Source: Ruminococcus sp. (GTDB lineage Bacteria > Bacillota > Clostridia > Oscillospirales > Ruminococcaceae). From it: a stretch of DNA of 51,141 nt. Positions 1 to 51,141 of the stretch are shown here, piece by piece (position 1 is the stretch's first letter; every line of letters starts with the position of its first letter). The notes beneath the pieces were generated by a model. The model saw only the letters and a list, made by a program, of their open reading frames with translations. It was not told the DNA's origin and did no database searches. The translations under genes were made by a program, and so were the position numbers. The DNA is taken from assembly GCA_017397925.1 (NCBI GenBank), contig JAFQHO010000080.1, forward strand, positions 1 to 51,141. The letters run 5' to 3'.

Positions 1-138
1 TAGTAGACAAAGATGATGAGCAGAAATGATGTATGTCAAGGCGGACGACGAAAGCATACTGCCGTATGGTGAGGATGTCCAACGATGACATACGGCATTT
101 ATGCCATTAGATTTGTCTACTGTTGTTTCAGGGATTGG
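1..138. other. Left edge without an intact gene
   Basis: No complete gene is visible here. A 20-codon frame (ATG at 26, stop at 86-88) reads like the tail of some acidic protein but has no ribosome site and is not recognised. Bases 101-143 are the right half of a repeat found again at 22004-22046. The sequence homologous to a nuclease domain begins directly after that repeat. Confidence 0.4.
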
Positions 139-474
139 TATAAGCATACAGAAACTCTTGAACGTCTAAAAGCAAGCGAACAGCTATTTCTCGATACTAT
201 CGAGGGCAATGAAGATGCTGTCGCTGAACAGATAGAAAAGATACACATGGAAGAAACTTCACCTATTCACTACAACAAAGAAGATAGTCTTCGCAGCGTT
301 ATCAAACTCGCATACTATACCTACCGTGACAACTATGTTCAATGGGAGGAACTGCCTGCAGGAGCAGGCTATGCAGATGTTGCATATATTCCTAAATATG
401 ATTCCGGCTACCCAATACTTGTTATTGAGCTGAAATGGAATAACATCCACACCATAAAAAAGAAACCGCTATAA
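139..474 (+). pseudogene. Remnant of AAA-ATPase/PD-(D/E)XK nuclease-family protein (C-terminal part)
   Basis: The frame reads like the C-terminal nuclease-like half of the AAA-ATPase_like/PDDEXK_9 proteins common in gut anaerobes: a helical stretch, then NKEDSLRSVIKLAYY, then YADVAYIP and ILVIELKW. The last two carry the D and the E-x-K of the PD-(D/E)XK core. The full family is roughly 500-600 residues with an N-terminal ATPase; only about 110 residues survive here. The left end starts exactly at the end of a repeated sequence (101-143). The right end leaves the family pattern just after IELKW and runs into a terminator shared with 9849-9888. No ribosome site precedes it. It is truncated at both ends and almost certainly not functional. 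Family assignment is from motif memory. Confidence 0.6.
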
Positions 475-479
475 AATTC

Positions 480-526
480 AAAAGTGCCGTGCAGCTCGTT
501 ACTGCACAGCACTTTTGTTTTTTATC
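480..526. terminator. Bidirectional rho-independent terminator (MATE/remnant)
   Basis: The inverted repeat AAAAGTGCCGTGCAG / CTGCACAGCACTTTT flanks a short loop. T-rich runs follow on both sides, the stronger one on the + strand. It lies between the nuclease remnant and the convergent MATE gene, overlapping the MATE stop region. A near-identical hairpin occurs at 9849-9888. Confidence 0.75.
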
Positions 527-1920
527 TTCTTATACACGGTCATTCGCATTGTAAGATATGACGCAATTCCGCCAATAATATTAGAAACAGGCTCTGCAGC
601 AAATACGCCAAGAACGCCTAACCCCAATCGTGGCAATAAAAGTGTAAGCGGAACTACAATTACAACTTTTCGCAGCAGAGAAAAGAAAATAGCGTGTTTT
701 GCATCTCCCACCGCCTGAAAAGTTGACTGTCCCGCAAACTGCAAAGACATAAACACAAAGCCGAAAAAGTAAATTTTCATTGCTTCAATTCCCTGCGACA
801 ACATCTGAACATCATCAGAAAAAATGCCGAACCAGAATTGCGGAAATATAATGACAAGCAGCCATGCAATCAACGTATACCCTGCACCTATAATTGTATT
901 GAAGTTTATACCAGAACGCACTCTTTCATATTGCTTTGCACCGTAATTATAGCTGATTACAGGCTGAGCACCGTTTACAATTCCCATAACAGGAAGATTG
1001 AAAACCTCACGCACAGAGTTTGTTACAGTCATAATACCAACATAAATATCTCCGCCAAATACCTGCAAAGTTGAGTTGCAAACGACTTGAACAAGACAAT
1101 TTGAGCCGTGCATGATAAAATTTGAAGTGCCGATTTTTAAAATATTTTTGGTTATATCTTTTCGTATTCTGATACTTTTACGACATAGACGGACAGATGC
1201 TTTACCGCTTGTGAGGAATTTCAATACCCATATTGCCGAAACAAGCTGACTTATTACCGTTGCCAAAGCCGCCCCTGCAACTCCCATACCAAAACCAAAA
1301 ATAAAAACAGGGTCAAGTACGATATTACAAACTGCACCAATTGCAACAGACAGCATACCTGTTTTTGAGAAGCCCTGTGCGTTGATATATCCGTTCATAC
1401 CTGTCGAAACCATTGAAAAAGCCGTTCCCATAAGGTAAATATCAAGATATTCTTTGGCGTAAATGTATGAATCCGTGCTTGCACCGAAAGCAAAAAGAAT
1501 GGGTTTAGCAAAAATATATCCCGTTACAGTTAATATTACAGAACTGACAAGCAGCAGCGCAAATGAATTACCAAGAATATTCTGTGCTGTTTTGTCATCG
1601 CCTGCACCACGTTTTATAGAAAACAACGGCACACCGCCGTTGCCGAATAGAGCCGCAAATGCCATAATTAGCGTAACAATGGGGAATGTCAGTCCCACTC
1701 CCGTCAAAGCCATACCATCACCGCTGCCCATGTGTCCAAGATAAACACGGTCTACGACGTTATATAATAATTGAACAAGCTGTGCAATAGTCAAGGGTAT
1801 TGCCTGTGCAACAATAGATTTCCATACCGGTCCGGTTGAAAAATCAGTTTTCGCAGTAGTTGTCTTTCTGATATTTACACACCCTTTCAAATCACAAAAC
1901 CAAAACACGAGGAAAATCAA
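499..1920 (-). CDS. MATE family multidrug/cation efflux transporter
   Basis: A 12-helix integral membrane protein of the MATE family, which exports drugs or metabolites using Na+ or H+ gradients. It shows the family N-terminus (PLTIAQLVQLLYNVVDRVYLGH), two homologous six-helix halves, and a conserved glycine/proline-rich NGAQPVISYNYGA in the second half. About 450 residues is the usual length. The start is uncertain. The in-frame ATG at 1920 has no ribosome site, whereas a good AAAGGG (1882-1887) sits nine bases before an ATC (1870-1872) at NIRKTTT, where family members are expected to begin. The natural start may therefore be a mutated ATG or a rare ATC. Sequence from its 3' end and upstream region recurs at 21957-22120 (a gutted copy), and upstream sequence recurs near 11660-11717. 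Substrate unknown. Confidence 0.9.
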   Translation of the reverse strand: MIFLVFWFCDLKGCVNIRKTTTAKTDFSTGPVWKSIVAQAIPLTIAQLVQLLYNVVDRVYLGHMGSGDGMALTGVGLTFPIVTLIMAFAALFGNGGVPLFSIKRGAGDDKTAQNILGNSFALLLVSSVILTVTGYIFAKPILFAFGASTDSYIYAKEYLDIYLMGTAFSMVSTGMNGYINAQGFSKTGMLSVAIGAVCNIVLDPVFIFGFGMGVAGAALATVISQLVSAIWVLKFLTSGKASVRLCRKSIRIRKDITKNILKIGTSNFIMHGSNCLVQVVCNSTLQVFGGDIYVGIMTVTNSVREVFNLPVMGIVNGAQPVISYNYGAKQYERVRSGINFNTIIGAGYTLIAWLLVIIFPQFWFGIFSDDVQMLSQGIEAMKIYFFGFVFMSLQFAGQSTFQAVGDAKHAIFFSLLRKVVIVVPLTLLLPRLGLGVLGVFAAEPVSNIIGGIASYLTMRMTVYKKIKNKSAVQ

Positions 1921-2000
1921 GCCGTGAGGGTGGTTTTTAGAGGTTTATAATAGACATTATACACTTTATTTCTTCGATGTTAAAACATCTAAAAAGCTCA

Positions 2001-2597
2001 TTATTTAACGTAGTTTATAACGATAGACTCAACAATATCTTCATCATTGAATGCTATATTCATAAATTGGCCTTTTGTTTGATAATAATTTGCTTCTTCC
2101 CGATTACCATAAATGTATGCAACCAATTTTTTATCTATCAAATCTGCCTCTTTTATTTCGTCAGGCTCACCAAACTTTTTAAGAACATCTTCTTTGGTTG
2201 ACACCAAAGGGGTAATACCAATAACATTCGAGTTGGAATCTTTTAGTGCAATATTAAACAAAAAAGCTTTATTACTTTTTTTATGTGCATTTTCGGCAAT
2301 AGAACAGAGTATCACCCCACTTTTATCCGAAATTTCAACTTCATAGAATCCATCGCCGAATTCCTCATCGACAAATTCATAAGTAAGTCCATTATCCAGT
2401 TCAGAAAGTTTCTGTGGAACAATAAATTCATAACCTTTGATATTGATATTTTTTCGCACTTCTTCAATATCAAAAGTTCCGTCCACATGAACAACTTTTG
2501 AACTACTGCTTTGTTCATCAGTTTTTCTCTCACACCCACAAACGCTGCCCATCAACATAACCGAACAAAGAAACAAACTAAGTATTTTTCTTTTCAT
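2001..2597 (-). CDS. Small lipoprotein, copy 1 of a three-member family
   Basis: A secreted lipoprotein of 198 residues. A basic N-terminus (MKRKILSLFL) and hydrophobic core end in a VCGC lipobox, with Cys22 as the likely lipidated residue. The C-terminal half (residues about 125-198) contains ITPLVSTKEDVLKKFGEPDE, a pattern like small SmpA/BamE-type lipoprotein domains in which a short helix precedes FGxP. That resemblance is only suggestive. The first 42 coding bases are identical to those of the lipoprotein at 11776-12372. About 120 bp of upstream DNA, including the promoter, matches that of the lipoprotein at 12382-12996. The three are therefore recent paralogues. Function unknown; probably faces the outside of the cytoplasmic membrane. 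Confidence 0.8.
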   Translation of the reverse strand: MKRKILSLFLCSVMLMGSVCGCERKTDEQSSSSKVVHVDGTFDIEEVRKNINIKGYEFIVPQKLSELDNGLTYEFVDEEFGDGFYEVEISDKSGVILCSIAENAHKKSNKAFLFNIALKDSNSNVIGITPLVSTKEDVLKKFGEPDEIKEADLIDKKLVAYIYGNREEANYYQTKGQFMNIAFNDEDIVESIVINYVK

Positions 2598-2657
2598 TCA
2601 AATTCCCCTTTATAATATTTTGTAATTTCAGTAAATACCACTTTAATACACTATTAT

Positions 2658-2686
2658 ATTATAACAAACAATTGCAGTTTCGTCAA
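2658..2686 (-). promoter_or_regulatory. Promoter of lipoprotein copy 1
   Basis: On the minus strand: -35 TTGACG (2681-2686), 17-bp spacer, -10 TATAAT (2658-2663). The same promoter, spacer included except for one base, stands at 13057-13085 in front of the paralogous lipoprotein pair. Confidence 0.7.
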
Positions 2687-2740
2687 CATTTTATCCAAAT
2701 ACAATTATGCGCTAATTTATTTTGTTTTTTAACGATACCC

Positions 2741-2826
2741 TTTGTGCCGAGTATTTGACGGAAAGGTTTAGTTGGTGGAGCAATAACATTAAATTCATCT
2801 ACTGTTGTTTTAGAAATTGGTATAAT
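2741..2826. repeat. Mosaic of two repeated fragments
   Basis: Bases 2741-2785 match 15157-15201. In both, the + strand reads Leu-Cys-Arg/Gln-Val-Phe-Asp-Gly-Lys-Val/Ala-stop, so they look like 3' ends of an old gene. Bases 2794-2826 are a diverged copy of the right end of the element at 21989-22044, ending in ATTGGTATAA. No intact gene lies between 2598 and 2837. Confidence 0.55.
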
Positions 2827-2837
2827 GACATAAGATA

Positions 2838-3161
2838 CTATGACCATTCACCGCAGCAATAGAGGATTTCGAATTCCTCTCCAAGTTCTTTGCAAAGCTG
2901 GTCGTATGCGAATTTTTTCTTTTTATTGAACATAATTGTATCTTCTTCAGTCCACCAAGGTGAATCTTCAGGAGCGTTATCCATATCCATCATAGTATCG
3001 TGATACGCTTGCAGATATTGAAGAAAGTCTTTAAGCTTTCGGGAAATTGGAAGTTTTTGTTCATCAACAGCATAACCGAATTTTTCTTTTGAAGCAGCAT
3101 TATCCGACCAAAGGCAGGTGCCACCCCATTCAAACCAATATTTGAACACATATTTTGCCAT
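2838..3161 (-). CDS. Hypothetical protein, 107 residues
   Basis: Not recognised. It is a small soluble acidic protein rich in aromatic residues, with KYVFKYWFEWGGTCLW at the start, a Met/Asp-rich middle and ILYCCGEWS at the end. The WFEWGG...LWSDN beginning reminds me of small uncharacterised proteins in clostridial accessory regions, but no function can be given. I start it at the second ATG (3161) because GAGGTG lies at the right distance before it. It begins only 13 bases after the stop of the DUF4143 ATPase gene and is probably co-transcribed with it. Confidence 0.65.
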   Translation of the reverse strand: MAKYVFKYWFEWGGTCLWSDNAASKEKFGYAVDEQKLPISRKLKDFLQYLQAYHDTMMDMDNAPEDSPWWTEEDTIMFNKKKKFAYDQLCKELGEEFEILYCCGEWS

Positions 3162-3174
3162 ACAGCACCTCATA

Positions 3175-4470
3175 TTATACTAATTCACCCATTTTATTCG
3201 CAAGATAAAGAGGCAGATTAACAAAGCTGTCATTAATTTCATATCCCAGCTTTGACAATCGTACAGCTTTTTCGGGCTTATATTCCTTAATATAGTTTTT
3301 GAAGCTTGCGGATGTTACACTCTCGCCGGCTTTGACTTCAATGGGGATAATGTTCATACCGTCCTGCACAACAAAGTCAATCTCATTTGTAGAGGTTGGG
3401 GCATAATACTTCGGCTCAGTATCATATATTGCTTTAATCTGCTGCAATACATAATTCTCTGTCAATGCCCCTTTGAACTGATAATCTGATTTCAGAAGAA
3501 TTGCTTCATTGCTGATTGCCGCCATTTGTTTCATCAGTCCCACATCGAACATGAACAGCTTAAAATGATTGAACTGTTCATAAGCTTTCAGCGGATGTTC
3601 AGGCTTGCTGACATTATATATACGCATAACCATACCTGCGGACACAAGCCATTCTATAGCTTCTTCAAACTCTCTCGCCCTTGCACCCTCTCGTACACAG
3701 CCAAAAATAAATTTTTCGTTATCTTTTGAAAGCTGTGTCACAAGACTGCGGAACACCATAAGAATACGTCCGCTATTGACTTTTCCATTGTGCTTGGAGA
3801 AGTCATTTTCATAAAGTTCAATCAATTCCTGCTGAATTCGAGAGATTTCCGCAGGGTCTTTGTGAGTAATCCACGACTGCACACATTCAGGCATACCGCC
3901 GATAATCAGGTAATAATTGTATGCGTCAAGCAGTCTGTGGTGGAAGATTTCCTCTATCTGCTGTCCCTTTTGGATAGCCGTATAGTAAGAATACAATCCC
4001 TCGTCAGATGCGGCAAGAAATTCATCAAAAGTCATGGGACTGATATTCAGCAGATTCACCTTGCCGACAGGATAGGATTTCGGTTTTGCAAGCAATGTTC
4101 CAAGCAGACTGCCTGCCGAAATGATATGATATTCATTCGCTTTTTCACAGAAGTATTTCAAGGAATTAAGTGCTTCAGAACATTCCTGTACTTCGTCAAA
4201 AATAATCAGATGCTTTTCGGGAAGAATCTTTTTCCCCTTTATCATTCCCAGCAGTTCAATAATTCGATGCGGATTCTTGTTTGTTTTAAAGACAGATTGC
4301 AGTTCATCCTCCTCATCAAAGTTAAAATAAAATGTATCATCATAATACAGCCTGCCGAATTCTTCCATAAGCCATGTTTTTCCCACCTGTCTTGCACCTT
4401 TGAGTACAAGCGGCTTGCGGTCAGTACTGTTTTTCCAAGCTAAAAGCTGCTCAATTGCATTACGTTTCAC
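3175..4470 (-). CDS. AAA_14/DUF4143 ATP-binding protein
   Basis: Residues about 15-200 form a P-loop ATPase with Walker A GARQVGKTW and Walker B HLIIFDEVQE. Residues about 200-420 match DUF4143, with the typical GGMPECVQSW and C-terminal NEIDFVVQDG...IPIEVKAGE, which resembles a restriction-endonuclease-like fold. At 431 residues the protein is full length for the family. These proteins are widespread and numerous in gut anaerobes. Their role is unresolved; some are linked to defence or mobile DNA. The 5' leader carries copy A of the 90-base structured repeat, which reaches into the region of the ribosome site (AGGGGAG). The hypothetical gene at 2838-3161 follows directly. Confidence 0.9.
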   Translation of the reverse strand: MKRNAIEQLLAWKNSTDRKPLVLKGARQVGKTWLMEEFGRLYYDDTFYFNFDEEDELQSVFKTNKNPHRIIELLGMIKGKKILPEKHLIIFDEVQECSEALNSLKYFCEKANEYHIISAGSLLGTLLAKPKSYPVGKVNLLNISPMTFDEFLAASDEGLYSYYTAIQKGQQIEEIFHHRLLDAYNYYLIIGGMPECVQSWITHKDPAEISRIQQELIELYENDFSKHNGKVNSGRILMVFRSLVTQLSKDNEKFIFGCVREGARAREFEEAIEWLVSAGMVMRIYNVSKPEHPLKAYEQFNHFKLFMFDVGLMKQMAAISNEAILLKSDYQFKGALTENYVLQQIKAIYDTEPKYYAPTSTNEIDFVVQDGMNIIPIEVKAGESVTSASFKNYIKEYKPEKAVRLSKLGYEINDSFVNLPLYLANKMGELV

Positions 4471-4485
4471 ATTATCACTCCCCTT

Positions 4486-4575
4486 TTATAGCAAACGACA
4501 AAATCTTTTGGCGTTTGCTATTTGCCGATCCGCACGGAGCAAACTTTAGTTTGCGGATGTGCGAGGCACTATAAA
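4486..4575. repeat. 90-base structured repeat, copy A
   Basis: Nearly identical to 21063-21152 and 32100-32190. It contains the hairpin TAGCAAAC(G)/(C)GTTTGCTA, then ATCCGC/GCGGAT with an inner GCAAAC/GTTTGC, and a competing CGCAC/GTGCG pairing. This copy lies in the leader of the minus-strand ATPase gene; the other two lie just after plus-strand stop codons. Confidence 0.85.
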
Positions 4576-4593
4576 TATATTATACCACTTTTT

Positions 4594-4660
4594 CGAGAGA
4601 AATACAAGTAGATTTTACACATTTTTTGAGATTTTAAAACTGTATTTTACACATTTTTCT
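4594..4660. repeat. ATTTTACACATTTTTT repeat fragment
   Basis: GAGAAATACAAGTA followed by ATTTTACACATTTTTT occurs here and again at 9809-9842. ATTTTACACATTTTT is repeated once more in this copy at about 4643. No gene is seen between 4576 and 4729. Confidence 0.6.
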
Positions 4661-4695
4661 TTGTATCCACTTTTATTATATGGGCATCTCTAAAA

Positions 4696-4722
4696 AAAGT
4701 CGGGGCAAACCGCCCCGACTAA
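4696..4722 (-). terminator. Terminator of the flavin operon
   Basis: AGTCGGGGC/GCCCCGACT stem with a T run on the minus strand, immediately after the stop of the Gx-family gene. Confidence 0.85.
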
Positions 4723-4729
4723 TCTACCG

Positions 4730-5281
4730 TCAAATTTGTATACTGTTACTTTTGGGATTGAGATTAATCCTTTTCAGCACAAGCATTGCACAAGTACCTG
4801 TAAACAGACCTGCAATACTTCCTGTTACAATGAGTATTGGATAATAAGCAAAAACAGAAAATGTTTTCATCACAATAACAGCCGCAATAATTTGCCCTGT
4901 ATTGTGCAGAATTCCACCTACAACACTTGAAAGCCACAGATATTTATTCGGAATAATCCTGCTTACAACATACATTCCGCATAAGCAGAAAAATGCACCT
5001 GCGGCACTATATATCAACGACGATACATTTCCGCTGAATACTGCACCAAGAAAAATCCTCACAATAACAATCATAGCTGTTTCGCTTTTTCTGAAACGAT
5101 AGACAACGAAAACTGTTATAATATTTGCAAGTCCTGCTTTTACTCCGGGAATTGGCAGTAAATTCGGCAATCTCAGTTCAATTATAAATATTATAAGTGC
5201 CATTGATGTGAGAAGTGAAAGCTGTGTAAGCCTTTTTATTCCCGATGATTTACACATATTGACGTCTGTTGTATTATTCAC
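4730..5281 (-). CDS. Gx transporter family / heptaprenyl diphosphate synthase component I-like membrane protein
   Basis: An integral membrane protein with about five helices, of the family labelled Hpre_diP_synt_I or 'Gx transporter' (PF07456). It shows LPIPGVKAGLANIITVFVVY near the N-terminus, then RIFLGAVFSGNVSSLIYSAAGA and GGILHNTGQIIAA. The biochemical activity of the family is not settled. Members are repeatedly found beside ApbE and FMN-binding proteins, and as I recall the Listeria extracellular electron transfer protein EetB belongs here. That fits this position as last gene of an operon containing ApbE and an FMN-binding ferric-reductase-like protein. Its usual NusG-II-domain partner (EetA) is not in the window. 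About 60 bp separate it from apbE; GAGGTG provides the ribosome site. Confidence 0.85.
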   Translation of the reverse strand: MNNTTDVNMCKSSGIKRLTQLSLLTSMALIIFIIELRLPNLLPIPGVKAGLANIITVFVVYRFRKSETAMIVIVRIFLGAVFSGNVSSLIYSAAGAFFCLCGMYVVSRIIPNKYLWLSSVVGGILHNTGQIIAAVIVMKTFSVFAYYPILIVTGSIAGLFTGTCAMLVLKRINLNPKSNSIQI

Positions 5282-5342
5282 GGTAAATCACCTCTGTTTC
5301 GTAGGACACAGTAAAATTAATAAAATCCGAAAGTCCCTCAGA

Positions 5343-6308
5343 CTATATTATTTTTTCATCATCGGTAATCAGTATCATTTCAAAATCTGCTGAATTTCTC
5401 CAGTAATCTATTGCCTTATCTGTACCCAAAACAAAAAGAGCCGTAGAAAGTGCGTCACAGAGCAAGCCGTTTTCGCCGACAATTGTAACGGAAACAAGTC
5501 CGTTATCAGCTGGGAAACCGTCGGCGGAATCAAGGATATGCCAATATTTTCTGCCGTTTTCATCTGTGAAAAATCGTTCGTAATTCCCAGATGTTATTAC
5601 AGCCTTATCTGCAATTTCGAGTATACATACCTGCTCCGACGGCGAAAAGGGATTTTGTACGCCCACTTTCCATAATGTACCGTCAGGCTTTGTGCCAACT
5701 GCGTGAACATTTCCACCAAGATTTACAAGTGCAGATTTCACACCGTTTTCTTTCAGAATTTCAGTTACACAATCGCTTGTATATCCCTTTGCCAATGCAC
5801 CGAAATCAATCTGCATATTATCGGGCAGCTGAACAGTATTTCCTTTTACAGATATTTTTGTGTAGTCAATAAGTTTAAGCTTATCCGCTATAATATCATC
5901 TGTGGGAACTTGCTGTGTATCGGTTGTAAAACCCCATTCAGTCAGCAATGGATATATGGTAACATCAAGCGCTCCGTTAGTCTTTCCGCCTATTTCAATT
6001 GCTTTATTAAGCACAGTAATTGTATCATCAGAAACGGAAACAGGCTCGCCATTGGAATGATTTATTGCCCATATATCGCTTTTTTCAGAGGTTACGGAAA
6101 AAAGTTCCTCTAACGACAAAATCTGCTCCGAGGAATATCCAAGAGCAGTATCAGCGTGTTCTCCGTATGCTTTGAGATACATATATGTATCCATTGCAAA
6201 AATATCACGGGAATATTCTTTTGTATCCTCCGAGGAGGACTCTGCGGAATTTGCACATCCGCAGAGTGTAATCAAGAAAAGGAAAAATAATGTTGTAATT
6301 TTTTTCAT
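5343..6308 (-). CDS. apbE: FAD:protein FMN transferase (ApbE), lipoprotein form
   Basis: Transfers FMN from FAD onto a Thr of extracytosolic flavoproteins, in a Mg-dependent reaction. Visible family marks: YMYLKAYGEHADTAL, FGALAKGYTSDCV (substrate and Mg site), LVNLGGNVHAVG, SGNYERFF, YWHILDSADGFPAD and CDALSTALFVLG. The N-terminus is a signal peptide with lipobox LCGC (Cys18), so the enzyme works outside the membrane. I start at the ATG at 6308 rather than 6332, because only then does the signal peptide begin with MKKITTLFF; it then follows the upstream stop by four bases. The direct neighbour (6313-7668) carries a textbook flavin attachment motif and is the obvious substrate. Confidence 0.94.
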   Translation of the reverse strand: MKKITTLFFLFLITLCGCANSAESSSEDTKEYSRDIFAMDTYMYLKAYGEHADTALGYSSEQILSLEELFSVTSEKSDIWAINHSNGEPVSVSDDTITVLNKAIEIGGKTNGALDVTIYPLLTEWGFTTDTQQVPTDDIIADKLKLIDYTKISVKGNTVQLPDNMQIDFGALAKGYTSDCVTEILKENGVKSALVNLGGNVHAVGTKPDGTLWKVGVQNPFSPSEQVCILEIADKAVITSGNYERFFTDENGRKYWHILDSADGFPADNGLVSVTIVGENGLLCDALSTALFVLGTDKAIDYWRNSADFEMILITDDEKII

Positions 6309-6312
6309 AAAT

Positions 6313-7668
6313 TTATTTTCTCGCCATATCAAGTGCGGCGGCTACAGCCGCCATTATAGCGTCAGAACTGTATGTAGCACCCGAATAAGCATCAACCTGT
6401 GTGCTTTGTGTATTAAGAATCTGGGAAATAACATGAGGTGCAGCTGAATCGTAATACCACGAATCACTTTCATAAGTAACACCCGTAATGTCAACTATAA
6501 CATCGTTTTCGATTGTCACGCTGACTTCAATATCACCGTCATAACCATAAGCCGCAGCGGTATATGTACCATTATTGTAGATATATACAGGCTCAGGCTC
6601 TGTTTCAGGTTCTGGCTCAGGTTCGGGTTCAGCTTCTTCTTCGGCGGCTTCTTCCTCCTCAGCAATTTCCTCCTCTGCCGATTCTTCTTCTGCTTCTGTT
6701 TCTTCTTCGGTTACACTTTCAGTAGATTCTTCCGTTGTTTCTTCTGTAGCTGTTGTAACTGTTGTTTCTGTTGTATCTGTATCTGTTTCAGCTGTTGTTG
6801 AAGAAGTTACCATTTCAGAAGAAGTTATTGCTGTCGTGTTATCCTCAACAGGTTCATCTTCTGCAATTTTCACCGCAGCAGGTTTTACAATTGAACTATT
6901 TTTAACAGGAGAACTTTTTGCCGCTAAACAGGGCGTCATAAGCATAACTGCAAATGCAGGAACGCACACAGCATTTACAAACTTGATATTTTCAGCCTTT
7001 TTGCGTAATAAATACCATTTGCGGATACGGCAAACAGCATAACCAATGAATACAATGCTGTATGCAAATACACTCAAAAAATAACCCTGTCTGCCTGCTT
7101 TTGCCATAGGAACAAAAAGCACCATAACGTGCAGATACATCATTCCATAGAAAAGATAAGCAGTTCTCTGAATTTTCTTCCACAGCTTTGCATTCATCTT
7201 TTTGCGTATCTGTGGGAATGACATTACTGTCAGAGGTATCATAATAATCAGCATTGCAATTGTGAGAAAACTTGCAGTAAGCTGTTCTGCTGACATACGT
7301 GAAGCATCGGTAAACAGTCTTACAAAATAAGTTTTTCCGTAGCCGATATTATGACCTAAAGTCAGAATTGCCGCAAATATGGACAGTTCCCCACGTATAG
7401 GCATAAATGCTTTTATGGGTTTTGAGCCGTTAGGGAAAGCACCTGTCCACATTACAACCGCCCACAAAGCTGTTCCAAATGCACCACGGCTAAACAATCC
7501 TATGATATATGTGTTTACAAATTCGGGTACATTGCGGAAATCTACAGCCGCAACGATAATTGATATAACAGCCGCCCCTGCATAAAAGATATAGGGGTGC
7601 TGTTTCAGTGGCTTTTTGCACAGATAAGCAAATCCGAAAGCCGCCGCAATAGCAATGAGAAAAAGCAT
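6313..7668 (-). CDS. Ferric-reductase-like membrane domain fused to FMN-binding domain
   Basis: Residues 1-255 are a six-helix domain of the ferric reductase/MsrQ type. Likely haem-ligand histidines sit in TLGHNIGYG and in MMYLHVMVLF. Residues about 262-360 are a Thr/Glu/Pro-rich extracellular linker. Residues about 362-451 are an FMN_bind domain: YNNGTYTAAAYGYDG, then DAYSGATYSSDA at 426-437, where Thr432 would receive FMN through ApbE. The protein would carry electrons across the membrane through haem to covalently bound flavin outside. It starts 20 bases after the surface-protein stop with AAAGGCGG as ribosome site. The substrate (Fe(III), another acceptor, or a partner protein) is not visible from sequence. 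Confidence 0.9.
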   Translation of the reverse strand: MLFLIAIAAAFGFAYLCKKPLKQHPYIFYAGAAVISIIVAAVDFRNVPEFVNTYIIGLFSRGAFGTALWAVVMWTGAFPNGSKPIKAFMPIRGELSIFAAILTLGHNIGYGKTYFVRLFTDASRMSAEQLTASFLTIAMLIIMIPLTVMSFPQIRKKMNAKLWKKIQRTAYLFYGMMYLHVMVLFVPMAKAGRQGYFLSVFAYSIVFIGYAVCRIRKWYLLRKKAENIKFVNAVCVPAFAVMLMTPCLAAKSSPVKNSSIVKPAAVKIAEDEPVEDNTTAITSSEMVTSSTTAETDTDTTETTVTTATEETTEESTESVTEEETEAEEESAEEEIAEEEEAAEEEAEPEPEPEPETEPEPVYIYNNGTYTAAAYGYDGDIEVSVTIENDVIVDITGVTYESDSWYYDSAAPHVISQILNTQSTQVDAYSGATYSSDAIMAAVAAALDMARK

Positions 7669-7688
7669 ATTATTCCGCCTTTCTCACA

Positions 7689-9203
7689 TTAGTCATTTTT
7701 CTTTCTGAATGTAACTGCTGCAGCACCTGCAAGTGTAAGCATGACCGCAGGAATAGCAACTCCTGCTACACCTGTTTTAGGGCTGTCTGTGGAGGCAGCT
7801 TTCTTTGTAGTAGCTTTTTTAGTAGTTGTTGCTTTCTTTGTAGTTGTAGTAGTTTTAGTTGTTGTTGTGCTTTCTGTTGCAGCTGCTGTTGTCATAACTT
7901 CTGCCTGTGCCGCTGTAATTGTAAATTCAAGAGGAGTTGTATAACCTGCTGCATTTACTGTCATTTTATAATTTTCGCTTCCGTCAAATACATTATTTCC
8001 GCCTGATGCAACAGTAAAATCAATTGTACCGTCAGCACCAAACATCTTTACGCTCTTTCTTCCTGACACTTTATATTCTGTTCCATTTACGGAAGCTGTT
8101 GAAAGATTTGCAAGGAAGTTTGCAAACTCCTCATCAGTTGCATTTTCAGCTTTTACAAGCTTTCCTGTACCGTCAAATGCGGCAGGCATATCTGCTGTTG
8201 TAAGATTGAATGTTACAGGAACATCAGCGTATACACCGCTTTCATCACTTACTGTGAGAGTATATGTACTGGGAACAGCGTCAGTATATGTAAGAAATCC
8301 CTCTGCAACAGAAGCATTAAGTCCCTCAACAGAATATTTCATCTTGTAATCAGCAGGGAATCCTGTAGTTGTTACAGCAGTTGTTCCTGTCTTTATGTCT
8401 GCATCTTCAACCTTAGCAGAACCGTCAAATTTCACAGGAACGTATGCAGAAGCTGAAACATTGTAATAGCCATTTTCGGTAATCATAACCATTTCTGTTA
8501 TTGTATCGCCCATAAGTCCAACAAAATCTTCGTAAGTGAGTGTATTTCCGTGAGGTTCCGATGTAACAAATCCCGTTGACCAGGCAAGCTCCCCTCTCCA
8601 GATATTTTCCTCGTGACGCATTGCGTAGCTTTCACCGCTTGCAGTTTTGAGAATCCAACCGTAAGTTATGCCCATATCTTCGGGAGTTCCCTCAACAGTA
8701 AGAAGATAATCTCCCCACGCTGTACTTGTTCCGATTTCAACTTTAGCATCTGTAACAGAAACAGGTTCAGCATCATTGACAGCAGAAAAAGCAGCCTTAC
8801 CCTCAGCAACAGTTACTGTTTTATATGCCGCAGGTGTAGTATCAAGAGGTGTAAATCCGTAATTATTTTCGCCAAGAGCGTTTAAAGCTTCCTGCGTAAT
8901 AGCAACAGGATATGTTACACCGAGAATAGTTCCTGTTCCGTCCTCGTTAGCCTGATTGTATGTACCCTCAAACAGTTCGCCCTCGCCGTTCTTGCACCAC
9001 TTTGATGTTGTTGCAGATGAAACTGCGTCAACTTCGTATTCGTTGGCAGAGCCTGCAATTTCAGCTTTGTAAAAATCTGCGTATGGAATGTTCATCGTTC
9101 CATATATCAATTCTTCTCCCTCAGCCGCTGCACTTATAGGCATAGCACCGAGCATTACAGCGATACAAGCAGATGTACCAATGATTCTTCCTGTTTTCTT
9201 CAT
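7689..9203 (-). CDS. Sortase-type cell-surface protein, Tp47-like, possible flavoprotein
   Basis: First gene of the flavin operon. It has a signal peptide (MKKTGRIIGTSACIAVMLG...AAAE), a large extracellular part, a Thr/Lys-rich wall spacer (TTTTKTTTTTKKATTTKK), then SPKTG, a hydrophobic helix and KKND, a sortase-anchoring layout with Ser in place of the usual Leu. The start YGTMNIPYADFYKAE and the domain order remind me of clostridial proteins annotated 'penicillin-binding Tp47 domain', though no penicillin-binding activity should be assumed. About 30 residues into the mature protein (62-68, counted from the upstream GTG) is DAVSSAT, close to the D-x-x-S/T-G-A-T target of ApbE. I start at ATG 9203, eight bases after AAGGAG, not at the GTG at 9212. 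Confidence 0.82.
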   Translation of the reverse strand: MKKTGRIIGTSACIAVMLGAMPISAAAEGEELIYGTMNIPYADFYKAEIAGSANEYEVDAVSSATTSKWCKNGEGELFEGTYNQANEDGTGTILGVTYPVAITQEALNALGENNYGFTPLDTTPAAYKTVTVAEGKAAFSAVNDAEPVSVTDAKVEIGTSTAWGDYLLTVEGTPEDMGITYGWILKTASGESYAMRHEENIWRGELAWSTGFVTSEPHGNTLTYEDFVGLMGDTITEMVMITENGYYNVSASAYVPVKFDGSAKVEDADIKTGTTAVTTTGFPADYKMKYSVEGLNASVAEGFLTYTDAVPSTYTLTVSDESGVYADVPVTFNLTTADMPAAFDGTGKLVKAENATDEEFANFLANLSTASVNGTEYKVSGRKSVKMFGADGTIDFTVASGGNNVFDGSENYKMTVNAAGYTTPLEFTITAAQAEVMTTAAATESTTTTKTTTTTKKATTTKKATTKKAASTDSPKTGVAGVAIPAVMLTLAGAAAVTFRKKND

Positions 9204-9243
9204 AAAAAACACTCCTTAAATTTATTTTATGGCTTTCGCCTTT

Positions 9244-9259
9244 GTTAGTTTATACTTAC
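9244..9259. promoter_or_regulatory. Candidate operator upstream of the flavin operon
   Basis: GTTAGTTTATACTTAC is an imperfect dyad about 40 bases before the surface-protein start. It resembles GTTATATTCCACTAAC at 9730-9745 in front of the DtxR-type gene: both carry a GTTAGT/ACTAAC half site. No confident -35/-10 pair was found for this operon. A second dyad, TGCACGA/TCATGCA, lies at 9278-9295. Confidence 0.4.
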
Positions 9260-9302
9260 ATATCGACAAAAAATATATGCACGACACATCATGCACTATA
9301 AT

Positions 9303-9695
9303 CTACTGTTCATTATTGATTTTCAGAAATAAATCCATTAAAGAGCATATGGTATGTTCAGAACCATATACTACAAAAGAAACTGCGTCCGCCTTTGCCT
9401 GATGTGAATCAATGCCAAGCTGTTTTGTCAGAAAACGATAGATAACGCTCACCTGATTATATATTGCCCTTGCAGGAACAAGTCCTTTTTGGGTAAGCTC
9501 TATGCTGCCATAAAACGCTTTTTGCAGATAACCTCGTTCATACAGCTTTGTTGTCATACAAGTTGCACTGGATTTACTCACTCCAACGGATTTTGCAAGC
9601 TCAGTAGTCTTAACAGTTCCTTTCTGTTTGTAAAGCTGATATATAGCAAAAAGATAGTGTTTCTGGGAGCAGGTAAGACTATCGCTGTTATCCAT
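9303..9695 (-). CDS. DtxR/MntR-family transcriptional regulator, degenerate metal site
   Basis: A 130-residue DNA-binding regulator. Residues 1-65 are the DtxR winged helix: YLFAIYQLYKQKGTVKTTEL, then SVGVSKSSATCMTTKLYERGYLQ and IELTQKG. The rest resembles the dimerisation/metal domain (FLTKQLGIDSHQAKADAV...SEHTI). Compared with MntR, positions equivalent to Asp8, Glu11 and His77 are His, Phe and a non-ligand, while the EH pair is kept. Metal sensing may thus be altered or lost. No SH3-like domain is present. It lies just upstream of, and in the same direction as, the flavin operon, and has its own promoter overlapped by a perfect inverted repeat. An iron or redox role is inferred from the neighbours. 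Confidence 0.8.
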   Translation of the reverse strand: MDNSDSLTCSQKHYLFAIYQLYKQKGTVKTTELAKSVGVSKSSATCMTTKLYERGYLQKAFYGSIELTQKGLVPARAIYNQVSVIYRFLTKQLGIDSHQAKADAVSFVVYGSEHTICSLMDLFLKINNEQ

Positions 9696-9725
9696 ATAAT
9701 CACATCCTTTTATGGATTGTATAAT

Positions 9726-9782
9726 CTGTGTTATATTCCACTAACCGTAAAATAGTATAACACAGAAAATAGAGTTTGTCAA
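9726..9782 (-). promoter_or_regulatory. Promoter with embedded operator, DtxR-type gene
   Basis: On the minus strand: -35 TTGACA (9777-9782), 17-bp spacer, -10 TATACT (9754-9759). A perfect 10-bp inverted repeat, CTGTGTTATA (9726-9735) and TATAACACAG (9756-9765), overlaps the -10 and brackets the start of transcription. This layout fits autorepression by the encoded regulator; that part is inference. Confidence 0.65.
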
Positions 9783-9808
9783 GGCTAACTTTTGCATCCG
9801 CCAATCCC

Positions 9809-9888
9809 CAAAGAGAAATACAAGTATATTTTACACATTTTTTTGAAATTCAAAAGTGCCGTGCAGTTCGTTGCTGCACAGCACTTTT
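9809..9888. terminator. Terminator plus repeat fragment shared with two other loci
   Basis: Bases 9849-9888 form the hairpin AAAAGTGCCGTGCAG/CTGCACAGCACTTTT followed by a T-rich run. It is almost identical to the one at 480-516. Bases 9809-9842 repeat 4594-4629. The hairpin ends the minus-strand gene at 9928-11628. Confidence 0.7.
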
Positions 9889-9927
9889 ATTTTTTCATAA
9901 TACATGGACTTTGTGGCAAATATACGC

Positions 9928-11628
9928 TTACTTTATATTGAATGCACGTTTAAGTTTCGCTTCCAGATCAGGTTCAAGCAAGCCATCATTCATCATCTGA
10001 ATGCAAACAGTCTTTAACTCAGAAGGCATAGTTTTCAGCTCATCCACGGATAATCTATCAAGAATCTCCATAGTCTGCAACATACTGTCTAATTCGTCAC
10101 TTTCACATATATAATTCATCTTATAAGCTATATCATCAGCTTTAGCAACAGTATCAACCATTTTCAATTCAACGCCGCAATCCTTGCTGAATGACTGGAG
10201 CAGACTGTATGTACGGTCATCTGATACACAGATTGTCTTTGGAAGTCTTTTGTATTTCAGAAGTTCATCTGCAAAGCTATCAAGTATTTTTTGTGCATTT
10301 ATATTGTAATCGCAAACACTCTTAACAGGCAGGATATAGTCATTTCTGCACTCTACAGCTATCAGCAATGCCGGGAAATACGGAGCATCAGTTGATTCTT
10401 CCTGACAAGCTTTCCTTATGTATATAACCTTACATTCCCACTTGTTAAGCTGCTTCAATGCTTTCAGCTTAGAAACTTTAGACTTGCTCAAAGAAGGTGC
10501 TGGAAAATCTTTTGCCGTTTTATTTGGAAGCTGCGTAGTCTGCCAGTCAAAACTGTCACCATTGGGAACAAGATACGGTATTTCAAAACTTTCGATAAAT
10601 CCAAGCTTTTCAGCGGAAGTACCCTTTAATTTTTCAGATACAAATATAGCCGCTTCAAGTGCTTCTTGGAGAAGTTCGTATTCTTTCTTATCTTCAACAT
10701 ACCACGGCATACAGTAGGACTTCATACGGAGTATAGCGGGATAACTGTTAGCACCTCTTAAATTTACGCCATTACGTTTAGTGTATTCCTGAACAGAGTT
10801 GAGGTCAGCCAGTCGCAGACCGTATTTATTGTTAAAGCAAATCTGCAAACATTCCTGAGATATCATACACTCAAAAAGAGCCTCATCATTATTGCTGTAC
10901 TGCGGACCTAAAATATTATAGAAACTGGAAAATCCATTTTCGCCAATATACAAGGACATTCCGTAAAACTCACCGTTTCTACCCATTACATTGCAATATC
11001 CAATCTCTCCGTTTGAAAGCTTCACCGCAAAAATATCGGTATCGTACAATTTATTCCACAGCTTGACCTTTTTGAAACGCAACGCCGTATCATAAAGTTC
11101 ATCAGGGACAGGAACAAGTGGTTTTTCAAGCTCCGATATTTCCTCATCATCGTCAAAATACTCGTCCTCATCATCAAAGTATTCATCATCATCAAAGTAT
11201 TCGTCTTCTTCATCAAAATCAGGATACTGCATTGGAGCTGCACCTTTTGTGCGGACTACCACAGGTTCTTTTGTATCCTCATCAAGAATATTCAATACTT
11301 TGCACTGAAAACGCCAATCGTCACCAAAGTCAAAGATATACAGGAACTTCTTTCCAATCTCCAGATTGAGAAATTGAAGCTTGCAAGCATCTGTTGTTCG
11401 GAATCCATCTTCTCCTGCATAAGGGGAATAATAACAGTCTATCTCATCCCATGCTCTGTTGTTCATAAAGAAAGCGTGGAGGTGGTCGTTATCAAAGTCA
11501 AAAGCATCAAGTATGGCATCTGATAATTTTTCAAGAGTTGCCATACCTGATATTCTGATATGTCTATAACAGCCTGTGCCAAGCGATACACTTATTACAT
11601 ACGATTTATTTTTTATTCTTACTTTCAT
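9928..11628 (-). CDS. Plasmid pRiA4b ORF-3-like (IS1096 TnpR-like) family protein
   Basis: Residues about 1-130 match the pRiA4b ORF-3 family: IRISGMATLEKLSDAILDAF, DHLHAFFMNNRAWD, then KKFLYIFDFGDDWRFQCKVL. An Asp/Glu-rich insert follows (about 135-170) with EYFDD repeated three to four times. The remaining 400 residues are not securely recognised; the end, from about residue 400, with CKVIYIRKA...YFPALLIAVE, looks like a DUF6930/DUF7309-type region. Despite the family name there is no transposase or resolvase motif, and the function is unknown. Start at ATG 11628 (MKVRIKNK) after GGTAGG. It has a strong terminator and appears to be a single-gene unit. Confidence 0.78.
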   Translation of the reverse strand: MKVRIKNKSYVISVSLGTGCYRHIRISGMATLEKLSDAILDAFDFDNDHLHAFFMNNRAWDEIDCYYSPYAGEDGFRTTDACKLQFLNLEIGKKFLYIFDFGDDWRFQCKVLNILDEDTKEPVVVRTKGAAPMQYPDFDEEDEYFDDDEYFDDEDEYFDDDEEISELEKPLVPVPDELYDTALRFKKVKLWNKLYDTDIFAVKLSNGEIGYCNVMGRNGEFYGMSLYIGENGFSSFYNILGPQYSNNDEALFECMISQECLQICFNNKYGLRLADLNSVQEYTKRNGVNLRGANSYPAILRMKSYCMPWYVEDKKEYELLQEALEAAIFVSEKLKGTSAEKLGFIESFEIPYLVPNGDSFDWQTTQLPNKTAKDFPAPSLSKSKVSKLKALKQLNKWECKVIYIRKACQEESTDAPYFPALLIAVECRNDYILPVKSVCDYNINAQKILDSFADELLKYKRLPKTICVSDDRTYSLLQSFSKDCGVELKMVDTVAKADDIAYKMNYICESDELDSMLQTMEILDRLSVDELKTMPSELKTVCIQMMNDGLLEPDLEAKLKRAFNIK

Positions 11629-11660
11629 AATGATACCTACCATTCAAATTATTAAGGGCA

Positions 11661-11735
11661 TTTCTAAAACCCAAACACAAGGGAAATAAAGCCGTGATGG
11701 GAAATTTTTAGAGGTTTCTAATAGACATTATACAC
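11661..11735. repeat. MATE-upstream-derived repeat
   Basis: Shares CAAACACAAGGGAAAT and TTTTTAGAGGTTTCTAATAG-type sequence with 1896-1965 (upstream of the MATE gene) and with 22071-22120. In both the first and second locations it lies just downstream of a paralogous lipoprotein, so gene and flank were copied together. Confidence 0.6.
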
Positions 11736-11775
11736 CTTTTTGAATAAAAAAGCAATGGATTTATTGAAAACTTCC

Positions 11776-12372
11776 TTAATACTCCTTAAAGTTTAACGTA
11801 ATTTCAATGTTTTTTACTTCTTTTGTATTTTTGTCACATCTTAATTCAATTCTCTCAGTGCCTGTTTTACTAAGATAATAAAAGAAAATATCGTTTGATT
11901 TATATGGTGTACCAAAAATTTTTTCTGCTTCTTCAAGTGTAGCTCCTTTTCCTATTCCCTGTACGGTTAAACTTTCAGGATTTGAAATACGTGTGCATTT
12001 TGTATCGTCCGTGTATTCTTCTGCGGTAATACCATCAAAAAATAAATAACACACCTTTTCTTCACTACCGTCATCATTAACCTTGACAACAGCACCGTCA
12101 CAACATTTTTCTTCAAACAACGAATCATAAATATAATCCATTTCATAGCCTTTTCCGAGGTCGTTTACACAAAACGGAAAATCGATTTTCTTCCCCTCAA
12201 AGGTTATATCCTGCTTTACTTTCTCCCAATCAAATCCTTCTGATAGGTTTTCAGTAGCACCTACAGAGTCCGCTGTGGAATCAGGTTCCGAGTTGTTATC
12301 GACTCCGCATCCACACGCTGCCACTGCCAGCATAACCGAACAAAGAAACAAACTAAGTATTTTTCTTTTCAT
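11776..12372 (-). CDS. Small lipoprotein, copy 2
   Basis: A 198-residue secreted lipoprotein. MKRKILSLFLCSVMLAVAAC gives a good lipobox (V-A-A-Cys20). The mature part starts with a Ser/Asp/Glu-rich linker, followed by a domain with FPFCVNDLGKGYEMDY and a C-terminal SLTVQGIGKGATLEEAEKIF, parallel to the STKEDVLKKFGEP region of copy 1. The first 42 coding bases equal those of copy 1, while the mature parts are well diverged. It follows copy 3 by nine bases; its ribosome site (AAAGGAG) overlaps the end of that gene. The two form one unit. Function unknown. Confidence 0.8.
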   Translation of the reverse strand: MKRKILSLFLCSVMLAVAACGCGVDNNSEPDSTADSVGATENLSEGFDWEKVKQDITFEGKKIDFPFCVNDLGKGYEMDYIYDSLFEEKCCDGAVVKVNDDGSEEKVCYLFFDGITAEEYTDDTKCTRISNPESLTVQGIGKGATLEEAEKIFGTPYKSNDIFFYYLSKTGTERIELRCDKNTKEVKNIEITLNFKEY

Positions 12373-12381
12373 AAATCTCCT

Positions 12382-12996
12382 TTATACTTTTTCAAATCTA
12401 ATTGATATGTGATTAACACAATCGTCTCTACATATTACTTTAATTGTAAATTCTTCAGTTTTAAAGTCAAGTGTATATGTTTTTTTCTCATCATCCCATG
12501 AATAATCACTTTTTTCCATAAAATAAAGGTTCTTAAGCATTGTTTCAGATGATGAACCTATTGTTACACCATTAACGGAAACAGGATATTCTATCTTTTC
12601 ATCAGATTCAAGGTCAAATATTATGGAATTAAGTGGTGAATCAAAAACTTTATCTTCACCGTTACATTGCATAACGCTAAAATAACCTACTCTTTTTCCA
12701 TTGAATAAAATACGAGCGTTGGCACTTTGGTTGTCTTCTCTGTAAACAAGCCCTAATTCATCATTTGTATCAATTTCAAATTCATCTCCGAATTCACGAA
12801 GTGTACATATTGGAGAAATATTTTTCCCATTTATAAGTACAGCTTCACACAATTTTTCCGTTGTCCATTCCTCTGTTGATATGTCTGTTATTACGATATC
12901 ACTTGGTTGTATCACAGTTTTATCATGTCCACAACCACATACAGTACCTGATAGAATGATTGAGCATAGAAATAGACATAGTATCTTTCTTTTCAT
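12382..12996 (-). CDS. Small lipoprotein, copy 3
   Basis: A 204-residue lipoprotein with signal MKRKILCLFLCSIILSG and lipobox VCGC (Cys22). The mature region shows GKNISPICTLREFGDEFEID, corresponding to the LSELDNGLTYEF region of copy 1, and NGVTIGSSSETMLKNLYF, corresponding to the SmpA-like element. It is first gene of a two-gene unit with 11776-12372. Its promoter region (13002-13127) is a near copy of 2600-2725. The three paralogues share a plan: signal peptide, low-complexity linker, two conserved patches. A ligand-binding or adapter role is conceivable but unproven. Confidence 0.8.
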   Translation of the reverse strand: MKRKILCLFLCSIILSGTVCGCGHDKTVIQPSDIVITDISTEEWTTEKLCEAVLINGKNISPICTLREFGDEFEIDTNDELGLVYREDNQSANARILFNGKRVGYFSVMQCNGEDKVFDSPLNSIIFDLESDEKIEYPVSVNGVTIGSSSETMLKNLYFMEKSDYSWDDEKKTYTLDFKTEEFTIKVICRDDCVNHISIRFEKV

Positions 12997-13056
12997 AAAA
13001 TCTCCCCTTTGTAGTATTTTGTAATTTCAGCAAATACCACTTTAATACACTATTAT

Positions 13057-13085
13057 ATTATAGCAAACAATTGCAGTTTCGTCAA
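13057..13085 (-). promoter_or_regulatory. Promoter of the lipoprotein pair
   Basis: On the minus strand: -35 TTGACG (13080-13085), 17-bp spacer, -10 TATAAT (13057-13062). It sits in a roughly 120-bp block duplicated at 2600-2725. Confidence 0.7.
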
Positions 13086-13127
13086 CATTTTATCCGAATA
13101 CAATTACAATTGCGCATCATTTTATTT

Positions 13128-13460
13128 AACATAAATTATATATATTCTCTCCCCCCATTTTGAGGACGTTAAGGATCGGGAATATTCCCTTTTGTTTATG
13201 ATTACAGCTCTTTTATCGTCAAAAAATTGAGTGGAAAACTTTAAAACACAACAAAAAGGGCTGTCTGACCCGAATAGACATAGTATCTCCTTAAAAAGTA
13301 TACTAATATCTATCCAAATCAAACAACCCTGCCTTTCATTATTATGTCACACTTTTAAGTTTCTGTCAATACTTTGGAAATCAAAACACAAATCCCCAAC
13401 TATTCTGCCGTTTTTTCGGGAATTGGTATAAATATTCAGTTAAATAAAACTGGGATTGAC
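13128..13460. other. Intergenic stretch without a supported gene
   Basis: AT-rich. A 66-codon frame here has no ribosome site and no recognisable features. Bases 13396-13429 resemble the right end of the 22 kb element (GGGAATTGGTATAA). Nothing else is seen. Confidence 0.5.
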
Positions 13461-13967
13461 TTAATTGTTGTAACTATCCGTTATAACATAAAATCCTTCT
13501 TGAATTGCTGAAAGTGTTGCAATAGATAATACAATTGTGGCAGTGTATTTCAATTCCACGAATGATATTGTCAAAGGTAATAAGAACAGAAGAAGTCCTG
13601 TTATTTTATTCATAATCGTATGCAAGGATATAAACTGTTTTTTAGAAACATATCCCCATATGATATTACTGACTTTGATAACCGCAATCACACAACTCCA
13701 TATCCACAACCATTGTGGAATATAAATTGCTGGCAACAACTTAAACAAAGATACCACTACAAAAATAAGGTCAGCAATCGTATCCAGTTGGCTTCCAAAC
13801 TTGCTGATACTTTTTGTTTTTCTGGCAATTGTTCCATCTACCATATCACTAAATCCGCAGAAGCAATATATGATATAAAATGCCACGGAAAATGCAGAAA
13901 AGAACAGCAATAAAAGGCTACCGAAAATACGACAACCAGTGAGTATATTTGCAATATGCTTCGTCAT
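13461..13967 (-). CDS. CDP-alcohol phosphatidyltransferase family protein
   Basis: A membrane enzyme that joins a CDP-linked alcohol (usually CDP-diacylglycerol) to a second alcohol in phospholipid synthesis. The diagnostic motif D-G-x2-A-R-x8-G-x3-D-x3-D is complete: DGTIARKTKSISKFGSQLD followed by TIAD (residues about 43-65). About five hydrophobic segments surround it. At 168 residues it is short but within the range of PgsA-like enzymes; the acceptor (glycerol-3-phosphate, inositol or other) cannot be told. AGGTG lies five bases before the ATG. Its leader has TATAAT followed by GTCGGACAG, a combination also found before the small genes at 36.6-38.0 kb. It stands alone between unrelated genes. 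Confidence 0.9.
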   Translation of the reverse strand: MTKHIANILTGCRIFGSLLLLFFSAFSVAFYIIYCFCGFSDMVDGTIARKTKSISKFGSQLDTIADLIFVVVSLFKLLPAIYIPQWLWIWSCVIAVIKVSNIIWGYVSKKQFISLHTIMNKITGLLLFLLPLTISFVELKYTATIVLSIATLSAIQEGFYVITDSYNN

Positions 13968-14019
13968 CTGTTCACCTATAACTTCTTATCATTCTGTCCG
14001 ACTCCTATATTATACAATA

Positions 14020-14880
14020 TTACGGAATATAATTTCTCACTATTGCAGTTACAACACCGTTAGAAGTTTCCACAATTGTATTACTGTTGACAAAATGCGT
14101 ATCATATGTAAGAAGTGACATAAGTTCTTCGGCAGTATATGTCTTGGGGTTATCCATATCAGAATTATCTGTAAATACGAAATCAGCTGAAAGAGTGTAG
14201 GTATTTTCACCGATTTCATAATAGGAATGGCGGTCATTCATACCGCTTTCGAAATATAAGCCATTTTCGTCTGTTTTAAAATAACGTCCGCCATTTTCAA
14301 TGCCGCCATTTACAATGATAAGACCGCTGTCACGGACTTCTATAGTTTCAACAGCAACATTCTTGCCAAGACACCAGATTGTATCGCCAACTTTCAGAGA
14401 TTGAATATCTTCAACGCTGAACATTTCATAGCGGTAAATCATAGTTGTCAATGTGAATGTGCTGTCAGCGTTCTTTGTGAAATCGCCTGCTCCAAAAGAT
14501 GCCGCAAATTTTGCATTGTCAAATTCCTCAACTCCCTGATGACGTCCAAGTGGTCCATTCAGAGCGAAAATCTCATTGGGACTTGCTGCGGTTGTTTCTT
14601 GGGCAACAGTTGCAGGCTCAGTAGGTGGCTCTGTTTGGATAACAGCAGCAGTTTCCGCCTCAGTAGTTGCGTTTATTTCGGGAGCTGCGGTATCAGCTAC
14701 GGTTTCCGACTGTGATTCGGACTCTACAGTAATTTCCGCTGTTGTTTTCTCCGTTGCGGCTTCTGTTGTCTGTTCAGCAGTGCTGTCCGTTGAAGTGTAT
14801 GATATTTCCTCAACCTCAATTCCGCATCCTGTCAAGGAAAGCAAAGCAGTCAGCACTATAATTCCAATATATTTTTTCAT
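14020..14880 (-). CDS. Lipoprotein with Thr/Glu-rich linker
   Basis: Signal peptide MKKYIGIIVLTALLSLTGC with a perfect lipobox (L-T-G-Cys19). Residues about 25-105 are Thr/Ser/Glu/Ala-rich, a wall-spanning linker of the kind also seen in the FMN-binding protein at 6313-7668. The C-terminal 180 residues form a globular domain with FAASFGAGDFTKN, LKVGDTIWCLGKNVAVETIE and a Tyr-rich SYYEIGENTYTLSADFVF. I do not recognise this domain. It has its own strong promoter and no operon partners. Likely displayed on the membrane surface; role unknown. Confidence 0.75.
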   Translation of the reverse strand: MKKYIGIIVLTALLSLTGCGIEVEEISYTSTDSTAEQTTEAATEKTTAEITVESESQSETVADTAAPEINATTEAETAAVIQTEPPTEPATVAQETTAASPNEIFALNGPLGRHQGVEEFDNAKFAASFGAGDFTKNADSTFTLTTMIYRYEMFSVEDIQSLKVGDTIWCLGKNVAVETIEVRDSGLIIVNGGIENGGRYFKTDENGLYFESGMNDRHSYYEIGENTYTLSADFVFTDNSDMDNPKTYTAEELMSLLTYDTHFVNSNTIVETSNGVVTAIVRNYIP

Positions 14881-14962
14881 AAATCTTCTCCCTATTTTTC
14901 ATAAATTTATTGTATCCCTTTCGCATACACAACACATACTGAAAGAGCTTACTTTTTTCTTA

Positions 14963-14991
14963 ATTATACACGACACAAAAAAAATTGTCAA
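14963..14991 (-). promoter_or_regulatory. Promoter of the Thr/Glu-rich lipoprotein
   Basis: On the minus strand: TTGACA (14986-14991), 17-bp spacer, TATAAT (14963-14968): a perfect consensus. Confidence 0.75.
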
Positions 14992-15009
14992 TAGTCCGAC
15001 TACTATTAT

Positions 15010-15201
15010 TGACGGTTTTCGGAATTATTTATCAAAAAGCTGCACTTATCCGCAGGTTATAGCTGATATTTGTATTGCTCCACAAATTATCCTTGCCTCA
15101 AAGACTAAAACAGGAATGCTGTTGCATTTCAAATTTTCTGACACAGAGAACTTTTCTTTATGCCAAGTATTTGATGGCAAGGCTTAGCTGATGGAACAAT
15201 A
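15010..15201 (+). pseudogene. 3' remnant of an unidentified gene
   Basis: An open + frame without its own start ends at 15187 with LCQVFDGKA-stop. The same ending (LCRVFDGKV-stop) with mostly synonymous changes recurs at 2741-2770, which argues that both derive from a real coding sequence. The protein is not recognised. It fills the gap between the lipoprotein promoter and the MerR gene. Confidence 0.35.
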
Positions 15202-15936
15202 TTATCTGCAATATTTCTGTATTGCAGCCCTCATAAACTCGGCTGTTCCTTTGCCGTATCTGTCGATATTGGCTTTGAAGCGTCCATCGGCGGTATACAT
15301 CGCACCAAGTCCTGCAAGAATTTCCTTTGTGCAGGTGTAGAAATTGTCCGTGATATAAGCCTGCCACTTTTTCACAAGTGCCTGTGCTTCCTCGCTTTCA
15401 GGATTATTTCCGCCAGTCATACATCCTGCAAATTCTGCAATAAGAGCGTCCATACCGTCGTTAAGTTCATTCTGCTTTTCTGCTGAATAAGCCTTTGCGG
15501 AATATTCCTTGTATGCGGCAGTATCGCCCCACTTTTCCCTTGCTTCCTTTGCATAGCTGTCACGCTGCTCCTCAAATTCGCTGTTGTCAAATACATTCAT
15601 AGTGAAATTTTCTCCTTTCATTACACTGTCAAGAGCCATAATCAGCCGTTCAAGACGCTCTTTTTTCAGCGTAAGCAGATGCTTTTGCTCTTTTAGTGCT
15701 TTCTGCTTATCGTAATTATGAGAGGACAGAATTGCATAAATATCTTTAAGCGAAAAATCCAGCTCACGATAAAACAAAATCTCCTGCATACGCTCCAAAG
15801 AATGTTCATCATAAAAGCGGTAGCCGTTTTGTTCGTCAACAAAAGATGGCTTTAACAGTTTGATTTCATCATAATAGTGCAGTGTGCGCACACTGACACC
15901 TGTAAGCTCTGCAAATTCTTTTATGTGCATTTTCAT
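15202..15936 (-). CDS. MerR-family regulator with TipAS-like drug-binding domain
   Basis: Residues 1-70 are the MerR DNA-binding domain (IKEFAELTGVSVRTLHYYDE, then NGYRFYDEHSLERMQEI). A coiled coil follows (about 75-110), then a TipAS domain (about 125-245) with SYAKEAREKWGDTAAYKEY and FTCTKEILAGLGAMY-like patterns. The TipAS domain binds thiopeptide and other hydrophobic antibiotics in Streptomyces TipA. Start at ATG 15936 because GGGAGG precedes it and the upstream codons are not MerR-like. Its own promoter has the 19-bp spacer typical of MerR-activated promoters, with a dyad in it. It is divergent from the two-component system at 16085. Possible role: sensing an antimicrobial and activating itself. 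Confidence 0.92.
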   Translation of the reverse strand: MKMHIKEFAELTGVSVRTLHYYDEIKLLKPSFVDEQNGYRFYDEHSLERMQEILFYRELDFSLKDIYAILSSHNYDKQKALKEQKHLLTLKKERLERLIMALDSVMKGENFTMNVFDNSEFEEQRDSYAKEAREKWGDTAAYKEYSAKAYSAEKQNELNDGMDALIAEFAGCMTGGNNPESEEAQALVKKWQAYITDNFYTCTKEILAGLGAMYTADGRFKANIDRYGKGTAEFMRAAIQKYCR

Positions 15937-15957
15937 TATATCGCCTCCCTGATTATA

Positions 15958-15988
15958 ATTATACACTATGACGTTACGTGAATGTCAA
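15958..15988 (-). promoter_or_regulatory. MerR-type promoter with 19-bp spacer and dyad
   Basis: On the minus strand: TTGACA (15983-15988), 19-bp spacer, TATAAT (15958-15963). The dyad TGAC-x-TT...AA-x-GTCA spans the -35 and spacer. Both -35 and -10 match consensus, but the long spacer would keep it weak until a MerR protein twists it. Confidence 0.8.
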
Positions 15989-16026
15989 GTGTTTTTCTGA
16001 AAATTTTTAGGTCAATGTAAATACTC

Positions 16027-16055
16027 TTGTAATAAAAAAGTATTTATGATATAAT
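16027..16055 (+). promoter_or_regulatory. Promoter of the two-component operon
   Basis: TTGTAA (16027-16032), 17-bp spacer, TATAAT (16050-16055), followed by AGGAGG before the ATG at 16085. Confidence 0.7.
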
Positions 16056-16084
16056 TAATGAAACAATCTTAGGAGGAAACGAAC

Positions 16085-16768
16085 ATGAAAGAAATTCTCA
16101 TTATTGACGATGACACGGATTTATCCTTTATTATATCAGAAATGCTGGAAAGCTACGGTTATTCCGTTACAACAGCCGAAAACGGCGAGGAGGCTTTTGA
16201 CCTGCTTTCAAAGCATACATATCACCTTATTCTCCTTGACATAAATCTTCCCGATACAACGGGGCTTGAATTATGCAGGGAACTTCGCAGAGTGTCGCAG
16301 ATACCTGTTATTTTTGCAAGTGCAAGGACAAGTGAAAGCGACCGCATTACAGGCTTTGATATCGGCGGTGACGACTATCTGCCCAAACCATACTCAATGA
16401 AAGAACTCCTTTCAAGAGTAAACGCTTTAATTCGGCGTACCTACGGATTTTCTGCACAGGAAAAGGTTATCTCTTTCGGCAGTATCAGCGTAAATATTAC
16501 TTCACGCTCCGTAACAAAAGACGGTATACCCGTTTCTCTTTCCCTGCGTGAATTTGATTTGCTTGCATATCTCTGTGAGCATATGAACAATGCTGTTGCA
16601 AAGGAAAAACTTTTATCCGAAGTGTGGGGAGCATTTTCAACAGTTGAACCGTCAACGCTGACGGTACATATACGCTGGCTTCGTGAAAAACTGGAAGAAA
16701 ACCCTGCACAGCCAAAATACATCAAGACTGTATACAAAGTCGGTTATATGCTGGAGGTAAAAGAATGA
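16085..16768 (+). CDS. OmpR/PhoB-family response regulator
   Basis: Receiver domain (1-120) with the acidic pair DDD near residue 8, phosphorylatable Asp in LILLDINLPD, the switch Ser/Thr region FASART and Lys in YLPKPYS. The C-terminal winged helix (about 130-227) has VSLSLREFDLLAYLCEH and STLTVHIRWLREKLEENP. It is a DNA-binding output for the kinase encoded next, overlapping it by four bases (ATGA). With the ABC genes behind, it fits the Bce/Van-like antimicrobial-response arrangement, in which the regulator controls the transporter. Confidence 0.95.
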   Translation: MKEILIIDDDTDLSFIISEMLESYGYSVTTAENGEEAFDLLSKHTYHLILLDINLPDTTGLELCRELRRVSQIPVIFASARTSESDRITGFDIGGDDYLPKPYSMKELLSRVNALIRRTYGFSAQEKVISFGSISVNITSRSVTKDGIPVSLSLREFDLLAYLCEHMNNAVAKEKLLSEVWGAFSTVEPSTLTVHIRWLREKLEENPAQPKYIKTVYKVGYMLEVKE

Positions 16769-17889
16769 AACGATACCTTTTAACAGCCGCTATAGTATTT
16801 ACAAGTTTGCTTGCCGTTATTACAGCCTGTCTTTGTAATGTGGCAGACAAGCCCTCTGAAATTGATTTCGGCAGCTATATTGTTGCAGCAAACGAAATTG
16901 AACAGCTTATTGCAAACGGTGATACGGCTGCAGCGGAAATTCGTGCAAACGAACTTAAAATTGCTTTATCTGAATATACTCCTGACGACAATAAAAGTAC
17001 CCCTTTTCTTTGGATAAATTTCGGTGTATGTGCAGTTTTTATTTCTTCTGTTTTTATGTATATATGGTTTGCAATTCTACGCCCCTTTAAGAAGCTGACA
17101 GCCTTTGCGGAGCGTATTGCAGGCGGAGATTTTGACCTGCCGCTTAATTATGAGCGTACAAATTATTTTGGTAAATTTACGTGGGCATTTGATTGTATGC
17201 GTCGTGAAATTTCCTCGGCACGTGCCTGCGAAAAAGAGGCAATCGAAAACAACAAAATTGTTATCGCTTCACTTTCCCATGATATAAAAACTCCCGTTTC
17301 GTCAATTCGAGCCTACGCTGAGGGACTTGAAGCCGGTATGGACGCTACTCCCGAAAAGCGTGCAAAATATCTAAGCGTTATTATGCGTAAATGCGATGAA
17401 GTCGCGGCACTTACAAACGATATGCTTTTACACTCGATTTCTGATCTTGAGAAACTGAAAATGAATCCCACGAAATTTGAGCTTTGCGGATTTATTAAAG
17501 ATACTTTGTCGGAAATTTCAGCACGGAATAATATCCGCCTTAATCTTGCCCCACAATTAATTGAAGTAAATGTTGACAGAAGCAGGCTTACACAGGTTTT
17601 TGAAAATATCGTAAGCAATGTGGCAAAATATGCAAAAACCGATGTTGAAATTTCCGCCGCCAAGACAGAAAAGGGTGCGGAAATTGTTTTCCGCGACTTC
17701 GGCAAGGGTATTCCTGACGAGGAAATCCCATTCATCTTTGACAAATTCTATCGCGGCAGTCATACGGAAAAGGAAAACGGTGCAGGCTTAGGCTTATACA
17801 TCGTGAAATATGTTGTAACACAATCGGGAGGAAACGTCTATGCTGAAAATCTTCCTGACGGATTTCAGATAAAAATAATTTTGCCTTAA
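16765..17889 (+). CDS. Membrane sensor histidine kinase
   Basis: Two transmembrane helices (about 5-25 and 82-106) enclose a roughly 55-residue extracellular loop. A HAMP-like segment follows, then the dimerisation helix with phosphoacceptor His in SLSHDIKTPVSSIRAY and an HATPase_c domain (N box FENIVSNVAKYA, DFGKGIPDEE, GAGLGLYIVK). The short extracellular region suggests membrane or transporter-mediated sensing. It overlaps the response regulator by four bases and is followed 65 bp later by an ABC transporter. Confidence 0.94.
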   Translation: MKRYLLTAAIVFTSLLAVITACLCNVADKPSEIDFGSYIVAANEIEQLIANGDTAAAEIRANELKIALSEYTPDDNKSTPFLWINFGVCAVFISSVFMYIWFAILRPFKKLTAFAERIAGGDFDLPLNYERTNYFGKFTWAFDCMRREISSARACEKEAIENNKIVIASLSHDIKTPVSSIRAYAEGLEAGMDATPEKRAKYLSVIMRKCDEVAALTNDMLLHSISDLEKLKMNPTKFELCGFIKDTLSEISARNNIRLNLAPQLIEVNVDRSRLTQVFENIVSNVAKYAKTDVEISAAKTEKGAEIVFRDFGKGIPDEEIPFIFDKFYRGSHTEKENGAGLGLYIVKYVVTQSGGNVYAENLPDGFQIKIILP

Positions 17890-17954
17890 GGACTTCTTAA
17901 TATCTTTTGCTGTAAAATGAGAACATCAACAAAACAGTAGAAAGGTGTATTATA

Positions 17955-18716
17955 ATGAAAAAAACGATTTTATCCGCAAAGGGACTTTGCAAAAGCTTTG
18001 CACACAACGGTGTGCAAAATCACATTTTAACAAACCTTGATATTGAGATTTACGAGGGCGATTTCACCATAGTAATGGGTGCGTCCGGTTCAGGTAAGTC
18101 TACTCTGCTCTACGCTTTAAGCGGTATGGACAAAGCAACAGGCGGCTCAGTTAATTATGACGGAAAGGATATTGTCAAGCTTTCCGAAAAAAAGCTTGCC
18201 GCACTCCGCCACAGTGATTTCGGCTTCATTTTCCAGCAGATACACCTTGTAAGCAATCTCAACCTTTTTGAAAATATTGCTGTTCCCGGATACTTGAATA
18301 AATCCGTTTCTGCTGATGAAGTCAACAAGCGTACTGATGAGCTTCTTGAAAAAATGGGTATATCCAATATTAAAACCCAGCTCCCCTCTCAATGTTCGGG
18401 CGGTGAACAGCAGAGATGTGCCATTGCACGTGCAGTAATAAACAACCCCAAGCTCCTTTTTGCCGATGAACCTACAGGCGCTCTCAACAGAAAAAATACA
18501 ACTGAGGTACTGAACCTGCTTACCGATTTAAATGTCGGCGGTCAGAGCATTTTAATGGTCACTCACGACAGCCGTGCAGCACTCCGTGGAAACAGAATTA
18601 TCTATATCGCAGATGGTGCAGTTATCGGCAGACTTGACCTTGCCCCATACTCTCCCGAAAATGAAAAAAGCCGTGAAGCACAGGTAAATGCTTGGCTTAA
18701 TTCAATGGAATGGTGA
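17955..18716 (+). CDS. ABC transporter ATP-binding protein (MacB/BceA type)
   Basis: Complete nucleotide-binding domain: Walker [12 protein letters not shown]-loop FIFQQIHLV, signature [14 protein letters not shown], Walker [12 protein letters not shown] and His switch VTHD. The LolD/BceA-like sequence pairs with the FtsX-type permease encoded next, whose frame overlaps or abuts the end of this gene. AAAGGTG is the ribosome site. Likely drives antimicrobial detoxification or signalling rather than import. Confidence 0.93.
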
Positions 18717-18724
18717 GGTGCGGT

Positions 18725-21055
18725 ATGGAGATTTTAAAGCTTTTAATAGCTAATATAAAACACAAAAAAGGTGCATTCAAGAGCATTATTGCCCTTACAG
18801 CAATTATCGTATTTTCATTTGCGGCTACGGTAAGCAATAATGACAATCTAGACCGTTCCCTTGAGCGTTCCCACAGCTATGCAGATACACCTACATTTAC
18901 AGCCTTTGCAAATAAGCGGAATTTACAGGACAATATTGCGGAGGAAATTGCAAAGCACCCCGATGTTACAGACGTCACCGAAACAAAATGTATAATCACT
19001 GAAAATGCAAGGATTAAAGAACAGAAACTATCGCAGATATTCTTTTTATACAGAGAAACCGAGGATATTTACCGTGTATTCAATAAAAATTTCACAGCGT
19101 ATAATAATAATCCCGAACCACTTGAAAAAGGCGAAATCTATATTCCTTACGGCTTGAAAGCGGCTTCGAATATAGAAATCGGCTCTGTTATATCCTTTGG
19201 CTCAGAAGATAATCCCGAAAATTTTACGGTAAAGGGATTTGTGGAAGAACCTTTTGTTGGTGCAGCACCCATAGGCAAAAAACGTTTATTTATCAGTGAC
19301 AGCGACTTTGAAAGAATCTACGAAAATGCCGATGACCTTTATATCGGCAAGGCTGCTGATATAGGTGTAAATCTTACAGAGGACGCCGACTATATAATCG
19401 TAAAAGAAGAAATAAACGATATGTGCGGTCTTATCAGCAGCTCTATAATCTCAATATCAAAAGCTGAAACTATACAATCCACAAAAATTTTTTCCGAATT
19501 CGGCTCAAAAATTCTCCTTGCCTTTCTTACCCTTCTTATCATAATAGTAATTATTTCAATGCGTCACAGCATTTCAACCTCAATCGAAATGGAATACATA
19601 AACCTTGGAATACTTAAAGCGCAGGGCTTTACTTCGGGTAAAATCCGCCTTGTATATGTACTCCAGTATCTTATTGCTGAAATAATCGGCTCTATAATCG
19701 GTCTTGTTATTTCTATCCCTGCATTAAAGGGGCTGGGTATACTTTTTCAGCATATTACAGGACTTCTTACCGCTACGGATATGTCTTTTCTGAAATGCGG
19801 CATAATGGCTGCGGCTCTTATTGCTATAACAATGATTTTCGTTGTGCTTTCAACAGCAAAGGCAGCTAAAATCTCCCCTGTCCGTGCAATTTCGGGAGGC
19901 AAATCCGAAATCCACTTCGACAGCAGGCTGAATATTCCCGTAAAAGCTAAGCCTCTCTCCTTGTTTATCGGCTTGCGTCAGTTCACTTCCCGTCTCAGAA
20001 GCTATGGCGGCTCGGTCTTAATCGTGGCTTTGCTCGTGTATTTTATGATGACAATAGCTGTACTGTCACAAAAGCTCACCTCTGATGTATTTGAGGAAGG
20101 CTCTTTAAATCCCAATATCACCGTTTATATGACAAAGGATTTCGATATTGATAATATGAATGAGGTTGAACAGGCGGTGCTTGATGTTGACCCCGATGCA
20201 AAAACAATTTTCACTTTAAATAAATACGTAATGGCAGACGGAATTGAAATTGCCTGCTCCTCCTACAATCGTCCCGATGATATGCATAAGCCTATTGACG
20301 GAAGAATGCCCATTTATGACAATGAGGTTGCTGTTACGGAAATATCAGCAGATATTTTCGGCAAAGACATAGGAGATACCATAACAATTAGCAGCGGAAA
20401 CGCAGAAGAATTTATAATTACAGGCACTTATCAAGGTTTTAACGACTTGGGAAAAACAATCCTTATTACCGCTGAGGGACTCAATAAAATAGATAAGTCA
20501 AAGCCGTTATTTATAGCAGAACTTTCCGATATAAGCCTGTTAAATGAAGCGGAAAAGGCACTTAATAATAAATTCGGCGGTGTAATCAAAAAATTAGAAA
20601 CAACTACAGAAGAAAATTCAAATGAAGGATTAATTGAACTTATTGATTTTATCTTCAATATTCTTTTGATAGTAGTTTATGCTATTTCCATTATCTTCTC
20701 TGCGGTTGTAATAAGTATGATTTGCAGCAAATCCTTTATTAAAGAACGCACCGACATCGGCATTTTCAAGGCAATGGGCTTTACTGCAAGTACACTTCGT
20801 ACACAGTTTGCCTTCCGCTTTATGATTATTGCGGCAATCGGCTCTTGTCTTGGCGGAATAGCTTCGTTTTTCCTCACCTCACCGCTGCTTGTGACTCTTT
20901 TAAGAATGGCAGGACTTACACAGCTTGACGCAGATATAAACTTTTTTACATTTATAGTTCCTGCCGCAGCAATATCTTTAAGCTTCTTCATTTTCGCTTA
21001 TATTGCCGCAAGGAAACTAAATACGGTTGAGATAAGGGAGCTTATTTCAGAATAA
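18725..21055 (+). CDS. FtsX-type ABC transporter permease
   Basis: About 776 residues with two FtsX modules. An N-terminal helix precedes a large extracellular domain (about 45-255). Three helices (about 262-375) end with KAAKISPVRAISGGKS, and the second module ends with RKLNTVEIRELIS. This ten-helix plan is that of MacB/Bce-like permeases, although the large domains are in both halves rather than only between helices 7 and 8 as in BceB. Start at ATG 18725 after GAGGTG. The stop is followed at once by copy B of the 90-base repeat. Confidence 0.9.
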   Translation: MEILKLLIANIKHKKGAFKSIIALTAIIVFSFAATVSNNDNLDRSLERSHSYADTPTFTAFANKRNLQDNIAEEIAKHPDVTDVTETKCIITENARIKEQKLSQIFFLYRETEDIYRVFNKNFTAYNNNPEPLEKGEIYIPYGLKAASNIEIGSVISFGSEDNPENFTVKGFVEEPFVGAAPIGKKRLFISDSDFERIYENADDLYIGKAADIGVNLTEDADYIIVKEEINDMCGLISSSIISISKAETIQSTKIFSEFGSKILLAFLTLLIIIVIISMRHSISTSIEMEYINLGILKAQGFTSGKIRLVYVLQYLIAEIIGSIIGLVISIPALKGLGILFQHITGLLTATDMSFLKCGIMAAALIAITMIFVVLSTAKAAKISPVRAISGGKSEIHFDSRLNIPVKAKPLSLFIGLRQFTSRLRSYGGSVLIVALLVYFMMTIAVLSQKLTSDVFEEGSLNPNITVYMTKDFDIDNMNEVEQAVLDVDPDAKTIFTLNKYVMADGIEIACSSYNRPDDMHKPIDGRMPIYDNEVAVTEISADIFGKDIGDTITISSGNAEEFIITGTYQGFNDLGKTILITAEGLNKIDKSKPLFIAELSDISLLNEAEKALNNKFGGVIKKLETTTEENSNEGLIELIDFIFNILLIVVYAISIIFSAVVISMICSKSFIKERTDIGIFKAMGFTASTLRTQFAFRFMIIAAIGSCLGGIASFFLTSPLLVTLLRMAGLTQLDADINFFTFIVPAAAISLSFFIFAYIAARKLNTVEIRELISE

Positions 21056-21062
21056 ACAATAA

Positions 21063-21152
21063 TTATAGCAAACGACAAAATATTTTGGCGTTTGCTATTT
21101 GCCGATCCGCACGGAGCAAACTTTAGTTTGCGGATGTGCGAGGCACTTTAAA
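21063..21152. repeat. 90-base structured repeat, copy B
   Basis: Same sequence as 4486-4575 and 32100-32190 apart from a few bases. It sits directly after the permease stop and may act as its 3' end. Confidence 0.85.
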
Positions 21153-21162
21153 TCTTTAATTA

Positions 21163-21243
21163 TAGTGAATGTCAAATTATATTTGACGTTCACTATAATA
21201 AAAAAACGAGCAGTATCACTTAATTGCGGTACTGCTCGTTTTG
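21163..21243. terminator. Two hairpins between convergent genes
   Basis: TATAGTGAATGTCAAAT and its near complement ATTTGACGTTCACTATA form a long AT-rich hairpin (21163-21199). AAAACGAGCAGTA/TACTGCTCGTTTT (21206-21241) is a classical bidirectional terminator between the permease and cyclase genes. Confidence 0.8.
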
Positions 21244-21254
21244 GCATATGCATA

Positions 21255-21857
21255 TCAATTACAAAAATCATCTATCAACACAGCTCTGCACGGCGAACCG
21301 TCCGCATCTGATAAATTCAGCGGTGCAGCATTTAAAAAGTAAATGCCCTCTGAAACCTCTGCCAGACGAATGCCTTCCAGCAGAACAACATCTGCTGTCA
21401 GGAGTATCAAATGCACTTCCATAGGAGCGTTTTCAGGACCGACAGTCTGGGATTCATTCCCAAGAAGTAAAATTTCCGCAGAGACAAATACTTTTGCAGC
21501 TTCCGCAGAAACCTCTGCATCACCCTTTATGAGGATTCTCTTTGCTGATTCGGGATTTTTTTCTTTTGCTTTTTCAATTATTTTTACAGCATCATCTCCC
21601 GTAATAACACCTTGATGTTCTGCCACATAAGCCATTCCTACAAACGACTCTAAAGCTATGTCGTCCACAGTTTTTCCGTCTTTAATAAAATGAAACGGTG
21701 CATCAATATGTGTGCCATTATGAGCACACATACTGAATTCTGTAAGATTGTACAAGCCGCCTTTTTCTATAGAATTAACAAGCTTCTTTTCAGGCACAGG
21801 ATCGCCTGGATATACCTTACAGTTGAAAACTTCCTGTGAAATATCATAAATATTCAT
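21255..21857 (-). CDS. Cyclase/kynurenine formamidase-like metal hydrolase
   Basis: A cyclase-family (PF04199) enzyme. The metal-binding motif HNGTHIDAPFHF (residues about 46-57) is complete, and the N-terminal MNIYDISQEVFNCKVYPGDP has the usual D-x-S and P-G-D-P. Members hydrolyse N-formylkynurenine, isatin or related amides, or act in polyketide pathways; 200 residues is normal. No kynurenine-pathway genes lie nearby, so the substrate is unknown. GGAGA precedes the ATG. It is a single-gene unit. Confidence 0.9.
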   Translation of the reverse strand: MNIYDISQEVFNCKVYPGDPVPEKKLVNSIEKGGLYNLTEFSMCAHNGTHIDAPFHFIKDGKTVDDIALESFVGMAYVAEHQGVITGDDAVKIIEKAKEKNPESAKRILIKGDAEVSAEAAKVFVSAEILLLGNESQTVGPENAPMEVHLILLTADVVLLEGIRLAEVSEGIYFLNAAPLNLSDADGSPCRAVLIDDFCN

Positions 21858-21956
21858 TTTTTATTCTCCACTAAATTCAAATTATAATCGCTGTTTCAAG
21901 TGCGATGTATTATTTATTATCCATAACCTTACTATCAGTTATCATTTCATTATTTC

Positions 21957-22120
21957 TTATCTTCTTATACACGGTCATTCTCATTGTAATACCAATCCCT
22001 AAAATGCCATTAGATTTGTCTACTGTTGTTTCAGGGATTGGTATAAAAACCAAATTGACAAATGGTTTTCTCCAAAACCAAAACACGAGGGAATTCAAGC
22101 TGTGAGTGAGATCTTTAGAG
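21957..22120 (-). pseudogene. Ghost of a MATE gene with its interior replaced
   Basis: Bases 21957-21989 match the last codons of the MATE gene (522-554) with one mismatch. Bases 22071-22120 match the region at and upstream of its start (1896-1945). Between them is a 56-bp element with perfect 12-bp inverted ends. The body of the gene is missing. The rest of 21858-22252 holds no gene. Confidence 0.6.
21989..22044. mobile_element. 56-bp element with 12-bp terminal inverted repeats
   Basis: ATACCAATCCCT (21989-22000) and AGGGATTGGTAT (22033-22044) are perfect complements. The right 43 bases recur exactly at 101-143, and weaker right ends occur at 2794-2826 and 13396-13429. Small size and inverted ends suggest a MITE-like or internally deleted element; no transposase is present. 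Confidence 0.5.
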
Positions 22121-22216
22121 AACCCCACAATTAATTATGGCATATACTTCCCACTTTTCAACGAATATTCTATTGATTTCACACACAAGAATTATTAATT
22201 AACCTTGTTTAATATA

Positions 22217-22243
22217 ACAACTGCCGCCTTAATAGGCGGCAGT
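22217..22243 (-). terminator. Terminator of the P-type ATPase gene
   Basis: ACTGCCGCCT/AGGCGGCAGT stem ending about ten bases beyond the ATPase stop on the minus strand. Confidence 0.8.
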
Positions 22244-22252
22244 ACAGTCTGA

Positions 22253-24874
22253 TTATTTTTCGTTGTGCTTGATAAGACCAAGCGCCTTTGAAACTTCCAT
22301 AATAACTGTTGGGATAAGGAAAAGTCCCACGCAGATAAGATACTGAACAGCTGAAAGCTGTACAAGTCCGAAAATTGTACGGAGGGGAGTGAAAAGCACA
22401 ATAGCAACAAGAGCAACTGATGCCAGTACAGCCTTGTTCAAAGTCTTGTTTGTGAAAATTCCTGTCTTGAAAAGTGAACGGTCACTTCTCATATTAAAGG
22501 ACTGGATAACCTGTGACATAGCAAGAACGAAGAATGTCATTGTCTGACCGATTTTTAATGTTTCTTCTGTGCCGTTGTAACCGATTTTAAATGCAACAAG
22601 TGACAGTATACCGAACATAAAGCCCTGTAAAATTATACGCACACCAAAACCGTTTGCGAAAAGTCCTTCATTCTTAGGCTTTGGCTTGCGTGTCATAATA
22701 TCCTTGTCAACGCCCTCCATACCAAGGGCAATTGCAGGAAGTGAGTCTGTTACGAGGTTAATCATAAGAAGCTGCATTGAAAGCAGAGGTGTCTTGTGCC
22801 AGAGAAGCATTGCGAAGAATACCAGGATAACCTCACCGATATTTGTACCCAGGAGGAAACCTACAACCTTCTTGATGTTAGCGTAAATTCCGCGTCCTTC
22901 TCTTACAGCGTCAACGATTGTAGCAAAGTTATCATCTGTAAGTGTCATATCAGAAGCACCCTTTGCAACGTCTGTACCTGTGATACCCATAGCACAGCCG
23001 ATATCAGCAGCTTTAAGTGCAGGAGCGTCATTAACACCGTCACCTGTCATTGATACAACCTGATCTTTTTTCTGCCAAGCCTTAACAATACGAATTTTAT
23101 TTTCAGGTGAAACTCGTGCATATACGCTGATTGATTCAACCTGATTATCAAGTTCTTCCTCAGACATAGCGTCAAGCTCTGCACCTGTAATAGCTCTGTC
23201 ACCCTCAACGAGAATGCCTAAATCCTTAGCAATAGCGGCAGCTGTTATAACGTGGTCGCCTGTAATCATAACGGGACGGATACCGGCCTGGCGGCAAACT
23301 GCAACGGCATCTCTTGCCTCAGGACGGGGAGGATCTATCATACCAACAAGACCTGCAAGTGTAAGTCCGTTTTCGATTTCCTCAGAGGTGAGTTCAGCAG
23401 GAATTGTATCAATTTCCTTGTAGCCAATAGCAAGAACTCGGAGAGCGTCAGCGCTCATTTTCTCGGTGATTTCCTTAGCCTTTGCGATATTTCCGCCTGT
23501 GCAGCGTTCAGCCATCATATCAAAAGCACCCTTTACGATAACAATATTCTTGTCACCGAACTTATTGATAGATGTCATAAGCTTTCTGTCGGAATCGAAA
23601 GGAATTTCTCCTACACGGTTGTGCTGTGCATTGATTTCGTCCTTGGGCATACCATTTTTGTGAGCCGCAAGAACAATAGCTGTTTCTGTAGGGTCACCGA
23701 TATGCTGTTCTTCGCCGTTTTCAAAGGATACGCTGCCGTCACAGCAGAGAGCGCCAATCATAAGGAGCTTTTTAATATCCTCGGGACAATTTTCATCAAC
23801 GAGAACAACATCGTCTGCGTTGTCAATATAAGCCTTGACAACTGTCATTTTGTTCTGTGTGAGAGTACCTGTCTTATCGGAACAGATAACAGAAGCGCTT
23901 CCGAGAGTTTCAACAGCGGGAAGTCGTCTGATAAGAGCGTTTTTCTTAACCATACGCTGAACGCCGATAGAGAGAACAATTGTAACAATTGCAGGAAGTC
24001 CCTCAGGGATAGCTGATACCGCAAGAGAAATAGCTGTCATGAAGATTTCAAGAGCAGGAATACCGTTGAGCATACCTACAATGAAGATGATAGCACAAGC
24101 TGCAAGAGCCATAATACCGAGATATTTACCGAGCTGTGCAAGCTTCTGCTGGAGAGGTGTCTGAGAATCACCCTCGTTATCAAGAAGATTTGCAATTTTA
24201 CCCATTTCGGTATTCATTCCTGTAGCTGTTACAACAGCTGTAGCAGTACCATATGTAACGGAACAGCCTGAGAATACCATATTTGTTCTGTCACCGATAG
24301 GAGCCTTTTCCTCAACGGGAGCAGCTGCGTCCTTTTCACTGGGTACGGACTCACCTGTAAGGGCGGATTCCTCGGATTTAAGGCTTACGCTGTGGATAAG
24401 ACGTGAATCGGCAGGTACGAAATCGCCTGCTTCAAGGTGAATGATATCACCGGGAACCAGCTCAGCCGCGTCAATAACCTTTTCTGCGCCGTTTCTCATA
24501 ACACGGGCATGGGGTGCGGACATATTCTTCAGCGCGTCCAGAGCCTTTTCCGCCTTGCTCTCCTGGAAAACGCCCATAATAGCGTTGAGAACAACAATAA
24601 GCAGAATAAGTACAGGCTCAAAGAATTCCTTTGGATTGCCCTCAATAATAGCAACAACGAATGAGATTACTGCCGCAATAAGCAGGATAATAATCATTAC
24701 ATCCTTGAACTGCTCCAGAAAGCGCTGTAAAGTAGTTTTCTTTTTCTTTTCACGGAGCTTATTTTCACCGTATTTTTCACGGTTAGCTGTAACCTCCGCA
24801 TCGGATAACCCCTGTTCGATACTCACGTTGTATTCTTTGAGTATCTCCTCATTTGATTTGCTGTGTGCTGACAT
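22253..24874 (-). CDS. Calcium-type cation-transporting P-type ATPase
   Basis: An 873-residue P2-type ATPase, probably exporting Ca2+. N-terminal cation-ATPase domain, actuator with LTGESVPSEK, membrane motif SAIPEGLPAIV (the PEGL of Ca pumps), phosphorylation site SDKTGTLTQNKM, MITGDHVITAAAIAK and the hinge MTGDGVNDAPALKAADIG. The C-terminus contains NLVTDSLPAIALGME. Length and motifs match the PMCA/PacL-like Ca ATPases. GGAGG precedes the ATG, and a consensus promoter lies 70 bases upstream. Single-gene unit. Confidence 0.95.
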   Translation of the reverse strand: MSAHSKSNEEILKEYNVSIEQGLSDAEVTANREKYGENKLREKKKKTTLQRFLEQFKDVMIIILLIAAVISFVVAIIEGNPKEFFEPVLILLIVVLNAIMGVFQESKAEKALDALKNMSAPHARVMRNGAEKVIDAAELVPGDIIHLEAGDFVPADSRLIHSVSLKSEESALTGESVPSEKDAAAPVEEKAPIGDRTNMVFSGCSVTYGTATAVVTATGMNTEMGKIANLLDNEGDSQTPLQQKLAQLGKYLGIMALAACAIIFIVGMLNGIPALEIFMTAISLAVSAIPEGLPAIVTIVLSIGVQRMVKKNALIRRLPAVETLGSASVICSDKTGTLTQNKMTVVKAYIDNADDVVLVDENCPEDIKKLLMIGALCCDGSVSFENGEEQHIGDPTETAIVLAAHKNGMPKDEINAQHNRVGEIPFDSDRKLMTSINKFGDKNIVIVKGAFDMMAERCTGGNIAKAKEITEKMSADALRVLAIGYKEIDTIPAELTSEEIENGLTLAGLVGMIDPPRPEARDAVAVCRQAGIRPVMITGDHVITAAAIAKDLGILVEGDRAITGAELDAMSEEELDNQVESISVYARVSPENKIRIVKAWQKKDQVVSMTGDGVNDAPALKAADIGCAMGITGTDVAKGASDMTLTDDNFATIVDAVREGRGIYANIKKVVGFLLGTNIGEVILVFFAMLLWHKTPLLSMQLLMINLVTDSLPAIALGMEGVDKDIMTRKPKPKNEGLFANGFGVRIILQGFMFGILSLVAFKIGYNGTEETLKIGQTMTFFVLAMSQVIQSFNMRSDRSLFKTGIFTNKTLNKAVLASVALVAIVLFTPLRTIFGLVQLSAVQYLICVGLFLIPTVIMEVSKALGLIKHNEK

Positions 24875-24941
24875 AATTTTAATTTACCTCCTCATATCAT
24901 GTGTTATGTTGCACTAACATTTTAACAATGTTTACCATACA

Positions 24942-24970
24942 ATTATAATATGTTTTGTAAAAAATGTCAA
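24942..24970 (-). promoter_or_regulatory. Promoter of the P-type ATPase gene
   Basis: TTGACA (24965-24970), 17-bp spacer, TATAAT (24942-24947) on the minus strand. The dyad AACATT/AATGTT (24916-24932) lies just downstream of the start point. Confidence 0.75.
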
Positions 24971-25092
24971 TGGGGTAAACACGGTTTCGGGAGTTTTAAC
25001 AAATAGCGGTTTATCGCGGTAAATTAATTGGTAAAGATAATAATTTCAGCTGCAAATTCTATCATAAAATAATCACAAACCTTATTTTGCGA

Positions 25093-25998
25093 TTAAAAAT
25101 CAATAAATTCAACAGTAATCCTGAAATCTCCCGAATTATCAAACTCCGCAAAAACATCGGCAAAAAGCTTTTCTGCAAGACATTTCACCACATAAAGCCC
25201 AAGTCCCGAACCGTTTTTGTTCCTCGATGAGGGCTTGTAAAAGGGCTCAAATACGCGGTTTATGTCTATTTCTGTACCGTTTTCGGTATCATTGAAAGCA
25301 GAAAGGATAATTTTTCCGTTATCTTCTGAAAGGGAAATCCCCAGGTGAGTGAATGTGTATTTTTCGGCGTTAGACAGCAAATTTTCAACAATTCTCATTA
25401 TATATCGGCGGTTGCTGTTGATAACTATGCCGTCGGCAATATGAAAATCGGGGGAAATATTCCTCTCCTGCATCCAGTTGTACTGCTCCATAACAAGGTC
25501 GGAAATAAGATTGCTGAGATTTACGCTTTCCACGGTCATTTCCTCGTGACCGTTTTTAATTTTCGACAATTCAAAAAATTCGTCGGAAAGTTCTTTCAGG
25601 TATGTATTCTTTTGCAAGGCAATTTCAAGGTATTCCGCATTTTTCCCCGTTAATCCGCCGCTTTTTTCAATCATTTGCAGATACCCCAGAGAGGCGGTCA
25701 AAGGGGTGCGGAAATCGTGGGATATCCCCGATATTACGTTGTTCAGCTGCTCCTTGCTCCGTTTGTATTCCACATCAAGAGAACGCTGAATATCCGTATG
25801 CTCGTTGAGCTTTACAGCAAGGGCAACAATATCCTTGTCGAAAAAGTCAACCTTAATGGGACTGCTGTAATTTATATTTTTCCGCTGTTCCACCTGCCTG
25901 CCAAAGCATCTGATCTGCCTTTTCAAGGAGATATACTTCACAGCTAGCACAACAGAAAACACAAGAAGGCAAACTAATATTATTTTTGTGAAATCCAT
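25093..25998 (-). CDS. Sensor histidine kinase
   Basis: One N-terminal membrane helix, almost no extracellular part, then dimerisation helix VISGISHDFRTPLTASLGYL with the phosphoacceptor His, and HATPase_c (VENLLSNAEKYT, then KNGSGLGLYVVK). The layout resembles intramembrane-sensing kinases, which rely on an ABC transporter as the sensor. It is last in the module RR - ATPase - permease - kinase, but has its own promoter in the 232-bp gap before it (26061-26089). Confidence 0.93.
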   Translation of the reverse strand: MDFTKIILVCLLVFSVVLAVKYISLKRQIRCFGRQVEQRKNINYSSPIKVDFFDKDIVALAVKLNEHTDIQRSLDVEYKRSKEQLNNVISGISHDFRTPLTASLGYLQMIEKSGGLTGKNAEYLEIALQKNTYLKELSDEFFELSKIKNGHEEMTVESVNLSNLISDLVMEQYNWMQERNISPDFHIADGIVINSNRRYIMRIVENLLSNAEKYTFTHLGISLSEDNGKIILSAFNDTENGTEIDINRVFEPFYKPSSRNKNGSGLGLYVVKCLAEKLFADVFAEFDNSGDFRITVEFIDF

Positions 25999-26060
25999 AA
26001 TTCAGCTCCTTTTTCATCGGTTGATTATGTATTATATGGGTTGAATTTGTATCTACTTAT

Positions 26061-26150
26061 ATTGTACATCACAGTTCTACGTTTGTCAATAGGTTTTTGA
26101 ATATTTTTCGCAAGTTTGTATGATCGCACAAAAACATAGCGGCGCTTTTG
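26061..26150. repeat. Promoter-carrying repeat, copy 1
   Basis: On the minus strand: TTGACA (26084-26089), 17-bp spacer, TACAAT (26061-26066), aimed at the kinase gene. The downstream side (26025-26095) matches 32295-32380 and the upstream side (26082-26147) matches 47734-47798. A GGGCGAGCAATGCTCGCCC palindrome lies at 26180-26198. Confidence 0.65.
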
Positions 26151-26230
26151 TAGAGTTTTAACAATAGATAAAATTTAGGGCGAGCAATGCTCGCCCCTAC
26201 AATTGGCTATTTTACGTTGTTAATTTCTGA

Positions 26231-26968
26231 TTATTTGAAATTCTTTTTCTTGTAACTTGCATATGTAAGTGCATACAATACGGCAAAGCATACAACAAAG
26301 CCGCCTATAACCTTTACAATAAAATCCGTTTCATATTCAGGTTTTACAAATTCCATTATCTGAGTTTGCGGGATATAGCTTAAAATATCGGTTACCCATT
26401 TATACTTGTCTGAAAGTTCTGATAATAACATATACACAAAGGTAGGAAGCATACCTAAAGTATAAACAAGAATAGGTCCACCCAGACTATGTCTTATAAG
26501 CATAGATATAAAAATAGTAAAACAAGTGAAATTCAGAATAATTACAACTCCAAGAATTACTGTCAGCCACAATTGTTTCAAATCGCCAATGGGATAACAA
26601 TTTCCGGCTATGGCAAAGGTGATTATAGCCGGTATAATCAGCACCACTGTTGATATACAACTGTATACAATAAGCTTACTTAAGATAATATGGTGTGTAT
26701 TTGCCCCGTCCATAATTTCATAATAGTAAATTCTGTTCTGATACATATTTGAAATCATAGACGACAGCATAATTCCAACAAGTTCTGTCATTACAAGTCC
26801 GCCTATCTCGGCATATATAAGCAGTATGCTGTGCAGATTTATTTCCTCCATATCAGCCGTTGCAGTAAAAGGAAGTACAAGCGGAAAAAGTCCCACAAGA
26901 ATTAATATCTTAAGAAATATTCCCGAATGTGAAACTCTGTAAAATTCAGCCTTAATCAGTTTATTCAT
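26231..26968 (-). CDS. ABC-2-type transporter permease
   Basis: About 245 residues, six helices, beginning NKLIKAEFYRVSHSGIFLKI like ABC-2 or lantibiotic-immunity permeases. Helices at about 15-35, 50-75, 100-125, 135-160, 165-190 and 220-240. Start taken at ATG 26968 after AGGTAGG; it then overlaps the ATPase gene by eight bases, so the two are translationally coupled. Transport substrate unknown; the setting suggests peptide-antibiotic defence. Confidence 0.88.
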   Translation of the reverse strand: MNKLIKAEFYRVSHSGIFLKILILVGLFPLVLPFTATADMEEINLHSILLIYAEIGGLVMTELVGIMLSSMISNMYQNRIYYYEIMDGANTHHIILSKLIVYSCISTVVLIIPAIITFAIAGNCYPIGDLKQLWLTVILGVVIILNFTCFTIFISMLIRHSLGGPILVYTLGMLPTFVYMLLSELSDKYKWVTDILSYIPQTQIMEFVKPEYETDFIVKVIGGFVVCFAVLYALTYASYKKKNFK

Positions 26969-27869
26969 TTTCAGCACCTACCTTTGATAAATAGAATTCT
27001 TCAAGGCTTTCGCCCTCGCTTATGAATTTAGTGAGGATAAGTCCGTTGTCCGTAATCGTTTTCGACACTTTTTCAACATTATCAAGGAAGTCAAAAAGGC
27101 GGATTTCATCACCGTGAATGACCTTGTACTGCTTTGTACCCAGTTTATCTTCAATAACTGCGGCTGTACGGTTAATATCGTTTGTGCGGATTGCATAGTA
27201 GCTGCGGCATTTCGTCATAAGCTCCTCTCTGCTGAGATTTTCAAGCTGCTTGCCGTGGTTGATTATTGAAAAATCGGTGCAGAGTTCTGACAATTCCGAA
27301 AGAATATGGCTTGAAATGATGATTGTGACGTTTTTCTCCTCTGAAAGCTTTTTCAGCATTAATCGGATTTCCACAATACCCTCTGGGTCAAGGCCATTTA
27401 CAGGCTCGTCAAGCACCATAATTTCAGGCTCTGTGAGAAGCGCCATAGCAATTCCAAGTCTTTGCGTCATACCAAGTGAGAATTTGCCTACAGCTTTCTT
27501 GCCGACATTTCCAAGTCCGACAAAGTTAAGCATTTCGTCGATTTTCTTTTTGTCTGCAACTCCCTTGACATAGCGGACATACTCCATATTCTGCCTTGCA
27601 TTCATACTTTTGTCAATGATTGGTGCTTCAAGCATAAATGCCATTCTCTTTCTGCTCAGGTCAAGATTGTCATTTTTGCCGAAAAATCCAATTTCTCCGC
27701 TTGTGGGAGAGGCAAGACCTGCTATCATCTTCATAATTGTTGTCTTACCTGCACCATTTGGACCAATCAGACCACAGATATGACCTTTTTCCACGTTAAG
27801 GCTGAAATTGTCAACTACGGTTGCTTTGCCGTATTTTTTGCTTATATTTTTCAGCTCTAATACGTTCAT
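26961..27869 (-). CDS. ABC transporter ATP-binding protein (BcrA/lantibiotic-immunity type)
   Basis: Walker A GPNGAGKTTIMK, signature SLGMTQRLGIAMAL, Walker B IMVLDEPVNGLDPEG, His switch ISSHI. The roughly 85-residue C-terminal extension and the LEAPIIDKSMNARQNMEYV segment are typical of bacitracin/lantibiotic immunity ATPases. Start at ATG 27869 after AGGGTGG, not the GTG at 27878. Its partner is the permease at 26231-26968. Confidence 0.93.
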   Translation of the reverse strand: MNVLELKNISKKYGKATVVDNFSLNVEKGHICGLIGPNGAGKTTIMKMIAGLASPTSGEIGFFGKNDNLDLSRKRMAFMLEAPIIDKSMNARQNMEYVRYVKGVADKKKIDEMLNFVGLGNVGKKAVGKFSLGMTQRLGIAMALLTEPEIMVLDEPVNGLDPEGIVEIRLMLKKLSEEKNVTIIISSHILSELSELCTDFSIINHGKQLENLSREELMTKCRSYYAIRTNDINRTAAVIEDKLGTKQYKVIHGDEIRLFDFLDNVEKVSKTITDNGLILTKFISEGESLEEFYLSKVGAENE

Positions 27870-27966
27870 TTTTACCACCCTTTCTGTATGTGTGTTTTGT
27901 TTACAATTATATTATAAATCTCCCGAGTAAAGAAATGGTAAAGGGAAAGGTTAAGAAATGGTAAAG

Positions 27967-28653
27967 TTAATCAGACAATTTATATCCCATTCCCCACACA
28001 GTTTCAATATATTCCTGTGTGTCGTCAAGCTTTTTTATCTTGCTTCGGATATTGCTCATATGCACCTTTATTGTGGTATCTTCCTTGAAATATGGCTCAT
28101 TCCACACGCTTTCAAAGAGATTTGACTTTGAAAACAGCTTTTTTGGGTTAAGAAGCATAAGCTCCAGAATAGCGTATTCCTTGCCTGTCAGCACAAGGGA
28201 TTTACCGTCAACTGCCGCTGTACCGCTGTTTCTGTCAAGGGTTAATTTCTTGTATGTCAGGAGAGTTTTACCCTCTCCGCTGCTTTTTTGCTGTGAACGG
28301 CGTAATACAGCCTCTATGCGAACAAAAAGTTCGTCTAAATCAAAGGGTTTTGTTATGTAATCATCAGCTCCCATACGTATAGCGTCAATTTTCGACTGCA
28401 CCATACTTTTTGCAGATACTATGATTATAGGAATATCAGAAAATCCGCGGACTTTCTGCAATACCATATCACCGCTCTGAAAGGGCAGCATAAGGTCAAG
28501 TATTACAAGGTCAATAACAGACTCATCGCGTATGATACGCACAGCGTCAAGGCCGTTTTCCGCTGATATTGTGATATATCCGTTATCTGTAAGATAGTCC
28601 CGTATAAGGCGGTTTATTTCCTTATCGTCCTCAACTACAAGTATTTTTCTCAT
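27967..28653 (-). CDS. OmpR/PhoB-family response regulator
   Basis: Receiver domain with EDD near residue 8, Asp in LVILDLMLPF, Ser in IIVSAKS and Lys in YITKPFD. The winged helix has LTGKEYAILELMLLNP and TTIKVHMSNIRSKIKKLD. First gene of the leftward module; the ABC pair follows by about 100 bp. GGAGG precedes the ATG. Probably phosphorylated by the kinase at 25093-25998. Confidence 0.94.
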   Translation of the reverse strand: MRKILVVEDDKEINRLIRDYLTDNGYITISAENGLDAVRIIRDESVIDLVILDLMLPFQSGDMVLQKVRGFSDIPIIIVSAKSMVQSKIDAIRMGADDYITKPFDLDELFVRIEAVLRRSQQKSSGEGKTLLTYKKLTLDRNSGTAAVDGKSLVLTGKEYAILELMLLNPKKLFSKSNLFESVWNEPYFKEDTTIKVHMSNIRSKIKKLDDTQEYIETVWGMGYKLSD

Positions 28654-28681
28654 ATTTTCCTCCGAAAAAATTATTGATTAT

Positions 28682-28710
28682 ATTATATCATATAATTTTT
28701 TACAATTCAA
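28682..28710 (-). promoter_or_regulatory. Promoter of the second two-component module
   Basis: TTGAAT (28705-28710), 17-bp spacer, TATAAT (28682-28687) on the minus strand. A perfect dyad AACAGCAT-TT-ATGCTGTT (28751-28768) lies 25 bases before the divergent DUF3343 start and could be an operator or hairpin. Confidence 0.6.
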
Positions 28711-28792
28711 TAGCAATAGCTAAAAAATGAACTGCAGCATATTATAATACAACAGCATTTATGCTGTTATACTCTGACAAGGACTGATTTTT

Positions 28793-28996
28793 ATGAAATA
28801 TATATTGCAGATGCCCTCGTATACCTATGCACAGAAGGCTGTAAGGCTTCTCGTTGCATTTGGTTATAAATGCGAGCTGAAAAGACGTGAGGGCGAATGC
28901 GGCTATGACTTATTCACCGAGAGAAATCCCGATATACCGCGACTTCTCAACAAGCATAAAATCCCTTATAAGCTGCGTGAGGAGGGATATCCTTGA
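28793..28996 (+). CDS. DUF3343 protein (putative Se/S carrier-like)
   Basis: A 67-residue protein of the DUF3343 family (PF11823), proposed as a sulphur or selenium carrier. MPSYTYAQKAVRLLVAFGYKCELKRREGECGYDLF shows the helix-strand pattern, and Cys in EGECGY is the candidate carrier residue. AAGGA precedes the ATG. Its TGA stop overlaps the TTG start of the cysteine desulfurase (TTGA), with GGAGG inside its last codons: tight coupling that supports a donor-carrier relation. Confidence 0.88.
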   Translation: MKYILQMPSYTYAQKAVRLLVAFGYKCELKRREGECGYDLFTERNPDIPRLLNKHKIPYKLREEGYP

Positions 28997-30111
28997 TTGT
29001 AAATTTCGATAACGCCGCAACAACATTTCCAAAGCCTGTTGCTGTGAAAAAAGCTGTTGTATCGGCTATGGAGCAGCTTACAAGCCCTGGCAGAGGCGGT
29101 CATCCTCTGGGGATGAAAACCTCGGAAATGGTATACTCTGCCCGTGAAACTGCGGCGGATTTCTTCGGAGGCGAACCCGAAAACGTGGTTTTCGCCCTCA
29201 ATTGCACACATGCCCTAAATATGGCAATTCAGGGTATTATGAAAAACGGAGGTCATCTTATCATAAGCGGAATGGAGCATAACTCCGTTTCAAGACCTGC
29301 TGCAAAGCTTGCAAAATCGGGAAAAATAAAGCTTTCCGTGGCGGAGGTTTTCCCCGACGCAAAAAAAACTGTTGAAAGCTTCCGCAGACTTATCCGCAGT
29401 GATACAAAAGCCATTGTTTGCACTGCCGCAAGCAATGTGACGGGGCAGATTATGCCCTTGAAGGAAATCGGCAGGCTTTGCCAATCGCGTAATATAGCCT
29501 TTATTGTTGATGCCGCCCAGACATCGGGCATTATTGATGTAAATCTTTCACAAGGTATCAACATCATATGCACCGCAGGTCATAAAGGACTTTATGGCAT
29601 AACAGGTACTGGAATGCTCATCAGCGACGGTAAATTTAACATTGAGCCCATTATGCAGGGCGGTACGGGCAGCGGCTCCCAACGACTTGAACAGCCTGTA
29701 CTCCTTCCCGAAGCCCTTGAAAGCGGTACTGTGGGAACTGTAGGGATTATGTCCCTTAAAGCAGGTATGGAATTTATCCGAAAAATCGGGATAAATAATA
29801 TATTTACCCACGAGGACAAAATCTGCCGACGATTTATAAGGGAACTGGAAAAAAATCCCGGAATTACGGTTTATCGCTCTGAAAAGGCTGAATATGTGCC
29901 TATTGTATCATTCAATATTGAGGGTATCCCCTCCGAAAAAGCTGCTTCTGCCCTTGCTAAGGAGGGTTTCTGTCTCCGTGCAGGCTATCATTGTGCCGCC
30001 CTTGCTCATCAGTCACTCGGCACTGAAAACGGCTCTGTGCGATTTTCTCCCTCTATATTCAGCAAGGAGGAAGATGCGGTAAGGCTTGCACGGCTTATAA
30101 ATACTCTTTAG
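28993..30111 (+). CDS. Aminotransferase class V / cysteine desulfurase-like protein
   Basis: A PLP enzyme that would take sulphur (or selenium) from cysteine. N-terminal NFDNAATTFPKP, the pyridine-binding region VDAAQTSG, PLP lysine in CTAGHKGLYG, active-site Cys in RAGYHCAALAH and C-terminal GSVRFSPSIF. 372 residues is the usual size for the CsdB-like subgroup. Start is the TTG at 28993, six bases after GGAGG; no ATG fits. Paired with DUF3343 it may feed a carrier for selenium or thio-modification; no selD or selA is in the window. Confidence 0.92.
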   Translation: MIVNFDNAATTFPKPVAVKKAVVSAMEQLTSPGRGGHPLGMKTSEMVYSARETAADFFGGEPENVVFALNCTHALNMAIQGIMKNGGHLIISGMEHNSVSRPAAKLAKSGKIKLSVAEVFPDAKKTVESFRRLIRSDTKAIVCTAASNVTGQIMPLKEIGRLCQSRNIAFIVDAAQTSGIIDVNLSQGINIICTAGHKGLYGITGTGMLISDGKFNIEPIMQGGTGSGSQRLEQPVLLPEALESGTVGTVGIMSLKAGMEFIRKIGINNIFTHEDKICRRFIRELEKNPGITVYRSEKAEYVPIVSFNIEGIPSEKAASALAKEGFCLRAGYHCAALAHQSLGTENGSVRFSPSIFSKEEDAVRLARLINTL

Positions 30112-30130
30112 TTGTATGATTTTCTGAAAT

Positions 30131-30161
30131 AACGGGCGGAGGGCTTCTTCCGCCTTTTTTA
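30131..30161 (+). terminator. Terminator of the desulfurase operon
   Basis: GGCGGA/TCCGCC stem followed by TTTTTT about 20 bases after the stop. Confidence 0.8.
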
Positions 30162-30215
30162 TTCGGGAATATTTGTATATATTGCTGTTTTCTTGTAGTT
30201 TTTTGCAGTTTTTTC

Positions 30216-30244
30216 TTGCATTTTCTGGAATAATATGATATAAT
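30216..30244 (+). promoter_or_regulatory. Promoter of the LRR-dockerin gene
   Basis: TTGCAT (30216-30221), 17-bp spacer, TATAAT (30239-30244). Confidence 0.7.
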
Positions 30245-30296
30245 ATACTCGTGGTTTATTATGGTAAATCGCAAAAATGATATGGAGGAATTAAAA

Positions 30297-32099
30297 ATGA
30301 AGAAAATGAAAAGAATTGCAGCTATGACAGCGGCTCTGCTGATTTGTTCAGGAGTTATGGGATATATGCCTGCGGAAACGCTGAAAGGCGGCGGATTTGC
30401 GGCAAATGCGGCTGGGGATACTGTTGCTGAGAGTGTTGAAATCAATGAAACCAACTTCCCTGATGAGATTTTCAGACAGTATGTGGCTGAGAGATATGAT
30501 AGAGACGGGGATGGAGTGCTTTCTGCGGAGGAAATCAACCGCGCATCAGATATGAGCGCTCATGGATTAGGAATTTCAGATGCAACAGGAATAGAATATC
30601 TGACTGAATTGACATGGGTTTCTTTAAACAACAATAATCTTACGACGCTTGATGTAAGTAACAACAAAAAGTTGAAGACATTATCATGCTGGAGAAATAA
30701 ATTGACGAGCATCAACATAAGTGGTTGTGCTTTATTGAAAGATTTAAATGTAGAAAGGAATCAATTTACAAATATTGATGTAAGCGATGCTGTATCGTTA
30801 ACACATTTAATATGTTTTGAAAATCAACTCACAACTCTTGATGTTAGCAAAAATACTGCATTGATTGATTTGGATTGTGCTGATAATCAACTCGATTCAC
30901 TTGATGTTAGCAATAATACTGCTTTAAAATATTTGGATTGTGAAAATAATCAACTCACTTTACTCGATGTAAGTAATAATACAAAATTATTAAGTTTAAA
31001 TTGCTCTAATGATGGTTTTTTCAATGAAGAGGAGCCAATTTATTGGAATCAATTAACTTCACTTGATGTAAGCAAGAATACTGCATTAGAAACTTTGCAT
31101 TGTAATAATAATCAACTTACTTCACTTGATGTAAGCAAGAATACTGCATTAGAATCTTTGTATTGTGATAATAATCAACTTACTTCACTTGATGTTAGCC
31201 AAAACACTACATTGAGGAATTTGTATTGTTACAAAAATCAACTAACTTCACTTGATGTCAGTAACTGTACTGCATTGACAAAGTTAGTGTGTTATAAAAA
31301 TCAATTCACATCTATTGATGTTAGCAAAAATACTGCATTAACTGATTTAAGTTGTGCTGATAATCAACTCGCATCTATTGATGTTAGCAAAAATGCTGCA
31401 TTGACTGATTTGAATTGTGCTGATAATCAACTCACATCTATTGATGTCAGCAAAAATGCTGCATTAGAATGGTTGTCCTGTGGCAGTAATCAGCTTACTT
31501 TACTTGATGTCAGCAATAATACTGCATTGACTGACTTGAATTGTGATAATAATCAACTCACATCTATTGATTTAAGTAACATAGCATCATCAAATGCCTA
31601 TATTTGGTGGAATGAATACGAAATTTTTCTCACCAACAACACCTTCGACCTCTCCACCCTCCCCACAGGTTTTGATGTAACAAAAGCCTCTGACTGGAAA
31701 AATGGCACAGTAAACGGCAATATTCTTACAGTTGAGGACGCTTCAAAGGAAGTTACATATAAATATGACTGCGGAAAAAAGCAAACTGTAACATTTACCT
31801 TAATCCCCACAACTTCTACAGAAACTCCCGAAAAGCCTCCTGTTTCAGCTCCAACTGTTTCATTAGGCGATATAAGCAGTGATGGCTCAATTGACTCCAG
31901 CGACGCAACACTTGTTCTCTCCGATTACGCAGTAATCGCAACAGGCGGTAAATCCACATTTACAGCCGAGCAGGCTAAAGCTGCCGATGTAGACGGCGAC
32001 GGCAAATATGATTCTATCGACGCTTCAATTATCCTCGCCTATTATGCACACACCTCCACAGGCGGTACAGGCACACTTGAAGAATATCTCAATTCATAA
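30297..32099 (+). CDS. Secreted leucine-rich-repeat protein with EF-hand and dockerin-like domain
   Basis: About 600 residues. Signal peptide KKMKRIAAMTAALLICSG; an EF-hand-like loop DRDGDGVLSAEEI near residue 70; about 15 leucine-rich repeats of 21 residues with consensus L-x-x-L-x-C-x-x-N-Q-L-T-S-L-D-V-S-x-N-T-A, one carrying a 12-residue insertion; a short domain; then a Pro/Thr linker and a C-terminal dockerin-like pair of Ca loops (GDISSDGSIDSSDA and ADVDGDGKYDSIDA). It would bind a protein or glycan through the LRR face and attach to a cohesin. Start at ATG 30297 after GGAGG. The next genes are SigI/RsgI, which control cellulosome genes in related clostridia. Confidence 0.88.
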   Translation: MKKMKRIAAMTAALLICSGVMGYMPAETLKGGGFAANAAGDTVAESVEINETNFPDEIFRQYVAERYDRDGDGVLSAEEINRASDMSAHGLGISDATGIEYLTELTWVSLNNNNLTTLDVSNNKKLKTLSCWRNKLTSINISGCALLKDLNVERNQFTNIDVSDAVSLTHLICFENQLTTLDVSKNTALIDLDCADNQLDSLDVSNNTALKYLDCENNQLTLLDVSNNTKLLSLNCSNDGFFNEEEPIYWNQLTSLDVSKNTALETLHCNNNQLTSLDVSKNTALESLYCDNNQLTSLDVSQNTTLRNLYCYKNQLTSLDVSNCTALTKLVCYKNQFTSIDVSKNTALTDLSCADNQLASIDVSKNAALTDLNCADNQLTSIDVSKNAALEWLSCGSNQLTLLDVSNNTALTDLNCDNNQLTSIDLSNIASSNAYIWWNEYEIFLTNNTFDLSTLPTGFDVTKASDWKNGTVNGNILTVEDASKEVTYKYDCGKKQTVTFTLIPTTSTETPEKPPVSAPTVSLGDISSDGSIDSSDATLVLSDYAVIATGGKSTFTAEQAKAADVDGDGKYDSIDASIILAYYAHTSTGGTGTLEEYLNS

Positions 32100-32190
32100 T
32101 TATAGCAAACAACAAAATCTTTTGGCGTTTGCTATTTGCCGATCCGCACGGAGCAAACTTTAGTTTGCGGATGTGCGAGGCACTTTAAAT
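32100..32190. repeat. 90-base structured repeat, copy C
   Basis: Third copy, starting in the codon after the LRR-protein stop. It differs from copy A at a handful of positions. The hairpin AGGGCGGATAATATCCGCCCT (32198-32218) follows and may be the actual terminator. Confidence 0.85.
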
Positions 32191-32299
32191 ATAATTTGCA
32201 GGGCGGATAATATCCGCCCTTAATTTTATCTGTTGTTAAAATCAACCAAAAGCATTACACTGTTTTTGTGCAACCCTACAAACATGCAGAAAACTTTCA

Positions 32300-32336
32300 A
32301 AAACCTATTGACAAGCGTTGAGTTGTGATGTACAAT
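32300..32336 (+). promoter_or_regulatory. Promoter-carrying repeat, copy 2, upstream of sigI
   Basis: TTGACA (32308-32313), 17-bp spacer, TACAAT (32331-32336), within about 80 bp that match 26025-26095 inverted. It could provide a vegetative promoter for sigI. A second, SigI-like candidate is nearer the gene: ACCCCG (32461-32466) with CGTA (32485-32488). Confidence 0.65.
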
Positions 32337-32514
32337 ATTAGTAGAAGTAAATTCAACCATACAATATATAATCACACGTATAAAAAGCTTTGGCAGGCAG
32401 ATGCCTTTGTACGGTGGATTCCTTGACATTCAGAAATTTTTATTATATAATAAAGAAAATACCCCGTTTTTTGAAAATACCCTGCGTATACTATATTTAA
32501 CAGGAGGTGCAGAG

Positions 32515-33240
32515 ATGAACTCCGAAGCTCATGAGATTATTTTAAGAGTCTGTCGCGCCAAAGATGACAAAACCGAGGCAGACAGGCTTATATCGGACTA
32601 TATGCCGTTTATTAAGGCCGAAACGGCTAAATTCCTCAATCGTCCTCCACAACAGAGCGACGATGAGCTTAGTATTGCTATGTTCGCTTTCTACGAGGCA
32701 ATACGCAGCTATTCAAAACTCCGCGGCGCATTTTTGAAATTCGCTGCTTTACAGATAAAAAACCGCCTTATCGACTACTACAGAAAAGAAAAAAGAAATA
32801 CAGGCGGTATTTCCCTCAATATTACCGATGAGGATGAGAAAACTGAACTTATAGACACTATCAGCGACAGCCGCGATGATTTCAGCGAAAATGAAATGCG
32901 TGAAGCCACAAAGCAGGAAATTGCTGAGCTTTCCGCACAAATGGAGGATTTCGGAGTTTCTTTCACAGATATAGCCGAAAACTCTCCCAAACAGCGCAGA
33001 ACTCTCGAAATATGCGGAAAGGCTGTACGCTATGCGCGGAATAATCCCCAGCTTCTGGCGGATTTCCTACGCACAAAAAGAGTCCCTCTTGCAGCGCTCG
33101 CAGAGGGTGCTGATGTTGAAAGAAAAACTCTCGAGCGTCACAGACGCTATCTTGTGGCTATGCTGCTTATCTGCACCAACGGATACGAGATTATGAGAGG
33201 TCACATTATGCAAGTATTGAAAGGCGGTGAAAGCAGATGA
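32515..33240 (+). CDS. sigI: RNA polymerase sigma factor SigI
   Basis: An alternative sigma factor of the SigI family. N-terminal region-2-like part with DDELSIAMFAFYEAIRSYS and KFAALQIKNRLIDYYRKEKR. A distinctive C-terminal domain ends VERKTLERHRRYLVAMLLI then YEIMRGHI, diagnostic of SigI. In Bacillus it responds to heat; in cellulolytic clostridia SigI paralogues switch on cellulosome genes in response to polysaccharide. Start at ATG 32515 because GGAGGTG precedes it. The stop overlaps the rsgI start (ATGA), the standard arrangement for the pair. Confidence 0.93.
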   Translation: MNSEAHEIILRVCRAKDDKTEADRLISDYMPFIKAETAKFLNRPPQQSDDELSIAMFAFYEAIRSYSKLRGAFLKFAALQIKNRLIDYYRKEKRNTGGISLNITDEDEKTELIDTISDSRDDFSENEMREATKQEIAELSAQMEDFGVSFTDIAENSPKQRRTLEICGKAVRYARNNPQLLADFLRTKRVPLAALAEGADVERKTLERHRRYLVAMLLICTNGYEIMRGHIMQVLKGGESR

Positions 33241-34238
33241 AATATATCGTTATGGAATGCTGTAAAGGCTACGCTGTGCTTATGGATGAGGACGGCAGAT
33301 ATGTCTTTGCTGCAAATCTCAATTACGAAGTAGGACAGACTGTCACAAACCCCGTTATTATGTCGCAGCAGCACAAAAACAGAAGTACTTTTATAAAAAT
33401 GACACGTACTGCTATTGCCGCTGCCGCGTGTATTGCTGTTATTGCACTCCCCTGCTATGGCTACTATGCGAAAAATTTCAAAACCTGCTCAACTGTTACT
33501 CTTGCATCTGATACATCTATCAGTATGAATCTTAACAGCTCGGGTAAGGTAATCAGCCTTGAAAGCGATACGGAATACGGCGAAAAAATCATTGAAAAGG
33601 TCGATATAAAAGGCAAGGATAAGGTTGAAGCTGCCAACGAGATTGTTCAGGCTGAAATTTCTGAAGGATATATATCCGCAGGTGACACTGTAGATGTTTA
33701 TATCGATGGAAGCAATTCAAAGGATTATGAAAATATCAAATCAAAACTTGAGGAAGAACTGCCTAAGCACCATATAAAGGTAAATATTCACGATAAAAAG
33801 CATCCTGCGGTCAATGATGACAAGGTTAAAAATGAGGATAAACTGCCTCACGAAAAAACAGAGACTCCTGCACCTCCGCATCCTGATACTGAGGCGGATA
33901 TAAAACCCGCTGCAACAAAGCCTGTGGAAGCTCCAAAGCCTCCTGTAAAGGATAATAAGCCGATACACGTTGTTCCTTCAGAGCCTGCAGAAATACCTGT
34001 TCCCCCTGCTGAGGGCGATTTGCCCCCTGTTCACGAAAAGCCTATAAAGCCCGAACATCAGCCACCCAGCGATAACATCGGCGATAAGGATAACAAACAG
34101 GACGATAAGCCTGCTCCACCCGTTAAGGAAAACGTGGATATTCCACATCACGAGAAGGCACATCAGCAGAAAAATACTATTATTGAACCTGACATTGTTG
34201 TTCCTTTAGCTGAACACCCTGATACAAACATATTCTGA
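33237..34238 (+). CDS. rsgI: Membrane-bound anti-sigma factor RsgI-like
   Basis: Residues 1-45 are the cytoplasmic RsgI_N domain that holds SigI (MKYIVMECCKGYAVLMDEDG, then GQTV). One membrane helix (about 57-77), then the extracytoplasmic domain (about 82-180) with ISMNLNSSGKVISLES, EKIIEKVDIKGKDKVEAANE and SEGYISAGDTVDVYI. A Pro/His/Lys/Asp-rich wall-spanning tail follows to residue 333. No carbohydrate-binding or hydrolase module is attached, unlike many RsgI of Clostridium thermocellum. At the position of the usual D-I/V-N-P-S in the juxtamembrane domain it reads ASDTSIS, so the Asn-Pro autocleavage pair is absent. Confidence 0.88.
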   Translation: MKYIVMECCKGYAVLMDEDGRYVFAANLNYEVGQTVTNPVIMSQQHKNRSTFIKMTRTAIAAAACIAVIALPCYGYYAKNFKTCSTVTLASDTSISMNLNSSGKVISLESDTEYGEKIIEKVDIKGKDKVEAANEIVQAEISEGYISAGDTVDVYIDGSNSKDYENIKSKLEEELPKHHIKVNIHDKKHPAVNDDKVKNEDKLPHEKTETPAPPHPDTEADIKPAATKPVEAPKPPVKDNKPIHVVPSEPAEIPVPPAEGDLPPVHEKPIKPEHQPPSDNIGDKDNKQDDKPAPPVKENVDIPHHEKAHQQKNTIIEPDIVVPLAEHPDTNIF

Positions 34239-34247
34239 CCTTCAAAT

Positions 34248-34282
34248 AAAAAACGCACGGCTTCAAGGCTGTGCGTTTTTTG
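34248..34282. terminator. Bidirectional terminator
   Basis: AAAAAACGCACGGC/GCTGTGCGTTTTTT stem between the convergent rsgI and aldo/keto reductase genes. Confidence 0.85.
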
Positions 34283-34288
34283 TAAAGT

Positions 34289-35413
34289 CTATTTATCCAG
34301 ATGTGATGAAGCCTCTGCAAGAAGCTCAATTATAGGAAGATGCTGCGGGCATACGCTTTCGCACTGACCACAACCGATGCAGTCGTTTGCTTTTCCGCTG
34401 TTTTCTACAATTCCTCTGTACACATTACCGGAACGCCATTCCTCTCCGTAAAGTCTTATGGTATTGAGTACACGGAAAATCTTAGGTATCTCTATTCCCG
34501 ACGGACAACCGTCACAGCAATAGCGGCAGGAAGTACAGCCAACAAGCGGCGAATTGAACATAACCTCGTTTACTTCCTCTATAAGCTTCTTTTCGCTGTC
34601 AGAAAGCGGCTCAAAATTTGTGAAGGTATCAATATTATCCTGCATCTGCTCGTCATTTGACATACCTGAGAGTATTGTTATTATGCCGTCAAGTGAGCCT
34701 ACAAATCTCATCGCCCAGGAAGCAATTGAGGACTGAGGTCTTGCAGCTTTAAGCTTTGCCTCCAGCTCAGGCATAAGTGATGCAAGAGTTCCGCCTTTGA
34801 CAGGCTCCATAATTATCATCGGTATATTGCGCCTGTGAAGAATTTCATAAAGCTCGCCCGAATGTACTATGGGATTTATCCAGTCAGCATAATTCAGCTG
34901 AATCTGTACAAATTCAATTTCGGGGTGCTTATCAAGAACAACTTCCAGCAGTTCGGGAGTACCGTGATAGGAAAAACCGAAATGCTTTATCTTTCCCTCA
35001 CGCTTTTTCTCCATTCCCCAGTTGAAACAGTCAAACTCCTCGTATGTATTGTAGTTATTGCCGTCCTCCAGTGAATGAAGCAAATAGAAATCGAAATAAT
35101 CAACTCCTGCTCTTTCAAGCTGCTCATTGAATATCCTGTCTCTGTCCTCTTTGCAGTTCATACACCAAGAGGGCAGCTTTGTAGCAAGCTTGAAACTCTC
35201 TCGTGGATATCGCTTTACAAGGCATTCTCTTGCAGCTACCTCGGATTTTCCGCTGTGGTATACGTATGCAGTATCAAAATAATTCAATCCTGCCTCCATA
35301 TACTTATCAACCATACGGCAAACGTGATCATAGTCTATTTTTCCGTCCTTTTCGGGAAGTCTCATAAGCCCAAAACCAAGCTTTGAAACATCAAATTTCT
35401 CGTTTTTATCCAT
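34289..35413 (-). CDS. Aldo/keto reductase with C-terminal 4Fe-4S domain
   Basis: Residues 1-270 form the NADPH-dependent aldo/keto reductase barrel: KLGFGLMRLP, catalytic Asp/Tyr in YFDTAYVYHSG, Lys in LATKLP, then a His in SYHG. The C-terminal 90 residues carry two cysteine clusters, CTSCRYCCDGC and CIGCGQCESVC, of a ferredoxin-type domain. Such fused reductases are common in anaerobes and may take electrons from ferredoxin; the substrate is unknown. AGGTG precedes the ATG. Last gene of the ECF-S/DUF1893 operon. Confidence 0.92.
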   Translation of the reverse strand: MDKNEKFDVSKLGFGLMRLPEKDGKIDYDHVCRMVDKYMEAGLNYFDTAYVYHSGKSEVAARECLVKRYPRESFKLATKLPSWCMNCKEDRDRIFNEQLERAGVDYFDFYLLHSLEDGNNYNTYEEFDCFNWGMEKKREGKIKHFGFSYHGTPELLEVVLDKHPEIEFVQIQLNYADWINPIVHSGELYEILHRRNIPMIIMEPVKGGTLASLMPELEAKLKAARPQSSIASWAMRFVGSLDGIITILSGMSNDEQMQDNIDTFTNFEPLSDSEKKLIEEVNEVMFNSPLVGCTSCRYCCDGCPSGIEIPKIFRVLNTIRLYGEEWRSGNVYRGIVENSGKANDCIGCGQCESVCPQHLPIIELLAEASSHLDK

Positions 35414-35424
35414 AATATCACCTG

Positions 35425-35844
35425 TTACTTTTTCATATCTTCAATTTTTCTTTTTATGGCGGTCAATGCATCTTTCGGATTACCTATATCCTTAACCGCC
35501 GTTTCAATAGGACAAAAGCCCGTATTATCGCGATTTCTTACAGCTTCCGTCATAGTCGTATATGTAACCTGAATGCTGTACTTTTTAAGAGTATCATATG
35601 CAGGGCGGCTTATAACAACGGCGTAAAGCTCCTTTATTTCAAGGAGTACGTAAAGATATGCCGCACCCTTTCCTACTACCTTATCTGCTGCAGAATATTC
35701 CGACAGATTTCTGCCCTCATCAAGCCATTTCAGCAGCGGTGCAACTCCTCGCATAGTGCTTGTCTGCGTATCCACACTGCTGCATATAACGCAGGTATAT
35801 CCGCCCTCAGAAAGGATTTCTTTCGCTCTTTCAAGATTACTCAT
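35425..35844 (-). CDS. DUF1893 family protein
   Basis: A 139-residue soluble protein matching DUF1893 (PF08973): YTCVICSSVDTQTSTMRGVA, KVVGKGAAYLYVLLEI and GFCPIETAVKDIG. The fold resembles cytidine-deaminase-like proteins, but the function is not known. It overlaps the end of the ECF S-component gene by eight bases and precedes the reductase by 11 bases. A role in handling the imported vitamin or metabolite is conceivable. Confidence 0.85.
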   Translation of the reverse strand: MSNLERAKEILSEGGYTCVICSSVDTQTSTMRGVAPLLKWLDEGRNLSEYSAADKVVGKGAAYLYVLLEIKELYAVVISRPAYDTLKKYSIQVTYTTMTEAVRNRDNTGFCPIETAVKDIGNPKDALTAIKRKIEDMKK

Positions 35845-36385
35845 TGTCGGCTTTTCTCAGTCTGTACACGACAAGAGGAATTATAACAAGCTGTAACACA
35901 ATTCCCACAAGTCCTACTTTTATGCTTGTAAGGATAACCACAGGCTTTATAGCTGTACCTATGCCGTAAAATCCTATGAGAATGGCTGCTCCGCGGATTG
36001 CTCTGCCTGCAAGCTGTGCAAAAAACACCTTTGAAATATCGGGAATTTTTGCATCCTTCAGCATTCCTGCACATATACCGTATACTGCAAGCTCAATCAT
36101 CATAAAGGGGAGCATTGCCGCTGTAGGCATACCTGTAAGAGCAAAGCTGATAAGGGGGCTTAAAAGTCCTGCTGCTCCTGCGGCATATGGCCCTATTAGA
36201 AGCCCTGCCAGGATAATCGGCAGATGCATAGGCAGAAGTATTTCACCCAATAATGTACCGGCTCCTGTGGCAATTCCAAGCATATGAAGCAGCTGCGGAA
36301 GCGTTACTGCCGATACTGCAGCCACTATTGCCCCTGCTGTCTGTGCTTTTACGGATAATTTTTGTTTTGTAATTGTTGTTGTCAT
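35837..36385 (-). CDS. ECF transporter S component
   Basis: A 182-residue membrane protein with six helices, showing LGEILLPMHLPIILAGLLIGPYAAG, GLLSPLISFALTG and MMIELAVYGICAGM, typical substrate-binding subunits of energy-coupling-factor vitamin transporters. No ecfA or ecfT lies nearby, so it would share a common energising module (group II). Substrate cannot be named, and no riboswitch was found in the short leader. AGGAGG precedes the ATG. Confidence 0.85.
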   Translation of the reverse strand: MTTTITKQKLSVKAQTAGAIVAAVSAVTLPQLLHMLGIATGAGTLLGEILLPMHLPIILAGLLIGPYAAGAAGLLSPLISFALTGMPTAAMLPFMMIELAVYGICAGMLKDAKIPDISKVFFAQLAGRAIRGAAILIGFYGIGTAIKPVVILTSIKVGLVGIVLQLVIIPLVVYRLRKADNE

Positions 36386-36417
36386 ATTCTGACCTCCTTA
36401 TTTATATTTGCACATAA

Positions 36418-36446
36418 ATTATAACATATTTTCGCGCAATTGTAAA
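36418..36446 (-). promoter_or_regulatory. Promoter of the ECF-S operon
   Basis: TTTACA (36441-36446), 17-bp spacer, TATAAT (36418-36423) on the minus strand, about 30 bases from the start codon, so the leader is too short for a riboswitch. Confidence 0.7.
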
Positions 36447-36608
36447 TAGCAAATTGTAAGTTTTTGACAACAAATTCTAATTATTCAGAAATATATATTA
36501 ATATCTCATATCAATCTTATTGATTCATAAATAAAAGCCTCCTGTAATTGCTCACAAGAGGCTATCTAATACATTATTCAATTTTTATAATAACAAAATA
36601 GAAGTTCT

Positions 36609-37028
36609 TTATCCAATTGGACCTACATACACATGAGAGTACCAGTTATCAGTAAATGGTATTTTAGTTGTATTATCGCTCTGATCGGAATACTCGTCTT
36701 CAATATATTCAAGAAATAAGACACGGTAATCGCCTTGTTCGTTGTGTAAATCCGTTTCGCTGATTTTTATTAACAATTTCATTCTGCCGCATTCATCGTA
36801 ATATACACACGTCCAAAGTCCATCATGATATTCTTTTATATCTTCCGTATCGCCCATTTTATACTTCTCAGCGTAATATGTAGCAAAAGCATCATATTTC
36901 TCGGTATGCATATAATACTCTATTCCAGCATGTATTGTTGTTTTGAAGAAAAACACGAGAATTGCAAATATCGTCATGACGAGAATAGCAATTGTAATTG
37001 TCATCTTATTGATTAATTTCTTTTTCAT
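36609..37028 (-). CDS. Small membrane-anchored hypothetical protein
   Basis: One N-terminal helix (MTITIAILVMTIFAILVFFF) followed by about 105 extracytoplasmic residues rich in Tyr and Asp, with YHDGLWTCVYYDECGRMKLL and a terminal YSHVYVGPIG. Not recognised. AGGAG lies 12 bases before the ATG, rather far. It is downstream-most of three small minus-strand genes, each with its own promoter of the same type and a terminator between units. Confidence 0.65.
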   Translation of the reverse strand: MKKKLINKMTITIAILVMTIFAILVFFFKTTIHAGIEYYMHTEKYDAFATYYAEKYKMGDTEDIKEYHDGLWTCVYYDECGRMKLLIKISETDLHNEQGDYRVLFLEYIEDEYSDQSDNTTKIPFTDNWYSHVYVGPIG

Positions 37029-37037
37029 AACTGTTTA

Positions 37038-37180
37038 CAACTCCTGATTTATTAGTCTGTCCGACCTCCTATATTATACCACAACACGCATACTATTGCA
37101 ATAAAAAACCTCCAATATTTTCATATCGGAGGCTTACTGTCTGTCTTGCTCAGAATAGATGACATTTAGAACGGATATGT
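37038..37180 (-). promoter_or_regulatory. Terminator-promoter module 1
   Basis: Read on the minus strand: conserved ATGTCATCTATTCTGAGCAA, then terminator CCTCCGATA/TATTGGAGG plus T run, then TTGCAA - 17 bp - TATAAT, then GGTCGGACAG. The same order and mostly the same bases are found at 37708-37845. Confidence 0.75.
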
Positions 37181-37209
37181 AATATTATTCAGTTAATGCA
37201 AATCAGAAT

Positions 37210-37668
37210 TTAGCTTTCAGGAAATCTTTCATCGTATAATAATACCCATTCTTCGCCGTATTCTTCTTCGGCTTCCTCTTCCATAGTTATATGAACATAT
37301 GTAAGGAAATCAAGAAAATCTTCATATTCTTCTTTATCATCGCCGATTGTATAAAAAGCCCCTGTATTTTTGGAAAAATACAAATGGTCACTACCATATC
37401 CAAGGCTGCCGATATAGACATCTTCTTTATTAGAAACACTTGTTTCTGGAACAAAAAGCTCTATTCTACCATCCATAATTCTTGCGTATGAAGTAAGCAA
37501 CAACCAGCTTTTATACATTTCGGGTATTTTTACACTATTTTCTTTTTCCCATTCTTCAATCTTTTCAAAAGAATAAGGAGCATCAAATTCTGATTTTTGT
37601 TTTAAAATAGAAGATATATTTTTTAAATCTTCAAATTCATCTTTTATTATTTGAATAATATTATCCAT
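37210..37668 (-). CDS. SUKH (SMI1/KNR4) domain protein, likely immunity protein
   Basis: About 152 residues with the SUKH pattern: SFEKIEEWEKENSVKIPEMYKSWLLLTSYA at the N-terminus, then GRIELFVP, FYTIGDDKEEYEDFLDFL and an acidic tail EEEAEEEYGEEW. SUKH proteins commonly neutralise secreted or contact-delivered toxins. No toxin gene is adjacent, which fits an orphan immunity gene held in a cassette. Start at ATG 37668 after AAAGGAG; the longer frame runs into the promoter. Confidence 0.82.
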   Translation of the reverse strand: MDNIIQIIKDEFEDLKNISSILKQKSEFDAPYSFEKIEEWEKENSVKIPEMYKSWLLLTSYARIMDGRIELFVPETSVSNKEDVYIGSLGYGSDHLYFSKNTGAFYTIGDDKEEYEDFLDFLTYVHITMEEEAEEEYGEEWVLLYDERFPES

Positions 37669-37707
37669 AATACATTCTCCTTTTATACTATATTTGTTGA
37701 ATTCCGA

Positions 37708-37845
37708 TTTATCATCCTGTCCGACCACATATATTATACCACACTTTACAGATAATTGCAATAAAAAACCTCCGATGAAACATCGGAGGGAAATTGTCTG
37801 TCTTGCTCAGAATAGATGACATTGAAAACGGCTTTGGTGATTTAC
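37708..37845 (-). promoter_or_regulatory. Terminator-promoter module 2
   Basis: Minus strand: conserved ATGTCATCTATTCTGAGCAA, perfect terminator CCTCCGATG/CATCGGAGG with TTTTTT, TTGCAA - 17 bp - TATAAT, then GGTCGGACAG. Second copy of the module at 37038-37180. Confidence 0.78.
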
Positions 37846-37855
37846 AAACTGGGAT

Positions 37856-38038
37856 TTACTTGTTATCAACAGTAGAAATAACAGGTTTTCCATCTTTATC
37901 TAATAACGGAGTTAATCCTCCTGCGTATCCTTGGTGATAAAACATATAATTTACACCGGTTTCTTTATCCACCCAAATCTGTACCTCATGCACCTTTCCC
38001 TGAGAATAAATTTTTTCAAATCTTTCATTGTTATCCAT
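37856..38038 (-). CDS. DUF6440 family protein
   Basis: A 60-residue protein that fits the DUF6440 pattern: RFEKIYSQGKVHEVQIWVDK, then ETGVNYMFYHQGYAGGLTPL and LDKDGKP. No function is known. Start at ATG 38038 after AGGAAAG. Its promoter is TTGAAA - 17 bp - TATAAT followed by GGTTGGACTG, a third, diverged form of the leader shared by the other two small genes. Confidence 0.82.
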   Translation of the reverse strand: MDNNERFEKIYSQGKVHEVQIWVDKETGVNYMFYHQGYAGGLTPLLDKDGKPVISTVDNK

Positions 38039-38120
38039 TTTACTTTCCTCCAATGTATTATTATTTATCGGTCAGTCCAACCTCTTATATTATACCACAT
38101 TTCAACGTCATTTTCAATAC

Positions 38121-38146
38121 AAAAAGCACCTCTTTCGAGATGCTAT
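38121..38146 (-). terminator. Terminator of tRNA-Gln
   Basis: Minus strand AGCATCTC/GAGGTGCT stem with TTTTTG following, just beyond the CCA end. Confidence 0.75.
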
Positions 38147-38152
38147 TTCTTT

Positions 38153-38227
38153 TGGTTGGGGTGGAAGGATTTGAACCCTCGAATGACGGAGTCAGAGTCC
38201 GTTGCCTTACCGCTTGGCGACACCCCA
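38153..38227 (-). tRNA. tRNA-Gln (anticodon CUG)
   Basis: Minus strand: acceptor TGGGGTG pairs with CACCCCA, D arm GCCAAGCGGTAAGGC, anticodon stem ACGGA/TCCGT with loop CTCTGAC (anticodon CTG), T arm with GGTTCAAATCC, encoded CCA. A consensus promoter lies upstream (TTGACA 38290-38295, 17 bp, TATAAT 38267-38272). Confidence 0.95.
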
Positions 38228-38266
38228 GTTTCTTAAGTTTTTATGCTTAACTCATTCAGCTTTATT

Positions 38267-38295
38267 ATTATATCACATCTTTTCACGTTTGTCAA
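38267..38295 (-). promoter_or_regulatory. Promoter of tRNA-Gln
   Basis: TTGACA (38290-38295), 17-bp spacer, TATAAT (38267-38272); perfect consensus on the minus strand. The TTGACAAACGT start resembles the promoter repeat at 26061-26089. Confidence 0.8.
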
Positions 38296-38334
38296 GGGTT
38301 TTTAAAAAATTTATTTTTTAATTATATCATTCTA

Positions 38335-38363
38335 TTGCAAATCCCATAAAATAGCGATATAAT
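38335..38363 (+). promoter_or_regulatory. Promoter of the lipid kinase gene
   Basis: TTGCAA (38335-38340), 17-bp spacer, TATAAT (38358-38363). Confidence 0.75.
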
Positions 38364-38416
38364 ATATAATAAGGTATTTAAAAAATACCCGAATTCACAC
38401 ATTTCAGGAGCAGATT

Positions 38417-39352
38417 ATGAAAAAACTCTACTTCATTGTAAATCTTATTGCCGGCAAAGCCACTATTGGCTCAATGCTCGGCGAAATAATCGACGAATTC
38501 AATAAAGCTGACTATGAAGTTACAATTCATATCACCCAAAACGGCAGCGATGCACAGGAGAAAACACGCTACGCCTGCACCCACGGCTATGACCTCATTG
38601 TATGTGCAGGAGGCGATGGAACTCTCAGCCAGTGCCTTCACGGCATTATGAACAGCGAGAGAAAGCTCCCTATCGGCTACATTCCCGCAGGTTCAACCAA
38701 TGATTTTGGACGCACTCTCGGCATTCCAAAGGCTACTATGGATGCTGTACGCTGGATAACTCACGGCGCACCGATGAAAATCGACATCGGCTGCTTTAAC
38801 GACCGCTATTTCACATATATTGCTGCTTTCGGAGCTTTTACCAACGTCACATATGAAACCTCTCAGCAGGTGAAAAACGTCCTCGGTCACGCCTCTTATA
38901 TCCTCAACGGGCTTACACAGATTACAAATCTGCGTTCCAAGCTTATGCGTATCGAATACAACGGAAATGTTCTTGAAGATGACTTCATCTTCGGTATGGT
39001 TACAAATTCAGGCTCTGTGGCAGGACTTCTTTCAATGAACGACTTTCTCCTTGATGACGGCGTTTTTGAAGTAACTCTTATAAAAAAGCCCACAAATCTT
39101 GTGCAGCTCCAGAAAATAGTACACTCCCTGCTGAATATCTCCGAGGATATTGACAGGGAGTATATCAGATTTTTCCGCACCGACAAAATAACCTTTACTG
39201 CCCTTAACGACGAGCAGATTTCCTGGACTCTTGACGGTGAGTTCGGCGGCGATTTACCTGTAAATGTGGTAGAAAACCGCAGTAAAGCCATTGAATTTAT
39301 GACAGGCGACCGCGATCAGTCAATTTTCGCTGACCCGGATCTTATTTCGTAG
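38417..39352 (+). CDS. Diacylglycerol kinase-family lipid kinase (YegS/DgkB-like)
   Basis: A 311-residue DAGK_cat protein. The catalytic nucleotide loop CAGGDGTLSQCLHGIM is complete; GYIPAGSTNDFGRTLGIP is the second conserved block; the C-terminal half has GMVTNSGSVAGLL and WTLDGEFGGDLPV. In Gram-positives such soluble kinases return diacylglycerol to phosphatidic acid, often to recycle lipid left by lipoteichoic acid synthesis. AGGAG precedes the ATG. Its last 11 bases overlap the convergent TSCPD gene. Confidence 0.93.
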   Translation: MKKLYFIVNLIAGKATIGSMLGEIIDEFNKADYEVTIHITQNGSDAQEKTRYACTHGYDLIVCAGGDGTLSQCLHGIMNSERKLPIGYIPAGSTNDFGRTLGIPKATMDAVRWITHGAPMKIDIGCFNDRYFTYIAAFGAFTNVTYETSQQVKNVLGHASYILNGLTQITNLRSKLMRIEYNGNVLEDDFIFGMVTNSGSVAGLLSMNDFLLDDGVFEVTLIKKPTNLVQLQKIVHSLLNISEDIDREYIRFFRTDKITFTALNDEQISWTLDGEFGGDLPVNVVENRSKAIEFMTGDRDQSIFADPDLIS

Positions 39353-39596
39353 CCTCATAAGCCTCTCTTACAGCAATACTCAGCTGATCTGCGCAGGAAG
39401 TAGGACGCATACCACAAGTATTTCCGCGAAGTTTGGACTCGATCTGTTCAACGGTATAGCCGTCCACAAGCTTTGAGATAGCTTTGAGATTGCCGTTGCA
39501 TCCGCCTAAAAAGCGGACATTTGTAATAACATCGCCCTCGATGTCAAATTTAATTTCCTTTGAGCATACCATTTTGGTTTTGTATGTATATTCCAT
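39342..39596 (-). CDS. TIGR03905-type TSCPD domain protein
   Basis: An 84-residue single-domain protein with the TSCPD pattern: VCSKEIKFDIEGDVITNVRF, then GGCNGNLKAISKLV and CGMRPTSCADQLS. The domain is related to a C-terminal module of B12-dependent ribonucleotide reductases and carries four conserved cysteines, possibly metal- or redox-active. Function unknown. GAGGTG precedes the ATG. Confidence 0.9.
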   Translation of the reverse strand: MEYTYKTKMVCSKEIKFDIEGDVITNVRFLGGCNGNLKAISKLVDGYTVEQIESKLRGNTCGMRPTSCADQLSIAVREAYEATK

Positions 39597-39660
39597 TATT
39601 ACACCTCATATTCTACTCCCCTGCTGGTTTCAGCGGGGGGATTTTTATTTGTATAAAACT

Positions 39661-39682
39661 AAAGCGGACAAAGTCCGCCTTA
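39661..39682 (-). terminator. Terminator of rpoBC
   Basis: Minus strand AGGCGGACTTTGTCCGCTTT stem followed by AGTTTTATAC, just after the rpoC stop. A second hairpin, CCCCTGCTG.../CAGCGGGGGG, lies at 39617-39636. Confidence 0.75.
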
Positions 39683-39694
39683 GTAGTGTAATCA

Positions 39695-42600
39695 TTAAAC
39701 GATAGGAGCAGCTGTTACAGGTGCAGCAGCAGGAGCAATATGCTGCTCTGTGGGAGCATCTGTTCTTACAACCTTAACCTGATTATAGCAGTCCATACCT
39801 GTACCGGCAGGAATAAGCTTACCGATAATAACGTTTTCCTTAAGTCCGAGGAGCTTATCGCTCTTTCCTCTGATAGCTGCGTCTGTAAGAGCCTTTGTTG
39901 TCTCCTGGAATGAAGCAGCTGACATAAAGCTGTCGGAGTTGGAGGAAGCCTTTGTAATACCCTGAAGCACAGGTGAATACTGTACAAGCTGTAAATCGTA
40001 CTCGCCTGCGTCAATACGTGCCTGAAGCTCAGCATTAATCTGATCGATTTCCTTGCTGTCAACAAGTGTACCGGGAAGCAGATAGCTTGAACCTGACTCC
40101 TCAATCTTAACCTTACGGAGCATCTGACGAACGATAACCTCAATGTGCTTATCGTTGATATCAACACCCTGTAAGCGGTAAACCTTCTGAACTTCGTTGA
40201 TAATGTAGTTCTGAACATCCATTGTACCGAGGATATTGAGAATATCAGCAGGATAAATGTTACCCTCTGTAAGTCTTGTACCCTTAGGTATCTCCTGACC
40301 TTCCTGAACTCTGATCTTGAAGTTATAAGGAATCATATAGCTTTCAGACTCGCCTGATTCATCGTTTGTAACGATGATATTACGTGTAGTCTTGACTTCT
40401 TCAATGTGAATCTTACCTGAAATTCTTGAAAGGATAGCCGCACCCTTAGGACGTCTGCTTTCAAAGAGTTCCTCAACACGGGGAAGACCCTGTGTGATAT
40501 CTTCCGCATCGGCAGAAGCAACACCACCGGTATGGAAGGTTCTCATTGTAAGCTGTGTACCGGGCTCACCGATAGACTGAGCTGCAATAACACCAACAGC
40601 CTCACCGACAGATACAATGTTGTTAAATGCAAGGTTAGCACCATAGCACTTAGCACAAACACCTGTTCTTGCCTTACAGTGGAGAACTGAACGAATCTTT
40701 ATCTTCTCAACGCCTGCCTCAATAACCTTCTTGGCATCTGCATCGCTGATAAGCTTGTTTCTGGAAACGATAAGCTCGCCTGCCTCATCGCGGAGGTCAT
40801 CAGCAAGGAATCTTCCCACAAGACGCTCTGCAAAAGGCTCTACAACCTCGTTGCCGTTTCTGATTTCGAATACCTCGATACCCTCTGTTGTACCGCAGTC
40901 CTCCTCACGGATAATAACATCCTGTGAAACGTCAACAAGACGACGTGTAAGGTAACCTGAGTCAGCAGTACGGAGCGCTGTATCAGCAAGACCCTTTCTC
41001 GCACCACGGGATGCGATAAAGTACTCGAGGATGTTAAGACCCTCTCGGTAGTTAGCACGGATAGGAATCTCGATAACGCCGCCTGAGGTGTTTGCGATAA
41101 GTCCACGCATACCTGCAAGCTGACGGATCTGAGAGATACTACCACGGGCACCTGAGTCAGCCATCATCCAGATAGGATTGTATGGGTCGAAGTTCTTCTT
41201 AAGAGCAGCTGTAACTCTGTCGTTTGTTTCAGTCCAGAGAGCAATTGTCTTCTTGGACTTTTCCTGAGCGGAGATATAACCGTACTCGTACTCAGAAATA
41301 ATCTGCTCGATCTCTGCATCAGCCTCTGCAAGGATTTCCTTCTTCTGAGGCGGAATAGAAGCATCGCATACAGCAACGGTAAGAGCTGCGCGGGTTGAAT
41401 ATTTATATCCGAGAGCCTTGATTCTGTCAAGAACCTCAGAAGTTGTTGTTGTACCGTGAATCTTGATACATCTCTCGATGATATCGGAAAGCTTCTTCTT
41501 ACCAACGAGGAATGATACTTCAAGGTCAAACTGCTTATCGGAGTTTGTTCTGTCAACGTATCCTAAGTTCTGTGGGATATTCTCGTTGAAGATAAGTCTG
41601 CCGACTGTAGCGTCGATAATCTTGGAAACCTTCTTATCGCCTACATCCTTTGTAATCTTAACCTTGATGTTAGCGTGGAGAGATACATCGTGCTCGTAGT
41701 AAGCCATAAGTGCTTCGTTAACGTCACGGAATACCTTTCCTTCACCGGGTTCACCGGGCTTATCCATAGTCAGATAGTAAGAACCGAGTACCATATCCTG
41801 TGAAGGAACAGCAACAGGCTTACCGTCTGAGGGCTTAAGCAGGTTGTTTGCAGCAAGCATAAGGAAACGTGCCTCAGCCTGAGCCTCTGCTGAAAGGGGA
41901 AGATGTACAGCCATCTGGTCACCGTCGAAGTCAGCGTTGAAGGCTGAACATACGAGTGGGTGAAGCTTGATTGCACGACCCTCAACAAGGATAGGCTCAA
42001 ATGCCTGAATACCAAGACGGTGAAGCGTAGGAGCACGGTTGAGCATTACAGGGTGATCCTTGATAACATCTTCAAGAGCATCCCATACCTTATTGTCTGC
42101 ACGGTCAATGAGCTTTCTTGCGGACTTGATATTGGCAATAGCCTTCTTGTCAACAAGACGCTTTAAAACGAAGGGCTTGAAAAGCTCCAGAGCCATTTCC
42201 TTAGGAAGTCCGCACTGGTACATTTTCAGCTCAGGACCTACAACGATAACTGAACGACCTGAATAGTCAACACGCTTACCGAGGAGGTTCTGACGGAAAC
42301 GTCCCTGCTTACCCTTAAGCATATCGGAAAGTGACTTCAATGCACGGTTGCTGGGGCCTGTAACAGGTCTGCCGTGTCTGCCGTTGTCGATAAGAGCGTC
42401 AACAGCTTCCTGAAGCATACGCTTTTCGTTTCTTACAATGATGTCGGGAGCGTCAAGCTCTAACATCTTCTTAAGACGGTTATTTCTGTTGATAACACGT
42501 CTGTAGAGGTCGTTAAGGTCTGATGTTGCGTAACGTCCGCCGTCCAGCATAATCATAGGACGGATATCGGGAGGAATTACGGGGATAACATCAAGAATCA

Positions 42601-43432
42601 TCCACTCAGGCTTATTTCCTGAAAGGCGGAATGACTCGATAATCTGGAGTCTCTTTATAAGCTTAACCTTTTTCTGACCTGCAGGAAGCCCCACAAGCTC
42701 ATTTTTAAGGTCGTCAGCACAAAGCTCAATGTTGTTCTTCCACTCAACATCTTCAAGCTCAGCGAACTTCTGACACTCATCGCACTGACACTCCATAGGA
42801 TTGTTATAGCAAGAGAGCTTATTGAGGCCGAGAGAAATCTTGCCAAGCTCTACAAGGCGGTTTTTCTGGAAGTCATAACGTGCGGGGTCGTACTCGTTAA
42901 GGAGCTTCTTTATAGCCTCTGCACCCATTTCAGCCTTGAAGTCATCGCCGTACTTTTCAAGATAAGAGAGGTACTCTTTCTCGGAAAGAAGCTGCTTTTT
43001 CACAAGCTCTGTATTACCGGGGTCTGTTACGATATATTTAGTAAAGTAGAGAACCTCTTCAAGGCGCTTCTGAGATACCTCAAGCACCTGTCCGATACGG
43101 GAGGGAGTTCCCTTGAAGTACCAGATATGGGAAACGGGAGCTGCAAGCTCGATATGTCCCATTCTCTCACGACGTACTCTTGCGCGTGTTACTTCAACGC
43201 CGCAGCGGTCACATACCTTGCCCTTGAAGCGAATCTTCTTGAATTTACCGCAGTGACACTCCCAGTCCTTTGTAGGTCCGAAAATTCTTTCACAGAAAAG
43301 ACCGTCCTTTTCAGGCTTCTGTGTTCTGTAATTTATAGTTTCAGGTCTTTCAACCACGCCGAATGACCAGCTTCTGATCTGTTCAGGTGAGGCAAGACCG
43401 ATTTTTATCGATTCAAAAGTATTAAATTCCAA
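39695..43432 (-). CDS. rpoC: DNA-directed RNA polymerase subunit beta'
   Basis: A 1245-residue beta' subunit. N-terminal zinc site [20 protein letters not shown]; catalytic loop [12 protein letters not shown] with the three Mg-binding aspartates; second zinc cluster with CGTTEGIE and [11 protein letters not shown]; trigger-loop region [14 protein letters not shown]. Length is normal for Firmicutes. The C-terminus is a short Ala/Pro tail ([11 protein letters not shown]...). The start codon is TTG (43430-43432), seven bases after AGGAGG; no ATG fits. The rpoB-rpoC spacer (80 bp) holds a GC-rich hairpin at about 43470-43497. Confidence 0.98.
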
Positions 43433-43512
43433 ACTGCTACCTCCTGCAATTTTTTGGTAAAGAACGCTCCTCCGCCGACTGCATAAAGCAGCCGCGGAAT
43501 AAACGTTATATA

Positions 43513-46500
43513 TTAATCGTCGAATGAATCATCATCTATGCTGAAGGAACCATAATCGCTGTCGTCATCGTCATCGCTGCCGAAGCCGAATTCATCTTCT
43601 TCCTCGTCGAAGTTATAGCCTTCTTCTTTATCGATAGCGTCGAAATCAACATCGTCCTCACCGTCGATTGCTCTGAAGCCTGCATCGCTGATATCATCAT
43701 CGGAGAGGGCATTGAGGTCCTCTGTTTCCTCATCATTGAAGTCGCCTCTTATGGGCATCGGGTCATCATCAAAGCTCTGCTTGAGGTCGATTTCCTCCTG
43801 ATTGATATCAAGAACCTTGACATCAAGACCGAGGGACTGCATTTCCTTGATAAGAACCTTGAATGATTCAGGAATACCGGGTGTAGGAACGTTCTGTCCC
43901 TTAACGATAGCCTCGTATGTGTTTACACGTCCGATTGTATCGTCAGACTTAACTGTAAGGATTTCCTGGAGAGTATAAGCAGCACCGTAAGCCTCCAGAG
44001 CCCAAACTTCCATTTCTCCGAAACGCTGGCCGCCGAACTGAGCCTTACCGCCCAGAGGCTGCTGTGTAACGAGAGCGTATGGACCAACTGAACGGGCGTG
44101 AATCTTATCGTCAACCAGGTGGTGGAGCTTGAGGTAGTACATATAGCCCACAGTTACGCGGTTGTCGAACTTTTCACCTGTACGTCCGTCATAGAGAGTG
44201 AACTTACAGTCTTCATTGAACTCAAGTCCGTTGGGGTTAATAACCTTATCCATTGTATTAAGCTCAAAGTAATCGTCCTTGTGAGCCTTGCTCTTTTCAT
44301 CTGCCTGGCGGAAGCATTCACGGATATCATCCTCGTGTGCACCGTCGAATACAGGTGTCATAATGTGCCAGCCCAGTGCCTTACAAGCCATACCAAGATG
44401 AACTTCAAGTACCTGACCGATATTCATTCGTGAAGGTACGCCCAGGGGGTTGAGAACGATATCGAGAGGTGTACCATCGGGGAGGAATGGCATATCTTCC
44501 TCAGGGAGGATACGTGATACGACACCCTTGTTTCCGTGACGGCCAGCCATCTTATCGCCGACTGTAATCTTACGCTTCTGTGCAATGTAGCAGATTACGC
44601 GCATATTTACGCCTGCACTGAGCTCATCGCAGTTATCACGGGTAAATACCTTAACGTCAACGATAACGCCTGCTTCACCGTGAGGTACTTTAAGAGAGTT
44701 ATCGCGGACTTCACGAGCCTTTTCACCGAAGATAGCACGGAGAAGTCTTTCTTCTGCTGTAAGCTCTGTTTCACCCTTAGGAGTTACCTTACCAACGAGG
44801 ATATCGCCTGAGGTAACTTCTGAACCTATTCTGATAATACCGTTTTCATCGAGGTTTGCCAGTGCATCATCGCCCACGTTGGGGATATCACGGGTAATTT
44901 CCTCGGGTCCCAGCTTTGTATCGCGGCACTCGATTTCATATTCCTCGATATGAACGGATGTAAATACATCTTCACGTACAAGACGCTCGTTGAGAAGTAC
45001 AGCATCCTCGTAGTTGTAACCTTCCCAGGTCATAAAGCCGATGAGGGCATTTTTACCGAGGGAGATTTCACCGTCTGCTGTAGCAGGACCGTCTGCGAGA
45101 ACCTGACCCTTTGTTATCTTTTCACCAACGGAAACGATAGGTCTCTGGTTTACGCAGGTACCCTGGTTGGAACGCTTGAACTTTGTAAGCTCGTATTTTC
45201 TTTCAATGCCGTCATCGCCGATAAGGTGGATTTTGTCAGCATCAACGTAGCTTACTGTACCGCCGCATTCAGCTACGATACATACACCTGAGTCAACAGC
45301 TGCCTTGTACTCCATACCTGTACCAACGAAGGGGCGCTCTGTTCTGAGAAGCGGAACTGCCTGACGCTGCATGTTTGAACCCATGAGGGCACGGTTAGCG
45401 TCATCGTTTTCAAGGAAAGGAATCATTGATGTAGCAACTGATACAACCATCTTAGGTGAAACGTCCATATAATCAACGATTTCACGCTCACATTCGAGAA
45501 TCTGGTCACGGTAACGTGCGTTAACTCTGGGACGTGCAAGCTTTCCTTCCTCTGTAAGAGGTTCGTTAGCCTGAGCTACAACGAAGTTATCTTCCATATC
45601 GGCAGTCATATAAACTACCTCTTTGGTAACTACGCCTGTTTCCTTGTCAACCTTGCGGTAAGGAGCTTCAATGAAGCCGTACTGATTTATTCTTGCAAAT
45701 GTAGCAAGATATGAGATAAGTCCGATGTTAGGACCTTCAGGAGTTTCAATAGGACACATTCTGCCGTAGTGGCTGTAGTGAACGTCACGAACCTCGAATC
45801 CTGCACGGTCTCTTGAAAGACCTCCGGGACCAAGGGCGGAAAGACGTCTCTTATGTGTCAGCTCGGCAAGGGGATTGTTCTGGTCCATAAACTGTGAAAG
45901 TGGTGAGGAGCAGAAGAATTCCTTCATAGCCGATGAAATAGGTCTGATATTGATAAGAGTCTGGGGTGTAAGGGAATTGATATCCTGTGTCTGGATGTTC
46001 ATTCTCTCACGGATACCACGCTCCATACGTGCATAACCGATACGGAACTGGTTCTGGAGCAGCTCGCCTACAGAACGGATACGACGGTTGCCCAGGTGGT
46101 CGATATCGTCTACTGTACCAACGCCCTCGCAGAGGTTGATGAAGTAGCTGATAGTTGCAAATATATCGTCAAGGATAATGTGCTTAGGAACAAGCTCATC
46201 AGCCTTCTTCTTTACATTCTCCTCAAGCTCGTCTGCATCTGAGGAATTTTCAATAATTTCACGGAGAACCTTGAATGATACAAGCTCATTGATACCGTAC
46301 TTTTCAGCGTCAAAGTCAACATAACCCTTGATGTCAACCATACCGTTACCGATAATCTTGGCAACACGCTCAACAAGACGGATCTGTGTTTCACCGCGGT
46401 CGTTTGTGTAGTACTCCTTAGCTTCAACAGTTACGAAAGCGTGGTATACACCTGCCTGCTCGATTTCACAAGCCTTGTCGTAGGTAACTGTTTCACCTGC

Positions 46501-47421
46501 CTCAGCCATAATCTCGCCTGTAAGAGGATTTACAACAGGCTCTGAGAGAGTATGTCCTGCAAGACGTGAAGCAATACCCAGCTTCTTGTTATACTTGTAT
46601 CTTCCGAAACGGCAGAGATCGTATCTCTTAGCGTCGAAGAAAAGGTTGTTGAGGTGAGTTACGGCACTTTCAACCGTGGGAGGCTCACCGGGACGGAGCT
46701 TCTTGTATACGTCAATAAGACCGTCTGATGTATTCTTTGTCTGGTCCTTCTGGAGGATTGTCTGCTTAAGACGCTCATCCTCGCCAAACAGCTCATATAT
46801 CTCCTCATCGGAGCCTACGCCCAATGCACGGATAAATGTTGTAAGCGGAATCTTTCTGTTCTTGTCGATACGGACATAAACAACATCGTTGGAGTCCATT
46901 TCGTATTCAAGCCACGCACCTCTGTTAGGGATAACAGTTGCGCTGAAAAGATCCTTACCTGTCTTATCCTTTTCAAATGCGTAGTATACACCGGGTGAAC
47001 GGACAAGCTGAGATACGATTACACGCTCAGCTCCGTTGATAACGAAGGTACCGCTGTCGGTCATAAGCGGGAAATCACCCATATAGATTTCACTTTCGCT
47101 TACTGCACCTGTTTCCTTGTTGCAGAGTGTTGCTGTAGCTCTCATTGCAACCTGATATGTTGCACCTCTTGATTTACATTCTGCAAGGCTATATTTCGGA
47201 GTATCGTCAAAGCGGTAGTCCTTGAAATTCAGCACAAGATTACCGTTGTAATCGGTAATTGCTGTCATATCACGGAAAACCTCTCTGAGTCCCTCTTCTC
47301 TGAACCACTTGTAAGAGTTCTTCTGAACCTCGATAAGGTTAGGCATTTCGAGAGGCTCGGTAATTTTACCGAAGCTCATTCTGACATTTTTTCCCAGCTG
47401 CTTAGGTGTTACATTCACCAT
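43513..47421 (-). CDS. rpoB: DNA-directed RNA polymerase subunit beta
   Basis: A 1302-residue beta subunit. The rifampicin pocket (about residue 505-560) reads [20 protein letters not shown], with the residues equivalent to E. coli Asp516, His526 and Ser531 all present, so it looks rifampicin-sensitive at these sites. Further landmarks are [24 protein letters not shown]-type loop [11 protein letters not shown] and [19 protein letters not shown]-like [20 protein letters not shown]. After the normal C-terminus there is an extra tail of about 90 residues, nearly half Asp/Glu. ATG after AGGAGG. Confidence 0.98.
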
Positions 47422-47490
47422 AGGCGGAACCTCCTTATTTGTTTTTCGTACTTTTGAAAGATATCCTCCGAAAAAATTTTCGGAAAACTA

Positions 47491-47519
47491 TTGACAAAGC
47501 AAACACATTATGTTATAAT
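47491..47519 (+). promoter_or_regulatory. Consensus promoter pointing away from rpoB
   Basis: TTGACA (47491-47496), 17-bp spacer, TATAAT (47514-47519) on the + strand, in the rpoB leader. The palindrome TCCGAAAAAATTTTCGGA (47467-47484) precedes it. No gene starts within 550 bp downstream, so it may make a small RNA or a long comM leader. Confidence 0.55.
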
Positions 47520-47566
47520 AATCTGCTGAGGATAGGGATATCCTTCACATACTGATACATTATATT

Positions 47567-47595
47567 AGTTTATCATATTTCTCAACTGTTGTCAA
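47567..47595 (-). promoter_or_regulatory. rpoB promoter, proximal
   Basis: TTGACA (47590-47595), 17-bp spacer, TAAACT (47567-47572) on the minus strand. Confidence 0.65.
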
Positions 47596-47712
47596 GGGGA
47601 TTTTGCCTGTTTCCCAAAAGATTGGATACTTCGTCGGATTTAATATTGCAAATCCGACTTTTTTTGTCAGTTTTATGTGCGGCTTCTTGTTGTTAATTTA
47701 TATTCTACTCTT

Positions 47713-47798
47713 ATTGTAGAACAAAAATATTTGTTTGTCAATAGGTTTCCAAAAGTTTTTTATAAGTTTGTACGATTATACAAAACTATAGCGGCAAA
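47713..47798 (-). promoter_or_regulatory. Promoter-carrying repeat, copy 3 (distal rpoB promoter)
   Basis: TTGACA (47736-47741), 17-bp spacer, TACAAT (47713-47718), directed to rpoB. The 65 bases upstream match 26082-26147. Confidence 0.65.
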
Positions 47799-47849
47799 AT
47801 TGTGCATTTTGACCACAAAATGTGTATGGACGGATAATATCCGCCCGTA

Positions 47850-47990
47850 GATTGTCCAAAAACCTGAATTTCGTTCCGAAATTGCGGGCGACCAATGGTC
47901 GCCCCTACACAAAATAACGCAATATAGCCAATTGTAGGGGCGAGCATTGCTCGCCCTTAAATAAAATATGCCTTTTTATACAGACTGAAG
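47850..47990. repeat. 141-bp repeat, left copy (inverted to 50861-51001)
   Basis: Contains the palindromes GGGCGACCAATGGTCGCCC and GGGCGAGCATTGCTCGCCC joined by a conserved link. It is almost identical, in opposite orientation and equal length, to 50861-51001. Between 47422 and 48096 there is no gene; the stretch holds promoters and repeats, with further hairpins GGCGGATA-TATCCGCC near 47830 and 47991. Confidence 0.85.
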
Positions 47991-48026
47991 GCGGATATTA
48001 TCCGCCCGATAAAACATAAAAAAGTA

Positions 48027-48055
48027 TTTACATTCCTATAAAAAAATGGTATAAT
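48027..48055 (+). promoter_or_regulatory. Promoter of the comM-like operon
   Basis: TTTACA (48027-48032), 17-bp spacer, TATAAT (48050-48055), just after the left inverted repeat. Confidence 0.7.
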
Positions 48056-48096
48056 ATAATTGGTGTATTATCTCTCTACAAAGGATGTGAATATAT

Positions 48097-49614
48097 ATGT
48101 TTGCGAAAATTGCAAGTCTGGGACTTTTCGGGCTTAACGCCTTTCCCGTTGATGTGGAAATCGACATAAGCCGCGGTCAGCCTCAGTTTGATATTGTAGG
48201 CCTCCCCGATACTGTGGTCAAGGAAAGCCGTGACCGTATACGTGCCGCTCTCCGCGCTTGTGATGTCAGCTTCCCTGCGGCGGAGGTTATGGTAAATCTC
48301 GCCCCTGCGGATACGAAAAAAAGCGGCTCCGTCCACGATATGGCGATATTTATCGCTATTCTACGCGCTATGCGTATGATTAACGACACCACCGACGGCT
48401 GTGCATTTATCGGTGAGCTGTCCCTCAACGGCGATGTCAGAGGGATAAACGGCGTTCTACCTATGATGATTCTCGCCCGCGAAATGGGCATAAAATCAGT
48501 TTTTGTCCCTGCCGACAACGCCCGTGAAGCCTCTGTAATCAAGGGAATTGACGTTTATGCCGTAAAAAACGGCGAGGAGCTTATCCGCCATTTCCGCGGT
48601 GAAGAATATCTCACTCCCTGCGAAACATATATTCCACCTGAGCCTGAATATAACGAAATACTTGACTTTTCCGATGTCAAAGGACAGCAGTTCGCCAAAA
48701 GAGCGCTGGAAATCGCAGCGGCAGGCGGTCACAATGCCCTCCTTGTAGGCTCACCGGGCAGCGGAAAGAGTATGCTTGCAAAGCGTATGCCCTCCATACT
48801 CCCTCCCCTGACCTTTGACGAGGCTCTTGAAACTACAAAAATTCACTCAATTTCGGGATTACTTACCCCGGATTCGCCCATAATAACAAAAAGACCTTTC
48901 CGCTCTCCTCACCACACCATATCCTCAGCAGGATTGGCAGGCGGCGGCACTATACCTAAGCCGGGCGAGGTATCGCTGGCACATAACGGACTGCTTTTTC
49001 TTGATGAAATAGCAGAATTTGACAAGCGTACACTTGAAATTCTGCGACAGCCTATCGAGGACAGAAGCGTTACAATTTCCCGTGCGTCGGGTACGGTGAC
49101 TTATCCCTGCACCTTTATGCTTATCGGGGCGATGAATCCCTGTCCCTGCGGCTACTACGGGCATCCTACGAGAAAATGCTCCTGCAACGCTAAAAAAGTC
49201 ATTGACTATCAGCAGAGGATTTCAGGCCCTCTCCTCGACCGTTTTGACCTGCATATAGAGGTTGCTCCTGCAGAATTCAAGGATTTATCCTCAGCAAAAA
49301 AGGAGGAATCCTCAGAAGAAGTTAGAAAAAGAGTTGCATCTGCACGAAATATACAGTCTGAACGCTTCAAGGGTACGGGAATAACCTGCAACGCCCTTAT
49401 TACTGATAATAAATTGCAGGAATACTGCGTAATGGACGAGGGCGCATCTGCGGCTTTAGACAGGCTTTTCCGTGCGCTGAGCCTTTCGGGACGTGCATAC
49501 TCGCGAATACTGAAAACTGCCCGAACAATCGCAGACCTTGACAATTCCGAGAAAATACAGAAGAAACATATATCAGAAGCGGCACAGTACCGCATTGACG
49601 AAGAACAAAAGTAG
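48097..49614 (+). CDS. comM: YifB/ComM family Mg-chelatase-like AAA+ ATPase
   Basis: 505 residues in three parts: an N-terminal ChlI-like domain (FAKIASLGLFGLNAFPVDVE, DIVGLPDTVVKESRDR), an AAA+ Mg-chelatase domain with Walker A GSPGSGKSMLAKRMP and Walker B LLFLDEIAEFD, and a C-terminal lid with the cysteine-rich CPCGYYGHPTRKCSC. ComM is a hexameric helicase that promotes branch migration when incoming single-stranded DNA is integrated during transformation. The family is also present in bacteria not known to be competent. AAAGGATG precedes the ATG. The rodA-like gene follows by 12 bases. Confidence 0.94.
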   Translation: MFAKIASLGLFGLNAFPVDVEIDISRGQPQFDIVGLPDTVVKESRDRIRAALRACDVSFPAAEVMVNLAPADTKKSGSVHDMAIFIAILRAMRMINDTTDGCAFIGELSLNGDVRGINGVLPMMILAREMGIKSVFVPADNAREASVIKGIDVYAVKNGEELIRHFRGEEYLTPCETYIPPEPEYNEILDFSDVKGQQFAKRALEIAAAGGHNALLVGSPGSGKSMLAKRMPSILPPLTFDEALETTKIHSISGLLTPDSPIITKRPFRSPHHTISSAGLAGGGTIPKPGEVSLAHNGLLFLDEIAEFDKRTLEILRQPIEDRSVTISRASGTVTYPCTFMLIGAMNPCPCGYYGHPTRKCSCNAKKVIDYQQRISGPLLDRFDLHIEVAPAEFKDLSSAKKEESSEEVRKRVASARNIQSERFKGTGITCNALITDNKLQEYCVMDEGASAALDRLFRALSLSGRAYSRILKTARTIADLDNSEKIQKKHISEAAQYRIDEEQK

Positions 49615-49626
49615 AAAGGACAACAA

Positions 49627-50787
49627 ATGAAATCCGCATTTAAAAAACTCCCTGCAAATAAACTAAGCCTTGATTTAGGGCTTTTATTTACAGTTACTCT
49701 TTGTGCCGTGCTTGGCACACTGCTGATTTACAGCATAGCCACAAGTGAAGTCAGCATTGACGAGGGTATCGGTGACAGCTACTGGAAAACTCAGCTTATT
49801 TCAATGTGCATCGGACTTACGGGCGCTTTGATTGTTTCCCGTATCGACTACCGCAAACTTGTAAAGCTGTGGTTTATATTCATCCCCGTTACCCTTGCCA
49901 TAGTCGCCCTGACGTTTACCTCTCTGGGATATCAGCGTGACGGTGCCGACGACCGAGGCTGGATTATGATTTTCGGTTTCAGCTTACAGCCTTCGGAAAT
50001 TATGAAAATCGCCTTTATACTGTCATTTGCCCTGCATCTCTCAAAGGTTGAGGAAAATATGAACAAGCCGCTGCATATGCTTCTGCTGCTTATGCACGGG
50101 GCAATGCCGCTGGGTATAGTCGTATTACAGGGCGACTACGGTACAGCCATTGTATTTGCCGCAATATTCGGATTTATGATGATTTCCGCCAATATATCGT
50201 GGAAATATCTGCTGGCGGCACCTTTTGTATTAGCCGCAGGTATTGCTGTGATGTGGTTCAACTTCCTCAGCAGCTTCCACAAGGAGCGTATTCTCATTCT
50301 TTTCAAGCCCGGTACTGACCCCGAAAATATTGAATATCAGCAGGATTTAGGCATATACGCGTTGCAATCGGGCGGTGTATTCGGAAAGGGGCTTTTCGCC
50401 GGCAGAAATGAATATATATATGTCCCTGAGCTTCACAATGACTTTATCTTTGCCCACGCCGGACAGGTTTTCGGCTTCGTGGGATGTATCGGTATAATCA
50501 TACTTTTAGCCTATATCTGCCTTAAAGTATTCGCTGACAGCAGAATTACCCGTGACCGTCTGGGACGCTTCATTTGTATGGGAGCATTCGGACTGTTTTT
50601 CACCCATTGCCTTATGAATATCGGTATGGTACTTAAAGTTGCCCCCGTTATCGGTGTTCCCCTGCCATTTATCAGCGGCGGCGGTACGGCTATGGTAAGT
50701 ATGTATGTCATTATCGGACTTGTGCTGAGTACCTACGCACATCGTGCTGTGAATTACAATGTTTTCTATGACGAGGACGAGGATTGA
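49627..50787 (+). CDS. FtsW/RodA/SpoVE-family peptidoglycan glycosyltransferase
   Basis: 386 residues, about ten helices. SEDS marks are GFSLQPSEIMKIAF, VLQGDYGTAIVF, VPELHNDFIFAHAGQVFGF (with the catalytic Asp) and a C-terminal GVPLPFISGGGTAMVS. These proteins polymerise lipid II with a partner class B penicillin-binding protein. The pair usually written E-E or E-x after the Asp motif is G-Q here, unusual but not disabling for certain. Length and the short periplasmic loops favour RodA over FtsW, but the subtype is open. A rho-independent hairpin follows at 50843-50862. Confidence 0.92.
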   Translation: MKSAFKKLPANKLSLDLGLLFTVTLCAVLGTLLIYSIATSEVSIDEGIGDSYWKTQLISMCIGLTGALIVSRIDYRKLVKLWFIFIPVTLAIVALTFTSLGYQRDGADDRGWIMIFGFSLQPSEIMKIAFILSFALHLSKVEENMNKPLHMLLLLMHGAMPLGIVVLQGDYGTAIVFAAIFGFMMISANISWKYLLAAPFVLAAGIAVMWFNFLSSFHKERILILFKPGTDPENIEYQQDLGIYALQSGGVFGKGLFAGRNEYIYVPELHNDFIFAHAGQVFGFVGCIGIIILLAYICLKVFADSRITRDRLGRFICMGAFGLFFTHCLMNIGMVLKVAPVIGVPLPFISGGGTAMVSMYVIIGLVLSTYAHRAVNYNVFYDEDED

Positions 50788-50842
50788 TTTATACAACCCT
50801 TAAAACAACAGACTTACTCTACAGTCAGAAAATATAACAAAA

Positions 50843-50865
50843 AGCGGATGTTTTCATCCGCTTCA
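50843..50865 (+). terminator. Hairpin after the rodA-like gene
   Basis: AGCGGATGTTTTCATCCGCT, 55 bases after the stop, abutting the right inverted repeat. Confidence 0.6.
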
Positions 50866-51001
50866 GTCTGTATAAAAAGGCATATTTTATTTAAGGGCGA
50901 GCAATGCTCGCCCCTACAATTGGCTATATTGCAATATTTTGTGTAGGGGCGACCAATGGTCGCCCGCAATTTCGGAACGAAATTCAAGTTTTTCGACAAT
51001 C
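50861..51001. repeat. 141-bp repeat, right copy (inverted to 47850-47990)
   Basis: Reverse complement of the left copy with only a few differences. It contains GGGCGAGCAATGCTCGCCC and GGGCGACCAATGGTCGCCC. The two copies bracket exactly the comM-rodA unit with its promoter and terminator. Confidence 0.85.
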
Positions 51002-51035
51002 TGGCGCTGTAAAAAAAGAGTAAAAAAAGAAAAAA

Positions 51036-51076
51036 ACTGCTGTCACGCAAAAAAATGCGTGACAGCAGTAATTTTT
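51036..51076. terminator. Strong bidirectional terminator
   Basis: ACTGCTGTCACGCA/TGCGTGACAGCAGT 14-bp perfect stem with A and T runs on either side. Confidence 0.85.
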
Positions 51077-51093
51077 TGTGGTATTATTAAATT

Positions 51094-51141
51094 ATGACGA
51101 AAAAAGTACCACAAGAATATTATAACACATATCAATTGAAA
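51094..51141 (+). CDS. Possible partial gene at the right edge
   Basis: ATG at 51094 opens 16 codons (MTKKVPQEYYNTYQLK) that run off the window. No clear ribosome site precedes it. Not recognised. Confidence 0.25.
   Translation, partial: MTKKVPQEYYNTYQLK

Follow-up and report, generated by a model that had tools for sequence, protein, structure and literature searches.

The described systems closest to the locus reported here are the EET locus of Listeria monocytogenes, the MsrQ-like flavinylation systems and the STEAP metalloreductases. The Listeria locus consists of EetB, FmnB/ApbE, PplA, Ndh2, DmkA/B and EetA, and uses Ndh2 together with demethylmenaquinone. Its EetB, of the PF07456 family, is the FAD-exporting subunit and is needed for flavinylation (PMC9973259). 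In the excerpts of a genome survey drawn on here (PMC8238504), MsrQ-like systems are marked by a PF01794 gene beside apbE or FMN_bind, with an iron transporter included in some clusters, and a fusion of MsrQ with FMN_bind1 has been modelled (PMC11334425). In the YedZ/STEAP group, according to the portion of PMC3591440 that treats it, Arg and Gln replace the inner haem ligands.

We analysed a 51,141-nucleotide stretch from Ruminococcus sp. (hereafter the window; contig JAFQHO010000080.1, assembly GCA_017397925.1, 90% complete), which carries a five-gene operon on the minus strand from 9782 to 4698, in the order regulator (REG), surface protein (SURF), membrane/FMN_bind fusion (FRED), ApbE lipoprotein and PF07456 protein; all five genes that an initial annotation had named were found at the place it gave. 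Of the sigma-70-like promoters in the stretch, the best (TTGACA-17-TATACT with TG before the second hexamer, 11/12; 9754..9782, minus strand) stands at the start of the operon, and sigma-70-like sites as a whole occur there in chance number (14 observed against 14.9 in shuffles). Overlapping the -10 box is a perfect 10-bp inverted repeat with a 20-bp spacer (9726..9765, unstranded), a candidate operator with 0 matches in 100 window shuffles. REG (9303..9695, minus strand, 130 aa) has a DtxR/MntR fold, with a Fe_dep_repress match of 45.4 bits against a Pfam cut-off of 26. The metal ligands of MntR are D8, E11, H77, E99, E102 and H103, and in our alignment, which hardly covers the E99-H103 region, the first three positions are occupied in REG by H13, F16 and V82. 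Because these ligands are replaced, REG is poor evidence for iron sensing, so that the earlier hint at iron handling drawn from an iron-type regulator loses its force and REG was rejected as an iron sensor. It was likewise rejected as a conserved partner of the cassette, since only 1 of 80 loci has a homologue in the range counted (L073, behind the cassette, where D, E and H are kept at those three positions). REG and SURF are separated by a weak terminator-like stem (9277..9296, minus strand; the stretch folds no better than shuffles, z -0.94), so the regulator may be partly uncoupled from the rest of the operon, which ends in a terminator-like 10-pair stem with a T run (4698..4720, minus strand).

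FRED (6313..7668, minus strand, 451 aa) joins a STEAP/YedZ-like membrane domain to an FMN_bind domain. Within the membrane part (residues 1-250; 6919..7668, minus strand), H106 and H180 are the sole invariant His across 47 aligned sequences, with R92 14 residues before H106 and Q167 13 before H180 in every one of them, giving a single His pair, the inner-haem positions being taken by Arg and Gln. Because this YedZ/STEAP signature is kept in 47/47, one outward-facing haem is expected from the sequence. The Pfam ferric-reductase model PF01794 gave no match to the membrane half at E up to 1, and the label "ferric-reductase-like" rests on the residue signature together with weak fold matches to STEAP4, STEAP2 and STEAP1. 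Foldseek with the AlphaFold model (pLDDT 79.6) ranked FMN_bind domains of known structure (E 2e-3 to 2e-2) ahead of weak matches at prob 1.00 to STEAP4 (6HCY; E 0.04, TM 0.30/0.31) and STEAP2 (E 0.11). In the predicted topology, K/R-rich loops 1, 5 and 7 would place the C-terminal FMN domain outside, at the end of a Glu/Thr-rich, low-confidence tether (6586..6918, minus strand) of about 110 residues in the window, predicted to be disordered and 95-156 residues long across the 47 sequences. The FMN_bind domain (6316..6585, minus strand; PF04205, 46.1 bits against a cut-off of 22, residues 375-447), whose nearest solved relative by profile is the FMN-protein domain 8P2B (E 6e-16), carries DAYSGAT (6393-6373), which fits the pattern D-x-x-[ST]-G-A-[ST] and marks it as a putative ApbE substrate; D426, G430 and T432 are each kept in 47/47, while position 429 is S in 42 and C in 5 and position 431 is A in 45 and S in 2. 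Outside the genus, 4 of 17 FRED-type membrane frames (from 18 places covered, a broken frame in G205 being left out) lacked an FMN_bind domain in the stretch examined. The profile for this count was built from A8 and includes the L166 domain, making matches in L166 and L167 partly a matter of construction; Pfam confirms the domain in L166 (24.4 bits), not in L167.

SURF (7689..9203, minus strand, 504 aa) begins with a segment resembling a signal peptide and ends in a wall anchor (SPKTG) of the NPXTG type of Ruminococcus (NF033846, 31.9 bits, cut-off 23.5), 76 of 78 relatives having a PxTG close to the C-terminus. The best PDB match of its predicted model (pLDDT 83.1) is Tp47 of Treponema pallidum (TP0574; 1O75), which takes Foldseek ranks 1 and 2 (E 1.5e-9 and 2.7e-9, prob 1.00, TM 0.38-0.39/0.46-0.47, rmsd 9.5-10.3 A), the first over 424 alignment columns at 16% identity; rank 3 is far weaker (E 1.7e-6, TM 0.16/0.26). 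On this model we count SURF as sharing the overall Tp47 fold, though with TM below 0.5, so that its domains match Tp47 better than the whole protein does. A profile of divergent SURF proteins (A6) had 1O75 as its sole PDB match up to E 10, at E 0.021, over the N-terminal block ending in DAVS.AT; the SURF profile A1 missed 1O75 at E up to 1, and no Tp47 Pfam model was among the best 25 of 31 families listed for SURF proteins. The flavinylation-like motif DAVSSAT (residues 59-65; 9009..9029, minus strand) belongs to a near-invariant VDA[VIF]SS found in 77 of 79 SURF sequences, the exceptions being one partial frame and L082, which carries [LI]DAVSSAT twice. Ser replaces the Gly of the ApbE consensus in every motif found, and 1O75 has Arg where SURF has Ser. 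As a Gly-to-Ala change in another protein's motif left about 50% flavinylation in the passage concerned of a review (PMC12052999), flavinylation of SURF may still be possible. An N-terminal hidden FMN_bind domain was rejected, profile-profile alignment covering only 12 motif columns at a probability of 3.8%. With Tp47 as its best fold match and with this motif, SURF does not look like a generic acceptor of the electrons that the initial annotation had passing to it. A second SURF core was not found in the window's genome, the remaining matches being anchor regions.

Comparison with relatives revealed FRED directly 3' of SURF in 78 of 80 loci. The initial neighbourhood count had given a SURF open frame in 76/80 and FRED within 400 nt in 74/80, and a profile check of its six misses recovered both in L072, L084 (SURF frame split in two), L132 and L133, leaving the pair broken in L082 (doubled SURF without FRED) and L119 (SURF without FRED). 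Some contigs stop inside FRED (e.g., L060, L075 and L077), and several of these loci are the same records as loci in our genome set, so that the two sets of counts partly share their data. Across 391 genomes of the class (the SURF and FRED searches being taken as one set because their handles agree), a FRED-type domain occurred in 5 of 6 genomes with a SURF core against 11 of 385 without (p 3.4e-7; 7.0e-6 without the window's genome). Profile A1 matched nine genomes, of which G332, G388 and G407 are not counted among the six, their matches being confined to the C-terminal repeat/anchor part. SURF and FRED lie side by side in G350 and G386 and apart in G269 and G427, and FRED was not found in the SURF-core genome G287. 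Phylum-wide spread was rejected, profile A6 at E 1e-8 matching the window's own genome alone of 398 in a sparser search (even sample, at most 3 candidates per genome). With SURF in 6/391 class and 1/398 phylum genomes, the module is patchy.

We next turn to the neighbours of the pair, screened with 16 query proteins (MsrP and thioredoxins being outside that set) from 5.5 kb upstream to 6.5 kb downstream. Where 4.5 kb or more of upstream sequence was available (57 loci), feoB was present in 26, flavodoxin in 28 and DUF3793 in 27; any of the four iron-block genes (these and DUF2325) occurred in 31. One relative, L033, carries on a single strand feoA, feoB, AraC, DUF3793, flavodoxin, a divergent SURF, FRED, apbE, NusG_II and eetB, and in G386, from another family, feoB-feoA is divergent from SURF-FRED. 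The iron link of the locus is thus upheld by relatives rather than by the window. Among the 58 loci with at least 4.5 kb downstream, apbE was found in 17 and eetB in 16, which makes the composition that had been called unusual ordinary for the genus. Near some loci lies a P-type ATPase (heavy-metal type in NCBIfam) with a companion gene of ~98 aa without an NCBIfam match, a pair that may be FezA/FezB-like (ferrosome). Neither iron, apbE/eetB nor P-type ATPase genes were found in 10 of 48 loci with both flanks.

The ApbE lipoprotein (5343..6308, minus strand) is of the FMN transferase family (278.2 bits, Pfam cut-off 25.6), and its open frame stops ~22 codons sooner than in most relatives; a second apbE with a PF07456 gene lies elsewhere in the genome. 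The last gene (4730..5281, minus strand) is present as annotated, but its label "Gx/HepS1-like" gives way to EetB: it adjoins apbE and matches PF07456 at 125 bits (cut-off 30), which by sequence places it in the family of the FAD-exporting, ECF-S-like membrane protein and brings the locus nearer to the Listeria system than earlier stated. The claim that the electron source differs, there being no Ndh2, demethylmenaquinone or EetA gene, stands for the operon, and for the genome as regards the quinone: no UbiA-family prenyltransferase was found in it (90% complete; control positive 14/14), so that a quinone donor is unlikely, whereas the absence of Ndh2 concerns the operon only. Ferrochelatase was also not found in the genome (90% complete; control positive 8/14).

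The genes appear best read, as the initial annotation had it, as an outward, flavin-based route for electrons through a membrane domain of the haem type. This reading is built on gene content, motifs, predicted folds, the conserved SURF-FRED pairing and the feoB/flavodoxin linkage in relatives, and from these we infer haem binding, flavinylation, donor, direction, substrate and the role of SURF. We consider it reasonably probable that this outward module, most likely serving reductive iron uptake, works through a STEAP-like FRED haem, tethered FMN, SURF and FeoB. A soluble cytosolic donor rather than a quinol, our best guess being a flavodoxin or an NAD(P)H:flavin reductase, would feed electrons to the inner face of FRED; a single b-type haem in the membrane's outer half, as in STEAP metalloreductases, would pass them to FMN covalently bound on FRED's own domain at the end of its long flexible tether, the FAD being exported by EetB and the FMN attached by ApbE. 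The tethered flavin would then reduce Fe(III) directly or via SURF, which, wall-anchored and Tp47-like, may present iron or take electrons, and Fe(II) would be taken in through FeoB. In all, the gene set probably sends electrons across the membrane to the wall and reduces iron for uptake.

Several observations were counted against this reading: no iron gene lies close to the window copy and 26/57 loci have none of the iron-block genes; PF01794 is unmatched, the STEAP fold matches are weak and FMN_bind is missing from some outside frames; the apparent lack of ferrochelatase leaves the haem source unexplained; and the regulator ligands are lost, the window ApbE is short and the spread is patchy. 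The module might instead unload electrons from fermentation onto minerals, humics or further acceptors for energy conservation or redox balance, as in Listeria and lactic acid bacteria, with iron uptake secondary. Such disposal would suit the apbE-eetB(-NusG_II) cassette, arranged as in EET loci, and the 19 of 80 loci that, like the window, have apbE/eetB without iron-block genes in the stretch examined, but we think it unlikely given the iron-block linkage in 31/57 loci, a genome with no quinone prenyltransferase found and an operon without an Ndh2 gene.

Less probable still is haem-iron acquisition, in which SURF would bind haem or haem-containing proteins, which the tethered flavin would reduce or release. 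Matches to the Shr-like_HID (haemoglobin-interacting domain) model at E<=1 occur in 17 of 18 SURF proteins, the strongest at 2.7e-9, with the SURF of the window barely reaching the cut-off (22.3 bits against 22.3), a weak IsdC-like match lies at the SURF C-terminus, and a cell with no ferrochelatase found may need outside haem. However, haemoglobin-interacting-domain models may pick up immunoglobulin-like domains generally, the operon has no haem transporter, and the recurrent neighbours are Fe(II) genes. That exported electrons feed a wall-located reductase, or a system repairing disulphides or methionine sulfoxide, and that SURF is its substrate or scaffold, we hold to be very improbable: YedZ/MsrQ, in the described group nearest to FRED, does feed a repair enzyme in the excerpts of PMC8238504, but Pfam found no such enzyme in the operon.

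Reductive iron uptake thus remains our preferred reading, and under it a recurrent pair of a Tp47-like surface protein and a STEAP/YedZ-like protein with a tethered, probably covalent flavin ties outward electron transfer to Fe(II) uptake genes in gut anaerobes, the window's pair sitting in a genome where no quinone prenyltransferase was detected. FRED also adds a membrane family that the survey's PF01794 marker misses, and the pairing offers a testable function for the Tp47 fold. Tp47 is the major syphilis antigen and a standard diagnostic antigen, and to our knowledge its physiological role is open; TP0572, two locus tags from TP0574, is annotated as an FMN-binding membrane protein. We suggest, quite tentatively, that STEAP/YedZ-type flavin-haem reductases have a dedicated extracytosolic partner in the Tp47 fold, which may represent a new flavinylated or iron-presenting class, and that Tp47 acts with TP0572 in flavin-based electron transfer or iron reduction and is not primarily a penicillin-binding protein. 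No paper linking Tp47 with flavins was among the literature matches listed, as far as their text was covered, co-mentions being unrelated or in reference lists; a 2015 mBio paper on T. pallidum flavinylation lay outside that scope.

Set beside the known systems, the operon shares with the Listeria EET locus an ApbE lipoprotein, an EetB-family protein and a surface protein, and its relatives in a number of cases share NusG_II, which we take to be EetA-like and which is missing from the window operon. It has no PplA-like gene, and where Listeria uses Ndh2 and demethylmenaquinone its membrane step is a fusion of a STEAP/YedZ-like domain with the FMN domain of FRED. It resembles MsrQ-like systems, as excerpted from PMC8238504, in that a membrane domain of the haem type is accompanied by FMN_bind and ApbE, and FRED may work like them although it has no PF01794 match, one His pair only, a Tp47-like wall protein as partner and, in relatives, feoB/flavodoxin alongside. 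STEAP metalloreductases share its Arg/Gln inner-haem positions, the His pair for the outer haem and a weak fold match, whereas FRED has no NADPH domain and an external, tethered, covalent FMN would accept the haem's electrons. Tp47 shares the overall fold of SURF in the predicted model, and SURF differs in this comparison in being wall-anchored in the window and lipoprotein-like in G350 and G386. The locus is a variant of known flavin-based systems, with an unexpected link to Tp47.

The operon proposed in the initial annotation runs along the minus strand and comprises, in order, REG (9695-9303; DtxR-type N-terminal domain), the surface protein SURF (9203-7689; NPXTG-type anchor), the membrane protein FRED (7668-6313; FMN_bind), ApbE (6308-5343; ApbE family) and EetB/Gx (5281-4730; PF07456), with the domains in brackets borne out by Pfam/NCBIfam searches. 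The window's best promoter-like site precedes these genes on the same strand (9782-9754; 11 of 12 consensus positions, with an extended -10). An inverted repeat with perfect 10-bp arms (9726-9765) overlaps it, and a terminator-like stem (4720-4698, minus strand) closes the operon. The apbE frame stops about 22 codons short of most relatives, and the frame after the stop (5343-5281) is still similar to the relatives' tails; the shortening may be genuine or may come from misassembly. On another contig of the same genome (C26, locus L057), a PF07456 gene accompanies a second apbE. The operon is flanked by three small genes for lipoprotein-like products whose signal peptides closely resemble one another (2001-2597, 11776-12372 and 12382-12996); two of them had no Pfam match at E 0.001, and matches were otherwise weak. 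Further along, a leucine-rich-repeat protein with a dockerin domain (30261-32099) fits a cellulosome-forming Ruminococcus.

A gene-neighbourhood comparison, suggested at the outset, revealed conserved linkage, with FRED directly 3' of SURF in 78 of 80 loci. These loci are the best 80 of 149 relatives from a scan of GTDB genomes (70 labelled Ruminococcus, the rest Oscillospiraceae, Ruminiclostridium, Clostridia or Lachnospiraceae), and other neighbours were counted in a range reaching 5.5 kb upstream and 6.5 kb downstream. Among the 57 of these loci whose upstream flank is 4.5 kb or longer, 31 held at least one of feoB (26), flavodoxin (28), DUF3793 (27) and DUF2325 (20); the 58 with 4.5 kb downstream held apbE (17), eetB (16), NusG_II (10) and a P-type ATPase (8). 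None of these gene groups occurred in 10 of the 48 loci with both flanks. The chance probability of feoB in 26 of 57 is near 1e-26 under a model that assumes five feoB genes in each genome, a rough guide only because related species are not independent. One relative, L033, carries feoA, feoB, an AraC regulator, DUF3793, flavodoxin, a divergent SURF, FRED, apbE, NusG_II and eetB on one strand, and L059, the closest SURF relative among the best 80 of 149, carries AraC, DUF3793, flavodoxin, SURF, FRED, apbE and eetB. Beside SURF-FRED, a protein of about 95 residues and a heavy-metal P-type ATPase also recur (L038:11046-13461, L164:11462-13833 and others), a pair that resembles the ferrosome genes fezA/fezB.

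The association extends beyond the family, with SURF-FRED-apbE-NusG_II-eetB in one genome of another family (G350) and feoB-feoA divergent from SURF-FRED in a second (G386). Across 391 genomes of the class, FRED was present in 5 of 6 with the SURF core versus 11 of 385 without it, a co-occurrence beyond chance. SURF and FRED lie apart in two genomes (G269 and G427), and in G287, which has the SURF core, FRED was not found.

The membrane half of FRED was unmatched by PF01794 in Pfam. Only two histidines, H106 and H180, are invariant in an alignment of 47 sequences, with an invariant Arg 14 residues before the former and an invariant Gln 13 before the latter. In the YedZ/STEAP group, Arg and Gln replace the inner-haem ligands and only one haem, close to the surface, is expected (PMC3591440); judged from the alignment, the FRED pattern is the signature of that group. 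In the AlphaFold model (pLDDT 79.6), K/R residues abound in loops 1, 5 and 7, a pattern that places the C-terminus outside; H106 and H180 would then each sit in the outer half of a helix. A low-confidence, Glu/Thr-rich tether, 111 residues long in the window and 95-156 across the alignment, leads to FMN_bind, whose ApbE motif keeps its D, G and T in every aligned sequence. In Foldseek, solved FMN_bind domains headed the ranking and STEAP4, STEAP1, STEAP2 and cytochrome b561 came after them, with nothing below E 0.001, so the fold comparison is supportive only. Outside the genus, FMN_bind was fused or in the adjoining gene for 13 of 17 FRED-type membrane frames and lacking for 4; some partners were multi-domain proteins, and two frames had an S-layer-type partner (Pfam SLH in one, L188). 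At L198, L199 and L200, FRED-type genes adjoin several free-standing FMN_bind genes, of which some encode four or five domains.

The last operon gene had been labelled Gx/HepS1-like, a name we replace, as PF07456 is the EetB family (Pfam; PMC9973259) and, according to that source, Listeria needs EetB for FAD export and flavinylation. A possible route would thus have FAD supplied by EetB, FRED loaded by ApbE, and the FRED haem handing electrons to its own tethered FMN. A quinol as electron donor is argued against by the UbiA family not being found in the window's genome, an assembly rated 90% complete. MsrQ depends on a soluble flavin reductase, which, together with the flavodoxin beside many copies, points to a soluble flavoprotein as the donor. 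For the acceptor, the feoB linkage suggests Fe(III), perhaps presented by SURF; two FeoB-type genes lie elsewhere in the window's genome, one adjoined by a FeoA-like gene. Ferrochelatase was likewise not found in this 90% complete assembly, and haem supply for the encoded haem-type membrane protein is a problem.

The DtxR-type assignment of the regulator held for its N-terminal domain, with its metal site proving different. REG can be aligned to MntR, and has His, Phe and Val at the positions of D8, E11 and H77, which are metal ligands of MntR. A REG homologue beside the cassette at L073 retains D, E and H there, and its metal-binding domain scores 51.3 bits versus 20.3 for REG (cut-off 27). 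REG may sense something else, via the inverted repeat.

SURF, modelled confidently over its core (mean pLDDT 83.1), matched best in the PDB to the two 1O75 chains, which are Treponema pallidum Tp47 (Foldseek E 1.5e-9 and 2.7e-9; probability 1.00), at 16% identity and an rmsd of about 10; the TM was 0.38-0.39 when scaled to the query and 0.46-0.47 when scaled to the target. With 104 chains reaching E 0.001, beta-sandwich proteins score easily here; the third match (E 1.7e-6) had TM 0.16/0.26, and on the predicted model the Tp47 match is set apart as much through its TM as through its E. Independently, when ten divergent SURF proteins were combined into a profile, 1O75 was the sole PDB sequence found up to E 10 (E 0.021); a closer-knit profile missed it in the same database. 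The matched region spans the N-terminal SURF block ending DAVS.AT, which is nearly invariant (YGTMNIPYADFY...VDAVSSAT). This block is similar to the ApbE motif, D-x-x-[ST]-G-A-[ST] (PMC12052999), but its Gly is replaced by Ser, and by Arg in Tp47, which counts against flavinylation at this place. We also considered the domain around the motif as an FMN_bind and rejected this, as it does not resemble one.

In G427 (locus L166), from another family, FMN_bind lies N-terminal to a SURF module in the same protein (Pfam 24.4 bits, cut-off 22), and a similar protein in G269 (L167) has an FMN_bind-like stretch before the module without a Pfam match. L166 holds a pair of similar genes, and one of them includes a Cys-Gly-rich stretch. 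At L082:8001-10802 two tandem SURF modules share one open frame, with apbE, NusG_II and eetB behind and no FRED.

The comparison with Tp47 extends to a second locus in T. pallidum, two locus tags from it. TP0572 is annotated as an FMN-binding domain protein and putative membrane protein (622652-623734; PMC5607219), coordinates that give 360 residues, near the FRED of G386 (357) and of G350 (374). Since TP0574 is Tp47, spirochaetes may have the same SURF-FRED-type pair, a lead that draws on the annotation and length of TP0572.
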